Assembly (NCBI RefSeq): GCF_001514065.1
Contig: NZ_KQ948428.1
Span: 63,305-127,304, forward strand
Origin: Streptomyces antibioticus
GTDB taxonomy: Bacteria; Actinomycetota; Actinomycetes; Streptomycetales; Streptomycetaceae
Length of the DNA stretch: 64,000 bases
Direction of reading: 5' to 3'
This document shows positions 1 to 64,000 of this stretch, one piece after another. The stretch's first letter is position 1. Each line of letters opens with the position of its first letter. A program made the position numbers and the translations under genes. The notes below the pieces were generated by a model, which did not search any database, had not been told where the DNA came from, and saw only the letters and a program-made list of their open reading frames with translations.

Positions 1-1905
1 ACGCTGGCCGCCGCGTCGGACTGGTCGCGGCCACCGCGGCAGATGATCGGGACGGCGTACTGGTTCCTCAACACCGATCAGTGGCGGTACGACCACTTCA
101 CCGCCGACGTGCTGTCCTCGCCGCTCGGCGAGGGCCGGTTCAAGGGCATGACGGGCGCCGACTGCCTTGCCCTGTCGGCGCGTTCGGGCTGGATGCCGTC
201 TTACCCGACCTTCGACCGCAACCCGCTGGAGCTGGGCGAGACCTTCGGCGACCCGGTGGCCAAGGCGGTGGCCGAACTCCGCGCGGGCACCCTGAACTTC
301 GCCTGCGAGGACCCGGACGCCCCGGAGAACTGGCCGCGTGTGCTGACGCTGTGGCGGGCCAACCTGCTCGGCTCGTCGGCGAAGGGTGCCGAGTACTTCA
401 CCCGGCATCTGCTGGGCACGCACTCGTCGTTGAGCGCGGAGGAGGCCTCGGAGGACGAGCGCCCCCGGGATGTGACCTGGCGGGACGAGGCACCCGAGGG
501 CAAGCTCGACCTGCTGCTGTCGTTGGACTTCCGGCAGACCTCGTCGACGCTGCTGTCGGACGTGGTCCTGCCGGCGGCGACCTGGTACGAGAAGCACGAC
601 CTGTCGTCCACCGACATGCACCCCTACGTGCACTCCTTCACCCCGGCCGTGGACCCGCCCTGGCAGGCCCGCACCGACTTCGACACCTTCAAGGCGCTGG
701 CCGACCGGCTCAGCGAGATGGCGGTCCTGCACCTGGGCACCCGCAAGGACCTGGTGGCGTCGCCGTTGCAGCACGACACCCCGGGCGAGACCGCCCAGCC
801 CGGCGGGGTGGTCCTGGACTGGAAGCGCGGCAAGTGCGATCCGGTGCCCGGGAGGACGATGCCGAACCTGACGGTCGTCGAGCGGGACTACACGATGATC
901 GGCGCCAAGTTCCGGGCACTCGGCCCGCTGGTCGAGCAACTGGGCCTGCCCTGCAAGGGCATCGCCCTCAAGCCGGACGAAGAGGTCCGGCACCTGGCCG
1001 AGTTGAACGGCACCGGCTACGCCGGCCGCCCCTCGATCGACACCGCCGTGAAGGCCGCCAACACCATCCTCGCCCTGTCCGGCACCACCAACGGCCGCCT
1101 CGCCACCCAGGGTTTCCACACCCTGGAGGCGCGCACCGGGCAGGAGATGGCCCACCTGGCCGCCGAGCACGAAGGCAAGCGGATCACGTACGCCGACACC
1201 CAGGCGGCGCCCGTCCCGGTCATCACCTCGCCGGAGTGGTCGGGCAGCGAGTCCGGCGGCCGCAGGTACACGGCGTTCACGCTCAACACCGAGCACCTCA
1301 AGCCCTGGCACACCCTCACCGGCCGCCAGCACTTCTTCCTGGACCACGACTGGATCCATGAGCTGGGCGAGGCGCTCCCGGTCTACCGGCCGCCCCTCGA
1401 CATGAACAAGCTGTTCGGCGAACCACAGCTCGGCCCGGACGGGCAACGGGAGGTGACGGTCCGTTACCTCACCCCGCACAACAAGTGGTCCATCCACTCC
1501 GAGTACCAGGACAACCTGTTCATGCTGGCCCTCTCCCGCGGCGGCCAGTCCATCTGGATGTCCCCGCAGGACGCCGACGCCATCGGCGTCAAGGACGACG
1601 ACTGGATCGAGGCGGTCAACCGCAACGGCGTGGTCGTGGCCCGCGCGATCGTCTCGCACCGGATGCCGGCCGGCACGGTCTACATGCACCACGCGCAGGA
1701 GCGCACGGTCAACGTGCCGACGACGGAGGCCACCGGCAAGCGCGGCGGCATCCACAACTCCCTGACCCGGCTGATCCTCAAGCCGTCCCATCTCATCGGC
1801 GGCTACGCCCAGTTGAGCTGGGCGTTCAACTACCTGGGCCCCACGGGCAACCAGCGCGACGAGGTGACGGTCATCCGCCGCCGCAGCCAGGAGGTCGAGT
1901 ACTGA
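1..1905 (+). CDS. narG: Respiratory nitrate reductase alpha subunit, C-terminal part (cut by window start)
   Basis: The reading frame is open from the first base, so the N-terminus with the Fe-S and first molybdopterin-binding regions lies outside the window; 634 residues are visible. NarG is the molybdenum catalytic subunit that reduces nitrate to nitrite with quinol-derived electrons on the cytoplasmic face of the membrane. The visible part has the molybdopterin oxidoreductase body, including the segment VVLPAATWYEKHDLSSTDMH typical of NarG, and the C-terminal MopB dinucleotide-binding barrel (HSEYQDNLFMLALSRGG through YMHHAQERTVNVPT). Its stop codon overlaps the narH start by one base (TGATG), so the two are translationally coupled. 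Assignment is supported by narH, narJ and narI following in canonical order. Confidence 0.97.
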   Translation, partial: TLAAASDWSRPPRQMIGTAYWFLNTDQWRYDHFTADVLSSPLGEGRFKGMTGADCLALSARSGWMPSYPTFDRNPLELGETFGDPVAKAVAELRAGTLNFACEDPDAPENWPRVLTLWRANLLGSSAKGAEYFTRHLLGTHSSLSAEEASEDERPRDVTWRDEAPEGKLDLLLSLDFRQTSSTLLSDVVLPAATWYEKHDLSSTDMHPYVHSFTPAVDPPWQARTDFDTFKALADRLSEMAVLHLGTRKDLVASPLQHDTPGETAQPGGVVLDWKRGKCDPVPGRTMPNLTVVERDYTMIGAKFRALGPLVEQLGLPCKGIALKPDEEVRHLAELNGTGYAGRPSIDTAVKAANTILALSGTTNGRLATQGFHTLEARTGQEMAHLAAEHEGKRITYADTQAAPVPVITSPEWSGSESGGRRYTAFTLNTEHLKPWHTLTGRQHFFLDHDWIHELGEALPVYRPPLDMNKLFGEPQLGPDGQREVTVRYLTPHNKWSIHSEYQDNLFMLALSRGGQSIWMSPQDADAIGVKDDDWIEAVNRNGVVVARAIVSHRMPAGTVYMHHAQERTVNVPTTEATGKRGGIHNSLTRLILKPSHLIGGYAQLSWAFNYLGPTGNQRDEVTVIRRRSQEVEY

Positions 1906-3512
1906 TGCGCGTCATGGCACAGATCGCGATGGTCATGAACCTCGACAAGTGCATCGGCTGCCACACCTGCTCGGTGACCTGCAAGCAGGCGTGGACCAAC
2001 CGGCAGGGCATGGAGTACGTCTGGTTCAACAATGTCGAGACCCGGCCCGGGCAGGGATATCCGCGCCGGTACGAGGACCAGGAGAAGTGGCGCGGCGGCT
2101 GGGAGCTCAACAAACGCGGCGCGCTGAAGCTCAAGGCAGGCGGCCGCTTCCACAAACTCCTCGGCATCTTCTCCAACCCCAAGCTCCCGGAGATCAAGGA
2201 CTACTACGAGCCCTGGACCTACGACTACAAGAACCTCACCGACGCCCCGCTCGGCGACGACTTCCCGGTGGCCCGGCCGGTGTCGCAGATCGACGGCAAG
2301 CCGATGAAGATCGAGTGGTCGTCGAACTGGGACGACAACCTCGCGGGCGCCCCCGCCTACGGCGACCTCGACCCGATGGTCGAGCGCACCCGCCAACAGG
2401 CGGCGGAAAAGGTGAAGTTCGAGTTCGAGCAGACCTTCATGTTCTATCTGCCGCGCATCTGCGAGCACTGCCTCAACCCGTCCTGCGTCGCCTCCTGCCC
2501 GTCCGGCGCGATGTACAAGCGGGCCGAGGACGGCATCGTCCTGGTCGACCAGGACCAGTGCCGGGGCTGGCGGATGTGCGTGACCGGCTGCCCGTACAAG
2601 AAGGTCTACTTCAACCACCGCACCGGCAAGGCCGAGAAGTGCACGATGTGCTATCCGCGCGTCGAGGTGGGTCTGCCGACGGTCTGCTCGGAGACCTGCG
2701 TGGGCCGGCTGCGCTACCTCGGCGTGATCCTCTACGACGCCGACAAGGTGACGGCCGCGGCCTCCACGCCCAACGAACAGGGCTTGTACGAGGCTCAGTT
2801 GGGCGTCTTCCTCGACCCGGACGATCCCGCCGTGCAGCGGGCCGCCGAGGAGGCGGGGATCTCGTACGACTGGATGGAGGCGGCCCGCCGCTCCCCCGTG
2901 CGCGCGCTGATCAGCAAGTACAAGGTCGCCCTGCCGCTGCATCCCGAGTACCGCACGATGCCGATGGTCTGGTACATCCCGCCGCTGTCCCCGGTCGTGG
3001 ACGCACTGACGGAGACCGGGCACGACGGCGAGGACGCCGACAACCTCTTCGGCGCCATCGACACCCTCCGCATCCCCCTGGAGTACCTCGCGGAGGTCTT
3101 CACCGCGGGCGACACCGCACCCGTGCGGGCCTCCCTGGAGAAGCTCGCCGCGATGCGTGCCCACATGCGGGCGATCAACCTCGGCGAGGACCCCGATCCG
3201 CGGGTCACCGAGGCGGTCGGGATGAAGCCGGACGAGATCGAGGAGATGTACCGGCTGCTCGCGATCGCCAAGTACGAGGACCGGTACGTGATCCCGACCG
3301 CCGCCGTGGGCGACGCCCGCCGCCTGGAGGAGTCGGCGCTCCCGGACGGGTGCAGCCTGGAGTACGAGGGCGGTCCCGGCATGGGCGGCGACGGGCCGTT
3401 CGGCCAGGACTCCGGGCAGCGCAAGCTGCTGCCGGTGGTGTCCGTGGAGAACTTCCACGGACTGCGCCGCCGCCAGACGTCCGACGACCCCACCGACGCC
3501 GAGGAGGTCTGA
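1905..3512 (+). CDS. narH: Respiratory nitrate reductase beta subunit
   Basis: This is the iron-sulfur subunit that passes electrons from the NarI hemes to NarG. The start at 1905 shares one base with the narG stop, giving MRVMAQIAMVMNLDKC. Cluster-binding cysteines are at residues 16, 19, 22 and 26 (CIGCHTC...C). Three more groups follow: CEHCLNPSC..C, CRGWRMCVTGC (the Trp-containing group characteristic of the NarH 3Fe-4S cluster) and CTMC...C...C. The length of 535 residues is normal for NarH, and the C-terminal helical extension is complete. The stop overlaps the narJ start by one base. No irregularity is seen. Confidence 0.98.
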   Translation: MRVMAQIAMVMNLDKCIGCHTCSVTCKQAWTNRQGMEYVWFNNVETRPGQGYPRRYEDQEKWRGGWELNKRGALKLKAGGRFHKLLGIFSNPKLPEIKDYYEPWTYDYKNLTDAPLGDDFPVARPVSQIDGKPMKIEWSSNWDDNLAGAPAYGDLDPMVERTRQQAAEKVKFEFEQTFMFYLPRICEHCLNPSCVASCPSGAMYKRAEDGIVLVDQDQCRGWRMCVTGCPYKKVYFNHRTGKAEKCTMCYPRVEVGLPTVCSETCVGRLRYLGVILYDADKVTAAASTPNEQGLYEAQLGVFLDPDDPAVQRAAEEAGISYDWMEAARRSPVRALISKYKVALPLHPEYRTMPMVWYIPPLSPVVDALTETGHDGEDADNLFGAIDTLRIPLEYLAEVFTAGDTAPVRASLEKLAAMRAHMRAINLGEDPDPRVTEAVGMKPDEIEEMYRLLAIAKYEDRYVIPTAAVGDARRLEESALPDGCSLEYEGGPGMGGDGPFGQDSGQRKLLPVVSVENFHGLRRRQTSDDPTDAEEV

Positions 3513-4000
3513 TGCCGTCGTACGCCGTGCTCTACCAGGCAGCAGCGCTCTGTCTGACCTACCCCGACGACGACTTCCGCGCCCGGCTGCCCCTGCTGCG
3601 CGAAGCGGCCCCGCAACTGCGGGAGTTCGTCGATCACGCGGCGGTCACCCCGGCGCAGGAGCTGGCCGCGCACTACGTCCAGGTCTTCGACTTCAAGAAC
3701 CGGCACAGCCTGTACCTGAGTTGGTGGCAGGACGGGGACACCCGGCGGCGCGGCATGTCGCTGGTCCGCTTCAAGGACGTCTACCGGGCCGCCGGCCTCG
3801 AATTCACCGGCGAGGAGCTGCCCGACTTCCTCCCTGCGGTGCTGGAGTTCGCGTCCCGCACCGGCGACACCGACCTGCTGACCGAACACCGGGACGGCCT
3901 GGAGCAGTTGCGCTCCCGGCTCACCGCGTTCGGGACTCCGTACGCGTCCGTCCTGGACGCCGTATGCGCCACACTGCCCACTCACACCGGGGTGCGCTGA
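3512..4000 (+). CDS. narJ: Nitrate reductase assembly chaperone (delta subunit)
   Basis: NarJ binds apo-NarG in the cytoplasm so that molybdenum cofactor and Fe-S insertion happen before membrane docking; it is not part of the final enzyme. The 162-residue product is short, but has the TorD/NarJ family hallmarks: an N-terminal YPDDDF-type segment, YVQVFDFKNRHSLYLSWW, a DTRRRG motif, and ELPDFLPAVLEF. The start at 3512 overlaps the narH stop, and the end overlaps the narI start, so position and coupling within narGHJI also support the call. Confidence 0.95.
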   Translation: MPSYAVLYQAAALCLTYPDDDFRARLPLLREAAPQLREFVDHAAVTPAQELAAHYVQVFDFKNRHSLYLSWWQDGDTRRRGMSLVRFKDVYRAAGLEFTGEELPDFLPAVLEFASRTGDTDLLTEHRDGLEQLRSRLTAFGTPYASVLDAVCATLPTHTGVR

Positions 4001-4722
4001 TGACCACACTCCTCTGGGGCGTGCTGCCGTACGTCGCCGTCGTCCTGCTCGTCGCCGGACTCGTCTGGCGCTATCGCTACGACAAGTTCGGCTGGACGAC
4101 CCGCAGTTCGCAGGTCTACGAGTCGAAGCTGCTCAACATCGCCTCCCCGGCCTTCCACTACGGCATCCTCTTCGTGCTGGCCGGGCACATCGTGGGGCTG
4201 TTCATCCCGATGTCGTGGACCGACAAGGCGGGGATCAGCGAGCACACGTACCACGTGTTCTCGCTCTACGGCGGCACCGCGGCCGGTGTCCTCACCGTCG
4301 CCGGGATCGTGCTGCTCGTCTACCGGCGCCGGACGCGGGCGCCCGTCTTCCGCGCGACCACCGCCAACGACAAGCTCATGTACCTGGTGCTGCTCGGCGC
4401 GATGGCGCTGGGCATGATCGCCAAACTGACTCACGCCTCCGGCGACGGCTACAACTACCGTGAGTCCATCGCCCCTTGGGCCCGCAGCCTGTTCACCCTC
4501 CAGCCGGACATCGACCGCATGCACGGCGTGCCGGTGCTGTACCAGGTCCACGCGGTGATCGGGATGGCACTGATCGCGTTCGTGCCGTACAGCAGGCTGG
4601 TCCATATGTTCAGCGCGCCGGTGCAGTACCTGTTCCGGCCGTACGTGGTGTACCGCAGCCGCGACCCCAGACAGCTGGGGCCGCGGCCGGAGCGGCGGGG
4701 CTGGGAGAAGACGGGGTCGTAG
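4000..4722 (+). CDS. narI: Respiratory nitrate reductase gamma subunit (cytochrome b)
   Basis: NarI is the membrane diheme cytochrome b that oxidises quinol and anchors NarGH. The 240-residue protein has about five hydrophobic segments, beginning LLWGVLPYVAVVLLVAGLVW. Histidines that probably serve as heme ligands lie in the second helix (AFHYGILFVLAGHIVGL) and in the last helix region (VLYQVHAVIGM...YSRLVHMFSAP). The C-terminus VYRSRDPRQLG is typical of actinobacterial NarI. The start shares one base with the narJ stop. It ends only 3 bp from the convergent dnaK-type gene, and no hairpin terminator fits between them. Confidence 0.96.
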   Translation: MTTLLWGVLPYVAVVLLVAGLVWRYRYDKFGWTTRSSQVYESKLLNIASPAFHYGILFVLAGHIVGLFIPMSWTDKAGISEHTYHVFSLYGGTAAGVLTVAGIVLLVYRRRTRAPVFRATTANDKLMYLVLLGAMALGMIAKLTHASGDGYNYRESIAPWARSLFTLQPDIDRMHGVPVLYQVHAVIGMALIAFVPYSRLVHMFSAPVQYLFRPYVVYRSRDPRQLGPRPERRGWEKTGS

Positions 4723-4725
4723 GGC

Positions 4726-6591
4726 TCAGGCGGCCCCGCCCTTCTGCTCCTTGTCGTCGTCGACGATCTCCGCGTCCACCACGCCCTCCTCATCGGGAGG
4801 CGTGGTGGTCTGCTGTTCGGTGGCGGTCGGCTCCGACTGCTGGGCCTGCGCGTACATCGCCTGGCCCACCCGCTGGCTGACCGTGGCCAGGTTCTCCACA
4901 CCGTTGCGCAGGGCCGTCGTATCGGCGTTCTGCTCCAGGAGCGTCTTGACCTCTGCGATCGCCGACTCCACGTCGGCCTTGGTCTCGGCGGGGACCCGTT
5001 CGTCGTTCTCCCGGAGGAACTTCTCCGTCTGGTAGACGAGTTGCTCGGCCTGGTTGCGGGTCTCGGCGGCCTCCCGGCGCTTGCGGTCCTCCTCCGCGTA
5101 CTGTTCGGCGTCCCGCATCATGCGGTCGATGTCGTCCTTGGGAAGGGCCGAGCCGCCGGTGACGGTCATCTTCTGCTCGCGGCCCGTCGCGAGGTCCTTC
5201 GCGGAGACGTGCATGATCCCGTTGGCGTCGATGTCGAAGGCGACCTCGATCTGCGGGACACCGCGCGGCGCGGGCGGCAGGCCGGTGAGGTCGAAGACAC
5301 CGAGCTTCTTGTTGTAGGCGGCGATCTCGCGTTCGCCCTGGTAGACCTGGATGCCGACCGAGGGCTGGTTGTCGGTGGCGGTGGTGAAGATCTCCGAACG
5401 CCGGGTGGGGATCGTGGTGTTGCGCTCGATGAGCTTCGTCATGATGCCGCCCTTGGTCTCGATGCCCAGGGACAGCGGGGTGACGTCGAGCAGGAGGACG
5501 TCCTTCACGTCACCGCGGACGACGCCCGCCTGGAGCGCGGCGCCGAGGGCGACGACCTCGTCCGGGTTGACGCCCTTGTGCGGGTCCTTGCCGGTGAGTT
5601 CCTTGACGAGGTCCGTGACGGCGGGCATCCGGGTCGAGCCGCCGACGAGGATGACGTGGTCGACCGCGGCGAGCTTGATGCCGGCGTCCTTGACCGCCTG
5701 GTGGAAGGGGGTCTTGCAGCGGTCGAGCAGGTCGGCGGTGAGTTCCTGGAACTGAGCGCGCGTCAGTTTCTCGTCGAGGTGCAGCGGGCCTTCGGCGGAG
5801 GCGGTGATGTAGGGGAGGTTGATCGTGGTCTCCGACGAGCTGGACAGCTCGATCTTGGCCTTCTCGGCGCCCTCGCGCAGGCGCTGGAGCGCCATCTTGT
5901 CCTTGCCGAGGTCGATGCCGTACTGCCCCTGGAACTTCTTCACCAGGTGCTCCACGACCCGCTGGTCCCAGTCGTCGCCGCCGAGATGCGTGTCGCCGTT
6001 CGTCGCCTTGACCTCGATGACACCGTCGCCGATCTCCAGGAGGGAGACGTCGAAGGTGCCGCCGCCGAGGTCGAAGACGAGGACGGTCTGCTCCTCGCCG
6101 CGGTCCAGGCCGTAGGCGAGGGCGGCGGCGGTCGGCTCGTTGATGATCCGCAGCACCTTCAGGCCCGCGATCTCGCCGGCCTCCTTGGTGGCCTGCCGCT
6201 GGGCGTCGTCGAAGTACGCCGGGACGGTGATCACCGCGTCGGTCACGTCCTCGCCGAGGTAGGACTCGGCGTCCCGCTTCAGCTTCTGCAGCACCCGTGC
6301 CGACAGCTCCTGCGCCCGGTAGCGGGTGCCGTCGACCGACCCCTGCTCCGGGAAGCGCCAGTCGGCGTCGCCCATGTACCGCTTCACGGACCGGGCCGTC
6401 CGCTCCACGTTCGTCACGGCCTGCCGTTTGGCGACCTCCCCGACGAGCACTTCCCCGTTCTTGGCGAAGGCCACGACCGACGGTGTGGTCCTGGCCCCCT
6501 CCGCATTGGCGACGACCGTGGGGTCGCCGCCCTCCAGGACGGCCACCACGGAGTTCGTGGTCCCCAGATCGATCCCGACCGCGCGTCCCAT
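4726..6591 (-). CDS. dnaK: Hsp70 chaperone DnaK (second, stand-alone copy)
   Basis: This is an ATP-dependent protein-folding chaperone of 621 residues, the normal length. The nucleotide-binding domain starts [18 protein letters not shown], and includes [17 protein letters not shown] and [10 protein letters not shown]. The substrate-binding domain has the usual [17 protein letters not shown] linker region. The tail ends [11 protein letters not shown], resembling other actinobacterial DnaKs. The start was set at the ATG at 6591, which has GGAAGGGG upstream, rather than at an in-frame ATG 24 bases earlier. Unlike the main streptomycete dnaK it is not followed by grpE, dnaJ or hspR. A HAIR-like inverted repeat lies 46-66 bases upstream, suggesting HspR control. 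Confidence 0.95.
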
Positions 6592-6636
6592 CGCTGTCCC
6601 CTTCCGCCAGGGCACTTCCCGGACTCCAGCACAAAA

Positions 6637-6657
6637 CTTGAGTGGGCTGTTGTCAAT
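6637..6657 (-). promoter_or_regulatory. HAIR-like HspR operator overlapping a TTGACA -35 box
   Basis: Plus-strand sequence is CTTGAGT, 7 bases, TGTCAAT. The HspR-associated inverted repeat consensus is CTTGAGT-N7-ACTCAAG; here one half is perfect, the other keeps the TCAA core, and the 7-base spacing is exact. On the coding (minus) strand the weaker half contains TTGACA, a good -35 hexamer, so a bound repressor would occlude the promoter. It sits immediately upstream of the dnaK start at 6591. Confidence 0.75.
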
Positions 6658-6710
6658 GCCGCGTACCCCGAAAGCCGCATACCCCGGAAGGCGGGTACCC
6701 AGAAATGGCG

Positions 6711-6741
6711 GATGCCGCGCCCCCCAGGGGGGCGCGGCATC
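6711..6741 (-). terminator. Strong GC hairpin ending the osmC-like gene
   Basis: A perfect 15-bp inverted repeat (6711-6725 with 6727-6741, a single intervening base) lies 17 bases beyond the stop codon of the OsmC-family gene. There is no U-tract, as is usual in Streptomyces. It separates that gene from the downstream dnaK promoter. Confidence 0.8.
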
Positions 6742-6757
6742 CGGGAACGTGCGGCTG

Positions 6758-7186
6758 TCAGGCCAGCTTCGCCGACAGGGTGATCGGCACGGCCTTGAGG
6801 GCCTGGCTGACCGGGCAGTTCACCTTGGCCTCCTCGGCCGCGGCGACGAAGGCGTCCTGGTCGATGCCGGGGACGGTGCCCTCGACGGTGAGGTGGATGC
6901 CGGTGATGCCCTCACCCGGCTGGAAGGTGACGTCGGCGGAGGTGGTGAGCTTGGTGGGCGGGGTGCCGGCCCCCGCGAGGGCGTGCGAGAACGCCATGGA
7001 GAAGCAGCTGGAGTGGGCGGCCGCGATCAGCTCTTCGGGGCTGGTCTTGCCGTTCGCCTCCTGGGCGCGGGAAGCCCACGTCACCGGCTGCTGGGCGATG
7101 GCGCCGGAGGAGTCGAAGGAGACGACTCCGTTGCCCTCGAGCAGGTTGCCTTCCCAGACGGTGTGTGCGGAGCGCGTGGTAGCCAC
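6758..7186 (-). CDS. OsmC-family peroxiredoxin-like protein
   Basis: OsmC proteins reduce organic hydroperoxides with a pair of cysteines. The 142-residue product has the two family cysteines at positions 61 (AAHSSCFSM) and 124 ([11 protein letters not shown]), with the intervening beta-barrel region. The segment [20 protein letters not shown] is typical of the OsmC branch rather than Ohr. The GTG start at 7186 was chosen because GAAAGGAAG lies 4-5 bases upstream; longer in-frame starts lack a ribosome site. It is followed by a strong hairpin and preceded by a MITE-like element that probably lies just upstream of its promoter. Confidence 0.92.
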
Positions 7187-7265
7187 GGTTCTTCCTTTCA
7201 GACATGGGCCCATGTAGGGGTTCCGGGTCTCATCCGATCACATTCGGGCGCACCGCACCCGCCTA

Positions 7266-7438
7266 GGTCCTGTCTGGAGTTCGCCGTCGTCGCCCGAAGG
7301 GCGGCCTCGCGGCGTCTGGTGCGGTGCATCGGCGTGCGGCCGGATCGTCCTCGTACTGGATGTACTTGGATGATCCGGCCGTGCGTCGAGGTGCCGTGCC
7401 AGGCGTCGCGAGGCAGGCGGGGAACTCCAGACAGGGCC
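7266..7438. mobile_element. MITE-like palindromic element flanked by TA
   Basis: The ends are near-perfect inverted repeats: GGTCCTGTCTGGAGTTC at 7266 and its complement (one mismatch) ending at 7438. TA dinucleotides lie immediately outside both ends (7264-7265 and 7439-7440), as expected for a TA target duplication. The interior is itself an imperfect palindrome, with arms around CGGCCGGATC meeting near 7352. No transposase is encoded. This layout fits a non-autonomous element mobilised by an IS630- or IS5-group transposase; the family is inferred. The right flank supplies the TAG stop of the neighbouring gene. Confidence 0.75.
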
Positions 7439-9513
7439 TAAGCCGCCCGCTGTTCGTCCTGGCGTTCCGGCAGCGGCACCTGGGGGCCGTCCGACTCGTC
7501 CAGCCACCGGCGGAGCACGCGGTGGACGTGTTCGGCGCCGACGAGTTCCTCCGCGTCGCCGACCGGTGCGGAGAGGGCCACCGGCGACAGCAGGAACGGC
7601 CGCCCCTGCGCCCCGCCGAGGCCGCCGTGCGAGCCGATCTGCTCCTCGAACGCGAGCACCTCGCCCTCGCCCGGGTCGTACCAGGAGTTGACCATGATGT
7701 CGGCGGTGTGCGCGAAGCCGTGCGTGCGGCGTACGGCGTCGGCGGCGCCCGGTCCGAAAGCGGCCAACGGGCCGGGATTCCCGTCCAGTTGGTCGACCGG
7801 GATCTCCGTGCCGAACGGCCCGAGCACCACTCCGCCGTGCTCCTCGCTGCGCACGAGGAGGAAGCCGATGCCGGGATGGTTGGCGAGCGTCGTCAGCAGC
7901 GCCGGGTGGCGGGCGTCGATCTCCTCCTTGCTCATCCGGTGCGGCACGTCCGGGAAGGACACCAGCCCGAGGTTCCCGGAGGCCAGCACGAGCGGCTCCG
8001 AGCTGCGCCGCGCGGGGCGGTGCTGCTCGCGGCGCTCCTCGACCGGCCGGCGCAGAGCGGCGCGGACGGCCGCGCGGGCCTCGGCACCGCTGTGGGTGCG
8101 CTGCGCCTTGCGCGGCACGGGCAGTCCGCAGCCGGCCCGCACCAGGTCGCCGAGGGTGAGGCCGTAGCGGGCCTGGAAGGTCTCGCCGGGGCTCTGGCCA
8201 TGGTCGGACAGGACGACGATCCGGTAGGGACGCGGGGCGTGCTCGGCGACGTTCTCGATCAACGCCAGGGAGCGGTCGAGGCGTTCGAGGACCTTCTCGG
8301 CATCGCGGCTCGTCGGTCCGGAGTGGTGGGCGACCTCGTCGTAGGCGACCAGGTCGGCGTAGACGGCGGTGCGCCCGGCGAGCATGTCGCCCATCACCGC
8401 GGCGACCACGACGTCCCGCTCGACGACGGTCGCGAACGCGCGGATGAAGGGGTAGAGCCCGCCACGTCTCACCCGCGGCCGGACCTTGCGGAACCGCCCC
8501 CGGGTCGACTGACCGATCTCCCGCCCGACTTCCGCGACGAAGGACAGGGCGGTGCGCACGGCGTTGGCGGGGTCGGAGAAGTACGCGAAATAGCCCGCCC
8601 GGGACCGGGTCTCGCGGCTGCGGCGGCGGGTGGCGATGGACAGCACGAGCGCCTGCTCGTCGGCGCCGCCGCTGAAGAGGTTCCCGCGGCTGGCCCCGTC
8701 GACGCCGAGCAGACCGCCGTCACCCGTGCGCTCGACCGCCCGGCGCTGGAGCTCGGCGGCGCTGGTGGGGCGGTTGCAGACCATCACCTCCCGGCTGTCC
8801 TTCTCGTACCAGCGGAACGCCGGCACGTCCTCGTTGCTGCCGTGCAGGATGCCGAGCTGGCTGGCACCGGTCTGGCTGGACCAGTCGGTGCGCCACGGGG
8901 TGAGCCGGTGGGTGCCGCCGTCGAGCCAGCGGGCGAGCGTCGGCATGACGCCCGTACCGGCGGCGACCCGCAGCACGTCGTACCCGACGCCGTCGAGCTG
9001 GAGGAAGACCACCCCCGGGGCGGACGGCGCGGCCGGGCCGCCTCTGCGGCGGCGGTCGGCGAGCCGGTAGAGGCGGCGCCGGTAGGCGTCGTCGTCCCGC
9101 ACGGCCAGGGCGGCCCCGGTCGCGGAGGCGACCGCCGACATCACGGCGGCCACCACGACCGCGGTCTCCCACGCGGCCGCGCCCCGCTCGGTCGGGTTCA
9201 GCCGCAGCGCCAGCAGGAGCAGGAAGCCGTTGAGGACGAAAACCAGCAGCCCGAGCACCAGGGCGGGCACCAGCAGCAGGAGGCGTACGAGGAGCGGCCA
9301 GACCAGCGCCGACAGGACACCGAAGGCACCCGCGCCGAGAGCCGCGGTGACGGCGATGTCGGTGGCGCTGTCGCCGTCCGCGGACCTGAGCTGGAAGTCC
9401 GGAAGGATGCCGGCGAGGACGAGCATGGTGATCGTGGAGACCGCCCACACCGTGACGCTCCGCCCTGCCTGACTGGCGACCCGCCGCCAACGCCCGCCTC
9501 GCACGCCCCGCAC
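7438..9513 (-). CDS. Membrane protein with holin-like N-terminus and alkaline-phosphatase-superfamily domain
   Basis: The 691-residue protein begins with about four hydrophobic segments (residues ~20-145) resembling the 4-TM phage-holin superfamily. A large type I phosphodiesterase/alkaline phosphatase domain follows. Likely metal and nucleophile residues are visible in LQLDGVGYD, the SSQTGASQ threonine, YDEVAHHSGP, LSDHGQSPG and SHGGLGG. The enzyme part is therefore a predicted phosphodiesterase or phosphatase attached to the membrane; its substrate is unknown. The start is uncertain: GTG at 9513 or GTG at 9504. The stop TAG is formed at the junction with the MITE, so the last residues may have changed when the element inserted. 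Confidence 0.85.
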   Translation of the reverse strand: MRGVRGGRWRRVASQAGRSVTVWAVSTITMLVLAGILPDFQLRSADGDSATDIAVTAALGAGAFGVLSALVWPLLVRLLLLVPALVLGLLVFVLNGFLLLLALRLNPTERGAAAWETAVVVAAVMSAVASATGAALAVRDDDAYRRRLYRLADRRRRGGPAAPSAPGVVFLQLDGVGYDVLRVAAGTGVMPTLARWLDGGTHRLTPWRTDWSSQTGASQLGILHGSNEDVPAFRWYEKDSREVMVCNRPTSAAELQRRAVERTGDGGLLGVDGASRGNLFSGGADEQALVLSIATRRRSRETRSRAGYFAYFSDPANAVRTALSFVAEVGREIGQSTRGRFRKVRPRVRRGGLYPFIRAFATVVERDVVVAAVMGDMLAGRTAVYADLVAYDEVAHHSGPTSRDAEKVLERLDRSLALIENVAEHAPRPYRIVVLSDHGQSPGETFQARYGLTLGDLVRAGCGLPVPRKAQRTHSGAEARAAVRAALRRPVEERREQHRPARRSSEPLVLASGNLGLVSFPDVPHRMSKEEIDARHPALLTTLANHPGIGFLLVRSEEHGGVVLGPFGTEIPVDQLDGNPGPLAAFGPGAADAVRRTHGFAHTADIMVNSWYDPGEGEVLAFEEQIGSHGGLGGAQGRPFLLSPVALSAPVGDAEELVGAEHVHRVLRRWLDESDGPQVPLPERQDEQRAA

Positions 9514-9600
9514 ACCTCACGTCCCCGGCCCGTCATCGGTGCGGGCCTGTACCCACCCTGTCACAACGGACGGAGGTTCCCCGGAGTCTCCCCGGAGCGG

Positions 9601-10002
9601 TCAGCGGCCGTCGTACCCGGCCGTCGGCATCGACAGCCGGCGGTGGATGCTGGCCTTCATCTGGGCGTCGTACGACGGTTCCGCCGACCCCACCGTCTCC
9701 ACGCGCACCCCGCGGCGGGCGCACTCGGCGAGGAACTCCTCGGTGGAGGACAGCGCGCTGTCCAGGACCCGGCGGCTGGGCGCGACGAAGAGGTCGGTCT
9801 CCGGGCGGACGCCGTCCCAGAGCACGCAGTGGTCGGGGCGCAGGCCGCGCACGAGGAGTTCCCGGCTGACGGTGTAGCCCCGCTCGGCGGCCCAGCGGGC
9901 GCACATGGCGTGCTGGCTGCGGGAGTCCACCAGGAAGGGGTCGGCCTCCAGCTCCTCCAGCGGCGTCAGACTCGCGATCGCCGTGACGCGGACCGGTCCC
10001 AT
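9601..10002 (-). CDS. Small protein of unknown function, faintly resolvase-like
   Basis: The product of 133 residues is not confidently recognised. It starts at an ATG preceded by GGAGGTGAGG. The middle (CARWAAERGYTVSRELLVRG, then DLFVAPSRRVLDSALSSTEEFLAECARRGVRVETV) follows the rhythm of a serine-recombinase catalytic fold, with a decision helix after a conserved Arg pair. No catalytic Ser-Arg signature is clear and there is no DNA-binding tail. It is transcribed away from the MBL-DedA pair and could share a divergent promoter region at 10003-10085. Codon bias is normal, so it looks like a real gene. Confidence 0.7.
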   Translation of the reverse strand: MGPVRVTAIASLTPLEELEADPFLVDSRSQHAMCARWAAERGYTVSRELLVRGLRPDHCVLWDGVRPETDLFVAPSRRVLDSALSSTEEFLAECARRGVRVETVGSAEPSYDAQMKASIHRRLSMPTAGYDGR

Positions 10003-10085
10003 GGCGTCCCCCTCACCTCCGGGTTTCGCCGCCGACCCTACTCCTGCCCGTAGGCTTCGGGGAGTCGCGCGAAGGAGGCAAAGAG

Positions 10086-10859
10086 GTGCCGGTGGAGATC
10101 ACCTGGTGGGGGCACGCCACCTGCACGCTCCAGGACTCGGGCGTCCGTGTGCTCACCGACCCTCTGTTCGCCCGCCGTCTCGCGCATCTGCGCCGCCGTC
10201 GGGGCGCGGTGCCACCGCCCGGCGCCTGGCGCGCGGACGTGGCGCTCGTCTCCCATCTGCACTCCGATCATCTGCACATTCCGTCGTTGCAGCGACTGTC
10301 CCCGGGCACGCGCCTGCTCGTGCCCCGGGGCGCACCCCGTGCGGTGCCCGGACTCCGCCGGCTCGCCCATCTCCAGGTCACCGAGGTGGCGCCGGGCGAC
10401 GAGACGGTGATCGGGGACGTGGTCGTCCGCACGGTCCCGGCCCGGCACGACGGGCGGCGGCTGCCCGTGGGACCGCATCGCTCCCCCGCGCTCGGCTATG
10501 TCGTCGAGGGCGAGGCGCGCACGTACTTCGCCGGGGACACCGGCCTGTTCGACGACATGGCGAAGGAGGTCGGGCCGGTCGACGTGGCGCTGCTGCCGGT
10601 GGGCGGCTGGGGGCCGTACCTCGGTGAGGGGCACCTGGACGCGGGCCGCGCCGCGCAGGCGCTGGCCCGGCTGGACCCGGTCAGCGCGGTGCCGGTGCAC
10701 TACGGCACGTACTGGCCGATCGGGATGGACGCCGTGCGCCCCCATGAATTCCATGCCCCCGGCGCCGAGTTCGTGCGGCTCGCCGCCGAGCGTGCGCCCG
10801 GTGTGGCGGTGCATCTGCTGGAGCACGGGGAGAGCGTGCGCCCGGGGGTGGCCCGGTGA
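10086..10859 (+). CDS. Metallo-beta-lactamase-fold hydrolase (UlaG-like)
   Basis: The 257-residue product is a probable metal-dependent hydrolase. The family signature HLHSDHLHI lies near residue 58, an early WWGHATC strand matches UlaG/NAPE-PLD-like members, and YFAGDTGLFDDM and VPVHYGTYWPIGM supply the later metal ligands. The GTG start at 10086 has an excellent AAGGAGGC site. The stop overlaps the next start (GTGA), so it is co-translated with the DedA-family gene. The substrate cannot be told from sequence. A second, longer MBL protein of the same branch is encoded on the other strand at 11965-13041. Confidence 0.88.
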   Translation: MPVEITWWGHATCTLQDSGVRVLTDPLFARRLAHLRRRRGAVPPPGAWRADVALVSHLHSDHLHIPSLQRLSPGTRLLVPRGAPRAVPGLRRLAHLQVTEVAPGDETVIGDVVVRTVPARHDGRRLPVGPHRSPALGYVVEGEARTYFAGDTGLFDDMAKEVGPVDVALLPVGGWGPYLGEGHLDAGRAAQALARLDPVSAVPVHYGTYWPIGMDAVRPHEFHAPGAEFVRLAAERAPGVAVHLLEHGESVRPGVAR

Positions 10860-11497
10860 CCGAGACGTGGCTGGCGGCGGCCGTCAGGACCGTGCCGCCC
10901 GAGTCGACGCAGCAGGCGCTGGGGTATCCGTCGCTGTTCCTGCTGGTGCTGATCGGGGCGCTGGTGCCGGTGGTGCCGACGGGGGCTCTGGTGAGTTCGG
11001 CGGCCGTGGTGGCGTTCCATCAGACGGCGCCGTTCTCGATGGCGTTGGTCTTCGTGACCGCTTCGCTGGCGGCGTTCCTCGGGGACATGGCGCTGTACTG
11101 GCTGGGGCGGCGCGGGATGAAGTCGAAGAACGGGTCGCGGTGGCTGGAGGCGATCCGGTCCCGGGCGCCGGAGGACCGGCTGACACAGGCGCAGGAGAAG
11201 CTGGCCGAGCACGGGGTGGCGGTGCTGGTGCTGTCCCGGATGGTGCCGGCGGGGCGGATCCCGGTGATGCTGGCCTGTCTGATGGCGAAGTGGCCGCTGC
11301 GGAGGTTCGCGCGGGGCAATCTGCCGGCGTGCCTGGCGTGGGCGGTGACGTACCAGCTGATCGGCATTCTGGGCGGGTCGCTGTTCGACGAGCCCTGGGA
11401 AGGTGTGGTGGCGGCGATCGTGCTGACGGTCGCGGTCAGCGCGGCGCCGAGTGTGTGGCGCCGGGTGCGCGGGACGACGACGAAGGCCAAGGCCTGA
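10856..11497 (+). CDS. DedA-family membrane protein
   Basis: DedA proteins are polytopic membrane proteins now linked to undecaprenyl-phosphate or phospholipid flipping. This 213-residue member has a re-entrant-type hydrophobic segment (YPSLFLLVLIGALVPVVPTGALVSSAAVV), the DMALYWLGRRG segment where DedA proteins carry a conserved acidic residue, and the signature RMVPAGRIPVMLACL. Four to five hydrophobic segments are visible. The GTG start overlaps the stop of the upstream hydrolase by four bases. It ends 2 bases from the convergent ankyrin gene. Which lipid it handles is not known. Confidence 0.9.
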   Translation: MTETWLAAAVRTVPPESTQQALGYPSLFLLVLIGALVPVVPTGALVSSAAVVAFHQTAPFSMALVFVTASLAAFLGDMALYWLGRRGMKSKNGSRWLEAIRSRAPEDRLTQAQEKLAEHGVAVLVLSRMVPAGRIPVMLACLMAKWPLRRFARGNLPACLAWAVTYQLIGILGGSLFDEPWEGVVAAIVLTVAVSAAPSVWRRVRGTTTKAKA

Positions 11498-11499
11498 CG

Positions 11500-11916
11500 T
11501 CATCGGGCTCCGGCGGCGGTGAGGAGTTCGGCGGTCGCGGGGTGCGGGCCGTGGTTCGCCCACTCCAGCGGTGACCAGCCGGTTCCGTGGTCCTCACGGA
11601 GGTTCGGGTCGGCGCCGTGCGCCAGCAGTTCTCGTACGGTCTCGAGGTGGCCCCAGCAGGCGGCCGCGCACAGCGGCGTGCCCTGCGAGCCGTCGCCCGC
11701 ACTCTCCGTGTCGGGGGCGGCGCCGGCCCGCAGAAGCACACGCGCGACCTCGGCCTGCCCCTGCACGGACGCCAGATAGAGCGGGGTGGCGCCGTCGTCG
11801 TACGGCCGCTCGGCATCCGCTCCCCGCTTGAGCAGCGCCCGCACACGGTCGGCGTCCCCCGCCAGGGTCGCCTCGAAGAGCTGACGGGAGAGTTTCTTGC
11901 GCTGTCGCCGTGTCAT
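11500..11916 (-). CDS. Ankyrin-repeat protein
   Basis: A short cytoplasmic protein of 138 residues made almost entirely of ankyrin repeats. Four units are visible: LFEATLAGDADRVRALLKRG, TPLYLASVQGQAEVARVLLR, TPLCAAACWGHLETVRELLA and SPLEWANHGPHPATAELLTA. Such proteins bind other proteins; the partner is unknown. The start ATG at 11916 has only a weak ribosome site. It follows, on the same strand, the aminotransferase-like and MBL genes, with 48 bases between, and may be the last gene of that transcript. Confidence 0.88.
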   Translation of the reverse strand: MTRRQRKKLSRQLFEATLAGDADRVRALLKRGADAERPYDDGATPLYLASVQGQAEVARVLLRAGAAPDTESAGDGSQGTPLCAAACWGHLETVRELLAHGADPNLREDHGTGWSPLEWANHGPHPATAELLTAAGAR

Positions 11917-11964
11917 GGCGGGCGAGGCTAGCGATCACAAGGACCCCGCGGCCACCGAAATAAC

Positions 11965-13041
11965 TCAGGCCCGCTCCAGCACCCGTGAGCCGCCCACCGG
12001 CAGGTCCCACAGGTCCTCCCGCGCGAGCCCTGCCTTCTCCCAGGCCGCCCGCACCCGCGTCAGCGGCTCCAGCACCGGCTCCGCCGACAGCACGAACGTG
12101 CCCCAGTGCATGGGGGCCATCCGCCGCGCCCCCAGGTCCTGGGCCGCCCGCACCGCCTCCTCCGGGTCGCAGTGCACGTCGCTGAGCCACCAGCGGGGGT
12201 CGTAGGCACCGATGGGCAGCAGGGTCAGGTCGATGCCGGGGTAGCGGCGGCCGATGCGGGCGAACCAGTGGCCGTAGCCGGTGTCGCCGGCGAAATGGAC
12301 CCGTTGGCCGTCCGGGGCCGTGAGGACCCAGCCGCCCCACAGGCTGCGGCAGGTGTCGGTGAGGGTGCGCTTGGACCAGTGGTGGGAGGGGACGAAGTCG
12401 AAGCGGACGCCGCGCAGTTCGGCCGCCTCCCACCAGTCGAGCTCGGTGACCTGGGTGAACCGGCGGCGCCGGAACCAGCCGGCCAGTCCCGCGGGCACGA
12501 ACACCGGGGTGTCGCGCGGGAGTCGGCGCAGGGTGGGAGCGTCCAGATGGTCGTAGTGGTTGTGGCTGATGACCACGGCGTCGACACGCGGCAGCGCGTC
12601 CCAGGCGATGCCCACGGGAGTGATCCGCGCCGGGGTGCCGAGGATGCGACGCGACCAGACGGGGTCGGTGAGGACGGTCAGGCCGCCGATCCGGACGACC
12701 CAACTGGCGTGCCCCGCCCAGGAGACGGCGACGGTGCGGGCGTCCACGCGGGGCAGCGGCCCCGGTTCGTACGGCAGCTTCGGGATGTCCGCGAGACCCT
12801 CGCGGCCGGGCCGCACGGAGCCCTCGCGGGCGAACCGGGCCATGGCCTTGAGGCCGGGCAGCGGGGCGGTGAGACGGTCGTGGAAGGTGCGCGGCCAGAC
12901 CCGGCGCTCGCCGAGGGGGCGGGGTTCGGCGAGCGGCGGGAAGGGCGGCGCGAACGGCGTCGCCAACGGGGTGACGGACGCCGGATCGTCGGCTTCCCGG
13001 GTGGTCGTGCTCGTGGTGGTCGACTCGGACTGCTGCGTCAT
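11965..13041 (-). CDS. MBL-fold metal-dependent hydrolase (NAPE-PLD-like)
   Basis: The 358-residue protein belongs to the branch of metallo-beta-lactamase-fold enzymes related to N-acyl-phosphatidylethanolamine phospholipase D. It shows VSWAGHASWVVRIGG, the metal motif SHNHYDHLD, HHWSKR, HFAGDTGYGHWF and MHWGTF. The first 30 residues are a Ser/Thr-rich tail of low complexity. The start was chosen at the ATG at 13041 because it overlaps the upstream stop as ATGA, rather than 15 bases earlier. It is thus coupled to the lysine-free aminotransferase-like gene. The lipid-type substrate is inferred from the family only. Confidence 0.88.
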   Translation of the reverse strand: MTQQSESTTTSTTTREADDPASVTPLATPFAPPFPPLAEPRPLGERRVWPRTFHDRLTAPLPGLKAMARFAREGSVRPGREGLADIPKLPYEPGPLPRVDARTVAVSWAGHASWVVRIGGLTVLTDPVWSRRILGTPARITPVGIAWDALPRVDAVVISHNHYDHLDAPTLRRLPRDTPVFVPAGLAGWFRRRRFTQVTELDWWEAAELRGVRFDFVPSHHWSKRTLTDTCRSLWGGWVLTAPDGQRVHFAGDTGYGHWFARIGRRYPGIDLTLLPIGAYDPRWWLSDVHCDPEEAVRAAQDLGARRMAPMHWGTFVLSAEPVLEPLTRVRAAWEKAGLAREDLWDLPVGGSRVLERA

Positions 13042-14285
13042 CGAGGAGGCTCCCATCGCTGAGCGTCGTCGCGGAGATCATCGAAAACCGACTGCAAGGT
13101 GATCAACGCACGGTGCACGTGTGGCAGTTCCAACGGTGTGGTCGAACTGAGGCATTCCTCGAGTTCCCCGTCCGTCCCGGCAAGCAACGCACCGGTCGAC
13201 AGCCGCACCCGCAGCGCCCCCAGGTCGTCGCCGAAGCGATGGCCGCCGGGGGCCGGCATGCCGAGCCGGGCGGAGAGGAACTCCTCCAGGTCCTGGGCGT
13301 CCCCGACGCCGTACGCGCCGAGCGCGGAGCGCAGCGGGCCGAGGTCGGCGTAGAGATGGCGGCCGGCCTGCGGAGGCCGGGCCAGGGCGCCGGCCGAGAC
13401 GACGGCGGTGTGCGCGGCGGCGGCCACGCGCGCGTGCAGGCGTACGGCGGCGGCGACGCGGTCGGTCACCGGCTCGGGCTCCAGCAGCGCGTAGCAGGCC
13501 GCGGCGGCCACGGGGGCGGCCACCCGGGCGCCGAGGGCGGTGAGCACGTCGAGCACGCGCGCGTGGAGGCCGTCTCCGACGTCCCCTTGGGGGAAGCGGG
13601 CGATCGCCGCGGGCCAGCCCGGCGGCAGCAGGGCGCCGGCGAGGTCGGTGACGACGGTGACCCGGTCGGGCAGCATCTCGGCGGGGCTCAGCCACATGGT
13701 GTCGTGCGGTGCGTGCACGGTGTCGCGCCAGGTCTCGTCACTGATCAGGTGCAGGCCCTCGCCCGCGGCGGCCTCCACGGCCTCGTGCAGCACCTCGGGG
13801 GGCGCCACGGTGGCGGTGGGGTCGTCGGCCACGGACAGCACGAGCAGCCGCGGGTCACCGCCCTCGTCCCGCACCCGGCGGACGGTCTCCAGCAGGGCGT
13901 ACGGGTCCGGGACACCGCCGCACTCCGCCGGTGTCGCCACATGGAAGACGGGTCTTCCCAACAGGCGTGCGTACGGCGCCCACCAGGCCGCGCAGGGCCG
14001 GGGCACCAGGACGTCGCCGCCGAGGGCCGCGGTCAGCGCGAGCAGCAGGGAGGGGGCGCCGGGGGCCGCCACGACGCGCTCGGGCCCGGCGGACAGTCCA
14101 CGCCGGGCCCAGTAACCGCATGCCGCGTCCAGCAGCCCGGGGCCGCCCCCGACGGGTTCGCTGCCGCCCTGGGCCGCCGCCGCGGCGAGCACGGCCGACA
14201 GCTCGGGCAGCACGGGCAGCCCGTCGTCCGGCAACGGCGGCCCGTAGCGGACCGGGCCGTGCCCTTCCAGGTCCGTGCGCCGCAT
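13038..14285 (-). CDS. Aminotransferase class I/II-fold protein lacking the PLP lysine
   Basis: The 415-residue protein has the layout of a fold-type I aminotransferase: a GAPSLLLALTAALGG cofactor-loop region, VPRPCAAWWAPYARLLGRPV, the LISDETW motif near residue 183 (Asp that contacts the PLP ring nitrogen) and RVRLSTGALL near the C-terminus, where the substrate-carboxylate Arg lies. At the place of the catalytic Ser-x-x-Lys (residues ~213-223) it reads VTDLAGALLPPG, and the whole protein contains no lysine at all. It therefore cannot form the usual internal aldimine. The ATG at 14285 with CGGAGGT upstream was chosen over a longer start. It is coupled by ATGA to the MBL hydrolase. Confidence 0.85.
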   Translation of the reverse strand: MRRTDLEGHGPVRYGPPLPDDGLPVLPELSAVLAAAAAQGGSEPVGGGPGLLDAACGYWARRGLSAGPERVVAAPGAPSLLLALTAALGGDVLVPRPCAAWWAPYARLLGRPVFHVATPAECGGVPDPYALLETVRRVRDEGGDPRLLVLSVADDPTATVAPPEVLHEAVEAAAGEGLHLISDETWRDTVHAPHDTMWLSPAEMLPDRVTVVTDLAGALLPPGWPAAIARFPQGDVGDGLHARVLDVLTALGARVAAPVAAAACYALLEPEPVTDRVAAAVRLHARVAAAAHTAVVSAGALARPPQAGRHLYADLGPLRSALGAYGVGDAQDLEEFLSARLGMPAPGGHRFGDDLGALRVRLSTGALLAGTDGELEECLSSTTPLELPHVHRALITLQSVFDDLRDDAQRWEPPR

Positions 14286-14446
14286 CCGTACCTCCGGGTG
14301 AGCTGCTGTGTCGCGGGGCCGTGGGGTGTCCTTCTGGCGGGTACGGCGGAGGCGTGCGCCGCCACGCTTCACGTACCCAGGGTGGCGCATGTCGATGGAG
14401 GCCTGCTCGCGTTGCGCCGGTCACACCGGCCCTCGGTGAGTGCGTC

Positions 14447-15061
14447 TCAGGCCCCCCCGCGGGGCGCCCTGCGGCGCACCCGGTAGACGGCACCGCCGAG
14501 GGCGCCCGCGATGAGCACCCCGCCCGCGACCAGCGCGGGCACGGAGTCGGTGAAGGCCCCGCCCGTACCGGCCTGCACGCCCCGCTGGACCGGCGCGCTG
14601 GTACTGGCGCACGGCTCGACCCGCGGCTCGGTGCAGCCGTGCCCGGTGCCGCCGCCGTCGGTCACGTCGAACGTGGCGCTCCACGGCTTGCCCTGCGCCC
14701 CGGCCGCCGCCGGACACGTCCCGTCGACGGTCCACGCCGAGTCGTCCCCGTAGTCCTCCGCGTCCCCCGCGGACGCGATCCGCGCGGTCCCCCGATAGGC
14801 GGGCCCGGCGGCGGCGTCGTTGCCGGGCACGTGCTGGAGCTGCACGCTCTCTTCGTCGAAGGCCTGGGAGGTGGCCTCGATGGTGGCGGGCGCGTCGGCC
14901 CCGACCGGATCGCAGGAGACCGAGACGGTGACGCTGCCGCCGGGTTCGACGGAGGCCGGGCTGAGGTCGGCGGCCGGGTCCGCGACAGCGACGGGCACGA
15001 CACCGCCGAAAGCGGCACCCGCCACAACGAGGACGGACAGGGCACGCACGGTGCGGCGCAT
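14447..15061 (-). CDS. Secreted, membrane-anchored surface protein of unknown function
   Basis: The 204-residue protein starts with a signal peptide (MRRTVRALSVLVVAGAAFGG, cleavage probably after AVADP or nearby). An Ig-like extracellular region follows (VEPGGSVTVSVSCDPVG). Near the C-terminus there is one membrane helix (ALVAGGVLIAGALGGAVY) with a positive RVRRRAPR stop-transfer tail. There is no LPxTG sortase signal. Such proteins are common in Streptomyces and are annotated only as hypothetical. An AAGGAG ribosome site precedes the ATG at 15061. It stands alone between the aminotransferase-like and sigma-factor genes. Confidence 0.85.
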   Translation of the reverse strand: MRRTVRALSVLVVAGAAFGGVVPVAVADPAADLSPASVEPGGSVTVSVSCDPVGADAPATIEATSQAFDEESVQLQHVPGNDAAAGPAYRGTARIASAGDAEDYGDDSAWTVDGTCPAAAGAQGKPWSATFDVTDGGGTGHGCTEPRVEPCASTSAPVQRGVQAGTGGAFTDSVPALVAGGVLIAGALGGAVYRVRRRAPRGGA

Positions 15062-15180
15062 GAGAGGAACTCCTTAGACCGCGGACAGGGTCACTGCACC
15101 CATCACAGCCCGCACACACGGAGGACGCGCGCGCCGGAGCCCCATTAGCGGGACAGATAGACGCCGACCGGGTGAACCTC

Positions 15181-15213
15181 CCTAGGGCCGCGGGGAACTG
15201 CGCGACCAGCCAC
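15181..15213. repeat. Copy of a widespread Streptomyces intergenic repeat
   Basis: The stretch around GCGGGGAACTGCGCGACCAG between the surface-protein start and the sigma-factor stop matches, from memory, a short repeat found many times between genes in Streptomyces. It lies just downstream of the sigma-factor gene and may mark its 3-prime end. It is named from recollection of other genomes, not from a search. Confidence 0.45.
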
Positions 15214-15253
15214 AGCAGACCCGCACCCGGCACCGAACCCGCACCCCTACGGT

Positions 15254-16048
15254 CTAAGCCCCTTCCTTCAACACCTGCTCCCGAACCCGACCGCAACACC
15301 GGCTGATCAGCCGGGACACATGCATCTGCGAGATCCCCAACTGCTCGGCGATCCGACTCTGCGTCATGTCCCCGAAGAACCGCATGTACAAGATCGCCCG
15401 CTCCCGCTCGGGCAGCGCGGCGAGCCGCGGTGCGACCGACTCCCGGTCCACCACCGTCTCCAGCGCCGGATCGGGCGACCCCAGCGCGTCGCTCAGCGAG
15501 TACCCGTCCTCGCTGCCGGGCAGCTCCGCGTCCAGCGACAGCGCGGTGAAGCTCTCCAGCGCCTCAAGGCCGACCAGCACGTCCTCCTCGCTCATCCGCG
15601 CGTGCTCGGCGATCTCCGCGACGGTGGGCCGGCGGCCGGGGATGGTCTGGGACAGTTCCTGGTTCGCGAACCGCACCCGGTTCCGCAGGTCCTGCACCCG
15701 GCGTGGCACGTGCAGCGTCCACATGTGGTCGCGGAAGTGGCGCTTGATCTCGCCGGTAATGGTGGGCACGGCGTAGCTCTCGAAGGCGTTGCCGCGCTCG
15801 GGGTCGTAGCGGTCGACGGCCTTCACCAGGCCGAGCGCCGCGACCTGGCGCAGGTCGTCGAGGCTCTCGCCGCGGCTGCGGAACCGTCCCGCGAGCCGGT
15901 CGGCCATGGGCAGCCAGGCCTCGATGATCTCGCCGCGCAGGGTGTCGCGCTCGGGACCGTCGGGCAGTTCGGCCAGTCGACGGAAGGCGTCCGCGGTGTC
16001 GGGGGCGTCGTCGTGCGGGTGGTGCTTCGCGCTCGTACGCGTGGACAT
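15254..16048 (-). CDS. SigB/SigF-family stress sigma factor (probable SigK orthologue)
   Basis: The product is an RNA polymerase sigma factor of 264 residues, of the SigB/F/G type. Region 2 is DLRQVAALGLVKAVDRYDPE and continues to FESYAVPTITGEIKRHFRD, the family hallmark. Region 3 includes RPTVAEIAEHARMSEEDVLVGLEAL, and region 4 has QSRIAEQLGISQMHVSRLI. The start ATG at 16048 has AAGGGAG 12 bases upstream. No anti-sigma or anti-anti-sigma gene is adjacent, so control must come from elsewhere, possibly a SpoIIE/HATPase protein such as that at 56880. From memory of gene order it corresponds to S. coelicolor SigK; this was not checked, so no symbol is given. Confidence 0.92.
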   Translation of the reverse strand: MSTRTSAKHHPHDDAPDTADAFRRLAELPDGPERDTLRGEIIEAWLPMADRLAGRFRSRGESLDDLRQVAALGLVKAVDRYDPERGNAFESYAVPTITGEIKRHFRDHMWTLHVPRRVQDLRNRVRFANQELSQTIPGRRPTVAEIAEHARMSEEDVLVGLEALESFTALSLDAELPGSEDGYSLSDALGSPDPALETVVDRESVAPRLAALPERERAILYMRFFGDMTQSRIAEQLGISQMHVSRLISRCCGRVREQVLKEGA

Positions 16049-16169
16049 GATGCGTCGCAACTCCCTTGGTGGTGAGCCGGGTTGCACGGTCACCGCGGGA
16101 GGCCGCCCGGGACAGGCACAGCCGTGGCGGCGCGAGGGCCGCTCCCACGGACGGTGCCTCCTGTCCGAA

Positions 16170-16182
16170 GCACTGACAGTGC
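16170..16182. promoter_or_regulatory. Palindrome in the divergent sigma / TPP-enzyme promoter region
   Basis: GCACTG-A-CAGTGC is a perfect 6+1+6 inverted repeat, located 121 bases upstream of the sigma-factor start and 109 bases before the TPP-enzyme start. It could be an operator for either gene. No regulator is assigned. Confidence 0.35.
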
Positions 16183-16217
16183 GCCTGCCCCCGGCCCCCG
16201 CCCGCAAACCCGGGCGC

Positions 16218-16241
16218 AGGTTTTCCCGGGGCCCCCGGGGT
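16218..16241 (+). promoter_or_regulatory. SigB-type promoter candidate for the TPP enzyme gene
   Basis: GTTT, 14 bases, GGGTGA matches the SigB-family pattern (GNNT, 14-16 bases, GGGTAC/T) with one or two -10 deviations. It ends 50 bases before the ATG at 16292. It faces away from the adjacent SigB-type sigma gene, so the gene could be a direct target of that factor. Confidence 0.45.
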
Positions 16242-16291
16242 GACTCGGAAGGCGCTGCCTGTGCATTTCCGACGTCCGGGAGGTTTTCTCC

Positions 16292-18088
16292 ATGAGCACC
16301 AAGGTCTCCGACCACATCCTCGAGCGCCTGCGCGAATGGGGTGTGGACCATGTGTTCGGCTATCCCGGCGACGGCATCAACGGCCTGCTCGCCGCGTGGG
16401 GCCGGGCCGAGAACCAGCCGCGGTTCGTGCAGTCGCGGCACGAGGAGATGTCGGCGTTCCAGGCGGTCGGTTACGCCAAGTTCAGCGGACGCGTCGGAGT
16501 GTGCGCGGCGACGTCGGGCCCCGGCGCGATCCATCTCCTCAACGGCCTGTACGACGCGAAGCTGGACCATGTGCCGGTGCTGGCGATCGTCGGCCAGACG
16601 CACCGCACCGCGATGGGCGGTTCGTACCAGCAGGAGGTCGACCTGCACACGCTGTTCAAGGACGTCGCCTCGGACTTCGTGGAGACGGTGACGGTCCCCG
16701 AGCAGCTGCCGAACGTGCTGGACCGGGCGCTGCGCACCGCGTACGCGCGCCGCTCCCCCACGGCGATCATCATCCCGGGTGACGTCCAGGAGCTCGACTA
16801 CTCGCCGCCCACTCACGAGTTCAAGATGGTGCCCTCCAGCCTGGACCGCAGTGCGTGGACGTCGGTGCCGTCCGAGGAGTCCCTGATCCGGGCAGCCGAG
16901 ATCCTCAACTCCGGTGACAAGGTGGCCATGTTGGTCGGCCAGGGCGCGGCGGGGGCGCGCGAGGAGGTGGAGCGGATCGCCGAGCTGCTCGGCGCGGGCG
17001 TCGCCAAGGCGCTGCTCGGCAAGGACGTGCTGAGCGACGAACTCCCGTACGTCACCGGCTCGATCGGCCTGCTCGGCACGCGTCCGTCGTACGAGCTGAT
17101 GCGGGACTGCGACACCCTGCTGACCATCGGATCGTCGTTCCCCTACACGCAGTTCATGCCGGAGTTCGGCAAGGCGCGCGGGGTCCAGATCGACATCGAT
17201 CCGCACATGGTCGGGATGCGGTATCCGTACGAGGTGAATCTCGTCGGCGACGCGAAGGCGACGCTGGAGCGGCTGATCCCGCTGCTGAACGGCGCGGAGC
17301 GCGGGCGTCAGTGGTACGACACGGTGTGCGACAACGTGCGGCGCTGGCGTGAGGTGATGGGGCGGCGGGCGCAGTTGTCGGCCGACCCGATCAACCCGGA
17401 GTACGTGGCCGCGGCCCTGGACCCGCTGCTCCCCGGCAACGCGATCGTCTCCTCCGACTCGGGTTCGGCAGCCAACTGGTACGCCCGCCATCTGACGATG
17501 CGGCCCGGCATGCGCTCCTCGCTGTCCGGCACGCTGGCGACGATGGGCTGCGGGGTGCCGTACGCCATCGGTGCCAAGTTCGCGCATCCGGACCGGCCGG
17601 CGATCGCGCTGGTCGGTGACGGCGCGATGCAGATGAACGGGATGGCGGAGCTGATCACCGCGGCGAAGTACAAGGACCTGTGGGAGGACCCGCGGCTGGT
17701 GATCGGGGTGTTCAACAACCACGACCTCAACCAGGTGACCTGGGAGATGCGGGCCATGGAGGGCGCCCCGTCCTTCCTGCCCTCGCAGGAGCTGCCGGAC
17801 GTGCAGTACGCGGCGTTCGCCCGCTCGCTCGGACTGACCGGCATCCGGGTGGAGAAGCCCGAGGACGTCGAGGCGGGCTGGCGTGCGGGCCTGGAGGCGG
17901 ACGGGCCCGCGGTGATCGAGTTCCTCACCGATCCGGCCGTACCGCCGATCCCGCCGCACGCGACCTGGGAGCAGATGGAGGCGACGGCCGCGTCGATCCT
18001 CAAGGGCGACGCGGACCGCGGGTCGATGATCAGGCAGGGGCTCAAGGCGAAGATGCAGGAGTTCCTGCCGGGGCGGGACAAGAAGTAG
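16292..18088 (+). CDS. Thiamine-pyrophosphate enzyme, pyruvate oxidase / acetolactate-synthase-like
   Basis: The 598-residue protein has the three-domain layout of TPP-dependent decarboxylases. The N-terminal pyrimidine domain carries the conserved Glu in QSRHEEMSAFQAVGYAK, a central domain follows, and the PP domain has the VGDGAMQMNGMAELITAAKY magnesium/TPP motif. The form FNNHDLNQVTWE is typical of the PoxB-like group rather than anabolic acetolactate synthase, and no small subunit gene is nearby. It probably decarboxylates pyruvate, perhaps oxidatively under stress, but the acceptor is unknown. The ATG follows GGGAGG. A SigB-type promoter candidate lies upstream. Confidence 0.85.
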   Translation: MSTKVSDHILERLREWGVDHVFGYPGDGINGLLAAWGRAENQPRFVQSRHEEMSAFQAVGYAKFSGRVGVCAATSGPGAIHLLNGLYDAKLDHVPVLAIVGQTHRTAMGGSYQQEVDLHTLFKDVASDFVETVTVPEQLPNVLDRALRTAYARRSPTAIIIPGDVQELDYSPPTHEFKMVPSSLDRSAWTSVPSEESLIRAAEILNSGDKVAMLVGQGAAGAREEVERIAELLGAGVAKALLGKDVLSDELPYVTGSIGLLGTRPSYELMRDCDTLLTIGSSFPYTQFMPEFGKARGVQIDIDPHMVGMRYPYEVNLVGDAKATLERLIPLLNGAERGRQWYDTVCDNVRRWREVMGRRAQLSADPINPEYVAAALDPLLPGNAIVSSDSGSAANWYARHLTMRPGMRSSLSGTLATMGCGVPYAIGAKFAHPDRPAIALVGDGAMQMNGMAELITAAKYKDLWEDPRLVIGVFNNHDLNQVTWEMRAMEGAPSFLPSQELPDVQYAAFARSLGLTGIRVEKPEDVEAGWRAGLEADGPAVIEFLTDPAVPPIPPHATWEQMEATAASILKGDADRGSMIRQGLKAKMQEFLPGRDKK

Positions 18089-18109
18089 GCGGCGTCACTC
18101 GACAAGAAG

Positions 18110-19087
18110 TCAGCCGAACAGCGCCTGGATGTCCGGCTTCTTGTCGCCGAAGAGACCGTCCTGTTCGCCGAGGGAGGCCAGCTTCTCCAGGGAGGCCGTG
18201 TCGACCTCGGCGGGCCACGCGGGCAGGGTGAGCGTGTCCAGCAGGCTCGCGTCGATCTTGGTGTAGGTGGTGAGGATCTGCCGTGCCTCGTCGGGGTGTC
18301 GGGAGGCGTACTCCAGCGACTCGGCCATCGCCTCGGTGAACTTCTTCACCAGCTCGGGGTTGCGCTGGGTGATCTGCGTCGACGTGAAGTACGTCGCCAC
18401 GGTCAGCTTCGGGTCGGTCTCGGCGAACGGGGACGCCACGATACGGGCGCCCTGCTGCTCGGCGATGGACTTCGCCGGGTCGCCCATCCAGGCGGCGTCG
18501 ACGCGGCCGCCGTTGAGGGCGGCGGGCATCTGGTCGAAGGGGATCTCGACGAACTTCACCTTGTCGGGGTCGCCGCCCGCCTTGCGCACGGACTCCCTGA
18601 CCGTCGTACTCCCGATGTTCTGCAGGGTGTTGACCGCGACGGTGTGTCCGGCCAGATCCTTCGCCGACTTGATGGAGCTGTCCTTCTTGACGAGGACACC
18701 GGTGACGTCCGCGCCCACCTTGCCGTTGGAAGCGGCTCCGTTGACCACGGACTTGACCGGGACGCCCTTTGTCTGGGCGATCATCAGCGACGTGGTGTTG
18801 CTGAACCCGAACTGGAACTGCCCGCTCACCACACCGGGGATGATCGCGGCGCCGCCCTGCGCGGTCACGGTCTTCAGCTCGATGCCGCGGTCGGCGAAGA
18901 AGCCCTTCTTCTGCCCGAGATACAGGGGTGCCACGTCGATGATCGGGATGATGCCGACGGTCACCTGCGTGGTCTTGCCCCCGCCTGCGGGGGAGGCCGC
19001 ATCGCTGCCGGAGTCGGAGGAACCGCAGCCGGCGGCGCCGACGAGCATCGCCGCGGTGAGAAGTCCGAGTGTGCGCCGCCGTTGCAT
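18110..19087 (-). CDS. ABC transporter substrate-binding lipoprotein (NMT1/SsuA-type)
   Basis: The 325-residue lipoprotein has a signal peptide ending in the lipobox VGAAGC (Cys21), a low-complexity linker, and a type II periplasmic-binding fold starting TQVTVGIIPIIDVAPLYLGQKKGFF. The segments GVVSGQFQFGFSNTTSLMIA and DLAGHTVAVNTLQNIGSTTVRESV are typical of the NMT1/sulfonate/nitrate/taurine-binding family. The bound ligand cannot be named. No permease or ATPase gene is adjacent on either strand, so it is an orphan binding protein. The start ATG follows GGGGGAG. It is convergent with the TPP-enzyme gene, leaving 21 bases between stops. Confidence 0.9.
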   Translation of the reverse strand: MQRRRTLGLLTAAMLVGAAGCGSSDSGSDAASPAGGGKTTQVTVGIIPIIDVAPLYLGQKKGFFADRGIELKTVTAQGGAAIIPGVVSGQFQFGFSNTTSLMIAQTKGVPVKSVVNGAASNGKVGADVTGVLVKKDSSIKSAKDLAGHTVAVNTLQNIGSTTVRESVRKAGGDPDKVKFVEIPFDQMPAALNGGRVDAAWMGDPAKSIAEQQGARIVASPFAETDPKLTVATYFTSTQITQRNPELVKKFTEAMAESLEYASRHPDEARQILTTYTKIDASLLDTLTLPAWPAEVDTASLEKLASLGEQDGLFGDKKPDIQALFG

Positions 19088-19208
19088 GGGCTCCCCCTGG
19101 AGACTCGGACGGTCGAACCACCAATGGTGCGCAGATTCTTGACGCCCGCAATCTACAGGCCCACCTTCACCGTGTCAGTCCCCTGGACAAAGGTGAACCG
19201 GGCGGAGT

Positions 19209-19349
19209 TCAACTCTCCCGTGGCTCCGTGAGCGGTACCAGCTCCCTCACCTCGTCCCCCTTATCGGGCAGCAGCAGCTCCTCGTAGCGGCCCAGTGCCA
19301 GCACCACGCCGAGCATGACCAACGGGATCAGCACAGCGAACATCGCCAT
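19209..19349 (-). CDS. 46-residue membrane peptide of unknown function
   Basis: This gene is shorter than usual annotation limits. Translation from the ATG at 19349 gives MAMFAVLIPLVMLGVVLALG, a single membrane helix, followed by a charged cytoplasmic tail (RYEELLLPDKGDEVRELVPL) and a TGA at 19209. A good GGAAGGAAA site lies 5-7 bases upstream of the start, and a second in-frame ATG at 19343 is possible. Similar one-helix peptides occur in other streptomycetes by memory. It stands between the ABC lipoprotein promoter and the DUF2795 gene, transcribed away from the latter. Confidence 0.72.
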   Translation of the reverse strand: MAMFAVLIPLVMLGVVLALGRYEELLLPDKGDEVRELVPLTEPRES

Positions 19350-19429
19350 GGCGTTTCCTTCCCCGGGATCGCGTGGGGGGCGTTGGGGGGTGTCCGGCGG
19401 GTCTCCCCCGAACCGGAACGCAAACCCTC

Positions 19430-19454
19430 GTGTCGGCGGCGCGTCCTCGGGTAC
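19430..19454 (+). promoter_or_regulatory. SigB-type promoter candidate for the DUF2795 gene
   Basis: GTGT, 15 bases, GGGTAC fits the SigB-family promoter pattern exactly and ends 35 bases before the ATG at 19490. The same GTGT-N15-GGGTAC arrangement occurs at 24295. Confidence 0.6.
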
Positions 19455-19489
19455 GCGGTGGCCACCCCCGACGATCTGGAGGGAGAGTC

Positions 19490-19864
19490 ATGCAGCGAGG
19501 CAGCGACCGACTGAGCCGCCACCGCGACGACGAGATGAAGCACGAGCTCCAGGGTCTGCTCCGGTCCGGGCACCCGACCCGCGCCGAGGAATGGCACGAC
19601 CCCGAGCCGACCGCCGACGACGATCCCCAGCTGGCCGGCGGCCCGGTGACACCGGGCGGCGCCTCTTTGGGCACGGTCCGCCAGGAACTGGCCCGCCACC
19701 TGACCCGCAGCGCCTTCCCGGCACCCCCGCGCCACCTGGCCGGCACCCTGCGCCGCGCCTACGCACCGGACCCGCTGGTGGAGGCCGTGGAGCAACTGCC
19801 GTCGGACCGGCGCTACGGCACCGTCCAGGAACTGGCCGAGGCACTCGTGCAGGAACAGACGTAG
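19490..19864 (+). CDS. DUF2795-domain protein
   Basis: The 124-residue cytoplasmic protein has a DUF2795 domain, which is found in small actinobacterial proteins of unknown role. The second half holds the compact helical motif (RRAYAPDPLVEAVEQLPSDR, then TVQELAEALVQ). The N-terminus is acidic and low-complexity (SRHRDDEMKHELQGLLRSG). The start ATG at 19490 has CTGGAGGGAGA upstream. A SigB-type promoter candidate precedes it. It may lead the following CBS-membrane protein unit (74 bases gap), but no overlap proves this. Confidence 0.8.
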   Translation: MQRGSDRLSRHRDDEMKHELQGLLRSGHPTRAEEWHDPEPTADDDPQLAGGPVTPGGASLGTVRQELARHLTRSAFPAPPRHLAGTLRRAYAPDPLVEAVEQLPSDRRYGTVQELAEALVQEQT

Positions 19865-19938
19865 CACGCCACGAGACCTACGGGTCCGATACGGCCGCGG
19901 TGGCCCCGTGAGCCGGAAACGGAGGAAGGTCCCCAGTG

Positions 19939-20406
19939 ATGGCTGAATTCGTGAGGGACGTCATGACACCGGGGGTGGTCGCGGTCCGCCCCGATGCCTC
20001 GCTCGTCGAGGCGGCGCAGCTGATGCGGGCGCAGGACATCGGCGATGTCCTGGTGGCCGACGGCCAGGAGGTCGTCGGGATGCTCACCGACCGTGACATC
20101 ACGGTGCGGGCGGTCGCCGAGGGCGCCGATCCGCTGACGACGAGCGTCGGCTCGGTGTGCAGCACCGAGCCGGTGCTGGTCGCCCCGCAGGACCCGGTGA
20201 CGGCCGCGTCGGCGCTGATGCGGGCACACGCCGTACGCCGGTTGCCGGTCGTCGAGGACGGGCTGCCGGTCGGCATGGTGAGCCTGGGCGATCTGGCGGA
20301 GGCGGAGGCCCCCGACTCGATCCTGGCCGACATCAGCCGAGCCGACCCGGACAGCAGGCCTGGCGCCTCGGGCGGCCCCTGGGCGCCCGGTCGGGGTGGC
20401 CTGTGA
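19939..20406 (+). CDS. CBS-pair domain protein
   Basis: The 155-residue cytoplasmic protein consists of two CBS domains (FVRDVMTPGVVAVRPDASLVE... and VCSTEPVLVAPQDPVTAASA...), which bind adenine nucleotides and act as energy or ligand sensors. Each ends with the expected GMLTDRDIT and GMVSLGDLA strands. The start may be ATG 19939 or GTG 19936; GGAGGAAGG lies upstream and fits both. Its stop overlaps the next start (GTGA), so it is co-translated with the membrane protein that follows and may regulate it. Confidence 0.9.
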   Translation: MAEFVRDVMTPGVVAVRPDASLVEAAQLMRAQDIGDVLVADGQEVVGMLTDRDITVRAVAEGADPLTTSVGSVCSTEPVLVAPQDPVTAASALMRAHAVRRLPVVEDGLPVGMVSLGDLAEAEAPDSILADISRADPDSRPGASGGPWAPGRGGL

Positions 20407-21059
20407 GCCGCGACCAGGCCGCACAGGTCAGCGCCTACGGCAGCGCCGTGGACGTGCGTGAGGCCACCACCCGGTATCTGCTCTACGGACTGCTGCCCAG
20501 CTGGTTCGTGCCCGGTCTCGCCGACTGGGTCATGCACCGGCGCACCCGCATCGAGGACACCGCGGGCGCCAAGGAGTCACTGATCCACTCGCTGATGATG
20601 GCCGAGGTCGGCATCCCGATCGCGGCCACCCTGCGCTACGAGGTCAACCCGGCGCTGCTCGCCGTGCAGTTGGGCGGCGCCGCGGTGCACGAGGCCACCG
20701 CGCTGTGGGACGTACGGACCGCCGTGCGCAGCGAGCGCGAGGTCAAGCCGGTCGAGCAGCACATCCACAGCTTCCTGGAGTCGCTGCCGTTCGGTGCCCT
20801 GGCCGCCCTGATGTGTCTGCACGCCGACCAGGTGAAGTCCCTGCTGCGCGGCGGCCGGGGCGATCCGGACGCCTGGCGGCTGGTGCCGCGCCGCCCCCAG
20901 CTGTCCCGCGGCTACATCGCGGGCATCACGGCCGCCATCGGCGCCTGTGTGCTGCTGCCGTACGGAGAGGAACTGCTGCGCTGCCTGCGTGCGGCGCAGC
21001 GGAGCAAGAAGCGCGCGACCAGCGACGAGGCTCACTGGCGCGCCACGAAGGGCCGTTGA
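20403..21059 (+). CDS. Multi-pass membrane protein of unknown function
   Basis: The product is 218 residues with four or five hydrophobic segments (around residues 25-45, 60-90, 130-145 and 175-200). It carries a histidine/glutamate-rich interval (GGAAVHEATALWDVR, then REVKPVEQHIHSFLESLPFG) that could bind metal. I do not recognise the family. The GTG start overlaps the stop of the CBS gene by four bases. It is 43 bases from the DJ-1 gene downstream, so it may belong to a CBS-membrane-DJ-1-catalase transcript. This association suggests a link to oxidative stress, which is only an inference. Confidence 0.72.
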   Translation: MSRDQAAQVSAYGSAVDVREATTRYLLYGLLPSWFVPGLADWVMHRRTRIEDTAGAKESLIHSLMMAEVGIPIAATLRYEVNPALLAVQLGGAAVHEATALWDVRTAVRSEREVKPVEQHIHSFLESLPFGALAALMCLHADQVKSLLRGGRGDPDAWRLVPRRPQLSRGYIAGITAAIGACVLLPYGEELLRCLRAAQRSKKRATSDEAHWRATKGR

Positions 21060-21102
21060 GGCACCGCCGAGACGGCCTGCCACGAAAGGACGTTGAGACA
21101 TC

Positions 21103-21645
21103 ATGCGCATCGCATTCCTGACCGCACCCGAAGGCGTCGAGCAGATCGAGCTCACCGACCCGTGGAAGGCCGCCGTGGACGCAGGGCACGAACCCGTGCT
21201 GGTGTCCACGAAGCCCGGGCAGATCCAGGCGTTCGAGCACCTCGACAAGGCGGACACCTTCCCCGTGCAGGAGGTCGTGGGCGAGACGTCCGCCGACTCC
21301 TTCGACGGCCTGGTGCTGCCCGGCGGGGTCGCCAACCCGGACTTCCTGCGGACGGACGAGAAGGCGGTCGGCTTCGTACGGGACTTCTTCGACCAGGGCC
21401 GCCCCGTCGCGGCGATCTGCCACGCCCCGTGGACGCTGGTGGAGGCGGACGTGGTCCGGGGCCGGGTGCTGACGTCCTGGCCGAGTCTGCGGACCGACCT
21501 GCGCAACGCGGGCGGCACTTGGGTCGACGAACAGGTCAAGGTCTGCGACCACGGTCCGAACAAGCTGGTCACCAGCCGCAAGCCGGACGACCTGAAGGCG
21601 TTCTGCGAGACCTTCCTGGACGTCTTCACGAGGGAGGCCGCCTGA
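21103..21645 (+). CDS. DJ-1/PfpI-family protein
   Basis: The 180-residue protein belongs to the DJ-1/PfpI (type 1 glutamine amidotransferase-like) family. The nucleophile elbow is AAICHAPWTL with Cys near residue 106, and the early strand VLPGGVANPDFLR supplies the acidic/glycine motif. PfpI-type members have been linked to stress survival and to repair of glycated proteins. The ATG at 21103 follows AAAGGACG. Its stop shares one base with the start of the catalase gene, so the pair is translationally coupled, and the catalase itself ends in a second DJ-1-like domain. Confidence 0.9.
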   Translation: MRIAFLTAPEGVEQIELTDPWKAAVDAGHEPVLVSTKPGQIQAFEHLDKADTFPVQEVVGETSADSFDGLVLPGGVANPDFLRTDEKAVGFVRDFFDQGRPVAAICHAPWTLVEADVVRGRVLTSWPSLRTDLRNAGGTWVDEQVKVCDHGPNKLVTSRKPDDLKAFCETFLDVFTREAA

Positions 21646-23741
21646 TGACGGACCGCAAGCAGCAGCAGCGCGACGGCTTCCGGGCGGACGACCCCGCGGC
21701 CGGCCCGCTCACCACCGACCAGGGTGTGGAGGTCGACCACACCGACGACTCGCTCGCCGCCGGGGAGCGCGGCCCGACCCTGATGGAGGACTTCCACTTC
21801 CGGGAGAAGCTCACCCGCTTCGACCACGAGCGGATCCCGGAGCGGGTGGTGCACGCGCGGGGCGCGGGCGCCTACGGATACTTCGAACCGTACGAGTCCT
21901 GCGCGGAGTTCACCCGGGCGGCCTTCCTCCAGGACCCGGCCGTGCGCACCCCCGTCTTCGTACGGTTCTCGACCGTGCAGGGTCCGAAGGGCTCCGCGGA
22001 CACCGTGCGGGACGTGCGCGGCTTCGCCACCAAGTTCTATACGTCCGAGGGCAATTACGACCTGGTCGGCAACAACTTCCCGGTCTTCTTCATCCAGGAC
22101 GGCATCAAGTTCCCCGACTTCGTGCACGCGGTGAAGCCGGAGCCGCACAACGACATCCCGACCGGCGCCTCGGCCCATGACACCCTGTGGGACTTCGTGT
22201 CGCTCCAGCCGGAGACACTGCACGCGATCATGTGGCTGATGTCGGACCGGGCGATCCCGCGCAGCTACCGCATGATGCAGGGCTTCGGCGTGCACACCTT
22301 CCGGTTCGTGAACGCCGAGGGCCGCGGCACGTTCGTGAAGTTCCACTGGAAGCCCAAGCCGGGCGTGCACTCGCTGGTGTGGGACGAGGCGCAGGAGTGC
22401 CAGGGCCGGGACCCGGACTTCAACCGGGGTGACCTGTGGGACGCGATCGAGGCGGGCGAGTACCCGGAGTGGGAGCTCGGTGTCCAACTGGTGCCGGAGG
22501 AGGACGAGTTCGCCTTCGACTTCGATCTGCTGGACGCCACGAAGCTGATCCCGGAGGAGCAGGTGCCGGTACGGCCGATCGGCCGGATGGTGCTGGACCG
22601 CAACCCGGAGAATTTCTTCGCCGAGACCGAGCAGGTCGCCTTCCACACGGCCAATGTGGTCCCCGGCATCGACTTCACCAACGACCCGCTGCTCCAGGCC
22701 CGCAACTTCTCCTACCTGGACACCCAGTTGATCCGGCTCGGCGGCCCCAACTTCGCGCAGCTGCCGGTGAACCGGCCGGTGGCACCGGTGCGGACGAACC
22801 AGCGGGACGGGTACGGCCAGAGCAAGATCCACAGCGGTACCAACTACTTCCCGAACTCCCTCGGCGGCGGCTGCCCGGCCCACGCGGGTGCCGACGGTCA
22901 CGCCTACACGCACTACGCCGAGCGGGTCGACGGTGCCAAGATCCGTCGCCGCAGCCCGAGTTTCCAGGACCACTACAGCCAGCCGGCGATGTTCTGGCAC
23001 AGCATGGCGCCCTGGGAGCGGCAGCACATCGTGGACGCCTTCCGGTTCGAGCTCGGCAAGGTCGACGCGATGAGCGTACGGACCCGTACCATCGAGCAAC
23101 TCGCCCATGTGAACGGTGAGTTGGCGGCCGCGGTGGCCCAAGGCATCGGTGTGCCGGAACCGGCCCCCGCCGAGGCGGCCCCGAACAAGGTGCTCTCCCC
23201 CGCGCTCAGCCTGGAGTCGCTGCGCGGCGACGGCTCCATCCGCACCCGGAAGATCGCGGTGCTGGTGGCCGACGGCGTGGACGGCGAGCAGGTGACCTCG
23301 GTGAAGGAGGCCCTGACCGCCGAGGGCGCGATCGTCGAAGCGCTGGCTCCGCGGGACGGGACGGTCACGGGCGCCGACGGCGAGCCGTTCGAGGTGGACC
23401 GCGCGCTGCCGACCGTCGCCTCCGTGCTCTACGACGCCGTCGTGCTGCCCGGCGGTCCGGTGGGCACCCCGCCGACCGTCTCCGACCAGGACGTGATGCG
23501 CTTCGTCAGGGACGCCTACCGGCACGGCAAGCCGGTGGGGGCGCTCGGTTCGGGTGTCGGGGTGGTGACGGCCCTGGAGCCGGAGGGGGTGCGGCTGTCC
23601 GCGGAGTTCCAGCAGGTGGTCGCCGACCAGGGCGTGGTCACGGACACCTCCCCCGGCCCGGCGAGCGAGGAGTTCCTGCGGGCCTTCGTCACCGCGGTCG
23701 CGGCCCACCGCCACTGGGACCGCCCACCGGCCCACCACTAG
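21645..23741 (+). CDS. katE: Large-subunit catalase with C-terminal DJ-1-like domain (KatE/HPII type)
   Basis: The 698-residue product is a clade-2 heme catalase that dismutates hydrogen peroxide. Visible are [16 protein letters not shown] with the essential His, [27 protein letters not shown] with the essential Asn upstream in GNNFPVFF, and the proximal heme Tyr segment [18 protein letters not shown]. After a linker near residue 530 comes a flavodoxin-like DJ-1 domain ([15 protein letters not shown], then [13 protein letters not shown]), normal for HPII-type enzymes. The start was placed at ATG 21645, which overlaps the DJ-1 gene stop. A 54-bp tandem repeat lies just downstream. Confidence 0.95.
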
Positions 23742-23783
23742 GCCCGGTCCAGCGGCTCAGGGGTCCGGCCCGCACCCGTCCGG

Positions 23784-23998
23784 ACCCCGGCCCAGACCCC
23801 ACCCGGCGGTCCAAGTCGTCGGCGCGGGCCCGGTGAACCCCAGCTCAGGCCCCACCCGGCGAACCAAATCCCCGGCACAGACCCCGCCGAACCCCGGCCC
23901 AGACCCCACCCGGCGGTCCACCTCGTCGGCGCGGGCCCCAGTGAACCCCAGCCCAGACCCCACCGGGCGATCAGGTCACCGGGGCGGGTCCGGACGGA
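23784..23998. repeat. Four tandem 53-54-bp repeats between catalase and DUF6158-like gene
   Basis: Units start at 23784, 23837, 23891 and 23945, each opening ACCCC(A/G)GC(T/C)CAG. Units one and three are nearly identical, and two and four are related, which makes a higher-order 107-bp period. Copies are contiguous, so this is not a CRISPR array. A minus-strand reading gives repeated GWGLGRGS-like peptide, but no start or ribosome site is convincing. Together with its flanks it fills the 286-bp gap between the catalase and the next gene. Confidence 0.85.
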
Positions 23999-24027
23999 TT
24001 CCGGCCCGGGCCGCGTCGGTGGGCCGG

Positions 24028-24306
24028 TCAGACGCGGGGCGACTCCGCAGGTCCGCGGCCGCGCTCCCGGGCCCCCGCCCGTGTGCGGCCCGCGGCGACC
24101 GGGCGCTGCGGGTTGCGCCGCAGGTACTCGCCCTCCAGCTCGGCCATCCGGCCGTTGTGGGCGCGCAGCGCGTCGCTCGACGCGTGGAGCAGGGTGTCGT
24201 GGCGCGTGCGGTGGATGTTCTCCAGCTCTTTCATGAGCTGCTGATCGTCCAGGCGGCTGGGGTCGACTCCGGTCATGGCGGTGTCCCACTCTTCGTGTTC
24301 GTTCAT
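24028..24306 (-). CDS. Small DUF6158-like protein
   Basis: The 92-residue hydrophilic protein has a central helix pair (DQQLMKELENIHRTRHDTLL, then DALRAHNGRMAELEGEYLRR) that resembles, from memory, the streptomycete DUF6158 family. The C-terminus is basic and Pro/Ala-rich. The start is doubtful: ATG 24306 lacks a ribosome site and would be near-leaderless, whereas ATG 24276 gives the family-like beginning MTGVDPSRL. The gene is divergent from the Rv2629-like gene, and the SigB-type promoter of that gene overlaps its 5-prime end. Confidence 0.7.
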   Translation of the reverse strand: MNEHEEWDTAMTGVDPSRLDDQQLMKELENIHRTRHDTLLHASSDALRAHNGRMAELEGEYLRRNPQRPVAAGRTRAGARERGRGPAESPRV

Positions 24307-24319
24307 GGGGTTCGGGTAC
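24295..24319 (+). promoter_or_regulatory. SigB-type promoter candidate for the Rv2629-like gene
   Basis: GTGT, 15 bases, GGGTAC, identical in arrangement to the site at 19430. It ends 77 bases before the ATG at 24397, and the leader it would produce contains the 11-bp tandem repeat. Confidence 0.55.
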
Positions 24320-24328
24320 CCGCCCGTT

Positions 24329-24371
24329 GAAGCACTACCGAAGCACTACCGAAGCACTACCGAGCACTGCC
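24329..24371. repeat. Tandem 11-bp repeat in the 5-prime leader of the Rv2629-like gene
   Basis: GAAGCACTACC is repeated three times without gaps (24329, 24340, 24351), followed by a degenerate fourth copy GAGCACTGCC to 24371. It lies between the candidate promoter and the ribosome site and would be transcribed as the leader of the downstream gene. Confidence 0.9.
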
Positions 24372-24396
24372 TCCGAGCGGAATCCGGGAGAGAACC

Positions 24397-25503
24397 ATGG
24401 ATCTCGCCTATCTGCACCCACTCTACGAACATCCGGGCCCCTGGGCCTCCGTATACGTCGACACCTCCCGGCACGCGGAGGACACCGCCCACGCGCTGCA
24501 TCTGACGGCCGCCGCGATGGCCCGCGAGCTGGCCGGGCAGGGCGCGGACGACGCCACCTGCCGGGCCGTGGAGGGCGCGATCGAGGATCTGCGCCACTCC
24601 CCCGACCGGTACGGCAGGGCCCTCTTCGCCCGGGCGGGCGAGGTGGTCCTCGATCCCGTGCTGGCGCAGGCCCCGCCGGGCGACAGCACGGCCCACTGGG
24701 CGCCGCTGCCGCGTACGACACCGCTGCTGGAGCCGGCCGGGGAGAACCCGGTGTGCGTCGTCGCCTACGTCAACCGCAAGGGCGCCGACTTCGAGCTGCG
24801 CAGCGCGGTGGAGCGGCGGCCGGCCGGCGCGGTGGCGGGCCGGCAGTGGCCGGTGCACCGCACGAGCAGCGTGGACTGGTCCGAGCGGCACTTCCAGCTG
24901 AAGGTGGAGAACACCTGGGAGCACAATGCCGCGGAGATCGCCGACGCGCTCACTGTCTGCCAGGAGGAGACCGGCGCCGACCTGCTGGTTCTCGTCGGGG
25001 ACGGGCGCGAGCGGCGTGCGGTGCACGAACGGCTGCCGCAGCGGATCAGGGACCTCGTGGCGGAGACCGAGCACGGCACCGGGAGCCGGCTCCTGGACGA
25101 CGAGGTCGAGCAGATCCGCACCGATCATGTGCGGCGGCGTGCCGAGGCGGAGCTGGAGCGCTTCCTCGGGGCCCGCACCCTCGACGAGGAGGGCCGTGCC
25201 GGTGCCGTCGAGAGCCTTCCCGAGCTGGTGGAGGCGGCCCGTGAGCACCGGATCGCGGAGCTCCTGATCCGCCCCGAGGGCCCCGACCTCCACCGGGACG
25301 TGTGGATCGGCGAGGACCCCGACCAGCTGGCCACGCGCCGTACGGAGCTGAAGATCCTCGGCGAGCAGAACTCGTGGGCGGCCCGCGCGGACGACGCCCT
25401 GATGCGGGCAGCGGTCATGACGGACGCCACCGCGTTCGCGCTCCCCGAGCCGGACGACGAGGTGCTCCCGGGCGGCATGGGCGCGCTGCTGCGCTGGAAG
25501 TGA
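24397..25503 (+). CDS. Rv2629-like / bacterial eRF1-type protein, possible ribosome hibernation or rescue factor
   Basis: The 368-residue cytoplasmic protein resembles the actinobacterial Rv2629 family, which has an archaeo-eukaryotic release-factor-like fold. Features are the start YLHPLYEHPGPWASVYVDTS, SSVDWSERHFQLKVENTWEHNAAEIADAL in two adjoining parts, DLLVLVGDGRERRAVHERLP, and a C-terminal DDALMRAAVMTDATAFALPE followed by LPGGMGALLRW. Family members have been described as dormancy-linked ribosome-binding proteins; that is knowledge of the family, not visible here. The ATG follows GGGAGAG. A SigB-type promoter candidate and an 11-bp tandem repeat precede it. Confidence 0.8.
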   Translation: MDLAYLHPLYEHPGPWASVYVDTSRHAEDTAHALHLTAAAMARELAGQGADDATCRAVEGAIEDLRHSPDRYGRALFARAGEVVLDPVLAQAPPGDSTAHWAPLPRTTPLLEPAGENPVCVVAYVNRKGADFELRSAVERRPAGAVAGRQWPVHRTSSVDWSERHFQLKVENTWEHNAAEIADALTVCQEETGADLLVLVGDGRERRAVHERLPQRIRDLVAETEHGTGSRLLDDEVEQIRTDHVRRRAEAELERFLGARTLDEEGRAGAVESLPELVEAAREHRIAELLIRPEGPDLHRDVWIGEDPDQLATRRTELKILGEQNSWAARADDALMRAAVMTDATAFALPEPDDEVLPGGMGALLRWK

Positions 25504-25508
25504 CCGCT

Positions 25509-25580
25509 CTGGCGGACCACCGCACCGCTCCCCTGGCGGACTACCGCACCGCTCCCCTGGCGGACTACCGCACCCGTTCC
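25509..25580. repeat. Three tandem 24-bp repeats at a convergent gene end
   Basis: CTGGCGGACYACCGCACCGC-type units begin at 25509, 25533 and 25557. The third copy contains the stop codon and last four codons of the ABC-F gene (stop at 25565-25567). The array therefore looks like an outward duplication of that gene tail into the intergenic space next to the Rv2629-like stop at 25503. Confidence 0.88.
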
Positions 25581-27184
25581 ACCCGGCGCTCGTCCCACAC
25601 CGGCTCCGGTGTCTCGCGGACGCGGCCGTCGCTGCCGAAGACCAGGTAGCGGTCGAAGGAGCGGGCGAACCAGCGGTCGTGGGTCACCGCGAGGACGGTG
25701 CCGTCGAAGGCCTCCAGGCCCTCCTGGAGGGCTTCGGCGGACTCCAGGTCCAGGTTGTCGGTGGGCTCGTCCAGCAGCAGTGCGGTGACGCCCTGCAGCT
25801 CCAGCAGGAGGATCTGGAAGCGGGCCTGCTGGCCGCCGGAGAGGCGGTCGAAGCTCTGCTCGGCCTGGTTCGTCAGCTCGTAGCGGCGCAGCCGGGACAT
25901 CGCCGCGCCCCGGTCCTGGGAGTGCTCGGTCCACAGGATGTCGAGCAGCTTGCGGCCCAGCAGCTCGGGGTGCGCGTGCGTCTGGGCGAAGTGCCCCGGC
26001 ACGACCCGCGCGCCCAGCTTCCACTGCCCGCTGTGCGCGACCTCCTCCCCGGCCAGCAACCGCAGGAAGTGCGACTTGCCGGAGCCGTTGGAGCCGAGGA
26101 CGGCGACCCGCTCGCCGTAGAAGACCTCCAGGTCGAACGGCTTCATCAGGCCGGTGAGTTCGAGTCCGGCGCAAGTGACGGCCCGTACACCGGTACGGCC
26201 GCCCTTGAGGCGCATCTTGATGTCCTGCTCGCGCGGCGGCTCGGGCGGCGGGCCGGCCTCCTCGAACTTGCGCAGCCGGGTCTGGGCGGCCTGGTAGCGG
26301 GAGGCCAGCTCATGGCTGATGGAGGCCGCCTGACGGAGGTTCAGCACCAGCTTCTTCAGCTGGGCGTGCTTCTCGTCCCAGCGGCGCCTGAGCTCCTCGA
26401 AGCGGGCGAAGCGCTCCCGCCTCGCCTCGTGGTACGTGGCGAACCCGCCGCCGTGCACCCAGGCGTCGGCGCCCGCGGGCGAGGGCTCCACCGAGACGAT
26501 CTTCTCGGCGGCGCGGGCGAGGAGTTCACGGTCGTGGGAGACGAAGAGGACCGTCTTGCGGGTCTCCTTCAGCCGCTCCTCCAGCCAGCGCTTGCCGGGC
26601 ACGTCGAGGTAGTTGTCCGGCTCGTCGAGCAGGAGCACCTGGTCGGTGCCGCGGAAGAGCGCCTCCAGCACGAGCCGCTTCTGCTCACCTCCGGAGAGCG
26701 TGCGCACCTCGCGGAACTGGGCCTTCTCGTACGGCACCCCGAGCGCGGCCATGGTGCACATGTCCCACAGCGTCTCCGCCTCGTACCCGCGCACCTCCGC
26801 CCAGTCGGCGAGGGCCTGCGCGTACTTCAGCTGGGCCGCCTCGTCGTCGACGGTCATGATCAGGTGCTCGGCCCGGTCGACGGCCTGCGCGGCCTCCCGG
26901 ATGCGCGGCGACGCGACGGACACGAGCAGGTCGCGTACGGACGTCTCGTCGCGTACGGAGCCGACGAACTGGCGCATCACGCCGAGGCCGCCGCTGACGG
27001 TGACGGTGCCGCCGTGCGGCTTCAGCTCGCCGGAGATCAGGCGCAGCAGGGTGGTCTTGCCGGCGCCGTTGGGCCCGACGAGGGCCACGGCGGCCCCTTC
27101 GCCCACGCGGAAGGACACGTCGCCGAGCAACGCCCTCCCGTCAGGGAGGTAGTACTCGAGGTGCGCCGCTTCCAGATGTCCCAT
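25565..27184 (-). CDS. ABC-F family ATPase
   Basis: ABC-F proteins have two ATPase domains and no membrane part; they act on the ribosome as translation or antibiotic-protection factors. This 539-residue protein has Walker A GPNGAGKTT and GSNGSGKSH, signatures LSGGEQKR and LSGGQQAR, and Walker B VLLLDEPDNYL and LLLDEPTDNL, separated by a charged helical linker with a coiled-coil look (RFEELRRRWDEKHAQLKKL). The first Walker B reads DEPDNYL instead of the usual DEPTNHL. Whether it is a housekeeping EttA/Uup type or a resistance type cannot be said. A 24-bp tandem repeat overlaps its 3-prime end. Confidence 0.92.
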   Translation of the reverse strand: MGHLEAAHLEYYLPDGRALLGDVSFRVGEGAAVALVGPNGAGKTTLLRLISGELKPHGGTVTVSGGLGVMRQFVGSVRDETSVRDLLVSVASPRIREAAQAVDRAEHLIMTVDDEAAQLKYAQALADWAEVRGYEAETLWDMCTMAALGVPYEKAQFREVRTLSGGEQKRLVLEALFRGTDQVLLLDEPDNYLDVPGKRWLEERLKETRKTVLFVSHDRELLARAAEKIVSVEPSPAGADAWVHGGGFATYHEARRERFARFEELRRRWDEKHAQLKKLVLNLRQAASISHELASRYQAAQTRLRKFEEAGPPPEPPREQDIKMRLKGGRTGVRAVTCAGLELTGLMKPFDLEVFYGERVAVLGSNGSGKSHFLRLLAGEEVAHSGQWKLGARVVPGHFAQTHAHPELLGRKLLDILWTEHSQDRGAAMSRLRRYELTNQAEQSFDRLSGGQQARFQILLLELQGVTALLLDEPTDNLDLESAEALQEGLEAFDGTVLAVTHDRWFARSFDRYLVFGSDGRVRETPEPVWDERRVERVR

Positions 27185-27268
27185 GAGGCCGCATTGTGCG
27201 GGGCCGGGCGCGCGCCGGGCAAACCGATATCCGACCCGCCGATGACCGTCGCCCGACCCCGGGGTCGG

Positions 27269-27934
27269 TTACTCGATCTCGTCGAGGGGCCTGCCCGCCG
27301 GTCCGGCCTCGCTTCCGGGGCCGGTGACCCCCACGGCGGCGCCCTCCCAGGTCAGGACCTTCCAGCCGTCGGAGGGCGAGCCCTCCAGGATGACCACGCC
27401 GGTGTTGTCCAGGGGGCGGGCGGCGGCGAAGTCGATGTCGACGTTGTCGGCGCGGGCCGCGACCCACATCCGGATCGCCGCGCCGTGGCTGACCATGGCG
27501 ACGGTCCCGGCGCCGCTGTCGGCGGCCTCGGCGATCACGGAGTCGTAGCGGGCGAGGGCCTCCACGCCGTTCTCGCCGCCCGGCATGCGGCGCTCGAGGT
27601 CCCCGGCCGACCAGGCGAAGACGGTCTCCATGTACGTCCGGCCCGCCTCGGAGTGGCCGTCCAGCATCTCCAGGTCCCCGGCGGAGACCTCCCGGATGCC
27701 GTCGCGGACGAGGACGTCGAGACCGCGGGCGGCGGCCAGCGGGGCGGCGGTGAGCTGGGTGCGCACGAGGGTGGAGGCGTAGAGGGCCTCGATGTCCTCG
27801 TCGGCGAGTGCCTCGGGCAGGGCCGTCGCCTGCCGCTCGCCGAGCGGGGTCAGCACCGCGCCGGGTATCGCGGTGTCGAGGAGGAAGTCGACATTGGACG
27901 GGGTCTGGCCGTGCCGGACGAGGAGCAGTCGCAT
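27269..27934 (-). CDS. Histidine phosphatase family protein
   Basis: The 221-residue protein belongs to the phosphoglycerate-mutase-like histidine phosphatases. The catalytic motif LLVRHGQTPSN is at residues 4-14, the second Arg is in YASTLVRTQLTA, the acid residue is in VSAGDLEMLDG, and the second His is in VAMVSHGAAIRMW. Substrates in this family range from sugar phosphates to protein phosphates, and none is indicated here. The start ATG at 27934 has GGAGG about 9 bases upstream. It diverges from the PAP2/lipid-kinase gene, leaving 67 bases for both promoters. Confidence 0.9.
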   Translation of the reverse strand: MRLLLVRHGQTPSNVDFLLDTAIPGAVLTPLGERQATALPEALADEDIEALYASTLVRTQLTAAPLAAARGLDVLVRDGIREVSAGDLEMLDGHSEAGRTYMETVFAWSAGDLERRMPGGENGVEALARYDSVIAEAADSGAGTVAMVSHGAAIRMWVAARADNVDIDFAAARPLDNTGVVILEGSPSDGWKVLTWEGAAVGVTGPGSEAGPAGRPLDEIE

Positions 27935-28001
27935 GCGGTGAGCCTCCGGTGTCGTGACCGCTCCGGGACAAGAAACGGCCACCTCAGGGTACCCGCCAGG
28001 C

Positions 28002-29495
28002 ATGACCCCTGACGTGGATCTCACCGCCCCTAAGCCCGGTCGGCACGCCGTGCGCGACGCGCTGCTGGCCCTGGACTGCCGGCTCTTCGAGTTCGCCGCC
28101 GAGCGGAACTGGCCGCTGGCCGAACCCGTCCTGCCGCGGCTGAGCCGGAGCGCGAACCACGGTGTGCTGTGGTTCGCGGCCGGCGCCGTGATGGCGGCCA
28201 GCCGCACCCCGCGCGCCCGCCGGGCCGCCGTGCGCGGGCTGGCCTCGCTGAGCCTGGCCTCACTGACGATCAACACCCTCGGCAAGCGGTCGGTACGCCG
28301 CCCCCGGCCGGTCCTGGACCCGGTGCCGCTGGTGCGGCGGCTGAAGCGGCAGCCGATCACCACGTCGTTCCCGTCCGGGCATTCCGCGTCGGCGGCCGCC
28401 TTCGCGACGGGCGTCGCGCTGGAGTCGCCGGCCTGGGGCGCGGCGGTGGGTCCTGTCGCCTGGTCGGTGGCGCTGTCCCGTGTCTACACCGGGGTGCACT
28501 TCCCGAGCGATGTGCTGGCGGGCGCCCTGCTGGGGGCGGGCGCCGCGTTCGCCGTACGGGGCCTGGTGCCGACCCGCGCGCAGCTCGGGACGCCGCCCCG
28601 GCCGCGCGCGGAGGTGCCGGCGCTGCCCGAGGGCGAGGGGCTGGTGATGGTGGCGAACAGCGCGGCCGGGACCGCCGAGCGGGTGCGCGCGCTCCAGGCC
28701 GCGCTGCCGCAGGCCGAGCTCGTCGAATGCCGACCCTCCGACATGCGGGCGGAGTTGGAGAAGGCGGCCACGCACGCGCGCGTGCTCGGCGTGTGCGGCG
28801 GGGACGGCAGTGTGAACGCGGCCGCCGAGATCGCCCTGCGGCACGGAGTGCCGCTCGCGGTGCTGCCCGGCGGCACACTCAACCACTTCGCCTACGACCT
28901 GGGCGTGGAGGGCGTCAACGATCTGAGCCGGGCCGTGCGCGGCGGCGAGGCCGTGCGGGTGGACGTGGGCCGCTTCCACAGCGCCGGGACCCAGGGCATC
29001 TTCCTCAACACGTGCAGTCTGGGCGTCTATCCGGAGCTGGTGCGGGTGCGGGACCACTGGTCGAAGCGGATCGGCGGCTGGCCGGCCGGGGTGCTCGCGG
29101 CCCTGCGCGTGCTGCGCGCCGACCGGCATCCGCTGGAGGCCGAGTTCGACGGCCGCACCCGTCCGCTGTGGCTGCTCTTCGTCGGCAACGGCACCTATCA
29201 CCGGGTGGGCCTGGCCCCGGGCCGCCGGCTCGACCTCGCGGACGGGCAGCTGGACGTCCGGATCGTGCACGGCGGCCGGCGCCCCGCGACCCGGCTGCTC
29301 GCCGCGGCCCTCGCCGGCCCGCTGACCCGCTCCCCCGCCCACGCGGCGGTCCAGGTGAGCCGGCTGCGCCTGGCGGGCGTGGCACCGGGCACGCTCCTCG
29401 CCTACGACGGTGAAGTCACCGAAGCGGCAGGCGAGGTGACGCTGGAGAAGCTCCCCGAGGCGCTCACGGTGTACCGCCCCCTGCCTGGCAGCTGA
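28002..29495 (+). CDS. PAP2 phosphatase - lipid kinase fusion protein
   Basis: This is a two-domain protein of 497 residues. The N-terminal half is a PAP2 lipid phosphatase with all three motifs: KRSVRRPRP, PSGHSASAA and SRVYTGVHFPSD, set among hydrophobic segments. The C-terminal half is a diacylglycerol/sphingosine kinase-like catalytic domain with GGDGSVNAA and LPGGTLNHFAYD. Such fusions could dephosphorylate one lipid and phosphorylate another at the membrane; the substrates are unknown. The start ATG at 28002 lies just after a GGGTACCC motif, with no clear ribosome site, so the mRNA may be nearly leaderless or the start may be further upstream (27954). Confidence 0.88.
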   Translation: MTPDVDLTAPKPGRHAVRDALLALDCRLFEFAAERNWPLAEPVLPRLSRSANHGVLWFAAGAVMAASRTPRARRAAVRGLASLSLASLTINTLGKRSVRRPRPVLDPVPLVRRLKRQPITTSFPSGHSASAAAFATGVALESPAWGAAVGPVAWSVALSRVYTGVHFPSDVLAGALLGAGAAFAVRGLVPTRAQLGTPPRPRAEVPALPEGEGLVMVANSAAGTAERVRALQAALPQAELVECRPSDMRAELEKAATHARVLGVCGGDGSVNAAAEIALRHGVPLAVLPGGTLNHFAYDLGVEGVNDLSRAVRGGEAVRVDVGRFHSAGTQGIFLNTCSLGVYPELVRVRDHWSKRIGGWPAGVLAALRVLRADRHPLEAEFDGRTRPLWLLFVGNGTYHRVGLAPGRRLDLADGQLDVRIVHGGRRPATRLLAAALAGPLTRSPAHAAVQVSRLRLAGVAPGTLLAYDGEVTEAAGEVTLEKLPEALTVYRPLPGS

Positions 29496-29609
29496 TCACC
29501 CGTCAGTCCACATGGTAAAACGCGGGTCTCATCATTCGACATGCGCGCGTACGGTGAAGACGTACCGATCGCCCGGTACCGGCACCGCGTCGAACAGGGG
29601 AGTTCAGCC

Positions 29610-30443
29610 ATGTCGGAAGCCATGTCGAAGCCGCAGGAGACCGCCGTCTACACGCACGGGCACCACGAGTCGGTGCTGCGCTCGCACACCTGGCGCACCG
29701 CCGCCAACTCCGCGGCGTACCTGCTCGGTTCGCTGAAGCCCCACATGAAGATCCTGGACATCGGCTGCGGCCCGGGCACCATCACCGCGGACCTGGCGGA
29801 GCTGGTCCCCGACGGCCATGTCACCGGCGCCGACCACGCCCCCGGCATCCTGGACCAGGCCCGCGCCACGGCCGCCGACCGCGGCCTGACCAACGTGGAC
29901 TTCACGGTCGCCGACGTGCACGCCCTGGACTGGCCGGACGACACGTTCTGCGTGGTCCACGCCCACCAGGTGCTCCAGCACGTCGGGGACCCGGTGCAGG
30001 CGCTGCGCGAGATGAAGCGGGTCACCAGGCCGGGCGGCCTCATCGCCGTCCGCGACTCCGACTACGCGGCCATGACCTGGTACCCGGCATCCCCGGGAAT
30101 CGACGACTGGCTGGACCTGTACCGGCGGGTGGCCCGCGCCAACGGGGGCGAACCGGACGCCGGACGCCGGCTGAAGTCATGGGCGCTGCGGGCGGGGCTG
30201 ACCGACATCACCGCGACCTCCGGCACGTGGACCTTCGCGACCGCCGAGGAGCGGGCGTGGTGGAGCGGTCTGTGGGCCGACCGCACGGTGGCGTCGGCGT
30301 ACGCGGAGCGGGCCGTCGAGGGCGGGCACGCCACGGCGGGGCAGCTGGCGGCGATCTCGGACGCCTGGCGGGAGTGGGGCACGCGGGAGGATGCGTGGTT
30401 CAGTGTGCTGCACGGCGAAATTCTGTGCCGAAAGGACGTCTGA
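29610..30443 (+). CDS. Class I SAM-dependent methyltransferase
   Basis: The 277-residue protein has a clear S-adenosylmethionine-binding core: ILDIGCGPGTITADLAEL (motif I), GADHAPGILDQARA, FTVADVHALDW and HAHQVLQHVGDPVQALREM. It resembles UbiE/COQ5-type enzymes without quinone-specific features, so the substrate is open. The start ATG at 29610 has GGGGAG upstream; a longer start at 29541 lacks one. The 42 bases to the next small gene include a 6+1+6 inverted repeat (GTTTCC-G-GGAAAC at 30450-30462). Confidence 0.9.
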   Translation: MSEAMSKPQETAVYTHGHHESVLRSHTWRTAANSAAYLLGSLKPHMKILDIGCGPGTITADLAELVPDGHVTGADHAPGILDQARATAADRGLTNVDFTVADVHALDWPDDTFCVVHAHQVLQHVGDPVQALREMKRVTRPGGLIAVRDSDYAAMTWYPASPGIDDWLDLYRRVARANGGEPDAGRRLKSWALRAGLTDITATSGTWTFATAEERAWWSGLWADRTVASAYAERAVEGGHATAGQLAAISDAWREWGTREDAWFSVLHGEILCRKDV

Positions 30444-30485
30444 ATCCCCGTTTCCGGGAAACCCGGAATACAGGAGGTTCACATT

Positions 30486-30656
30486 ATGGTTGCCATTCTT
30501 CTGGTACTGCTTCTGGCATTGATTCTGTTCGGTGCCGGATTCGCGGTGAAGATTCTCTGGTGGATTGCGCTGGCGGTACTGGTTCTCTGGCTGCTGGGAT
30601 TCCTGATGCGGGGCACGACCGCAGCCGGAGGCCGGGGGCGCTGGTACAGGTGGTGA
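30486..30656 (+). CDS. 56-residue hydrophobic protein (lmo0937/DUF5670-like)
   Basis: This small gene encodes MVAILLVLLLALILFGAGFA, then a second hydrophobic stretch (ILWWIALAVLVLWLLGFLMR) and a short basic tail ending RGRWYRW. The AGGAGG ribosome site at 30472-30477 is perfect, with 8 bases to the ATG. The double hydrophobic hairpin with central tryptophans matches the lmo0937/DUF5670 family by memory; members are often stress-induced. It ends one base before the gvpK stop on the other strand, so the two are convergent. Confidence 0.85.
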   Translation: MVAILLVLLLALILFGAGFAVKILWWIALAVLVLWLLGFLMRGTTAAGGRGRWYRW

Positions 30657-30657
30657 G

Positions 30658-30942
30658 TTAGTCCCGAGGCAGCAACGGTCCCAGCGGCCCGAGGTCCAGA
30701 TTCAGGTCCTCGGGCCGCAGTCCGTACCGCTCGCGCAGCTCGGTCATGCGCTCGTCGAGCAGCATCAGGGTGAGCCCGATGCGTTCCTCCTGCTCCTCGG
30801 TCAGCCCGCCGTCGTCGAAGCGGCGCAGCGCCTGGCGTTCCATGAGCTGGCGCAGCAGCTCGACGACGGTCAGCACGAGTTTGACGAGGTCGCGTTCGAC
30901 GGTGTCCGGTTCGAGGTCGAGCCGGTTGCGGGCACGGGTCAC
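30658..30942 (-). CDS. gvpK: Gas vesicle protein GvpK
   Basis: The last gene of the gas-vesicle cluster encodes 94 residues. It matches the GvpK family through LVKLVLTVVELLRQLMERQA, LRRFDDGGLTEEQEERIGLT and the conserved end EDLNLDLGPLGPLLP. GvpK is required for vesicle formation in several hosts, but its exact role is not known. The start was set at the GTG at 30942, which overlaps the gvpS stop as GTGA. The protein is shorter than typical GvpK because it lacks an N-terminal extension. It converges on the 56-residue hydrophobic protein gene. Confidence 0.93.
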   Translation of the reverse strand: MTRARNRLDLEPDTVERDLVKLVLTVVELLRQLMERQALRRFDDGGLTEEQEERIGLTLMLLDERMTELRERYGLRPEDLNLDLGPLGPLLPRD

Positions 30943-31127
30943 GTCAACTCTCCCCAGGGTGAGGGCACCTGTTCGTTCACGGAGCTGATCAGGGCATTGA
31001 GGTCGATACGGACGAGGTCGACGTCCGCGATGCGCAGGGTGATGTCGCCCGTGATGACGACCCCGCCGGCCAGCAGCCGGTCGAGCAGGTCCACCAGGGC
31101 GATCTCTCGGCGTTCGACGACGGTCAA
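30939..31127 (-). CDS. gvpS: GvpA-family minor gas vesicle protein GvpS
   Basis: This is a 62-residue member of the GvpA/GvpJ family: IALVDLLDRLLAGGVVITGD followed by ITLRIADVDLVRIDLNALIS, the amphipathic helix-strand-strand-helix core. No ATG or GTG is available. The start is a TTG at 31127 that overlaps the gvpL stop as TTGA, giving MTVVERRE as the beginning. This unusual start fits the overlap chain of the operon. GvpS-type proteins are thought to be minor shell or nucleation components. Confidence 0.88.
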   Translation of the reverse strand: MTVVERREIALVDLLDRLLAGGVVITGDITLRIADVDLVRIDLNALISSVNEQVPSPWGELT

Positions 31128-31879
31128 GGTTTCTCCCCCGCGAAGGAATAGGCGGCCCACGGGCCGGTGAGTTCCACTCGGAAATCGGTTGTCTCGTCCT
31201 TCGTCCGGTCGACGAGTTCCACGAATTCCTCGGACCGGGACCGCGGCACCAGATAGGCCGCATTCAGCACGTTGCGGCCCGCCGCACCGGAAAGCGTGGC
31301 ATTCTGCGGGGGATGCAGTCGCGCATCCTCGGCGACGGCGGAAAGCGTTTCGTGCAGCCGCGTCGCGAATTCCTCGGCGCGCTGCCACTGATCCTCGCGG
31401 GCGCGCACACTGGTGCGCCGCTGCCGCAGATAGTCCCGGCCCGACGCGGGCTTGTCCGCCGCTGTCCCGGCGTCCGCGGGCCGCTCGTCGGCGTAGAGCT
31501 TCACTCCCCACTCCACCCGCCCTTCCAGCCGGTCCAGGGTGCGCCGGAAGTCGGCCTCCCGGGCCTGGAGCATCGTGCGGACGCCGCTGTCGTCGCGGAA
31601 GACGGTCGCGAGGCGCAGCGGCAGCGGAGTGGTGACGACGGTGAGGGCGTCGATCACGCCCTGGTGGGCACGGGCCGTCGCCGTCAGCCAGTCCAGGTCC
31701 TCCAGACGGGACCGGAGCGGCTCCTCGGCGAAGTCCCGCTCCGGTACATGGCTGACGACGGCGACGAGGCCGTGGTGGGTGAGCAGTCTGGGCGGATCAC
31801 CGGCCACGCCGGTCAACTCGGCCTGCAACGGCGTGCCGAAGGGCCGGCAGACGGCGTACACATAGCGCAGCCCGGTCAT
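31124..31879 (-). CDS. gvpL: GvpF/L-family gas vesicle protein GvpL
   Basis: The 251-residue protein belongs to the GvpF/GvpL family, with a two-domain alpha/beta fold. It shows YVYAVCRPFGTPLQAELTGV, the turn LTHHGLVAVVSHVPERDF, TPLPLRLATVFRDDSGVRTM, and the C-terminal AAYLVPRSRSEEFVELVD region ahead of LTGPWAAYSFA. GvpF and GvpL assist shell nucleation at the cytoplasmic side. The start ATG at 31879 shares one base with the gvpJ stop, and its stop overlaps the TTG of gvpS. It is about 30% shorter in acidic content than the paralogous GvpF upstream (34252-35022). Confidence 0.93.
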   Translation of the reverse strand: MTGLRYVYAVCRPFGTPLQAELTGVAGDPPRLLTHHGLVAVVSHVPERDFAEEPLRSRLEDLDWLTATARAHQGVIDALTVVTTPLPLRLATVFRDDSGVRTMLQAREADFRRTLDRLEGRVEWGVKLYADERPADAGTAADKPASGRDYLRQRRTSVRAREDQWQRAEEFATRLHETLSAVAEDARLHPPQNATLSGAAGRNVLNAAYLVPRSRSEEFVELVDRTKDETTDFRVELTGPWAAYSFAGEKP

Positions 31880-32211
31880 CAGGCCTCCTTCTCCTGCCGA
31901 TCCCGCCCGGGGTCGAGTTGCGCGATCCGCTCGCGCAACTCGGCGTTCTCCCGGGCGAGTTCCTTGCGACGGGCGCCGGAGGACAACGCGGGGTCGTCCT
32001 CCCACCAGTCGATGCCCATCTCCTTCGCCTTGTCGACGGACGCGACGATGAGCCGCAGCTTGATGGTGAGGAGTTCGATGTCGAGCAGGTTGATCCGGAT
32101 GTCACCGGCGATGACCACACCCTTGTCGAGCACCCTCTCCAGGATGTCGGCGAGGTTCGCGCCGCCGCTGTCACGGCCGTAGGGGTCGGGCAGTCGGCCG
32201 GGGGTCGTCAT
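31879..32211 (-). CDS. gvpJ: GvpA-family gas vesicle protein GvpJ
   Basis: The 110-residue protein has a GvpA-like core (NLADILERVLDKGVVIAGDI, then RINLLDIELLTIKLRLIVAS) followed by a charged, coiled-coil-prone C-terminal extension (ARRKELARENAELRERIAQL). GvpJ proteins share the shell-protein fold and are thought to form or start the vesicle tips. The ATG at 32211 overlaps the gvpZ stop as ATGA, and its own stop overlaps gvpL by one base. Confidence 0.94.
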   Translation of the reverse strand: MTTPGRLPDPYGRDSGGANLADILERVLDKGVVIAGDIRINLLDIELLTIKLRLIVASVDKAKEMGIDWWEDDPALSSGARRKELARENAELRERIAQLDPGRDRQEKEA

Positions 32212-33332
32212 CGACGGCTCCCGCCTTCGGCGTACTCGTACTCCTCCTCGTCGGCCCCTTCATCCTCGTCCTCGTACTCGCCCTCGGGCTCCTCGGCCTC
32301 CTCGGGCTCTTCCTCGTCCTCGTACTCCGCCTTCTCGTCCTCCTCCTCGGCGTAGGGGCCCTCCTCCTCAGCTTCCTCTTCCTCGCCCTCGTACGCCTCC
32401 TCGTCGCCCTGCTCGTCGTGCTCGTCCTGCTGCTCGTCGTCCCGCTCTTCCTCCTCCTCGGCCACCGCGTCCTCGTGGCTGCGGACGACCTCGCCGTCGC
32501 GGATCTCGCCGCGCCAGCCGTCCTCGGCCTCTCCCTTGAGGGTGACGAAGCGGACGTAGTGCTTGAGGTCGAGACGGGCCCGGCGGCCCTGGGCGCGCCA
32601 GATGTTGCCGGTCTTCTCGAACAGGCCCTTCGGGTAGTACTCGATCACCAGCAGCACCCGCGTCAGGCGGTCGGCGAGCCGGTGGAAGGAGACGACACCC
32701 TTCGTGGTGCCCTTGGCACCCTCCGACGTCCAAGCGATGCGGTCGTCGGGTATCTGCTCGGTGGTGTGCGCCTTCCAGCTGCGGTTGGACCAGAAGACCT
32801 TCAGCTGCCAGTCGGAGGTCGTGTCGTCGGCGCGGTTCGCGCTCTTCACGCCCTTGGCGAAGGTGCTGAAGTCCTGGAACTGCGTCCACTGGTCGTAGGC
32901 CGTGCGCAGCGGGACGCCGACATCGACGTACTCCATGATCACGGTGGGCTTGTTGCCCGCCCCGCCCTTGCGCTTGCCCTTGCCGCCCCCCAGGTTCTGC
33001 AGTGCGCCCATCACGTTCTCCTTGGCGCGGGAGGCGCCCACCTCCAGGGCGGAGCGCAGCGGGCCCTTGCCCTCGGCGAGCTTGCGACCGCCGTCCAGGG
33101 CCAGCTTGGTGAAGCCGGGGCTGTTGCCCTCGGCGATGTCGTTCAGTTTCACGGTCGTCTCGCCCAGCTTGCGCCCCGCGCCGATCAGCAGACGCTGGGC
33201 CTGGGCGGCGAGGAACTCCTGCGCCTCGGCCTTGAGCCGGTCGGCGGCCTCGCTGCGGGCGACCCCGCTGAGCGGGTTCGCCTTCGCGGCGCCGCCGGCG
33301 GCGGAGGCCGCGGATCCGACGGTGTCGGTCAT
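32208..33332 (-). CDS. gvpZ: Gas-vesicle cluster protein GvpZ: SRPBCC domain with long acidic tail
   Basis: The 374-residue protein is found in streptomycete gas-vesicle clusters. Residues ~1-120 are helical and basic. Residues ~125-270 form a SRPBCC (START/polyketide-cyclase-like) domain, with VIMEYVDVGVPLRTAYDQWT, FQDFSTFAKGVKS and RIAWTSEGAKGTTKGVVSFH. The last ~100 residues are dominated by Glu and Asp, a strongly acidic disordered tail. SRPBCC folds often bind hydrophobic ligands, so a shell-associated lipid or protein role is possible but unproven. The ATG overlaps the gvpY stop as ATGA. Confidence 0.88.
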   Translation of the reverse strand: MTDTVGSAASAAGGAAKANPLSGVARSEAADRLKAEAQEFLAAQAQRLLIGAGRKLGETTVKLNDIAEGNSPGFTKLALDGGRKLAEGKGPLRSALEVGASRAKENVMGALQNLGGGKGKRKGGAGNKPTVIMEYVDVGVPLRTAYDQWTQFQDFSTFAKGVKSANRADDTTSDWQLKVFWSNRSWKAHTTEQIPDDRIAWTSEGAKGTTKGVVSFHRLADRLTRVLLVIEYYPKGLFEKTGNIWRAQGRRARLDLKHYVRFVTLKGEAEDGWRGEIRDGEVVRSHEDAVAEEEEERDDEQQDEHDEQGDEEAYEGEEEEAEEEGPYAEEEDEKAEYEDEEEPEEAEEPEGEYEDEDEGADEEEYEYAEGGSRR

Positions 33333-33982
33333 CGGTCACCGCCTCCCTTCGACACACGGGAGCGGGCGCCGCGGGCCGAGGCCGTCTTCTTGGCCGCGGT
33401 CTTCTTCGCTCCGGCCGTCGCCTTCTTGGCGGGGGCCTTCGCCGCGCTCTTCTTGGCGGGTGCCTTCTTGGCGGCCGTCTTCTTCGCGGGCGCCTTCCTG
33501 GCCGCCGTCTTCTTCCGGGGCGGCTCGGGCTCCTCCCGCTCGGCCTCGGGCTCGTCGCCGCTCTCGTCGTACGCCTCGTCCTCGTCGTACTCGTCGGTCT
33601 CCCGGTCGTCGTTCTCGTCGTCGGCCTCGTCCTTCCCGGACCCCAGGTCCGAGCCGTCCGGCAGGACGCCCGCGAGCTGGTCGCGCACCTGGGCGGTACG
33701 GCCGTGCAGACGGTCGGCGAGGGCGTCCATCTGCCGCTCGACCATGGCGCCGGAGGCCGCCTTCCCGACCCCGCGCAGGTCCTCGCGGAGCTGGTCGCCG
33801 ATCTCCTTGAACTGCGGGTTGTCCCGCAGCTGTCCGGAGACCAGGTCCGCGAGCGCCCGCGGGCTCAGCTGCATCCGTTTGCCGGCCACCAGGGTGCCGA
33901 CGGCGAAGGCCAGTTTCAGCTTCTTGGTACGTCCGAGGACGTATCCGGCCCCTACGGCGAGGCCCAGTCCCACTCGATTCAT
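33329..33982 (-). CDS. gvpY: Gas-vesicle cluster protein GvpY with histone-H1-like basic tail
   Basis: The product is 217 residues. The N-terminus (NRVGLGLAVGAGYVLGRTKK) contains a short hydrophobic segment. The middle is helical, with an acidic stretch (DEADDENDDRETDEYDEDEA). The last ~55 residues are alternating Ala/Lys/Pro such as KKTAAKKAPAKKSAAKAPAK, like a histone H1 tail. The start ATG at 33982 overlaps the gvpG stop, and the stop overlaps the gvpZ start. Its function is unknown; GvpY is named by position and by similarity to streptomycete clusters from memory. The neighbouring GvpZ has an acidic tail of opposite charge. Confidence 0.85.
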   Translation of the reverse strand: MNRVGLGLAVGAGYVLGRTKKLKLAFAVGTLVAGKRMQLSPRALADLVSGQLRDNPQFKEIGDQLREDLRGVGKAASGAMVERQMDALADRLHGRTAQVRDQLAGVLPDGSDLGSGKDEADDENDDRETDEYDEDEAYDESGDEPEAEREEPEPPRKKTAARKAPAKKTAAKKAPAKKSAAKAPAKKATAGAKKTAAKKTASARGARSRVSKGGGDR

Positions 33983-34242
33983 CCGCTCGTCCAGTCGTTG
34001 GTTGCCGCGCCTGAGCGCAGGCCGGTCTCCAGCCGGTCGAGAAGTTCGTCCTCCAACCGGTCGAACTCCTCCTCGTCGATCTCGCCCGCCTCCAACCGCT
34101 CTTCCAGCCGGGCCAGTTCGGCCCGGACCGTGGCCGGGTCGTAGTAGATGCGCTCTGCCTCGCTCAGCACCTGTCCGATGACCCACGCGCTTCCGCGCAC
34201 GGGCGCGAACGGCAGCAGCAGCACCTCGCCGATCAGTCCCAT
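33979..34242 (-). CDS. gvpG: Gas vesicle protein GvpG
   Basis: GvpG is a small helical assembly protein that works with GvpF and GvpL. The 87-residue product shows the family pattern LIGEVLLLPFAPVRGSAWVI at the start, followed by a charged helix hairpin (ARLEERLEAGEIDEEEFDRL, then EDELLDRLE). The ATG at 34242 has GAGGTGAGG upstream and lies 9 bases after the gvpF stop, one of the few non-overlapping junctions in the cluster. Its stop overlaps the gvpY start as ATGA. Confidence 0.93.
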   Translation of the reverse strand: MGLIGEVLLLPFAPVRGSAWVIGQVLSEAERIYYDPATVRAELARLEERLEAGEIDEEEFDRLEDELLDRLETGLRSGAATNDWTSG

Positions 34243-34251
34243 GCCCTCACC

Positions 34252-35022
34252 TCACTCCACGGAGCCCTCGGCGCCGGCCGTGCTGCCCGCGGGCTCGGCG
34301 GGGCCGGGCTCGACGAAGCTGTACGGCGGCAGCGGGCCGTTGACCCGCAGTTCGAGGTGGGGATGGCTCTTGCGGACCTGCTCGACCGAGGCGAGGAACG
34401 TCTCGGCGTCGTCGCGGTCCACCAGGAACGACACGTTGGCGAGCCAGCCGCTGGACTCCGGCCCGTTGCTCACCGCCGCGGCGGTCGTCTCCAGGGCCTG
34501 CTGCACCTCGGCCGCGTCCTCGACCTCGCGCGCCTTGACCGCGGCGACCACCATCTCGCCGAGCCGCAGCTTCTCCTCGTAACTGCCGCCGCCCGCCTGC
34601 CGGTTGGCCTCGGTCAGGGACCGCAGCTCGGGGTTCTCGGCCATCACGCGATGGAGTACGGCCTCCTCGTCGTGGGTGGCCTTGACGTTGTACTCGACCT
34701 TGCCGTCCAGCGCCCGCAGGCGCTCCTTGTAGTGCTCGGCGCGCTCGGCGAGCACCGCGGTGACGGTCTCGTCGTCGGGCGCCACGCTGCCGAACCGCAT
34801 GGGCAGCACACAGCCGTCCGCGCCGGCCTCGGCGAGCACGTTCTGGTGGGCGAGCAGGTCCTTGCGCTTGGGCCGCAGCCCCTCGGGCGCGTCGCTGACG
34901 ACGGCCGCCAGACCGCTCTGCTCCAGGACGCGCACGGGCCGCTGCGGGTCGCCGACGCCGACCGTGTCCTCGGGCAGCGAGGAACGGGAACCGTCGATGA
35001 TGCCGTACACGTACGTGCTCAC
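34252..35022 (-). CDS. gvpF: Gas vesicle protein GvpF
   Basis: The 256-residue protein belongs to the GvpF/L family: STYVYGIIDGSRSSLPEDTV, LEQSGLAAVVSDAPEGLRPK, LLAHQNVLAEAGADGCVLPM, then a helical region and the C-terminal WLANVSFLVDRDDAETFLAS. GvpF binds GvpA and helps keep it soluble before assembly. The GTG start at 35022 overlaps the gvpA stop (GTGA). A paralogue, GvpL, is encoded four genes downstream. Confidence 0.94.
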   Translation of the reverse strand: MSTYVYGIIDGSRSSLPEDTVGVGDPQRPVRVLEQSGLAAVVSDAPEGLRPKRKDLLAHQNVLAEAGADGCVLPMRFGSVAPDDETVTAVLAERAEHYKERLRALDGKVEYNVKATHDEEAVLHRVMAENPELRSLTEANRQAGGGSYEEKLRLGEMVVAAVKAREVEDAAEVQQALETTAAAVSNGPESSGWLANVSFLVDRDDAETFLASVEQVRKSHPHLELRVNGPLPPYSFVEPGPAEPAGSTAGAEGSVE

Positions 35023-35450
35023 TCCTGTTCCTCCTTCCTGCGAGCGGCCGTCGACTTACGGGCCCGGGGCCGCTGCTGCTGTTCGGGCTCACCCTCCTCG
35101 CGCGCCTGCTTGAAGGCGTCGGAGATGGTCTGCGCGGCGCCGGACAGCGCACCCTTGGACTTGCCGCGGGCGCCGGACTCGGTGATCTCGCCGACGAGGT
35201 CGGGCAGGCCCGGGTCCTTGCGCGGCCCCGCTTCCAGGTCGAGGCGGTTGCACGCCTCGGCGAAGCGCAGATACGTGTCCACGCTGGCCACGACGACCCG
35301 GACGTCGATCTTGAGGATTTCGATACCGACCAGGGAGACCCGCACGAACGCGTCGATGACGAGACCCCTGTCGAGGACTAGTTCCAGAACGTCGTAGAGG
35401 CCACTGCTGCCGCCTCCGCCGCCGGTCTGCTGTGCCGGGACAACGGTCAT
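35019..35450 (-). CDS. gvpA: Gas vesicle shell protein GvpA with long C-terminal extension
   Basis: GvpA is the main ribbed-shell protein. The core is present: LYDVLELVLDRGLVIDAFVR then VSLVGIEILKIDVRVVVASV and DTYLRFAEACNRLDL. After it come about 65 extra residues rich in Lys, Gln and Glu, ending in a basic region RARKSTAARRKEEQE, so the protein is 143 residues compared with about 70 in classic gas vesicles. The start ATG has AAGGAGG 11 bases upstream. The stop overlaps the gvpF start. Whether a subunit with this tail can pack into a normal rib is not clear. Confidence 0.94.
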   Translation of the reverse strand: MTVVPAQQTGGGGGSSGLYDVLELVLDRGLVIDAFVRVSLVGIEILKIDVRVVVASVDTYLRFAEACNRLDLEAGPRKDPGLPDLVGEITESGARGKSKGALSGAAQTISDAFKQAREEGEPEQQQRPRARKSTAARRKEEQE

Positions 35451-35511
35451 GCCGACCGCGCCTCCTTCTCTGCCGTGGTTTCTGTGTCGGGTGGAGCCTC
35501 GGTTCGGCGGC

Positions 35512-35865
35512 CTACCGGCCGCCGGGCCTGTGTGCGTCGGAGCGCCCGCGTTCGTAGCGGCGGACGCGCCGGTAGCCGGTGAGCTGACCTTCGGGGTCGA
35601 GGTCGACCTGGTAGCTCGCCATCAGGCTCATGGTGTCGGGCACGCGGGCGAGTTCGAGGACCTCGATCTCCAGCGACCAGCCGTCCTCCGTCTGCTCGAA
35701 GGACGACACCGTCTCGGCGGCCATGCCGGTCAGCTCCGCGAGCTGGGTGCGCGCCTCGCGCAGCACCTGCATGGGGCTCGGCCGGTCGTCCGCCGTGTCG
35801 CTTTCCGCCCGCTTGGGTGATTTCTGTGAATCCTGCGTGTCTGATGTGTTTTTTGTGTTCGTCAT
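35512..35865 (-). CDS. gvpO: Gas vesicle protein GvpO
   Basis: First gene of the cluster; the 117-residue product matches GvpO through VLREARTQLAELTGMAAETV, SFEQTEDGWSLEIEVLELAR and RVPDTMSLMASYQVDLDPEG followed by GYRRVRRYERGRSD. GvpO is needed for vesicle formation in haloarchaea and is often encoded with gvpF-G. The start may be ATG 35865 (AGAGG five bases upstream) or GTG 35871 (GGAG six bases upstream). The 61 bases between it and gvpA hold no obvious terminator. Its promoter should lie at 35866-35941, between it and the LigD-polymerase gene stop. Confidence 0.93.
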   Translation of the reverse strand: MTNTKNTSDTQDSQKSPKRAESDTADDRPSPMQVLREARTQLAELTGMAAETVSSFEQTEDGWSLEIEVLELARVPDTMSLMASYQVDLDPEGQLTGYRRVRRYERGRSDAHRPGGR

Positions 35866-35941
35866 GGCCACCTCTTGCTCCGGGTGGCCGCATGTCCGTC
35901 TGCCAAACCTTTACCGTGCGTCAACGTGGGGCCGGGGCCCG

Positions 35942-36871
35942 TCAGCCCCGCATCGCGTTCAGCCGGCGCCGGGCCGGTCCGAGGGCCCGGCCCTTGCTCA
36001 TCACTCCGGCCCAGGGGTTGGTGCGGGCCTGTTCGACGGCGTCGGCGATGGTCCAGCGGCGGGCGTCGAGACCGGGGTCGTCCAGCTGGGGCCAGGACAG
36101 CGGGGTGGCCACGGGGGCGCCGGGCCTGGCCCGGACGGTGTAGGGCACGACCGCGGTCTGGGCGTAGCCGTTGCGCTGGACGTCGAGGTAGAGGCGGTCG
36201 CCGCGGTCCTTCTTGCGGGCGGCGGTGGTGAACCGGTCGGGATGCCCGGCGACGAGGAGGTCGGCGACGTCCTTGGCGAAGTCGCGCACCTCGTCGAAGT
36301 CGTCGTGGCCGTTGACCGGCACCACCACGTGCAGCCCGCGTGAGCCGGTGGTCATCAGCGCCGACGGCAGTTTCAGCTCGTCGAGCAGCTCCCCCAGCAG
36401 CAGGGCCGCCGTGCGCACCGGGGCGAAGTCGTCCCCGTCGTCCGACGGGTCGAGGTCGAAGACCATCCGGTCGGGGCGCTCGAGCCGTCCGACCCGGGAC
36501 AGCCAGCGGTGCAGGGTGAGGCTGGCCTGGTCGGCGAGGTACACGAGGGTGGCGGAGTCGTCGCACACGGTGTGGCAGACCGTGCCGCCCTCCTTGGCCA
36601 CCTCGACGCGGGTGATCCAGTCCGGGTAGTTCTCCGGGGTGTTCTTCTGCATGAACCGGGGGCCGTCGAGCCCGTCCGGATGCCGTTCCAGCATCAGCGG
36701 GCGTCCGCGCAGGTGCGGCAGCATGAAGGGGGCCACGGCCCGGTAGTACTCGACGAGATCGCCTTTGGTGTACTCCTTCGTCTCCCCGCTCCCCGGGAAG
36801 AGCACCTTGCCGGGCCGGTGCACCTCGACCACGCGGCGTCCGGCCCGCACCCTCCGGACGTCCTCCGTCAT
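35942..36871 (-). CDS. LigD-type polymerase (PolDom) protein, NHEJ primase-polymerase
   Basis: The 309-residue archaeo-eukaryotic primase-like protein resembles the stand-alone polymerase domain of LigD, which fills gaps during non-homologous end joining. The catalytic acid pair is in MVFDLDPSDDG, and the SxH-type motif is in TTGSRGLHVVVPV. Other family landmarks are PGKVLFPGSGETKEYTKGDL, MLERHPDGLDGPRFMQKNTP and ARKKDRGDRLYLDVQRNGYA. There is no ligase or 3-prime nuclease domain and no ku gene nearby. The ATG at 36871 overlaps the transketolase stop (ATGA), an odd coupling of DNA repair to carbon metabolism. Confidence 0.93.
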   Translation of the reverse strand: MTEDVRRVRAGRRVVEVHRPGKVLFPGSGETKEYTKGDLVEYYRAVAPFMLPHLRGRPLMLERHPDGLDGPRFMQKNTPENYPDWITRVEVAKEGGTVCHTVCDDSATLVYLADQASLTLHRWLSRVGRLERPDRMVFDLDPSDDGDDFAPVRTAALLLGELLDELKLPSALMTTGSRGLHVVVPVNGHDDFDEVRDFAKDVADLLVAGHPDRFTTAARKKDRGDRLYLDVQRNGYAQTAVVPYTVRARPGAPVATPLSWPQLDDPGLDARRWTIADAVEQARTNPWAGVMSKGRALGPARRRLNAMRG

Positions 36872-38715
36872 CGCACGATCGCCTCTTCCACCAGCAGCTT
36901 CGCGGCCGCCGCGATGCCCGCGGTGTCGATGCCGACGGCGTGCAGCTGCTCCTCGGGCGACGCGGAACCGGGCATCGTACGCACCCCGAGGCGCACCAGG
37001 CGCGGTACGGGCCGCCCGTCGGTGAACGCGTCGAGCACGGCGTCGCCGAGGCCGCCCTCCTCGTGGTGGTCCTCGACGGTCATCAGACAGCCGGTCTCCT
37101 CGGCGGCCCGGCGCAGGGTGAGCCGGTCGACGGGCTTGACGGAGTACAGGTCGACGACCCGGACGTGGATGCCGTCCCGGGCGAGGGTGTCGGCGGCGGC
37201 CAGCGCCTCGGGCACGGTGACGCCCGCGGCGACGACGGTCAGCCGGTCGCGGTCGGAGGAGCGCAGCACCTTGCTGCCGCCGACCGGGAACTCCTCGTCG
37301 GGGCCGTAGATCACCGGGCTCTTGCCGCGCGAGGTGCGCAGATAGCGGACGCCGTCGAGGCCCGCCATGGCCGCGACGAGCCGCGCGGTCTGGTTCGCGT
37401 CGCACGGGTACAGCACGGTCGAGCCGTGCACGGCCCGCATCATCGCCAGGTCCTCAAGACCCATCTGCGAGGGCCCGTCCTCCCCGATGGCGACCCCCGC
37501 GTGCGAGCCGACGAGATTGATGCCGGCACCGCTGATGGACGCCATGCGGACGAAGTCGTACGCCCGGGTCAGGAAGGCGGCGAAGGTGGCCGCGTACGGC
37601 ACGAAGCCGCGCGCGGCGAGTCCCACCGCACCGGCGACGAGCTGCTGCTCGGCGATGTAGCACTCGAAGTAGCGCTCCGGGTGCTCCTTGGCGAAGAGCT
37701 CGGCGCGAGTGGAGTCGCCGACCTCGCCGTCGAGGGCGACGACATCGCCGCGCGCGGTGCCGAGCGCGGTCAGGGCGTGCCCGTAGGCGTCGCGGGTGGC
37801 GATCTCCTCGCCCCGGTCCCAGGTGGGCAGGTCGAGGTGTCCGGCGCGTACGGCGTGCAGCATGCGGGCGGCGGGCGGCTCGTGCACCTCGATGCGCAGG
37901 TCACGGGGGCCGCCGAGCTCGGCGATCGCCTCGTCGGCGTCGGGCAGCGGCTTGCCGTGCAGTCCCTCGCGGTCCTGGACGGCCTCGACGCCCTTGCCCT
38001 TGAGGGTGCGGGCGAGGATCGCGGTCGGCTGTCCGGTGGTGGACCGGGCCTCGCCGTACGCCCGGTCGACGGCGTCCACGTCATGGCCGTCCACCTCGAC
38101 GGTGTGCCAGCCGAAGGCCTGGAAGCGGCGGGCGTAGGCGTCCAGGTCGTGGCCGTGCCGGGTGGGGCCGCGCTGGCCGAGCCGGTTGACGTCGACGATC
38201 ACGGTGAGGTTGTCGAGATGCTCGTGGCCCGCGTGTTCGGCGGCCTCCCACACCGAGCCCTCGGCGAGCTCGCTGTCGCCGCACAGCACCCACACCCGGT
38301 ACCCGGTGTGCTCCAGCCGCTTGCCGGCCAGCGCGATCCCGACCCCGACCGGCAGGCCCTGCCCGAGCGACCCCGTGGCGGTCTCGACCCACGGCAGCCG
38401 CCGGGGCGTGGGGTGCCCTTCGAGCCGGCTGCCCAGCTTGCGGAAGGTGAGCAACTCCTCGTCGGCGATGGCGCCGACGGCCTTGTAGGCGGCGTACAGC
38501 AGCGGGGAGGCGTGTCCCTTGGAGAGGATGAAGCGGTCGTTGCCGGGGTGGGCGGGGCGGTCGAAGTCGTAGCGGAAGTGGTGGGCGAGGAGTACGGCCA
38601 ACAGGTCGGCGGCGGACATCGACGACGTCGGATGCCCCGACCCCGCGGCATCGGCCGCGCGCACGCTGTCGACACGCAACTGCTGGCCCAGTTCGACGAG
38701 TTCGGCGGACTTCAT
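36868..38715 (-). CDS. tkt: Transketolase
   Basis: Transketolase moves two-carbon units between sugars in the pentose phosphate pathway, using TPP. The 615-residue protein has the N-terminal region GSGHPTSSMSAADLLAVLLA, the LSKGHASPLLYAAYK His loop, the TPP-binding WVLCGDSELAEGSVWEA, and the pyrimidine domain with YFECYIAEQQLVAGAVGLAA (catalytic Glu). It is somewhat shorter than the ~660-700-residue major type and resembles the actinobacterial second transketolase. The start ATG overlaps the NADH dehydrogenase stop. From memory it is in the position of SCO6497. Confidence 0.94.
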   Translation of the reverse strand: MKSAELVELGQQLRVDSVRAADAAGSGHPTSSMSAADLLAVLLAHHFRYDFDRPAHPGNDRFILSKGHASPLLYAAYKAVGAIADEELLTFRKLGSRLEGHPTPRRLPWVETATGSLGQGLPVGVGIALAGKRLEHTGYRVWVLCGDSELAEGSVWEAAEHAGHEHLDNLTVIVDVNRLGQRGPTRHGHDLDAYARRFQAFGWHTVEVDGHDVDAVDRAYGEARSTTGQPTAILARTLKGKGVEAVQDREGLHGKPLPDADEAIAELGGPRDLRIEVHEPPAARMLHAVRAGHLDLPTWDRGEEIATRDAYGHALTALGTARGDVVALDGEVGDSTRAELFAKEHPERYFECYIAEQQLVAGAVGLAARGFVPYAATFAAFLTRAYDFVRMASISGAGINLVGSHAGVAIGEDGPSQMGLEDLAMMRAVHGSTVLYPCDANQTARLVAAMAGLDGVRYLRTSRGKSPVIYGPDEEFPVGGSKVLRSSDRDRLTVVAAGVTVPEALAAADTLARDGIHVRVVDLYSVKPVDRLTLRRAAEETGCLMTVEDHHEEGGLGDAVLDAFTDGRPVPRLVRLGVRTMPGSASPEEQLHAVGIDTAGIAAAAKLLVEEAIVR

Positions 38716-40319
38716 GAGTCTCCTTCCGTGGAGGTGTCCGGGGTGCCGGGGCGCTTGACCGGGCCCGGGGGTTCGGCGGGTTCGCCGCCGGGCTGGTTCT
38801 TGGCGGGTTCGCCGCCGGGCTGGTTCTTCGCGGGCGGAGGGCCCGGCTGGTTCTTCGCGGGTTCGCCGCCCGGCTGGCTCCTCGCGGGCTCGTCCGGCGT
38901 TGTGGTGTCCGCCGAGTCCGCCGTGTCGGCCTCAACGGCCGCCCCCGGTCCCGAACTCACCGCGCTGCCTTCCTTCTCCGTCTTCATCTCCTCCTCCTTC
39001 TCCCGCCGTTCCGGTGCCCCCGGCACCCGTGCCAGCTCCGGCGACGCCGTGTCCAGCGGTACCGACCAGGACCGCACGAGGCCCAACTGGACGGCCTGGC
39101 GCGGGAGTACGGCGTCCAGCAGCCAGTCCGCGGCCACCCGGACGCGGTTGCCGGGCATCGCGGCGAGGTGGTAGCCGCGGGCGACCGGCCCCGCCAGCGG
39201 CCCGGGCAGCGGCACGCCCAGCGGGTTCGCCGCGGCCTTCGTACCGCCCAGGTCGACGACGAAGCCCAGGTCCCGGTGCCGGTAGGGGCGCCGCTCGCCG
39301 ACGCCGAGCGAGGCGAGGACGTTGCGGGCCGCGACATGGCCGTGCCGCCAGGCATGCTGTGCGGTCATCGGCGTGAAGGAGCCGGGCTTGTCCAGGTCGG
39401 GCACGGCGGCCGCGTCCCCGCACGCGAACACCTCCGGCCTGCCCGGCACTTGGAGGTACGGGTCGACGATCAGCCGCCCCCGCTCCAGGGGTTGGCCGAC
39501 GCTCTCGACGAGCGGATCGGGCCGTACGCCGACGCACCACACCAGCGTGCGGGAGGGGACGAACTCCCCGTCCGTCAGCAGCACTCCGTCGTGCGTGGCC
39601 TCCTTCACGGAGGTGCCCATGCGCACGTCGACGCCCCGCTCCCGCAGTACCCGGTCGGCGGTGCGGGAGAGCCGTTCGTCCATCTCGGGCAGGACGCGCG
39701 GCGCGACGTCAAGGAGCATCCAGCGCGGCCGTACGCCGTCGCGCAGCGGCTGCCTGCGGACCTGGGCGTCGGTGTACAGCTGCCCGTGCGCGGCCACCTC
39801 GGTGCCGGTGTATCCGGCGCCGACCACCACGAAGGTGCAGCGGGCGGAGCAGCTCTTGGGATCATCGGCCGCGGCGGCGAGCTCCATCTGCCGGGTGACG
39901 TGGTCGCGCAGGTACAGCGCCTCGGGCAGCCCGCGGAAGCCGTGCGCGTGCTCGGCGACGCCCGGGACCGGCAGCAGCTTGTTGACGCTGCCGACGGAGA
40001 TCACCAGCCGGTCGTAGGGCAGGGTGCCGGTCTCGCCCTCGGGGTCGGTGTAGTGCACGGTCCGCCCGTCGAGGTCGATGCCCTCGGCCTCGCCGAGCAC
40101 CAGCCGCACCCGGGGCAGGGTGCCCGACAGGGAGACGGTGACCCGGCGTGGTTCCAGGATCCCGGCGGCGACCTGGGGCAGCAGGGGCAGGTAGAGGAAG
40201 TAGTCGGTCGGGTTGAGCAGGGTGATGTCGGCCTGGTGCCGGGTGAGCCGGGACAGGGTGCGGGCGGTCCGGTACCCGGCGAAACCGGCGCCGACGATCA
40301 CGATGCGGGGTCGACTCAC
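38712..40319 (-). CDS. ndh: Type II NADH dehydrogenase with repetitive C-terminal tail
   Basis: Residues 1-430 are a flavoprotein NDH-2: FAD motif IVIVGAGFAGYRTA at residues 6-19, NADH motif VVVGAGYTGTEVA, and FACGDAAAVPD. It would transfer electrons from NADH to quinone without proton pumping. The last ~100 residues are Pro/Gly/Glu/Lys-rich with four 9-residue repeats (KNQPGGEPA type), unusual for this family, and no membrane helix is seen there. The GTG start has GGAGG upstream. A SigB-type promoter candidate with one mismatch lies at 40362-40386. It heads an operon with transketolase and LigD-polymerase by ATGA overlaps. Confidence 0.9.
   Translation of the reverse strand: MSRPRIVIVGAGFAGYRTARTLSRLTRHQADITLLNPTDYFLYLPLLPQVAAGILEPRRVTVSLSGTLPRVRLVLGEAEGIDLDGRTVHYTDPEGETGTLPYDRLVISVGSVNKLLPVPGVAEHAHGFRGLPEALYLRDHVTRQMELAAAADDPKSCSARCTFVVVGAGYTGTEVAAHGQLYTDAQVRRQPLRDGVRPRWMLLDVAPRVLPEMDERLSRTADRVLRERGVDVRMGTSVKEATHDGVLLTDGEFVPSRTLVWCVGVRPDPLVESVGQPLERGRLIVDPYLQVPGRPEVFACGDAAAVPDLDKPGSFTPMTAQHAWRHGHVAARNVLASLGVGERRPYRHRDLGFVVDLGGTKAAANPLGVPLPGPLAGPVARGYHLAAMPGNRVRVAADWLLDAVLPRQAVQLGLVRSWSVPLDTASPELARVPGAPERREKEEEMKTEKEGSAVSSGPGAAVEADTADSADTTTPDEPARSQPGGEPAKNQPGPPPAKNQPGGEPAKNQPGGEPAEPPGPVKRPGTPDTSTEGDS
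38775..38882 (-). repeat. Four in-frame 27-bp repeats encoding the NDH-2 tail
   Basis: Units begin at 38775, 38802, 38829 and 38856. The first two are identical over 27 bases and the others differ at several positions. Because the period is nine codons, gain or loss of units would alter tail length without breaking the frame. Confidence 0.9.
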
Positions 40320-40361
40320 GGTGCGCCTCCGGGGCTGTCGCGTACCTCGGGAGCCTTCCGC

Positions 40362-40386
40362 GTCCCCCTGGTCAGGGTGGCCAAAC
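40362..40386 (-). promoter_or_regulatory. SigB-type promoter candidate (one mismatch) for the ndh operon
   Basis: Read on the minus strand: GTTT, 15 bases, GGGGAC, one base off GGGTAC. The -10 ends about 43 bases before the GTG at 40319. It lies back-to-back with the stronger site at 40395-40418 facing the other way. Confidence 0.4.
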
Positions 40387-40394
40387 GTGCGCCG

Positions 40395-40418
40395 GTTTCC
40401 GTGGGCGCCGCAGGGTAC
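40395..40418 (+). promoter_or_regulatory. SigB-type promoter candidate for the LLM oxidoreductase gene
   Basis: GTTT, 14 bases, GGGTAC is an exact match to the SigB-family pattern and ends 42 bases before the ATG at 40460, which has GGAGGTC in front. Confidence 0.65.
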
Positions 40419-40459
40419 CCGGAGCGTGCCCTCGTACCACTGTTCTTGGAGGTCCTCCC

Positions 40460-41419
40460 ATGCCCGAGTACGGCTATTTCCTGTCCTGCGAGGAGTTCGG
40501 TCCCGCGGACCTGATCGAGCAGGCGCGCATGGCCGAGCAGGCCGGGTTCCGCGCCCTGTGGATCTCCGACCACTACCACCCGTGGAACGACGCGCAGGGC
40601 CAGAGCCCGTTCGTCTGGTCGGTGCTCGGCGCGCTCTCGGAGGCGGTGTCCCTGCCGGTGGAGACGGCGGTGACCTGTCCGACGGTACGCACGCATCCGG
40701 CGGTGATCGCCCAGGCCGCGGCGACGACGGCGGTCATGACGGAGGGCCGTTTCCGGCTCGGCGTGGGCAGCGGCGAGGCGCTCAACGAGCACATCCTGGG
40801 CCATGTGTGGCCGCCCGCGAGCGTACGCCTGGAGATGCTGGAGGAGTCGATCCAGATCATGCGCCGTCTCTTCACCGGCGAGGAGGTCAGTCACCACGGC
40901 ACCCACTACACGGTGGAGAACGCCCGCCTCTACACCGTCCCCGACGAGCCCGTGCCCATCGACATCTCGGGGTTCGGCCCGGCGGCGACCGCGCTCGCGG
41001 CCCGGGTGGGCGACGGCTACATCACGATGATGCCGGAGGCGTCGATGGTGGAGCAGTTCCGCAAGGGCGGCGGAGGCGCGAAGCTCGTGAGCGGCGGGAC
41101 GAAGGTCTGCTACGGCACGGACCGCGACGAGGCGGTACGCACCGTGCACCGGCTGTGGGCCAACCAGTTCCTGCCCGGCGAGCTGGCCCAGGTGCTGCCC
41201 TCGCCGCATCACTTCGAGCAGGCGCAGACCCTGGTCACCGAGGACATGGTGCGCGACAAGGCGGTGTGCGGCGACGACGTCGACGAGCATGTGGCGGCTC
41301 TGTCCGCCTTCGCCGACGCGGGCTTCGACCGGATCTACGTCAACCAGATCGGCCCCGACCAGCGCGGCTTCTTCGACTTCTACCGTACGAAGGTGCTGCC
41401 GCAGCTCCCGCAGGACTGA
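40460..41419 (+). CDS. LLM-class F420-dependent oxidoreductase (TIGR03557-type)
   Basis: The 319-residue flavin-type luciferase-like protein probably uses coenzyme F420. It shows YGYFLSCEEFGPADLIEQAR, ALWISDHYHPWNDAQGQSPF (the loop seen in F420-G6P-dehydrogenase-like members), TEGRFRLGVGSGEALNEHIL and PIDISGFGPAATALAARVGD. It therefore belongs to the actinobacterial group related to F420-dependent glucose-6-phosphate dehydrogenase, but its true substrate is unknown. The start has GGAGGTC and an upstream SigB-type promoter candidate. The next gene begins 2 bases after its stop. Confidence 0.9.
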   Translation: MPEYGYFLSCEEFGPADLIEQARMAEQAGFRALWISDHYHPWNDAQGQSPFVWSVLGALSEAVSLPVETAVTCPTVRTHPAVIAQAAATTAVMTEGRFRLGVGSGEALNEHILGHVWPPASVRLEMLEESIQIMRRLFTGEEVSHHGTHYTVENARLYTVPDEPVPIDISGFGPAATALAARVGDGYITMMPEASMVEQFRKGGGGAKLVSGGTKVCYGTDRDEAVRTVHRLWANQFLPGELAQVLPSPHHFEQAQTLVTEDMVRDKAVCGDDVDEHVAALSAFADAGFDRIYVNQIGPDQRGFFDFYRTKVLPQLPQD

Positions 41420-41421
41420 CC

Positions 41422-42513
41422 GTGAGGCTGCACCGTCCGGCGGTGTCGGTCTACACGGTGCCGACCGACGCGCCCGAGGCCGACGGCACCCTGGCCTGGG
41501 AGTCCACGACGATCGTGATCGCCGAGGTGACGGCGGGCGACGCGACCGGCACGGGCTGGACGTACGGCCCGCAGGCGGTCGGCGACTTCCTGCGCGAGCA
41601 CCTCGCCCCGCTCGTCGAGGGCCGCAGCGCGCTGGACATCCCCGCGACGCACGAGGCGATGTGCCGATCGGTCCGCAACGCGGGCCGCCCGGGCATCGCC
41701 GCCTGCGCGATCTCGGCGCTGGACATCGCCCTGTGGGACCTCAAGGCCCGCCTCCTCGAACTCCCCCTCGCCCGCCTCCTGGGCACCGTCCGCGAACAGG
41801 TCCCGGTCTACGGCAGCGGCGGCTTCACGACGTACGACGACTCGCATCTGGCCGCGCAGCTGGGCGGCTGGGTGCACGGGCAGCAGATCCCGCGGGTGAA
41901 GCTGAAGATCGGCGAGAGCTGGGGCCGTTCGGTCCGGCGCGACCTCGCCCGGGTGCGCGCGGCCCGCCAAGTGATCGGCGACCAGGCCGAGTTGTACGTC
42001 GACGCGAACGGCGCGTACACCCGCAAGCAGGCGGTCCGGGTCGGCGCGGCGCTGGATGAGCTGGGGGTGAGCTGGTTCGAGGAGCCGGTGTCGTCGGACG
42101 ACCTGACGGGCCTGCGCCTGGTCCGGGACGCGCTGATGTGCGACGTGACGGCGGGCGAGTACGGCTACGACCTCCCGTACTTCGCCCGCATGATCGCCGC
42201 CGGCGCGGTCGACTGCCTCCAGATCGACGCGACCCGCTGCGGCGGCCTGACGGAGTTCCTCCGCGCGGCCGCCCTGGCCCAGGCCCATGGCCTGGAGGTC
42301 TCCACCCACTGCGCCCCGCACGCCCACGCGGCGGCCGCCGCCTCCCTGCCCAACCTGCGCCACATGGAGTGGTTCCACGACCACGTCCGCATCGAGGACA
42401 TGCTCTTCGACGGCGCCCTGGACCCGACGGGCGGCACGATCCACCCCACGACGGGCCTCGGCCACGGCCTGACCCTGCGAGCCGAGGAGGCTCTGGAGTT
42501 CAGGGTGGCGTGA
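41422..42513 (+). CDS. Enolase-superfamily enzyme (mandelate racemase group)
   Basis: The 363-residue TIM-barrel protein has the enolase-superfamily residues: a KLKIGE base motif (two Lys), metal ligands in ELYVDANGAYT, WFEEPVSSDD and TAGEYGYD, DATRCGG, and the HCAPHAH acid/base region on the last strands. It would abstract a proton next to a carboxylate; candidates are sugar-acid dehydratases or epimerases. The GTG start at 41422 was chosen because it follows the LLM gene stop by two bases and keeps the N-terminal capping domain (VRLHRPAVSVYTVPTDAPEA). The two genes probably form one transcript. Confidence 0.85.
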   Translation: MRLHRPAVSVYTVPTDAPEADGTLAWESTTIVIAEVTAGDATGTGWTYGPQAVGDFLREHLAPLVEGRSALDIPATHEAMCRSVRNAGRPGIAACAISALDIALWDLKARLLELPLARLLGTVREQVPVYGSGGFTTYDDSHLAAQLGGWVHGQQIPRVKLKIGESWGRSVRRDLARVRAARQVIGDQAELYVDANGAYTRKQAVRVGAALDELGVSWFEEPVSSDDLTGLRLVRDALMCDVTAGEYGYDLPYFARMIAAGAVDCLQIDATRCGGLTEFLRAAALAQAHGLEVSTHCAPHAHAAAAASLPNLRHMEWFHDHVRIEDMLFDGALDPTGGTIHPTTGLGHGLTLRAEEALEFRVA

Positions 42514-42543
42514 GGCACGTACGGGGGCCGGCCCATCCCTCGG

Positions 42544-43575
42544 CTAGCCCCGACGCCACACCGCCCGGGCGGTCAGGACCCCCGCTCCCACCAGGAGCGC
42601 GGCGCCTGCCCGCCCGCGGTTGCGGGAGAGCCATTCCTGCGAACTGCCGGGCAGCGACTCCTCGTCGAACCGCCCGTGCGCCCCGAAGTCCCGGCCATGA
42701 GGGCCGTCGGCCGGGCTCCACAGGTTGCCCACCGCACCCTCCGCCGCCCCGTCCTGCTGCGCCTCGAAGGCGTGGCGGGCCAGATACCGGTCCAGCAAGC
42801 CCGGCGCCACCGCGTTGGCCAGCAGGGTGGCCACGGTCGATCCGCCGACCCAGTACTCCCGCCGCCGCCCGTGCGAGGCGGCATGCACGATGGCCCGGGC
42901 CGCCACCTCCGGCTGGTACACGGGCGCCACCGGGCGGGCCCGGCCCGGCATCCGGCTCAATACCCAGTCGAACTGCGGGGTGTTGACGGCGGGCAGCTGC
43001 ACCATCGTCGTACGGACGCCACTGCCCGCGTGCAACAGCTCGCAGCGCAGCGACTCGTTGAAGCCCTGGATGGCGTGCTTCGCGCCGCAGTACGCGGATT
43101 GCAGCGGGATGCCGCGATACGCGAGTGCCGAGCCGACCTGCACCACGGTCCCCCGGTCGCGCGGCAGCATGTGCCGCAGTGCGGCCCGGGTGCCGAACAC
43201 ACAGCCCAGGTACGTCACTTCGGTCACCCGGCGGAACTCGTCCGGGGTGATGTCGACGAACGGCGCGAAGACTCCGGCGAAGGCGTTGTTGACCCAGACG
43301 TCGATGCCGCCGAACGCGTCGGCGACCTTCTGCGCCGCGTCGTCGACGGCCTTGGCGTCGGACATGTCGACGGGGACGACGAGTGCCTCACCGCCGGCGC
43401 GCTGCACCTCGTCCGCCGCCGCGGCGAGACCTTCGCGGCCCCGGGCCAGCAGGGCGACCCGGTCGCCCCGGGCGGCGAAGGCCAGGGCCGTGGCCCGCCC
43501 CACGCCGCCGCTGGCTCCGGTCACCACCACGGCCCTGCCGTGCCGGGAGCGCGCGCTCCAAGGCCGGGCCACCAC
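42544..43575 (-). CDS. Short-chain dehydrogenase/reductase with C-terminal extension
   Basis: The SDR domain spans residues ~10-260, with the cofactor motif VVVTGASGGVGRATALAFA, DVWVNNAFAG, and catalytic Ser-Tyr-Lys in VGSALAYRGIPLQSAYCGAK. The extra ~80 residues end in a hydrophobic stretch (AGAALLVGAGVLTARAVW) that may attach it to the membrane. The substrate is unknown. The start is GTG 43575, three bases after the stop of the holin-like gene, with no clear ribosome site, so translation probably depends on the upstream gene. Confidence 0.88.
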   Translation of the reverse strand: MVARPWSARSRHGRAVVVTGASGGVGRATALAFAARGDRVALLARGREGLAAAADEVQRAGGEALVVPVDMSDAKAVDDAAQKVADAFGGIDVWVNNAFAGVFAPFVDITPDEFRRVTEVTYLGCVFGTRAALRHMLPRDRGTVVQVGSALAYRGIPLQSAYCGAKHAIQGFNESLRCELLHAGSGVRTTMVQLPAVNTPQFDWVLSRMPGRARPVAPVYQPEVAARAIVHAASHGRRREYWVGGSTVATLLANAVAPGLLDRYLARHAFEAQQDGAAEGAVGNLWSPADGPHGRDFGAHGRFDEESLPGSSQEWLSRNRGRAGAALLVGAGVLTARAVWRRG

Positions 43576-43578
43576 GCA

Positions 43579-44100
43579 TCACGCCCGGTGGTGCGGCTGC
43601 TCGGGGTCGATGTCGTCGGGTCGCGGGGCCACGTCGCCGCCGGGTCCGCCGGTCGTGCCGGGCGCGCCGGTCGTGCCGGGCGCGGTGGGAGGCATCGGCG
43701 GATACGGCATGCCGAGCCCGCTCGGCGGCGCGCCGGGTGCCGTACCGCCCACGACACGGTCGCGGCCGGTGGCGAGTTCGGTCTCGCGCTGCGGGGTGGG
43801 CCGGGAGTGCGACGGCCGGGCCATGCCGCGCAGCACGAACGCGACGACTCCGAGGATCGCCGCGGAGATCAGCGCGGCGGCCCAGTCGGGCAGCCCGAGG
43901 GCGAGGGCCAGGCCCAGCGTGAGGGCGAGGGCCGCGCCCGCGTACAGCGCGACGGCGCCGGACGCGGCGTAGAGCATGGCCGTGCGGCGCTGCTTGCGAG
44001 TCTGTTCGCGCAGTTCGTCGCGCACGGTCTCGCGCGCCACCTGCGCCAGCTCGTCGACGAGGTGCTTGTCCAGATGCTCAAGATGATCCAAGCGGTCCAT
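43579..44100 (-). CDS. Holin-X-type small membrane protein (phage holin superfamily III)
   Basis: The 173-residue protein resembles actinobacterial Holin-X/DUF1469 proteins. An N-terminal helix (HLDKHLVDELAQVARETVRD) is followed by two membrane segments (AVALYAGAALALTLGLALAL and ALISAAILGVVAFVLRGM), then a Pro/Gly/Thr-rich cytoplasmic tail ending DPEQPHHRA. Despite the family name such proteins are chromosomal and not linked to a phage here. A GGGTAC motif lies 9 bases upstream of the start, but its -35 partner is imperfect (GTTA). Confidence 0.82.
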   Translation of the reverse strand: MDRLDHLEHLDKHLVDELAQVARETVRDELREQTRKQRRTAMLYAASGAVALYAGAALALTLGLALALGLPDWAAALISAAILGVVAFVLRGMARPSHSRPTPQRETELATGRDRVVGGTAPGAPPSGLGMPYPPMPPTAPGTTGAPGTTGGPGGDVAPRPDDIDPEQPHHRA

Positions 44101-44160
44101 GCCCGCCGGGTACCCGCACACCCGTACGCATAACGCGGTCCGTCACGGCCGATTACCGCC

Positions 44161-44185
44161 GGGTAGGGCCCGGGGCGCCGGGTAC
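44161..44185 (+). promoter_or_regulatory. SigB-type promoter candidate for the hemerythrin gene
   Basis: GGGT, 15 bases, GGGTAC, ending 41 bases before the ATG at 44227. The GNNT element here is GGGT, so the match is weaker than at 40395. Confidence 0.4.
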
Positions 44186-44226
44186 CCGCCCCGCTCGCAG
44201 TCCCCTATCGGAGGGAAGAGAAGAGG

Positions 44227-44775
44227 ATGACCGCACACACCGACGTAGTGGAGCTGCTCAAGGGGCAGCACGCACGGATACGGGAACTGCTCGACGAGGT
44301 GGCGGCCACCAAGGGCGACGAGCGGAAGCATGCCTTCCATGATCTCGTCCGTCTCCTCGCGGTGCACGAGACCGCGGAGGAAGAGGTCGTCCATCCCTTC
44401 GCCCGCAAGAACATCGACGGCGGTGAACTCGTCGTCAAGGACCGCATCGAGGAGGAGGAGAAGGCCAAGCGGGCGCTGTCGCGCCTGGACGACATGGACC
44501 CCGACTCCCCCGAGTTCCTCGACCAGTTCGCGGCCCTGCGGCAGGACGTCCTGGCGCACGCCGACAACGAGGAGCGCTACGAGTTCGCGCACTTCAGCCG
44601 GGTCGCCGATCGCGGCAGGCTGGAGAACCTGGCCCGTGCCGTGCAGGCGGCCGAGGCCCTGGCGCCGACCAGGCCGCACCCCGGGACCGACACCGCGCTG
44701 AAGAACGTGGCGGTGGGCCCCGTCGCGGCCGTCGTCGACCGTACCCGGGACGTCGTACGCAAGGCCATGGGCTGA
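44227..44775 (+). CDS. Hemerythrin-domain protein
   Basis: The 182-residue protein has a four-helix hemerythrin HHE domain that binds a di-iron centre and senses or carries oxygen or nitric oxide. Metal-ligand positions are visible as KGQHARIRELL (His15), HAFHDLVRLLAVHETAEEEV and LAHADNEERYEFAHF. The C-terminal ~45 residues (LEALAPTRPHPG onward) form a linker and an amphipathic helix. The start has GAGGGAAG upstream and a possible SigB-type promoter. A very strong hairpin follows the gene. Confidence 0.9.
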   Translation: MTAHTDVVELLKGQHARIRELLDEVAATKGDERKHAFHDLVRLLAVHETAEEEVVHPFARKNIDGGELVVKDRIEEEEKAKRALSRLDDMDPDSPEFLDQFAALRQDVLAHADNEERYEFAHFSRVADRGRLENLARAVQAAEALAPTRPHPGTDTALKNVAVGPVAAVVDRTRDVVRKAMG

Positions 44776-44791
44776 TCCCTGCCCGGTGAGC

Positions 44792-44836
44792 GGCCGGGGC
44801 GAGGAGATCGGGTGAAACGATCTCATCGCCCCGGCC
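44792..44836 (+). terminator. Strong hairpin after the hemerythrin gene
   Basis: An 18-bp stem with a single mismatch (44792-44809 with 44819-44836) and a 9-base loop lies 17 bases after the hemerythrin stop. No U-tract, as in most Streptomyces terminators. It separates this gene from the VOC-family gene that starts 22 bases later. Confidence 0.88.
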
Positions 44837-44857
44837 GCCGCGACTACGCTCGTCCGC

Positions 44858-45205
44858 ATGGACATTCTGGGAGCCACGCTGCGCGTCTGCGTCGACGACC
44901 TGGAGACCGCGGTCCCCTTCTACGAACGGCTGGCGGGCGGCACCGCGCTCCGCTTCGAACGGGGCGGTGTCCAGGTGGCCGCCGTGGGCTGCTTCCTCCT
45001 CATGAGCGGCCCCGAGGCCGAGTTGGAGATCCTGCGCAAGGTCGCCGCGACGATCGCGGTCAAGGACGTCGACGAGGCCCATGCGGTGCTGACCGAACTG
45101 GGCGCACGCGTGATCGCGGGGCCGGTGGGAACCCCGGCGGGCCGCAATCTGATCGCGGTGCATCCGGACGGGGCGGTGTACGAGTACGTGGACCGACGGG
45201 TCTAG
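44858..45205 (+). CDS. VOC-family (glyoxalase/bleomycin-resistance fold) protein
   Basis: The 115-residue protein consists of one VOC domain with paired beta-alpha-beta units: GATLRVCVDDLETAVPFYER, then FLLMSGPEAELEILRKVAAT, TIAVKDVDEAHAVLTELGAR and LIAVHPDGAVYEYVDRRV. The terminal Glu in VYEYVD is a likely metal ligand. Members act as dioxygenases, lyases or resistance binding proteins; nothing here points to one. No ribosome site is apparent before the ATG at 44858, and a terminator lies 22 bases upstream, so the transcript may be leaderless. Confidence 0.85.
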   Translation: MDILGATLRVCVDDLETAVPFYERLAGGTALRFERGGVQVAAVGCFLLMSGPEAELEILRKVAATIAVKDVDEAHAVLTELGARVIAGPVGTPAGRNLIAVHPDGAVYEYVDRRV

Positions 45206-45228
45206 GTCCGACAGGGTCCAGGGTCCGG

Positions 45229-47139
45229 TCACCGCATCCGGAAGTCGTAGCGGGCCGGCAGCGGTTCGTCGCTGATCCGCTCCCACAGCCGCCCGACGGC
45301 CTCGGCTCCCTCCCGCAGATCCGCGACCTCGAAGCCTTCCTCGAACACGGCCCGCGCCTCGTCGCGCCTCCCCTCGGCGCACAGCAACTGGGCCTCGACG
45401 AACCGGAATCGACCGCGCTCCCGGGTCGCGGGATGCAGCCGCTCCCACACCGACCGCGCCTCCCGCGTACGCCGCACCGCGAGCAGCGCCTCGATCGCCT
45501 CGCGGCCCAGCGCGGCCGTGGCCGCGGTCCACCGCTCACCCGCGTCGCGCCGCTCCCGGCACAGGTCGTCGAAGGCCTCCGCGTACCGGTCGGCGGCCCG
45601 CTCGTGGTCGCCGATCTCCCGGTCGGCCACCGCGAGGCAGCGCAGCAACGGCCAGACGGACGGCGCGAGTTCGAGGGCCCGCTCCCAACTGCGCACTGCC
45701 TGCGCCCGGTCCCCGGCGTGCCACTGGGCGACGCCGAGGTGGTACTCGGTGAGCGGGGTGGCGGGCGCGGTCTCCAGCATGTCCCGCCAGTGCGGGGCGA
45801 CCAGCGTCCCGCCGGGCGGCCGTACCCGGCGCGGCTCGGGCAGCGAGCCGACCCGGAGCAGGTGCAGCCACGGCTCCTGCTCCTCACCGAGGGTGCTCTC
45901 GTCGAAGGGCGTGCCGGGCAACTTCCAGTCGGCACGCAGCACTTCGAGCGCACCCCAGCCGGAACCGGTGGCGAGAGCCTCACCCGGTTCGGTGTCGGCG
46001 TACGGCTTCCAGGCGGCGTACGCGGCATCGACATCGGCACGCGGCAGCACGGCTTCGAGCCGCGCCTCCACCTCCCCGGCCTCGGGCGCACAGCTCAACG
46101 GTCCGTACGCTTCCAGCCACGCCACCTCGCTCTCCGCCTCCAGCCGCACATGCTCCAACTGCGTCCGCGCGAGCCCCGCTTGGATCTCGCAGTAGCCACC
46201 GGTACCGGGTTCGGTCAGCCACTCCTGCCAGCGCCGCCCGCCCCTGCCCGCACCCCAGATGAACAGCTTGCGCCCGCGCAGCACGTCGGTGGACGTCTGC
46301 ACCAGCCCGTGCCCTTCGTCGTCGAGGGCGGCGATCCAGCGGCGCCGGCCGTCGGGAACGTCGTAGAAGTAGTCGGCCGCGTAAGGGTGTTGCCGTAGTT
46401 CCTCGTACGACGGGACCGGCACCCGGTGCAGCCGGCGCTCGTACCCGAAGTGGTAGGCCTCGTCCGCGGGCGCCGGCACCCGGCGTTCCTCCGGTACGGC
46501 GATGTTGGACCACCAGTAGGCCGGCACCGGCTTCTCGTGCGGATTGCGGACGCGGACCCCGACGTACAGGAAGTCGGAGCCCTCCGGCAGCCAGAGGTCG
46601 ACCTGGAAGGGCAGGTCCCGGAGCCGTTCCCACTCCCACAGCCGCAGCATCTCCCCGCCGTCCGGGGCGGGCACACGGGCGGCGTGCAGGGGTGAGCAGG
46701 CGAGGGTGGTGTGACCGGTGGCGCCGATGTTCCATTCGATGCCGCCGGAGAACCAGGCACCGTTGAGGGCGAAGTCGGCGGGCTGGAACACCGGGTTGCG
46801 GTACAGGAGTTCGCGGCCGGTCGGCTTGTGGAGGAGGGAGGCGATCCGGCCGCCGAGGCCCGGCAGCACGGTGGCCCGCAGCCGGTCGTTCTCGATGACG
46901 AGTGAGTCGATGGCGCGGGGCTCGCGCACCCGCTCGTAGCCGTCCCGCACCGGAACGGGCAGCAGGCTGCGCAGCGGCTCGTACCCGATCTGCCGTGCCA
47001 TCTCGCGCGGCAGGCCGTCGCGGTCCTCGACGCGGTGCAGCTCGTCGAGCGGCCGGAGCGGAGGCAGGGGGTTGTCGGGTCCCAACTCCGCGGCGGGCAG
47101 CGTCAGTACGTCACGTCGGATCGTCGTCACGATCACCAT
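45229..47139 (-). CDS. DUF5107 protein with TPR-like C-terminus
   Basis: The 636-residue protein starts with a DUF5107 beta-sandwich, related to aldose-epimerase-like folds: IENDRLRATVLPGLGGRIAS, FSGGIEWNIGATGHTTLA and YWWSNIAVPEERRVPAPADE. The C-terminal ~200 residues have TPR-type helices (LGVAQWHAGDRAQAVRSWER, then PLLRCLAVADREIGDHERAA). Such proteins are predicted to act in carbohydrate metabolism, possibly in binding or processing oligosaccharides; the function is not established. The start ATG at 47139 has a weak ribosome site; GTG at 47130 is an alternative. It follows the arginase-like gene with 40 bases between. Confidence 0.85.
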   Translation of the reverse strand: MVIVTTIRRDVLTLPAAELGPDNPLPPLRPLDELHRVEDRDGLPREMARQIGYEPLRSLLPVPVRDGYERVREPRAIDSLVIENDRLRATVLPGLGGRIASLLHKPTGRELLYRNPVFQPADFALNGAWFSGGIEWNIGATGHTTLACSPLHAARVPAPDGGEMLRLWEWERLRDLPFQVDLWLPEGSDFLYVGVRVRNPHEKPVPAYWWSNIAVPEERRVPAPADEAYHFGYERRLHRVPVPSYEELRQHPYAADYFYDVPDGRRRWIAALDDEGHGLVQTSTDVLRGRKLFIWGAGRGGRRWQEWLTEPGTGGYCEIQAGLARTQLEHVRLEAESEVAWLEAYGPLSCAPEAGEVEARLEAVLPRADVDAAYAAWKPYADTEPGEALATGSGWGALEVLRADWKLPGTPFDESTLGEEQEPWLHLLRVGSLPEPRRVRPPGGTLVAPHWRDMLETAPATPLTEYHLGVAQWHAGDRAQAVRSWERALELAPSVWPLLRCLAVADREIGDHERAADRYAEAFDDLCRERRDAGERWTAATAALGREAIEALLAVRRTREARSVWERLHPATRERGRFRFVEAQLLCAEGRRDEARAVFEEGFEVADLREGAEAVGRLWERISDEPLPARYDFRMR

Positions 47140-47179
47140 GGAAGCCGCTCGCCGGGGAGCTGAACAGGGGCGCTACCGG

Positions 47180-48091
47180 TCAGGATTGGGCAAAGGCGGA
47201 CACGACGATGTCGGCGAGGAGAGCGCCCGCCGTGCCGTCCGGGTCCAGGTCGGGGTCGTAGATGGTGACGTTGAGGCCGACGCAGTGCGGGGACGCGAGC
47301 AACGGCCTCAGCAGGGACACGAGTTCGTCGGGCAGCAGCCCGTCCGGGTCGGGACTGTCCACCGCCGGCATCACGGAAGGGTCGAGGACATCGGCGTCCA
47401 AGTGGACCCAGAAACCGTCCAGTTCGGGGATCGCGAAGGCCTCGGCGGTGGCCTGCGCCAGCGCCTCCGCGCCCCACTCCCGGATGTCGCCGACGGTGAC
47501 GACAGGGATCTTCAGAGCCGCGAGTTCGGCGCGGTCCTCCTCGAACGCGTCCCGGTTGCCGAAGAGCCGTACGTCCTCGTCCCGCAGATAGGGCTTGAGG
47601 CCCTCCAGGTTCGTGAGGTCGTCCTGTCCGCGCCCGGTGCCGAGGGCCACCTCCTCGCCTCCCGCCGCCCCGATCCGGTCGGAGTTGCCCGGGTGCCGGA
47701 AGTCGGCCGAGGCGTCCACGGCGACCAGCCCGTACCGGCCCAGGCGGCGCAGCGCGAGGGAGGCGCCGAGCTGGATGGAGCAGTCGCCGCCCAGCACCAC
47801 CGGGAACTCCCCGGCCCGCACATGCCGCTCGACACGGTCGGCGAGCTTCACCGTGTACGAGGCGAGGGCGGCCGCGTTGAACACCCCGTCGCCCTCCTGC
47901 CAGTCGCCCCGGTCGTAGCGCGGCGGCACGACCACCCCGCCCTCCAGCGCGCCCAGCCGCTGCACAATCCGCTGCTCGCGCAGGGCACCGGCGAGCTTGT
48001 AGCAGCCGGGGACGGTACCGGGCGTCGGCGGACGCAGCCCGAGGTTGGAAGGGGCGTCCAGGACCACTCGGGTACGCATCGTCGCCGTCAC
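47180..48091 (-). CDS. Arginase/ureohydrolase-fold protein with altered metal ligands
   Basis: The 303-residue protein has the arginase fold: an N-terminal APSNLGLRPPTPGTVPG loop, then VVLGGDCSIQLG (residues ~99-109), LVAVDASADFRHPGNS (~122-137) and WVHLDADVLDPSV (~228-240). In ordinary arginases the first two read GGDHS and DAHAD; here both His ligands are replaced, by Cys104 and Ser128, while the Asp ligands remain. It may hold a changed metal centre, be inactive, or act on another guanidino substrate. The GTG start overlaps the GNAT gene stop as GTGA. Confidence 0.85.
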   Translation of the reverse strand: MTATMRTRVVLDAPSNLGLRPPTPGTVPGCYKLAGALREQRIVQRLGALEGGVVVPPRYDRGDWQEGDGVFNAAALASYTVKLADRVERHVRAGEFPVVLGGDCSIQLGASLALRRLGRYGLVAVDASADFRHPGNSDRIGAAGGEEVALGTGRGQDDLTNLEGLKPYLRDEDVRLFGNRDAFEEDRAELAALKIPVVTVGDIREWGAEALAQATAEAFAIPELDGFWVHLDADVLDPSVMPAVDSPDPDGLLPDELVSLLRPLLASPHCVGLNVTIYDPDLDPDGTAGALLADIVVSAFAQS

Positions 48092-48642
48092 TTCGCCTTC
48101 CGGATCATCTCTGCGGTGATGGCCCACCGCTCGTGGTCCCGCCAGGCCCCGTCGATGTAGAGCATGTTCGGCGAGAAGCCCTCCAGCTGGAAGCCGCAGG
48201 AGCGGGCGAGGCCGATCGAGGCGGCGTTGGCGGGCTGGACGTTGATCTCCAGCCGGTGCAGCCGCATCCCGCCGAAGGCATAGCGCACGACGAGCCCGAG
48301 CCCCTCCCGCATCAGCCCCCGCCCGGCGGCATGGGCGAACGCCCCGTACCCGAGCGCCCCGCTCAGGAAGGCGCCCTCGACGATGTTGTTGATGTTGATG
48401 TACCCGGCGATGGCCCCGCCGTCCTTCTCACAGACGAGGAACCCCACCTTGGTCGGGTCCTCGATCAGCCGCTGGGCGAAGCCGGCGAAGCCATTGGCGC
48501 TGTCCGGCGGGAACAGCCACGGCTGATGCAGTTCCTTGCTCTCCCTGGCCCGGGCGGTGAACTCCGGACCGTCCTCGTAGGTGATGTGGCGTATGCCCAC
48601 GCGGGGGCCCTCGGCAAGGAAACGGGATGAGGTGTGCGGCAT
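48088..48642 (-). CDS. GNAT acetyltransferase (RimJ/RimL-like)
   Basis: The 184-residue protein has a GNAT fold of the RimJ/RimL type: GPRVGIRHITYEDGPEFTAR, GYININNIVEGAFLSGALGY, a Gly-rich acetyl-CoA loop AHAAGRGLMREGLGLVVRYA, and the C-terminal NAASIGLARSCGFQLEGFS. It would acetylate the amino group of a protein or small molecule; the target is unknown. It is co-translated with the arginase-like gene through a GTGA overlap, suggesting they act on the same type of compound. Confidence 0.9.
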   Translation of the reverse strand: MPHTSSRFLAEGPRVGIRHITYEDGPEFTARARESKELHQPWLFPPDSANGFAGFAQRLIEDPTKVGFLVCEKDGGAIAGYININNIVEGAFLSGALGYGAFAHAAGRGLMREGLGLVVRYAFGGMRLHRLEINVQPANAASIGLARSCGFQLEGFSPNMLYIDGAWRDHERWAITAEMIRKAK

Positions 48643-48655
48643 CCCGTCAGCCTAC

Positions 48656-48716
48656 GACGGGCTGGCTTTCGCGCCTCATGAAATACGGCGGGCTAGCTCC
48701 TGCGCCTCATGAAATA
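48656..48716. repeat. Two 30-bp direct repeats around the LapA-like gene end
   Basis: Copies at 48656-48685 and 48687-48716 share the segment CGCCTCATGAAATA and most neighbouring bases. The second contains the last codons of the LapA-like gene (YFMRRRS and its TAG at 48693); the first lies beyond the stop. This is a duplicated gene tail, like those at 25509 and 51761. Confidence 0.85.
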
Positions 48717-48935
48717 GGCCCCGCACAGGGCCCCGATGACGCCCGTGGCCAGCAGTGCCGTCCACAGCGGCATGGTCACCTCGGGGATCAGCAGTCTGAT
48801 CTTGGTCTCGCCGGTGTTCTCGAAGATGAAGATGAGGGCGAGGACGGCGAGCAGCAGGACGACGATCCTCGCGGGCGTCACCGCGCTCTTCTTGCCGCCG
48901 GCGGTGCCGCCGCTCGCGGAGGTCTTCGGGCTCAT
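48693..48935 (-). CDS. Small LapA/DUF1049-like membrane protein
   Basis: The 80-residue protein has two membrane helices (IVVLLLAVLALIFIFENT, then PLWTALLATGVIGALCGAYF) joined by GETKIRLLIPEVTM, and a basic MRRRS end. This is the LapA/DUF1049 architecture, found in lipopolysaccharide-assembly helpers in Proteobacteria and of unknown role in actinobacteria. The N-terminus (SPKTSASGGTAGGKKSAVTP) is flexible. The start ATG at 48935 lacks a clear ribosome site. Confidence 0.85.
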   Translation of the reverse strand: MSPKTSASGGTAGGKKSAVTPARIVVLLLAVLALIFIFENTGETKIRLLIPEVTMPLWTALLATGVIGALCGAYFMRRRS

Positions 48936-48994
48936 GCGACCAGCGTGGGCCCGAAGGGGGTCCCCCGCCCGGCGGGCGCCGCCCACCGGGTGAC

Positions 48995-50734
48995 TCAGCC
49001 GCCGGCCACCGGCAGCTCCAGCACCCCGGTGTCGCCGGGCGCGCTCACCACGGTCACCGGCTTGATCCCCCGGTTGCCGAAGTACGCGTCGTCGCTCGCC
49101 GCCACCACGAACCGCAGCCGGTGCCCCTGCTCGTACCGGTGCACGATCCCCGGCAGCGTCACCGTGAAGCTCCGGGTCACGTCGGGCACCCGGACCGGCG
49201 CGACCAGCCGGTGCACCAGCGTCTGGGTGCCGTCGGGCGCGACGTCGTACAGCTTGGCGAACAGGACCAGCTTGTCGGCGGCGTTCCCGGAGTGCTGGGT
49301 GCGCTCCGCCGTGGGCGAGACGACCTTGAGCGTGGCCTTCGGCGCACCGACGACGTCGGTGGCTCGGGCGAGCGGTTCGCTGGTCCAGCCGAGGTAGGTG
49401 CCGGCGGTGTCGTACGGCGCCGGGTCGGGCAGTCCGACGATCCCGGCCAGCGAGCTCTCGGAGTGGCTGGTCGGCACGAGCCAGTTGCTGTACGTCCGGC
49501 TGCCGCGCGTCACCTTGCCTCGGTTGTCGACGAGCTTGCCGTCCCCGGACAGGAACAGCTTCTGGCTGAGGACGGGCAGGCTGCGGGCGGTGGCGTAGGT
49601 GCCGTTCGGGTCGGTGATCCAGTCGCGGTAGTAGGCGAACGCCGGTCCGGTGTCGGTGTTCCTCTGCTTGCGCAGATAGCGGTCGAACCAGGCGAGGACG
49701 CGCCTGCCGACGTAACTGGACTCCAGGTTGCCCTGGCTCAGGTCGAGTTCTCCGGCGACCTGGCCCCCGCTGTGGCCCCAGGACTGCCAGATCATCTTGG
49801 TGGTCGTGCCCTGCGCCTTGAGCGTCTTGTACGTCGCTGTCGCCTCGTTGAGGTTGAAGAGGCTGTCGGTCTGTCCCTGGACGAGGAGCGTGGGCGCCTT
49901 CACCCGGCTCAGGTAGCTGACCGGGGAGACGCTGCGGGCGTAGGCGAGCAGCTCGGCGGTGTCGGCGGCGGGGTAGCTGCCGGAGTTGAGGGTGCGGACG
50001 GTGTCGCAGGCGTCGGTGACGAAGTGCAGACAGCCGAGGGAGTTGATGCGGGACGGGTCGAGGTTCACCGTGGTCAGGGGCTGGCTCTCGCCGATGAGGT
50101 AGAAGCCGTTGGCCCACTGCCACTTGAAGGCGCCGGGCACCTCGCGGGCGGCGTTGTTCGGGTCAAGGGAGTACGCCAGGTCGTTCCAGGTGATCATCGG
50201 CACGAGCGCGTCCACGCGGTGGTCGACGGCGGCCGTCGCCAGCTGGATCGCGCCGCCGTAGGAGCCGCCGATCATGCCGACGCGCGGATCGCCCTTGCCG
50301 TCGAGGGTGACGAAGTCGGCCTTGGTGCCGTCGTCGGCGGCCCGCTCCCCGGCGAGGAAGTCGATGAGCCGGGACGCGGCCATGCCGTCGATGCCGGGGT
50401 CGTCGAGCGAGATCAGACAACCGGAGTTGCCGAAGCCGAGCCCGGAGTAGACGAGCGAGACATAGCCGCGTTCGGCGAAGGCCTTGCCGATCACGTCCGT
50501 CGAACCGTCGGACTTGCTGCCGCCGAAGCCGTTGGTGCCGAGCACGGCGGGCGCGCGGTCCACACCGGTGGGCCGGTACAGATCGGCGTCGATCGTGCAG
50601 GTGCGACCGCCGGCCTGGACGGTGAACTTCAGGGCCTTGACGGTGTATTGGCCGGTGGCGGGGGCGGGTGTGGCGAGTGTGGCACCGAGCAGGAGAGCGA
50701 GCGGAACGCTGTAGCCGAGCACACGACGGGACAC
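48995..50734 (-). CDS. Secreted CocE/NonD-type hydrolase (X-Pro dipeptidyl-peptidase fold)
   Basis: The 579-residue exported protein starts with a signal peptide (VSRRVLGYSVPLALLLGATL, then an Ala/Pro cleavage region). The alpha/beta-hydrolase domain has the nucleophile elbow GMIGGSYGGAIQLAT, LLVQGQTDSLFNLNEA with the Asp, and QSWGHSGGQ with the His. A C-terminal jelly-roll domain follows, as in X-Pro dipeptidyl-peptidases and cocaine esterase. It is probably a secreted peptidase or esterase. The GTG at 50734 with GGAGG four bases upstream was chosen over longer starts. Two palindromes precede it, suggesting repressor control. Confidence 0.88.
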   Translation of the reverse strand: MSRRVLGYSVPLALLLGATLATPAPATGQYTVKALKFTVQAGGRTCTIDADLYRPTGVDRAPAVLGTNGFGGSKSDGSTDVIGKAFAERGYVSLVYSGLGFGNSGCLISLDDPGIDGMAASRLIDFLAGERAADDGTKADFVTLDGKGDPRVGMIGGSYGGAIQLATAAVDHRVDALVPMITWNDLAYSLDPNNAAREVPGAFKWQWANGFYLIGESQPLTTVNLDPSRINSLGCLHFVTDACDTVRTLNSGSYPAADTAELLAYARSVSPVSYLSRVKAPTLLVQGQTDSLFNLNEATATYKTLKAQGTTTKMIWQSWGHSGGQVAGELDLSQGNLESSYVGRRVLAWFDRYLRKQRNTDTGPAFAYYRDWITDPNGTYATARSLPVLSQKLFLSGDGKLVDNRGKVTRGSRTYSNWLVPTSHSESSLAGIVGLPDPAPYDTAGTYLGWTSEPLARATDVVGAPKATLKVVSPTAERTQHSGNAADKLVLFAKLYDVAPDGTQTLVHRLVAPVRVPDVTRSFTVTLPGIVHRYEQGHRLRFVVAASDDAYFGNRGIKPVTVVSAPGDTGVLELPVAGG

Positions 50735-50760
50735 GAGACCTCCACGCTGAGGACAACCCG

Positions 50761-50778
50761 ACTTACCGACCGGTAAGT
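50761..50778. promoter_or_regulatory. Palindromic operator upstream of the secreted hydrolase gene
   Basis: ACTTACCGACCGGTAAGT is a perfect 8-bp inverted repeat with a 2-base centre, 27 bases upstream of the GTG. Its size and composition resemble TetR-family operators in Streptomyces. No regulator gene is adjacent. Confidence 0.6.
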
Positions 50779-50798
50779 ACCGGCCGGAAGTCATGGTG

Positions 50799-50810
50799 TG
50801 ACACGTGTCA
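50799..50810. promoter_or_regulatory. Second palindrome upstream of the secreted hydrolase gene
   Basis: TGACACGTGTCA is a perfect 12-base palindrome located 65-76 bases upstream of the GTG start. It differs in sequence from the operator at 50761, so two regulators may act here. Confidence 0.45.
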
Positions 50811-50851
50811 GGCGAGGTCAATCACCGGGACGGGTGTTTCTTGACAGAAAT

Positions 50852-51775
50852 TCAGCGGACGGCGGGTTCCTCCAGGGTCAACACTCCGCTGTCGGCGTCG
50901 AGTTCGGCCGCCGCCCCGAACGGGATCGTCAACGCCCCTTCACAGTGCCCGAATCCGAACTCCTCCACGACCGGCACCCCCAGTCCGCCGAGCCGGTCGA
51001 CGAGCAGCGCCCGCACTCCCGGGTACGGATCGCAGTCCTGCCAGGACCCGAGCAGCACGCCCCGCACCCCGTCGAGCCAGCCCGCGCGCAGGAGTTGGGT
51101 GAGATAGCGGTCGAGGCGGTACGTCTCCTCCCCCACGTCCTCCAGACACAGCAGCCCGCCCCGCGCGGAGGGCCGGGCGTGCGGGGTGCCCAGGTCGGCG
51201 GCGAGCAGGCAGAGACAGCCGCCGAGCGTCACGCCCCGTGCGCGGCCGGGGACGAGGGCCGTACCGCCGGAGGCGATCGTTTGGACGGTCTCCGGTGCGA
51301 AGAGGGTGGCTCTCAGGTGCTCCTGTGCCCGGGTGTTCTTGATGAAGTCGATCCCGGCGGCCATCGGCCCGTGCAGGGTAACGAGGCCGAGCCGGTTGGC
51401 GAACGCCTCGTGCAGGGCGGTGATGTCACTGAAGCCGACGAAGACCTTCGGCCCGGCGGCCCTCATCGCGTCCCAGTCGAGCAGGTCGGTCATCCGCTGG
51501 ACGCCGTAGCCGCCGCGGGCGCACAGCACCGCGTCCACGGCCGGATCGCACCAGGCGGCCTGGAGGTCGGCGGCCCGGTCCGCGTCGGTGCCCGCCAGGT
51601 AGCCGAACTCGTCGTGCCGGTCCAGCACATGGGGGGCCACCACCGGGTCGAGGTCCCAGCCGCGCAGCACGTCGAGCCCGGCCTGGAGCCGCTCCTCGGG
51701 CACGGGCCCGCTGGGGGCGACGACGGCGACGCGGGCTCCGGGGGCGAGTCTGGACGGCCGGACGAGTTCTTTCAC
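50852..51775 (-). CDS. S66-family LD-carboxypeptidase
   Basis: The 307-residue protein resembles LD-carboxypeptidases, which remove D-alanine from muramyl tetrapeptides, and related microcin self-immunity proteins. It shows RVAVVAPSGPVPEERLQAGL, CARGGYGVQRMTDLLDWDAM, the nucleophile Ser in FVGFSDITALHEAF, the catalytic Glu in LLCLEDVGEETYRLD, and His in EEFGFGHCEGALTIPFGA. No signal peptide is present, so it acts in the cytoplasm in peptidoglycan recycling. The GTG start at 51775 overlaps (GTGA) the stop of a duplicated 14-codon segment after the S9 peptidase gene. Confidence 0.9.
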   Translation of the reverse strand: MKELVRPSRLAPGARVAVVAPSGPVPEERLQAGLDVLRGWDLDPVVAPHVLDRHDEFGYLAGTDADRAADLQAAWCDPAVDAVLCARGGYGVQRMTDLLDWDAMRAAGPKVFVGFSDITALHEAFANRLGLVTLHGPMAAGIDFIKNTRAQEHLRATLFAPETVQTIASGGTALVPGRARGVTLGGCLCLLAADLGTPHARPSARGGLLCLEDVGEETYRLDRYLTQLLRAGWLDGVRGVLLGSWQDCDPYPGVRALLVDRLGGLGVPVVEEFGFGHCEGALTIPFGAAAELDADSGVLTLEEPAVR

Positions 51776-51837
51776 TTGCTGAGCTCCAGGGGCGGGGGGC
51801 CGACGAGTCCGTTCACTTGTTGAGCTCCAGGGTCGGG
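51761..51837. repeat. Duplicated gene junction between S9 and S66 peptidase genes
   Basis: Two copies of a 36-bp segment (51761-51796 and 51802-51837, 32 of 36 bases identical, period 41) each contain the sequence reading GAGCTCARCAAGTGA on the minus strand. In both copies the stop TGA overlaps a GTG start, so the duplication copied the original stop/start overlap of the two genes. Confidence 0.88.
51772..51816 (-). CDS. Possible 14-residue linking peptide created by junction duplication
   Basis: Between the S9 stop and the S66 start lies a 14-codon frame (VNGLVGPPPLELSK) whose GTG overlaps the S9 stop and whose TGA overlaps the S66 GTG. It may be translated only as a relay that keeps the two genes coupled after the tandem duplication. 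There is no evidence that the peptide has a function. Confidence 0.35.
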   Translation of the reverse strand: MNGLVGPPPLELSK

Positions 51838-53780
51838 ATGCCGGGCGGGTTGAGCACGAAGACCTGCGCGTACAGGGAGAGTTCGGACTCCAGGGCCCTG
51901 ATCATGGTCTCCGCCCGCCGGAACCCGTGCCCCTCCCCCTCGAAGGCGATGTACGCGTGCGGCACCTGCCGCCCCTCCATCCGGGTGAGGAACCGCTCGC
52001 ACTGGGCGGGCGGGCAGATGACGTCGTCCAGCCCCTGGAGCAGCAGGAAGGGTGCGGTGATCCGGTCGGCGTGCTCGGTGGGCGACCGCTCCGCGTACCG
52101 CGCGGGCACCTCGGCGAGCGGTCCGACGAGCGTCTCCAGGTACTGCGACTCGAAGTCGTGGGTCTCCCCCTCGCCCCAGCCGGCCAGGTCGAGGATGGGA
52201 TAGACGATCGTGCCGCAGGCGTAGACGTCGGTCGCGGTGAGCGAGGCGGCCGCGGTCCAGCCGCCCGCGCTGCCGCCGCGGATCGCCAGCCGGTCCCGGT
52301 CGGCGGTGCCCTCGTCGGCGAGGGCGAGCGCGACGGCCGCGCAGTCCTCGACGTCGACGACGCCCCACTGCTCGCGCAGCCGGTTGCGGTACTCCCGGCC
52401 GTGCCCGGTCGAGCCGCCGTAGTTGACCTCGGCGACGCCGATGCCCCGGGAGGTGAAGTAGGCGATCGACAGGTCGAGGACGAGGGGCGCCCGGCTCGTC
52501 GGACCGCCGTGCGCCCACACGACGTACGGCGGCAGCTCGTCGCCCGGCGCGACACAGCCGGGGTGGTGAGGCGGGTAGATGTGGGCGTGGATCTCGCGTC
52601 CGTCGGGCCCGGTGAAGGTGCGGATCTGCGGCTCGGGATAGTACGCGGGGTCCACGGAGTCGTCGTGGCCGGCGCCGATCACCCGCGCCCGGCCCGTGCG
52701 GGTGTCGAGCTCCACCACCTCGTGGGCGCTGCGCGGGCTGGCCCCGACGCCGACGACCCGCTCGCCGTGCACCGCGAGGGTGGACGCGAACTCGGTCCAG
52801 GGGCCCGCCGCGTCGACGACCTCCCCGGTCTCCGGGTCCAGCACCCCGAGCGCGGTGGCGCCCCGCCCGTGGACCACGGCGATCAGACCGCTCTCCAGCG
52901 GTGCGAACCAGCGCTGTCCCAGCTTCCACAGCGGACCGCCGAACTCCTCCTCGCGCGGGCACACCGGTTCGCCGTCGCGGTAGAGGTTCCACCAGCCGGT
53001 GCGGTCGCTCGCGTACAGCAGGGCGCCGTCGTGCGCCCAGTCGACCTGGGCGATGGACTCCTCGGGGCCGCCTGCGACCGTGCGCGGTTCCCGCAGGGCG
53101 CCGTCGTCGGCCACCGAGGCGAGGACCAGCTCGGTGCCGTCCCACGGCATCCGCGGATGGTCCCAGCCGAGCCAGGCCACCTGCCGCCCGTCGGGCGAGA
53201 TCCGCGGTCCGGTCACGAACCGGTGCCGGGCGTCGGTCAGTTCGCGTACGGCGTCCCGGTCCTGGGCGGCCGAGCCGTCCAGCGGCACCGCGGCGAGGAC
53301 GCGGCGGACGTCGGTGGGGCCGTCGCCGGTGAACTCCTCCAGGACGCACCACACCTCACCGAGGTCGAGGCGGAGCACCGGGTCCGCCCAGCGCAGGCCG
53401 CCGCCCACCAGGGAGACGGGGGTGAGGGGACGCGGGTCGCCGCCGGGCTCGTACCGGTACAGGCGCTGGTCGGCGAAGTTCACGAAGACGACGAGCGGCC
53501 GGCCGTCGGCGTCCGTGGTCCCGGCCCAGGGCTGACCGCCGTACTCGATGACCCTGCTGCGGACGTTCCACGGCGCCGGGAGCAGCGGCTCCTCGGTGCC
53601 GTCCGCGCGGCGCCGCACCAGGGTGCGCCGGCCGCCCTCGGCGGGCCGTGGCTCGGTCCACCACGCCTCGTCGCCGACGAAGCCCACCCACTCGGGGTGC
53701 CCGTCGTGCGCGGCGGCCAGGGCCGCGTCGATGGGCGAGGGCCAGGAACCGTAGGGCAAGGTCTGCACGTCGTCCCCCAT
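51813..53780 (-). CDS. S9-family prolyl oligopeptidase-like serine peptidase
   Basis: The 655-residue cytoplasmic protein has an N-terminal beta-propeller (blade-like WD/PD repeats such as GPRISPDGRQVAWLGWDHPR) and a C-terminal alpha/beta-hydrolase domain. The catalytic triad is visible as Ser in AIRGGSAGGWTAAA, Asp in LQGLDDVICPP and His in FEGEGHGFRRAE. It probably cleaves short peptides. The start ATG at 53780 lies 4 bases after the M20 stop. It is the third gene of an M55-M20-S9-S66 peptidase operon. Confidence 0.92.
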   Translation of the reverse strand: MGDDVQTLPYGSWPSPIDAALAAAHDGHPEWVGFVGDEAWWTEPRPAEGGRRTLVRRRADGTEEPLLPAPWNVRSRVIEYGGQPWAGTTDADGRPLVVFVNFADQRLYRYEPGGDPRPLTPVSLVGGGLRWADPVLRLDLGEVWCVLEEFTGDGPTDVRRVLAAVPLDGSAAQDRDAVRELTDARHRFVTGPRISPDGRQVAWLGWDHPRMPWDGTELVLASVADDGALREPRTVAGGPEESIAQVDWAHDGALLYASDRTGWWNLYRDGEPVCPREEEFGGPLWKLGQRWFAPLESGLIAVVHGRGATALGVLDPETGEVVDAAGPWTEFASTLAVHGERVVGVGASPRSAHEVVELDTRTGRARVIGAGHDDSVDPAYYPEPQIRTFTGPDGREIHAHIYPPHHPGCVAPGDELPPYVVWAHGGPTSRAPLVLDLSIAYFTSRGIGVAEVNYGGSTGHGREYRNRLREQWGVVDVEDCAAVALALADEGTADRDRLAIRGGSAGGWTAAASLTATDVYACGTIVYPILDLAGWGEGETHDFESQYLETLVGPLAEVPARYAERSPTEHADRITAPFLLLQGLDDVICPPAQCERFLTRMEGRQVPHAYIAFEGEGHGFRRAETMIRALESELSLYAQVFVLNPPGIPTLELNK

Positions 53781-53784
53781 GTGG

Positions 53785-55089
53785 TCAGGCGCTCCGCAGG
53801 AAACGGTCGAGGACGCGGACGCCGAAGTGCAGCGCCTCGACCGGGACCCGCTCGTCCACGCCGTGGAAGAGCGCCTGGTAGTCGAAGCCCTCCGGGAGCT
53901 TCAGCGGCGCGAATCCGTAGCCGGTGATGCCGAGGCGCGAGAACTGCTTGGCGTCCGTGCCGCCGGACATGCAGTACGGCACCACATGTCCCTCCGGCGC
54001 GAACTCCTCGACGGCCGCCCGCATCGCCGCGTACGTCGGTGAGTCCACCGGCGCCTGGAGCGCGACCTCACGGTGGTGGAACTCCCACTCCACGTCCGGT
54101 CCGGTCAGCAGGTCAAGGGTCGTGCGGAACTCGTCCTCGCCGCCCGGGAGATAGCGTCCGTCGACATACGCCACGGCCTCCCCCGGAATCACGTTGAGCT
54201 TGTAACCGGCGTCCAGCATGGTCGGGTTGGCGCTGTTGCGGACGGTAGCCTCGACGAGCTTGGCGGCCGGGCCCAGCTTCTCCAGCAGGGCGTCGACGTC
54301 GGTCAGGTCCGGCTCGATGCCGTACAGGGCGGCGAGTTCGGTGAGGGCGGCCCGGACGGTCGGGGTGAGCCGCAGCGGCCACTCGTGCTCGCCGATGCGG
54401 GTGACCGCGGCGGCCAGGCGGGTGACCGCGTTCTCCTTGTTCACCTTGGAGCCGTGTCCGGCCCGGCCGCGCGCGGTGAGCTTCAGCCAGCCCGTGCCCC
54501 GCTCACCGGCCGCGATGGGGTAGATCTGGCGTCCGGCGCCGTCGTGGAACGTGAACGCCCCGGACTCGCTGACGCCCTCGGTGCAGCCCTCGAACAGTCC
54601 CGGATGCCGGTCGGCGAGAAAGCCCGAGCCGTCCTCGGCGCTGGCCTCCTCGTCGGCGGTGAACGCGACGACGACGTCCCGCCGGGGCCGCACCCCCTCC
54701 CGCGCCCAGGACCGGAGCACGGCAAGGATCATCGCGTCCATGTTCTTCATGTCGACCGCGCCCCGGCCCCACACGACGCCGTCGCGGATCTCCCCGGAGA
54801 ACGGGTGCACGCTCCAGTCCCGGGCCTCGGCCGGCACCACGTCCAGATGACCGTGCAGCAGCAGCGCGTCCGCCGACGGGTCGGTGCCCTCGATCCGGGC
54901 GACGACGTTCGTCCGGCCTTTGGTGCGCTCCAGCAGCACCGGCTCCAGGCCCGCCCCGGCCAACTGCTCCGCCGCGTACTCGGCGGCGGGCCGCTCCTGG
55001 CAGTCGCCGCCGCCCCGGTTGGTGGTGTCGATGCGGATGAGGTCGGACGTGAAGGTCACGACCTCGTCCAGCGCCTGCCCGTCAGCCAT
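53785..55089 (-). CDS. M20-family zinc peptidase
   Basis: The 434-residue protein is an M20/M25/M40-type di-zinc amidohydrolase or peptidase. The metal and catalytic residues are seen in LLLHGHLDVVPAE, GRGAVDMKNMDAM, VVAFTADEEAS and the C-terminal YCMSGGTDAKQF and ALFHGVDERVPVE. The dimerisation domain lies around residues 200-330. Substrates include dipeptides and N-acyl amino acids. The ATG at 55089 overlaps the M55 stop by 8 bases, so the genes are tightly coupled. Confidence 0.93.
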   Translation of the reverse strand: MADGQALDEVVTFTSDLIRIDTTNRGGGDCQERPAAEYAAEQLAGAGLEPVLLERTKGRTNVVARIEGTDPSADALLLHGHLDVVPAEARDWSVHPFSGEIRDGVVWGRGAVDMKNMDAMILAVLRSWAREGVRPRRDVVVAFTADEEASAEDGSGFLADRHPGLFEGCTEGVSESGAFTFHDGAGRQIYPIAAGERGTGWLKLTARGRAGHGSKVNKENAVTRLAAAVTRIGEHEWPLRLTPTVRAALTELAALYGIEPDLTDVDALLEKLGPAAKLVEATVRNSANPTMLDAGYKLNVIPGEAVAYVDGRYLPGGEDEFRTTLDLLTGPDVEWEFHHREVALQAPVDSPTYAAMRAAVEEFAPEGHVVPYCMSGGTDAKQFSRLGITGYGFAPLKLPEGFDYQALFHGVDERVPVEALHFGVRVLDRFLRSA

Positions 55090-55915
55090 ACTGCTCCTCC
55101 ACCGCGGCCGAGACGATCGTGGTGACCGCCTTGAAGGCGCGGATTCCCTCGTACATCGTGGCGTTGGTGTACGCCACCTTCCGCTCGCCGATCCGCCGCA
55201 CGCCGGGCACGACGGTCGCGGCCATCACCAGGTGCTCGGCGTCGAACTCCAGCGCGATCGTGAACGGCCCCGCGTCGACCGGTTCATGACGCACCGCCAG
55301 GGCCGCCGCCTCCTTGGCCGCCGCGCGGATGTCGGCCGCGGTCCTGGCCGGGGTCCGGCACACCGCCGCGTACCGCGACACATGGTCCTTGACCGCGACC
55401 TTCAGCGCCTCCGGCGCGTACCCGAGCGCGTCCTCGCAGGCCACGTCGTCGCCGGTGACGAGGATGACGGGTACCCCGTACTCGGCGACCACGCGCGCGT
55501 TGAGGAGCCCTTCACTCGCCCGTTCGTCGTTCACCCACACCCCGGTGATGGAGTTGGCGAGGTACGTGTGCGCGAGGACGCCCTCCATGCCGGCCCCGGC
55601 GTGATAGCCGACGAAGGCGATGCCGTCCACGTCGCCGTGCTGCACTCCCTCCACCATGGACAGCGCCTTGTGCCGCCCGGTGAGCATCTCGGCGCGATCG
55701 TCGAGGCGCTCCAGGAGCAGGTTGCGCATGGTCCAGTGCGCCTCGTTGATCAGCACCTCGTCGGCTCCCCCGTCGAAGAAGCCCAGCACCGCGGCGTTCA
55801 CGTCGGAGGTGAACATCGCGCGGCACCGCTCCCACTGCGGAGTCCCCGGCAGCACGTCGGCCGGCCAGGTCACGCCGGTGGCGCCCTCCATGTCGGCGCT
55901 GATGAGGATCTTCAT
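55082..55915 (-). CDS. M55-family D-aminopeptidase (DppA-like)
   Basis: The 277-residue protein resembles the zinc D-aminopeptidase DppA, which hydrolyses D-Ala-D-Ala and similar D-amino acid peptides. It has ISADMEGATGV with Asp8 and Glu10, NEAHWTMRNLL, and FVGYHAGAGMEGVLAHTY with His. It is the first gene of the M55-M20-S9-S66 operon, and together with the LD-carboxypeptidase at the end it suggests recycling or breakdown of peptidoglycan-derived peptides containing D-residues. A TAGCGT-like -10 element lies near its start. Confidence 0.92.
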   Translation of the reverse strand: MKILISADMEGATGVTWPADVLPGTPQWERCRAMFTSDVNAAVLGFFDGGADEVLINEAHWTMRNLLLERLDDRAEMLTGRHKALSMVEGVQHGDVDGIAFVGYHAGAGMEGVLAHTYLANSITGVWVNDERASEGLLNARVVAEYGVPVILVTGDDVACEDALGYAPEALKVAVKDHVSRYAAVCRTPARTAADIRAAAKEAAALAVRHEPVDAGPFTIALEFDAEHLVMAATVVPGVRRIGERKVAYTNATMYEGIRAFKAVTTIVSAAVEEQYG

Positions 55916-55998
55916 GCCGCCTCACGCTACGCGGTCACGGCGACTCCCGGCAGCCCTGTGGAAAACTCTCACCGGCACAGACCAGTGAAGCTCACACC

Positions 55999-56724
55999 TC
56001 AGGCCGTACGCCCCACCACCTGCCACTTCGACGGCAGTTCGATGCGCACGCCGTCGGCGGTGTACTCCGTGGTGGTGAGCGGCAGTTCACCGCTCGCGAG
56101 GACGCTGAGGCCGGCCGCGCGCAGATACTCCAGGACAGCGGCGTCGGAGACCTCGCCGGGCGCGATGCCGTGCCGGAAGACCGGCGCCAGCTTGGGCGGC
56201 GGGCCCGAGGGGCTCTGGGCCAGGCCCATCAGGACCGGCTTGGCGGCCTCGGAGAGCTCGACGAGGAAGGCCCGGCCGCGCTCGCCGAGCAGCGCGGCGA
56301 GCCCGTCGACGAAGGGCTGCCGGTCGTCGGGCTCGCACTGGTGCAGCACGCCCCGCACATAGACGTTGGCGTCGCCGAGCTCCGCGTGCAGCGACTCCGC
56401 CTCGCCCTTCCCGGCGGCGTCGAGCACCCGGTATCCGGCCTGGCCCGCGGGGTCGGCGTGCCGGGCGTGCTCGACGGCCGCCTCGGACAGGTCGACGCCG
56501 AGGACGCGCGGGAAGCGGTCAGCGAGGAACCGGGTCTGGGTGCCGTTGCCGCAGCCCAGGTCGACCAGGGGCAGGCCGGGGTCAGCCAATTGGGGCTCGA
56601 AGAGGGCGAGATGGAGACCGGCGGTGAGCGCGGGCTCCGCGTCCCAGAACACCGCCCCCTGTTCGTCCGGGGCCTCCCGCCAGAAGCCCTCCCAGGCCTC
56701 CCGGTACCGACTCGTCACGCTCAT
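55999..56724 (-). CDS. Class I SAM-dependent methyltransferase
   Basis: The 241-residue protein has motif I LVDLGCGNGTQTRFLADRFP, then VLGVDLSEAAVEHARHADPA and the active-region VYVRGVLHQCEPDDRQPFVD. A C-terminal region TKWQV-like (ELPSKWQVVGRTA) is typical of actinobacterial methyltransferases whose substrates are not known. The start was set at ATG 56724 with GGGGAG seven bases upstream; a TTG at 56730 is possible. Confidence 0.88.
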   Translation of the reverse strand: MSVTSRYREAWEGFWREAPDEQGAVFWDAEPALTAGLHLALFEPQLADPGLPLVDLGCGNGTQTRFLADRFPRVLGVDLSEAAVEHARHADPAGQAGYRVLDAAGKGEAESLHAELGDANVYVRGVLHQCEPDDRQPFVDGLAALLGERGRAFLVELSEAAKPVLMGLAQSPSGPPPKLAPVFRHGIAPGEVSDAAVLEYLRAAGLSVLASGELPLTTTEYTADGVRIELPSKWQVVGRTA

Positions 56725-56879
56725 GCCCAACTCCCCAGGGTGCGTAGCCGACCCGTCGTGAGTGACAGGCCAGTACGGTCTATCGCGCCCTGGTTACGGC
56801 TACAAGCGCGGAGCGCATTCCTTCACCCCTCGTACGAGCTGTGCACGCCCCCGGGCGCCCCGCGCGCCCCGGCGGAGTG

Positions 56880-59327
56880 TCAGCGTCGCGGCAACGTCTG
56901 TTCGAACCAGACGGTCTTCCCGGCGTTCGTCCGGCTCGCGCCCCACTCCCGCGCCAGCGTGCTGACGATGCGCAGGCCGCGCCCGAACTCGTCGTCGGCA
57001 CCGGCGTTGCGCAGGGTGGGCAGCTCGTGGTCGTCGTCGTCCACCTCGCACAGCAGCGTCTCGCCCCGCACGAGCCGCAGTTCGACGGGACGGCTGTGGG
57101 AGTGCCGTACGGCGTTGGTGACGAGCTCGCTCACCATGTGCTCGGTGGTGTCGGCCAGCCGTCCGAGCCCCCACTCGTGCAGCTGTTCCCGGACGGCGGC
57201 GCGGGCCCGGCCGACCTCGATCGGGTCGAGGGCGAGCCGCCACTCGGCGACGTCGTCGGGCTCGATGCCGTTGAGCCGGGCCATCAGCAGGGCGACGTCG
57301 TCCTTACGGCCGCCGCAGGTGTTGAGGGCGCGGATGATGGTGTCGCAGGCGTCGTCCATGGACGCGGCCGGGTGGGCTGCGGACTCGCACAGCGTGGCCA
57401 GTCCCACACCGATGTCCTCGCCGCGTACCTCGACCAGTCCGTCGGTGCACATCACGAGCCGGTCGCCGGGCCGCACGCGCACGCGTACCGCCTCGAACGG
57501 CACCCCGCCGACGCCGATGGGCGCGCCGGTCGGCAGGTCGAGCAGCTCGCTGCGGCCGTCCGCCGCGTGCACGATCACCGGCGGGATGTGGCCCGCGTTG
57601 GCGATGTGCACCTCACTGGCGATCGGGTCGTACACGGCGTACAGGCAGGTGGCGAGGTAGCTGTCGCCGAGGCGCTGGGCGAGGTCGTCGAGGTTGCGCA
57701 GCAGTTGGGCCGGCGGCAGGTCCATGGCGGCCATGGTCTGCACGGCCGTCCGCAACTGGCCCATCATCGCGGCCGAGTTGAGGCCGTGCCCCATGACGTC
57801 ACCGACGACGAGGGCGGTGCGGGCACCGGGCAGCTTGACGGAGTCGAACCAGTCGCCGCCGACGCGGCCGAGCAGGGTGCCCGGCAGATAGCGGGTGGCG
57901 ATGTCGCAGCCCGCCATACGCGGCGGGATGTGCGGCAGCATGCTGTCCTGGAGGGTCTCGGCGACGCTCTCCTGGTAGGTGTACATGCGCGCGTTGTCCA
58001 GCACGAGGCCCGCGCGGGCGGCGAGTTCGGCGCCGGTGACCCGGTCCATGTCGTTGAACTCGACACGCTCCGGGTGCCGCAGCAGGATCATGAAGCCGAG
58101 GACCACATTGCGGGCCTTGAGCGGGACGACCAGCATCGAGCGGTGCGTGATCAGCGGCCGGATGTCGCGCTTCTCGAACTGCGCGGCGATGGCGTGGCCC
58201 ATCTGCTCGCTGATGCGGGGCACGAGGACGGGTTCGCCGGTGGTCATGCACTGGAAGAACGGCGTGTGCGCGGGGAACGGCATGGCCTCGCCGACCGGCA
58301 CCACGTCGTCCCAGCGGCCGGGTTCGTCAGTGTGCTCGACGGCGACCCGGTGCCACATGGTGGTGGTGTCCGGCACGCCCTCGGGGAACCCCTCGCCGGC
58401 GACGACCTGTTCGCGCAGATAGGTGCCGGCGACGTCGGTGAAGCGGGGGACGACGGCGCGGCTGACCTCGATGATGGTCCGGGACAGGTCGAGGGAGGTG
58501 CCGATGCGGCCGCTGACCTCGTTGAGGAACTCCAGGCGCTCGCGTACGGCGGCGTACTCGAGGTCCTCGGCGTCCTCCTGTGCGAGATCCTGCGGCAGCG
58601 CCAGGCCCTCGGCCTCGGCACGCGCTGCCCGCTCCCGGCGCGCCCTGCGCTCGGCGCGCCGCGGGACACCCCAGTCGGGGGTCACCGGCACCCGGTCGTT
58701 CTGGCTGAACTCCAGGACGGGATAGCCCAGTTCCAGGATCTGGGAGACGATCCGGGCGCCTTCCTCGACGCTCATGCTGGGCAGGATCTCGGGGAGCCTG
58801 CGGGCCAGCTCCTCGGCGCCGGGGAAGTCGGTGTGCAGCGCGAAGGCGGGGGCGATGCGCTCCACGGCGATCTCGTCGTCGGGGTCGTCGGCCTTGAGGG
58901 CGTCCGCGTCGGCGGCCAGCACCAGCAGCCGCTCGTCTCCGGGGCCGACCAGGGGGTAGGCCCACCAGAGCACGTCCAGCCGGGTGCCCTCGGTGACCGT
59001 GAGCCGGGCGCGACCCGCGGCGGGGTAGGCGAGCCTGCCGCCGAGGGAGGACTCCAGGTCGGGTCCGAGGCCGTCGTAGGCGTCGAACGCCCCGTAGGGC
59101 ACGGTGTCTTCCTCGTCGGGCAGCGCTCCGGAGACGGGCAGCAGATCGACCGCGGCGCGCCCGATCGCCTCCTCCTTGGCGGCGCCGAAGAGGCGGCGCG
59201 CCCCTCGGCTCCAGTGGGACACGAGTCCGGCGCGGTCCACCACGACCACGGCCAGCGGGATGCGTCCGACCGCTCCGCTCTCAGCGCCGCGGCTGGGAGG
59301 TGTGTCCCTCTCGCTGCCACGGTCCAT
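56880..59327 (-). CDS. PAS/GAF SpoIIE-type PP2C phosphatase fused to an anti-sigma kinase domain
   Basis: The 815-residue regulator has an N-terminal PAS-like region (IPLAVVVVDRAGLVSHWSRG), a GAF domain (residues ~280-450, including RSMLVVPLKARNVVLGFMIL), a PP2C/SpoIIE phosphatase with GRVGGDWFDSVKLPGARTAL and the metal motif VVGDVMGHGLNSAAMMGQL, and a C-terminal HATPase_c domain with EHMVSELVTNAVRHS. Such proteins switch anti-sigma/anti-anti-sigma partners by phosphorylation and can both activate and inactivate stress sigma factors. The start ATG at 59327 has GGGAGAGAGGG upstream. A link to the SigB-type factor at 15254 is possible but unproven. Confidence 0.92.
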   Translation of the reverse strand: MDRGSERDTPPSRGAESGAVGRIPLAVVVVDRAGLVSHWSRGARRLFGAAKEEAIGRAAVDLLPVSGALPDEEDTVPYGAFDAYDGLGPDLESSLGGRLAYPAAGRARLTVTEGTRLDVLWWAYPLVGPGDERLLVLAADADALKADDPDDEIAVERIAPAFALHTDFPGAEELARRLPEILPSMSVEEGARIVSQILELGYPVLEFSQNDRVPVTPDWGVPRRAERRARRERAARAEAEGLALPQDLAQEDAEDLEYAAVRERLEFLNEVSGRIGTSLDLSRTIIEVSRAVVPRFTDVAGTYLREQVVAGEGFPEGVPDTTTMWHRVAVEHTDEPGRWDDVVPVGEAMPFPAHTPFFQCMTTGEPVLVPRISEQMGHAIAAQFEKRDIRPLITHRSMLVVPLKARNVVLGFMILLRHPERVEFNDMDRVTGAELAARAGLVLDNARMYTYQESVAETLQDSMLPHIPPRMAGCDIATRYLPGTLLGRVGGDWFDSVKLPGARTALVVGDVMGHGLNSAAMMGQLRTAVQTMAAMDLPPAQLLRNLDDLAQRLGDSYLATCLYAVYDPIASEVHIANAGHIPPVIVHAADGRSELLDLPTGAPIGVGGVPFEAVRVRVRPGDRLVMCTDGLVEVRGEDIGVGLATLCESAAHPAASMDDACDTIIRALNTCGGRKDDVALLMARLNGIEPDDVAEWRLALDPIEVGRARAAVREQLHEWGLGRLADTTEHMVSELVTNAVRHSHSRPVELRLVRGETLLCEVDDDDHELPTLRNAGADDEFGRGLRIVSTLAREWGASRTNAGKTVWFEQTLPRR

Positions 59328-59553
59328 GGCCCAGGCCCTCTCTCCCACGGCTCCGCAAAGATCTGTGCCGACCGTTCCACCGTACGGCCGCGTCCGGTGG
59401 TGATGTGCGGCAATGCGGGAATTGACCCCGCCGGATCGCACACCACGCGCCCCCCGCGCGCCCCTGGTCGGACGGAAACCGCCGGTCGGGGGCACCGTGG
59501 GGTTACTGACGGGTTTTCTGCCGCCGCATCCGGCTTGCCCGGTCCTTGCTCGC

Positions 59554-61944
59554 TCAGTCCTCGTGCCCGAGCTGGAGGTCCCGTTCCGTGCGGCCGCCGC
59601 CCGCGACCTGGAGGACGGTGGCGATCGGCGGGTAGCCCGCGGCGATGACCGTGTACTCGCCGGAGGACAGGTCGACGAACCGGAACGCTCCGTCGCCGCC
59701 GGTGGTGAGGGTGTCCACGACGTTGCCCGCCGCGTCCAGCAGCGTCACGCGCGCGTCCTCGACGGGACGGCCGCCGCTCGCCCGTACCGTCCCGCGCAGC
59801 ACGGCGCCGCCGGCCAGCTCGATGTCCTGGCGGGTCTCCCGGGCGGCCTGGACGGTGACGGGGAGCGCGGCCGGGCGGAAGGCGGGGGCACTGGCGGCGA
59901 GGGTGTACTCCCCGGCCACGAGTTCGGTGATGACATAGCCGCCCTCGCGCCCGCTGCGGGTGGTGGCGACGACCTCGCCGTGCACATTGGTGAGGGTGAC
60001 GGTGGCGTCCCGCACGATGGCGCCGTCCGCGGTCACCACGCTCCCCGCGAGGCGCCCGGCGCCGCCGAGGACGACGTCGAGCTCGACGGGCCGCTCGCCG
60101 ACGGTCACGGAGACGGCCTGCGGCTGGTGCCCGCCGGCCGCCGCGATCAGGACGTACGACCCCGATCCCGGCGTCGACAGCGCGTACCGTCCGTCCTCGC
60201 CGCTCGCGCCCCGGCCGATCTGCTGCCCGCCGACGTCGATCAGCGTGAGCGCCGCGCGCGGGACGACGGTCCCGTCCGGGTGCTGCACGGTGCCGCACAC
60301 CGGGATGCCGGCGGTGTACGGCGAACGGGACTGCGGGATCGGCGTGTTCAGGGGCGCGGGCTCGGTTTCGGCGGCGTTGTGGGACACCAGGGGTTTCTCC
60401 TTGAGGAAGAAGGCCGTGAGCAGTCCGAGGACGAGGACCGGCACGAGGTAGAGGAAGATCCGCGGCATGGCGTCGGCGTACGCCTGGATGTAGGCGTCGC
60501 GCAGCCGCGGGGGCAGCGCGTGGACGAGCTGCGGGGTGATGGACTCGGCGTCGGGCAGCCCCGCGGTCGGGGGCAGGCGCTTCGCGAGGGCGTCGGAGAG
60601 CCGGTCGGCGAAGAGCGTGCCGAAGATCGCCGCGCCGACCGAACCGCCGATCTGGCGGAAGTAGTTGTTGGCGCTCGTCGCGGTGCCGAGGTCGGCGGGG
60701 CGGACCGAGTTCTGCACGGCGAGGATGAGGACCGGCATCACCATGCCGATACCGGCGCCGAGGACGGCCATCCAGAGGCTGTAGTGCAGCCGGGGCGTGT
60801 CGGCCTCCAGCCGGGACAGCAGCCACATGCCGAGGACCGAGAGCGCGCCGCCGAGGACGGGCCAGAGCTTGTAGCGGCCGGTGTGGCTGATGAGCTGTCC
60901 GGAGATGATCGAGGCGCCGACGATGCCGGCCATCATGGGCAGCATCAGCAGACCCGACTCGGTGGCGCTGGCCCCGTCGACCATCTGAAGGAACGTCGGC
61001 AGATAGCTCGCGGCCCCGAAGAGCGCGACGCCGACCACCAGGCCCACCAGACCGGTGATGTTGAAGACCGAGTCCCTGAACAGCCGCAGCGGGATGAGGG
61101 GTTCGGCCGCGAAGTGCTCGGCGACGAGGAAGAGGACGGTGGCCGCCACCGCGCCCGCGCCGAGCCCGAGGATCACCCGGGAGCCCCAGGCGTACTCGGT
61201 GCCGCCCCAACTGGTCAGCAGCACCAGGCAGGTGGAGGCGGCGGCGAGCAGCAGCATGCCCAGGATGTCGAGGCGGGCCCTGGTACGCGGCTTGGGCAGT
61301 TTGAGGACGGCGGTGACGACGGCGAGCGTGACCAGGCCGAAGGGGACGTTGATGTAGAAGCACCACCGCCAGGAGAGGTGGTCCGTGAAGTAGCCGCCCA
61401 ACAGGGGCCCGGCGACGGAGGCGAGGCCGAACGCGGCGCCGATGAGGCCCATGAAGCGGCCGCGCTCCCGGGGCGGCACGATGTCGGCGATGATCGCCTG
61501 GACGCCGATCATGAGGCCGCCCGCGCCGACGCCCTGCACCGCGCGGAAGGCGATCAACTGGTCCATCGTCCCGGCCCGTCCGGCGAGGGCGGAGCCGATG
61601 ACGAAGACGACGATCGCGAACTGGAAGACGCCCTTGCGGCCCAGGAGGTCACCGAGCTTGCCGTAGACCGGCAGGCCGATGGTGGCGGTGAGGAGATAGG
61701 CGGTGATCGCCCAGGACATCTTGTCCAGGCCGTGCAGCTCACCGACGATCCTGGGGAGCGCGGTGGCGACGATCATCTGCTCCAGCGCGGCCAGCAGCAG
61801 CGCGAGCATCAGCCCGACGAAGACCAACCGCACCCGGCGCGGACCGAGTTCGACGTTCCCGGCGGGTGCGGGGACGGCGAGCCCTTGGGTTTCCGGGACC
61901 GGTTCGCCCCGGAGGTCCTCCTGCACCAGAGTGGTCCCGCCCAC
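59554..61944 (-). CDS. MFS (DHA2) exporter with three Cna-B-like C-terminal domains
   Basis: The first ~560 residues are a 14-helix DHA2/EmrB-QacA drug-efflux MFS transporter, with the A motif [20 protein letters not shown], the [14 protein letters not shown] first helix and [17 protein letters not shown]. The last ~230 residues contain three carboxypeptidase-regulatory/Cna-B-like beta-sandwich repeats ([40 protein letters not shown] and [20 protein letters not shown]). This fusion is unusual for a drug exporter; the repeats may face the cytoplasm or outside depending on topology. The GTG start follows GAGGGGAG. Confidence 0.9.
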
Positions 61945-62052
61945 GTGTCCGCTCCCCTCGCCGCGCCCTCACAATTCCCGCTTAATGCGACAACTGCGAG
62001 CAAGCGCGACGAGTTACGGCAGACCGGAGCGGCGGACGGAGATCCACTCGAT

Positions 62053-62085
62053 CCGGTGAGGGGATCAACGCCCCCCGTTCACCGG
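62053..62085 (-). terminator. Hairpin downstream of the SRPBCC gene
   Basis: CCGGTGA at 62053-62059 pairs with TCACCGG at 62079-62085, with an inner GGGG/CCCC pairing in the loop. It begins four bases beyond the SRPBCC stop at 62090 and would end transcription before the MFS gene. Confidence 0.6.
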
Positions 62086-62089
62086 GGAC

Positions 62090-62533
62090 TTACTTCTCGA
62101 CCTCGGTGGCGAGGTTGGTGAGCACCACGTCGTAGATCCGGCCGAGGCCCTTGGGGGCGAAGGTCTTCTCGAAGAAGCCGCCGATGCCGCCGGCGCCGTT
62201 CCAGACGGTGGTCACGACGACGCGGGACTTGCCCTCACCGGCCGGGGTGACCCGCCAGGTGGTGACCATGGAGGAGTTGCGGTCCTTCTCGACGAGCTCG
62301 CCGTCGGTGGGCTCGCTGACCTCCAGGAGGCAGTCGCGCACGCGCTTGCTGGTGGCCTGGAGCTTCCAGTGGACGAGGGTGCCCTCGCCGTCGCCGCCCT
62401 CGCGCACCTCGTACTCGCTGAAATGCTCGGGCAGCAGCTTCTGCCGCGTGCCGCTGTAGTCGGCGAGGGCGTCGAACACCTTCTCCGCGTCCGCGGCGAC
62501 GACCCGCTCGGTGGTGGCCTCGACCTGCGCCAT
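62090..62533 (-). CDS. SRPBCC-family (START/polyketide-cyclase-like) protein
   Basis: The 147-residue single-domain SRPBCC protein has an N-terminal strand and helix (VEATTERVVAADAEKVFDAL), LADYSGTRQKLLPEHFSEYE, TTWRVTPAGEGKSRVVVTTV and a C-terminal cavity-closing helix (KGLGRIYDVVLTNLATEVEK). SRPBCC proteins bind hydrophobic ligands; the ligand here is unknown. The start ATG at 62533 has GGAGG upstream. It is divergent from the LexA-boxed radical SAM gene and might be read from the same promoter region. Confidence 0.9.
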   Translation of the reverse strand: MAQVEATTERVVAADAEKVFDALADYSGTRQKLLPEHFSEYEVREGGDGEGTLVHWKLQATSKRVRDCLLEVSEPTDGELVEKDRNSSMVTTWRVTPAGEGKSRVVVTTVWNGAGGIGGFFEKTFAPKGLGRIYDVVLTNLATEVEK

Positions 62534-62660
62534 TGCAATCCTCCAGAACCTGGATTTCGGGGGTGGGGCCAAGCCAACCACCCCGGTCCCCGGGCGCCCA
62601 AATCGGGGTCGCGTGCGACACGCGGGAGCGCCCCCGGAAAAGACAGTCGCACGATCAAGG

Positions 62661-62672
62661 GAACATGTGTTC
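62661..62672 (+). promoter_or_regulatory. LexA (SOS) box upstream of the radical SAM gene
   Basis: GAACATGTGTTC fits the Gram-positive LexA consensus GAAC-N4-GTTC exactly and is a perfect palindrome. It lies 33-44 bases before the ATG at 62705, so LexA would block this promoter. The gene would then be DNA-damage-inducible. Confidence 0.88.
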
Positions 62673-62704
62673 TATTCTCTGCTCAGTGCTACCGAGGAGG
62701 CCTC

Positions 62705-63748
62705 ATGCGCTGGGAGAACCTCACAGAGTCCGCCGAACACGGCAGGGCGGACGCCGCCCTGTTCGGCGCCGACGCGGTGACCAGCCGGACGTTCGACACG
62801 CCCGAATTCGCCGGCATCACCTTTCACGAGATCCGGGCCCGGTCGATCATCAACCGGGTGCCCGCGGTCTCCCGGATGTCCTTCCAGTGGACGGTCAACC
62901 CCTATCGGGGCTGCTCGCACGCGTGCGTGTACTGCTTCGCCCGCAAGACGCACAGCTATCTGGACCTCGACACCGGCCTCGGCTTCGACTCGCAGATCGT
63001 GGTCAAGACGAACGCCCCGGAGCTGCTGCGCCGCCAGCTCGGCTCGCGCCGCTGGCAGGGCGAGCACATAGCGATGGGCACGAACGTCGACTGCTACCAG
63101 CGCGCGGAGGGCCGCTACCGCCTGATGCCGGGCATCATCGGCGCCCTCACCGACCACGCGAACCCGTTCTCGATCCTGACCAAGGGCACGCTGATCCTGC
63201 GCGACCTCGACCTGCTGAAGCGGGCCCACGAGGTGACGGACGTCGGCATCTCCGTCTCGGTCGGCTTCACCGACCCCGACCTGTGGCGGACCGTGGAGCC
63301 GGGCACCCCCGCGCCCGAGCGCCGTCTGGACGTCGTCCGCACCCTGTCCGAGCACGGCATCGGCTGCGGTGTCCTGATGGCGCCGGTGATCCCGTTCCTG
63401 AGCGACGAACCGGCCCAACTCCGCGCCACCGTCCGGGCGATCGCGGCGGCCGGGGCGACGTCGGTCACCCCGCTGGTGCTGCATCTGCGCCCCGGCGCAC
63501 GCGAGTGGTTCATGTCCTGGCTGGAGCGGCACCACCCGTACCTGGTGCGCCGCTACGAGCGCCTGTACGCCGACGGCTCCTACGCGCCCAAGTGGTACCA
63601 GCGCCGGATCACCCGTCAGGTCCACGAGCTGGCCAGGGAGTACGGCATCGGCCCCACCGACCCGGGCATGCCGCGCCGGCTGCCGGAGCCGGAACCCGAG
63701 CCGGTCGCGCCCGACTTGCCGGGAGGAACCCAACTCACGCTGATCTGA
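62705..63748 (+). CDS. Rv2578c-type radical SAM protein
   Basis: The 347-residue protein has the radical SAM motif CSHACVYC (CxxxCxxC), part of NPYRGCSHACVYCFARKTH, and later AMGTNVDCYQRAEGRYRLMP, FSILTKGTLILRDLDLL and VLMAPVIPFLSDEPAQL. It belongs to the group related to spore photoproduct lyase (SplB-like) and to mycobacterial Rv2578c. The substrate is unknown, but a LexA box upstream links it to the DNA-damage response. The ATG follows GAGGAGG. From memory, Rv2578c is also LexA-controlled in M. tuberculosis, which was not checked. Confidence 0.92.
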   Translation: MRWENLTESAEHGRADAALFGADAVTSRTFDTPEFAGITFHEIRARSIINRVPAVSRMSFQWTVNPYRGCSHACVYCFARKTHSYLDLDTGLGFDSQIVVKTNAPELLRRQLGSRRWQGEHIAMGTNVDCYQRAEGRYRLMPGIIGALTDHANPFSILTKGTLILRDLDLLKRAHEVTDVGISVSVGFTDPDLWRTVEPGTPAPERRLDVVRTLSEHGIGCGVLMAPVIPFLSDEPAQLRATVRAIAAAGATSVTPLVLHLRPGAREWFMSWLERHHPYLVRRYERLYADGSYAPKWYQRRITRQVHELAREYGIGPTDPGMPRRLPEPEPEPVAPDLPGGTQLTLI

Positions 63749-63770
63749 GAGCGTTCGAGCGCTTCCGGCG

Positions 63771-63805
63771 GCCCAATTGGGTCAAGTCTCACCAGAACGC
63801 GTTCT
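63771..63805. promoter_or_regulatory. Two palindromes ahead of the final secreted-protein gene
   Basis: CCCAATTGGG (63771-63780) and AGAACGCGTTCT (63794-63805) are perfect palindromes within a 134-base intergenic region. The second resembles but is not a LexA box, because its half-sites are two bases apart instead of four. Either could be an operator for the gene at 63883; no regulator is known. Confidence 0.35.
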
Positions 63806-63882
63806 TCCGGGCGCGCTTTCCGGGACGATGCGGCGAGGACCGTGAAACCCGCGGTCCGAAACCTCCGTCCTGGGAGGACTCC

Positions 63883-64000
63883 ATGAGAAAACGCGCAGCC
63901 GTGCTGTGCGGCGCCGCTGTCGTCATGGCCGGGAGCCTCACCGCCCTGCCCGCCGACGCGAGCACTCCGCGCACCGCGGACACCGCTCCGGCCGCGAAGC
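63883..64000 (+). CDS. Secreted protein, N-terminus only (cut by window end)
   Basis: Only 39 codons lie inside the window: a short positive start (MRKRAA), a hydrophobic core (VLCGAAVVMAGSLTALPADA) and the beginning of a Ser/Thr/Ala/Pro-rich mature region. This is a typical Sec signal peptide with cleavage likely after ADA. The GGAGGAC ribosome site is strong. The function cannot be told without the rest of the gene. Confidence 0.8.
   Translation, partial: MRKRAAVLCGAAVVMAGSLTALPADASTPRTADTAPAAK

Follow-up and report, generated by a model that had tools for sequence, protein, structure and literature searches.

What does a protein do when it keeps the fold of a PLP-dependent aminotransferase and has lost the lysine that would form the internal aldimine? 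The question is raised by a gene of Streptomyces antibioticus in the window, by which we mean the whole 64,000-nucleotide stretch of contig NZ_KQ948428.1 that was analyzed.

Gene, fold and loss of the Schiff-base lysine

The gene opens with ATG at 14285, closes with a TGA stop at 13040-13038 on the minus strand and encodes 415 residues, none of which is lysine (Table 1). A longer ORF reaching up to 14390 would add two lysines. The shorter start is favored because a Shine-Dalgarno sequence lies 5 nt before its ATG; the ATG at 14285 is a well-placed start, and the longer one is unneeded. The frame is not a chance ORF because it is homologous to PF00155 and has orthologues. PF00155 is the sole Pfam match of the protein (34.5 bits against a cut-off of 19.7, E 1.7e-8), and both the S182-D183-E184-T185-W186 and R359-V-R-L-S-T motifs are present. 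The AlphaFold model (pLDDT 90.7), based on an alignment of 38 of 40 chosen sequences, adopts fold type I and finds aspartate aminotransferase as its top PDB match, the nearest solved structure being the Thermus thermophilus enzyme (1bjw and its mutants). Frame, motifs, Pfam match and fold thus confirm the lysine-free product with a class I/II aminotransferase pattern that a sequence-only reading had described, and the model and the PDB comparison contradict the possibility, raised there, that the protein is not of fold type I.

Table 1. Positions of the features discussed, in window coordinates
Feature	Position	Strand	Basis or remark
Lys-less class I/II aminotransferase-fold pseudoenzyme	13038..14285	minus	415 aa; frame, PF00155, alignment, AlphaFold, PDB
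Shine-Dalgarno GGAGG, 5 nt before ATG	14291..14295	minus	plus-strand CCTCC, from sequence
D155 codon	13821..13823	minus	D in 194/196 Lys-less; N in 20/20 Lys-type
D183 codon, kept	13737..13739	minus	196/196
D214 codon, three residues before the lost lysine	13644..13646	minus	D in 191/196; G in 20/20 Lys-type
G217 codon, Schiff-base lysine position	13635..13637	minus	alignment with 23 Lys-bearing relatives; coordinates computed from start
R359 codon, kept	13209..13211	minus	191/196
ATGA start-stop overlap, pseudoenzyme/MBL_a	13038..13041	minus	sequence
MBL_a, NAPE-PLD-type metallo-beta-lactamase-fold hydrolase	11965..13041	minus	next gene; further in-frame ATG at 13056
DedA/VTT-domain membrane protein, adjoins MBL_b	10856..11497	plus	neighborhood
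MBL_b, second MBL hydrolase	10086..10859	plus	convergent with pseudoenzyme operon
Protein with holin-like segment and type I phosphodiesterase domain	7438..9513	minus	neighborhood

How unusual is the absence of lysine as such? Genes of the window average 1.98% lysine by a crude gene call that is prone to wrong frames in high-GC DNA, and under simple independence with this mean as the base, zero lysines in 415 residues have a probability of about 2.5e-4. The global absence is only mildly unusual because 2 of the 33 genes of at least 250 aa in the same crude call are lysine-free too. Complete absence is also not conserved in the Lys-less family, in which 104 of 196 proteins contain no lysine at all, 76 contain one and 16 contain two or three. 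The solid part of the observation is the loss at the Schiff-base site, not the global absence.

The lost lysine is placed on column 217 by sister proteins, about 40% identical, whose sequence there is GLSKSLALGGWR. The window protein has glycine at this column, 7 residues before W224 as in those relatives, and a normal PLP internal aldimine is impossible, as had been claimed. Across 219 distinct proteins, column 217 holds G in 167, A in 25, S in 2, D in 1, P in 1 and K in 23; seven loci that were short or contained N were left out of this alignment. The site follows identity to the window protein: lysine is missing from all 196 relatives that share at least 46% and present in all 23 that share 44% or less. 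Moreover, G217 is invariant in 98 distinct close orthologues (110 loci), whose few lysines lie elsewhere. The window copy is therefore not a lone degenerate among homologues with an intact lysine, and conservation of the loss holds at the site although not for the protein as a whole.

The Lys-less and Lys-type sets are defined by the site itself, and three checks are independent of it: the identity gap, a tree built without the site and the linkage to MBL_a. The tree covers 56 sequences, with the active-site stretches removed and L124, L126, L131, L142, L145, L236 and near-duplicates left out. All 28 Lys-less rows form one clade (100/100) inside the Lys-bearing proteins, and a single change is enough to account for the distribution of the site. 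The tree thus shows one ancient loss of the Schiff-base lysine in a PLP aminotransferase paralogue. The earliest branch of the clade comprises L272 and L273 (96/78), which have Ser or Ala where the lysine was and keep the Arg266 equivalent. Because GGWR or SGWR persists in these two proteins, the lysine was lost there before the adjoining arginine, and they may be a snapshot of the order of loss. In L131, L143, L145, L177 and L180, the Schiff-base strand is eroded or replaced with Pro/Gly-rich stretches, and the remainder of the protein is conserved.

The altered cofactor pocket

Is lysine the only residue that the cofactor site has lost? The pocket was compared between the 196 Lys-less proteins and 20 Lys-type proteins, with L234-L236 left out of the Lys-type column; N194, R266, Tyr70, Ser108, Ser257 and Arg386 follow aspartate aminotransferase numbering. 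Tyr70, Ser108, Asn194, Ser257 and Arg266, the ligands of the PLP phosphate and O3', correspond to S42, A77, D155, A216 and P225 of the window protein, and all five are unmatched. At the position of N194, which is that of D155, the Lys-less proteins have Asp in 194 cases, Gly in 2 and Asn in 0 of 196. The Arg266 position is Pro in 188 of them, the Ser of the GSK loop has become Ala in 162 and is still Ser in 9, and the Ser that precedes the lysine is replaced by Ala in 144 and retained in 16. Tyr occupies the Tyr70 position in 20/20 Lys-type proteins and is not among the five commonest letters in the Lys-less set. Two functional residues stay: D183, the Asp whose partner in real enzymes is the ring nitrogen of PLP, and R359, the Arg386 equivalent that holds the substrate carboxylate. 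E184 is kept in 196/196, and D154, D155, D183, E184, D188 and H191 are each conserved in at least 98% of the 196 proteins.

The loss exceeds a single residue: cofactor ligands are gone and acids have been gained, and only the Arg for the substrate and the Asp for the ring nitrogen persist. The earlier pocket was phosphate-holding and positively charged (Lys, Arg266 and the Ser-Lys loop); the residues now in place (D154, D155, D183, E184 and D214) suggest an acidic, PLP-free one. Compared with class I/II aminotransferases (PF00155; 1bjw), the window protein shares the fold, overall length, D183 and R359 but lacks the Schiff-base lysine and most phosphate and O3' ligands. It presumably no longer binds PLP or catalyzes transamination. 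Of the three roles offered by the sequence-only reading (PLP-free scaffold, regulatory pseudoenzyme or PLP-binding sensor), the last has the lowest likelihood, given that the remaining contacts with the cofactor have disappeared as well.

Maintenance, distribution and linkage to MBL_a

The Lys-less lineage is under purifying selection: over 199 close pairs, the median omega (Nei-Gojobori) is 0.206 and the maximum 0.348. The family contains 196 distinct whole frames of at least 330 residues, a few of them irregular, and 120 of 415 positions are invariant among the 98 close orthologues. Because the lysine and most cofactor contacts are lost and the gene is nevertheless maintained, the protein has probably taken on another job. 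Retention of the loss across the clade and the purifying omega support the conserved non-canonical role that the sequence-only reading had suggested.

In the genus Streptomyces, all but one of 392 genomes (391) give at least one match at E 1e-3, true aminotransferases included, and 338 of 392 by hand count have a best match below 1e-90, a level that no Lys-bearing protein reached here; the survey scored four candidates per genome and a second scan nine. Outside Streptomyces, 21 of the 30 genomes examined encode the Lys-less protein (19 with MBL_a, plus G689 and G690). The lineage occurs in nine Streptomycetaceae genera of the sample, Streptomyces counted; the 14 genomes of genus g2 that were searched did not show it. 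Across 149 genomes sampled from the phylum, nine match at E 1e-8, namely four Streptomyces and five others at 30-37% identity, of which three were aligned (L234-L236), all with lysine. In G005 and G045 (L175, L321), two genomes without MBL_a, the gene is interrupted or contains an irregular insert.

The Lys-bearing sisters of Streptomycetaceae share about 40% identity and a common ancestor with the pseudoenzyme. Unlike it, they have an intact cofactor site and are never next to MBL_a (0/23). The genome of the window has one such sister on contig C8 (C8:168655-169881, about 40% identity). Those at L301 4847-6103, L178 and L182-L184 adjoin apparent acyl-AMP ligase and radical-SAM aminomutase genes, neighbors that, read from N-terminal letters, look like a beta-amino-acid pathway.

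For at least 181 of 196 distinct Lys-less proteins (179 by script, plus L137 and L142), MBL_a is the co-directional gene directly downstream. Neighbor counts were made by tblastn; MBL_a is absent nearby in 12 (ten whole copies and the irregular L124 and L126), and three loci are too short. The last base and stop of the Lys-less genes read ATGA in 137/196 and GTGA in 14/196. Translational coupling to an MBL hydrolase, as had been noted for the window, is thus usual but not obligatory. Outside Streptomyces, the Lys-less protein is found in 19/19 genomes with MBL_a against 2/11 without it, the 11 being part of 34 MBL_a-negative non-Streptomyces genomes. MBL_a itself matches NAPE-PLD (4qn9) with E 6.2e-61 and aligned metal-site motifs. 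By fold and metal motifs it is a NAPE-PLD-type hydrolase, for which hydrolysis of N-acyl-phosphatidylethanolamine would be the predicted activity. The surrounding genes (MBL_b, DedA and the phosphodiesterase with its membrane segment) recur at many, not all, related loci. A small ankyrin-repeat protein is encoded directly downstream of MBL_a on the same strand (11500-11916).

Each of the two genes also occurs alone. A whole Lys-less gene without MBL_a is present in G430, G514, G446, G510, G361 and G418 (1 to 120 contigs; no match above 41%), in G056, G058 and G689 (no MBL_a match better than 41%) and in G690 (no MBL_a match at E 1e-30). Conversely, G459, G288, G121 and G156 (1-140 contigs) have MBL_a without the pseudoenzyme; ten further genomes (310-1,770 contigs) with MBL_a and only weak aminotransferase matches were taken as broken assemblies and left uncounted. 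Selection seems to persist without MBL_a because pairs of lone copies show an omega of 0.216-0.338, lowest among L192, L199 and L233; if each copy lost MBL_a independently and recently, part of this signal predates the loss. Barring very recent losses, the pseudoenzyme therefore has some function apart from MBL_a. L207 and L274 give 0.38-0.56 against linked relatives, as if relaxed. An obligate MBL_a subunit was considered and rejected on account of the ten whole copies that lack MBL_a and still have low omega.

Proposed role and competing explanations

What is the function of the protein? That it is a conserved, PLP-free pseudoenzyme and not an aminotransferase is very probable, and this assignment is firm within the reach of sequence and model; its ligand and partner we infer. 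The best explanation overall, to which we give a probability of roughly 55%, is a non-catalytic sensor or scaffold reused from a PLP aminotransferase paralogue. A regulator that binds a ligand or a protein is probable in preference to a new enzyme, and, at slightly less than even odds, its action would be directed in part or wholly at MBL_a or the pathway of that hydrolase. In the proposed mechanism, the old cofactor cavity of a fold-type I dimer would take up a metal or a small ligand, cationic or an amine, and the dimer would relay its ligand state to a partner through direct contact, in the manner of dimeric MalY, which binds MalT. The co-translated NAPE-PLD-type hydrolase, set among membrane-lipid genes, would be the usual but not sole partner. 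The most specific form of this proposal, in which the acidic pocket is an amine or cation sensor whose ligand-bound form controls a bacterial NAPE-PLD-type phospholipase, is speculative and by itself improbable.

Two described proteins illustrate the non-catalytic reading. MalY of Escherichia coli is a dimer of the PLP fold and controls another protein through direct contact (PMC10427625); it serves as the model for the proposed action but keeps PLP, and contact between pseudoenzyme and partner is here proposed by analogy. Rv3778c of Mycobacterium tuberculosis is described as a relative of PLP enzymes without the conserved lysine, judged likely noncatalytic (PMC12910592). Like the window protein, it is actinobacterial and lacks the PLP lysine; it is described there as distant kin of cysteine desulfurases and selenocysteine lyases (PMC12910592), whereas the window protein has its only Pfam match in PF00155. 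Among the literature matches listed, no Lys-less class I/II aminotransferase of Streptomyces was found, which is no proof of its absence from print.

The main rival to the sensor or scaffold is a new enzyme, whose acidic pocket would run a PLP-free acid-base or metal-assisted reaction on a substrate held by Arg359. The near-invariance of D154, D155, D183, E184, D188 and H191 fits such chemistry, as does purifying selection, which extends to copies without MBL_a. However, some members accommodate extensive changes in the Schiff-base strand, and we know of no fold-type I relative with such chemistry. We regard this explanation as unlikely, though still the strongest competitor.

Could the protein instead be a PLP or PMP enzyme that holds its cofactor non-covalently? 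ColD is a PMP-dependent dehydratase with His at the position of the Schiff-base lysine, and D183, the partner of the PLP nitrogen, is invariant in the Lys-less family. His, the ColD-type feature, occupies the site in 0/219 proteins, however, and the phosphate and O3' ligands (Arg266, the GSK-loop Ser, Asn194 and Tyr70) are mostly gone, so that a ColD-like enzyme is improbable.

About as improbable is a non-catalytic subunit that forms a heterodimer with a Lys-bearing sister. Known relatives are dimers with a shared active site, and a Lys-type sister is present on contig C8 of the same genome. LCB1 of serine palmitoyltransferase would be the precedent: it is a fold-type I protein without a PLP lysine whose role is maintained as a subunit (PMC3794620). 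LCB1 pairs with a Lys-bearing sister, whereas in 19 of the 21 genomes outside Streptomyces that encode the Lys-less protein, it is the sole match at E 1e-10. Lys-type sisters in that comparison score 1.7e-63 to 1.4e-80; a more distant partner could escape this threshold. On this comparison, such pairing is unlikely.

A functionless by-product of Arg-for-Lys composition or of pupylation avoidance is very unlikely. Lysine deserts are common in pupylating actinobacteria, accounting for 35.4% of the S. coelicolor sequences analyzed in one study (PMC10665810), and the Lys-less set averages 0.14% lysine against 0.95% in the Lys-bearing relatives; a desert may explain why there are few or no lysines elsewhere in the protein. 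Arg never occurs at the site itself, which carries Gly, Ala, Ser, Asp or Pro, and five further contacts to the cofactor have changed too; both argue against this origin. Finally, a decaying pseudogene has next to no probability: some genomes do have broken or irregular frames, such as G005, where MBL_a is also missing, but for the window copy decay is refuted by the low omega, the whole frames and the invariant positions.

The lost lysine also bears on annotation. Automatic annotation based on PF00155 would call the window protein a PLP aminotransferase, though it is unable to form an internal aldimine. Among ten plasmid records listed, nine contain relatives that are about 40% identical, eight of them named PLP-dependent aminotransferases or enzymes and the ninth without annotation there. 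For the family of antibiotic producers, a pseudoenzyme of single origin in nine genera, together with a surviving Lys-bearing sister, offers a clean before-and-after view of pocket reuse. If the protein is indeed an amine or cation sensor over a NAPE-PLD-type phospholipase, the pair would constitute an N-acylethanolamine or phospholipid signaling module, of which we found no description. Regulation of the co-translated NAPE-PLD-type hydrolase, if true, would give access to a part of membrane-lipid biology in streptomycetes that has received little study.
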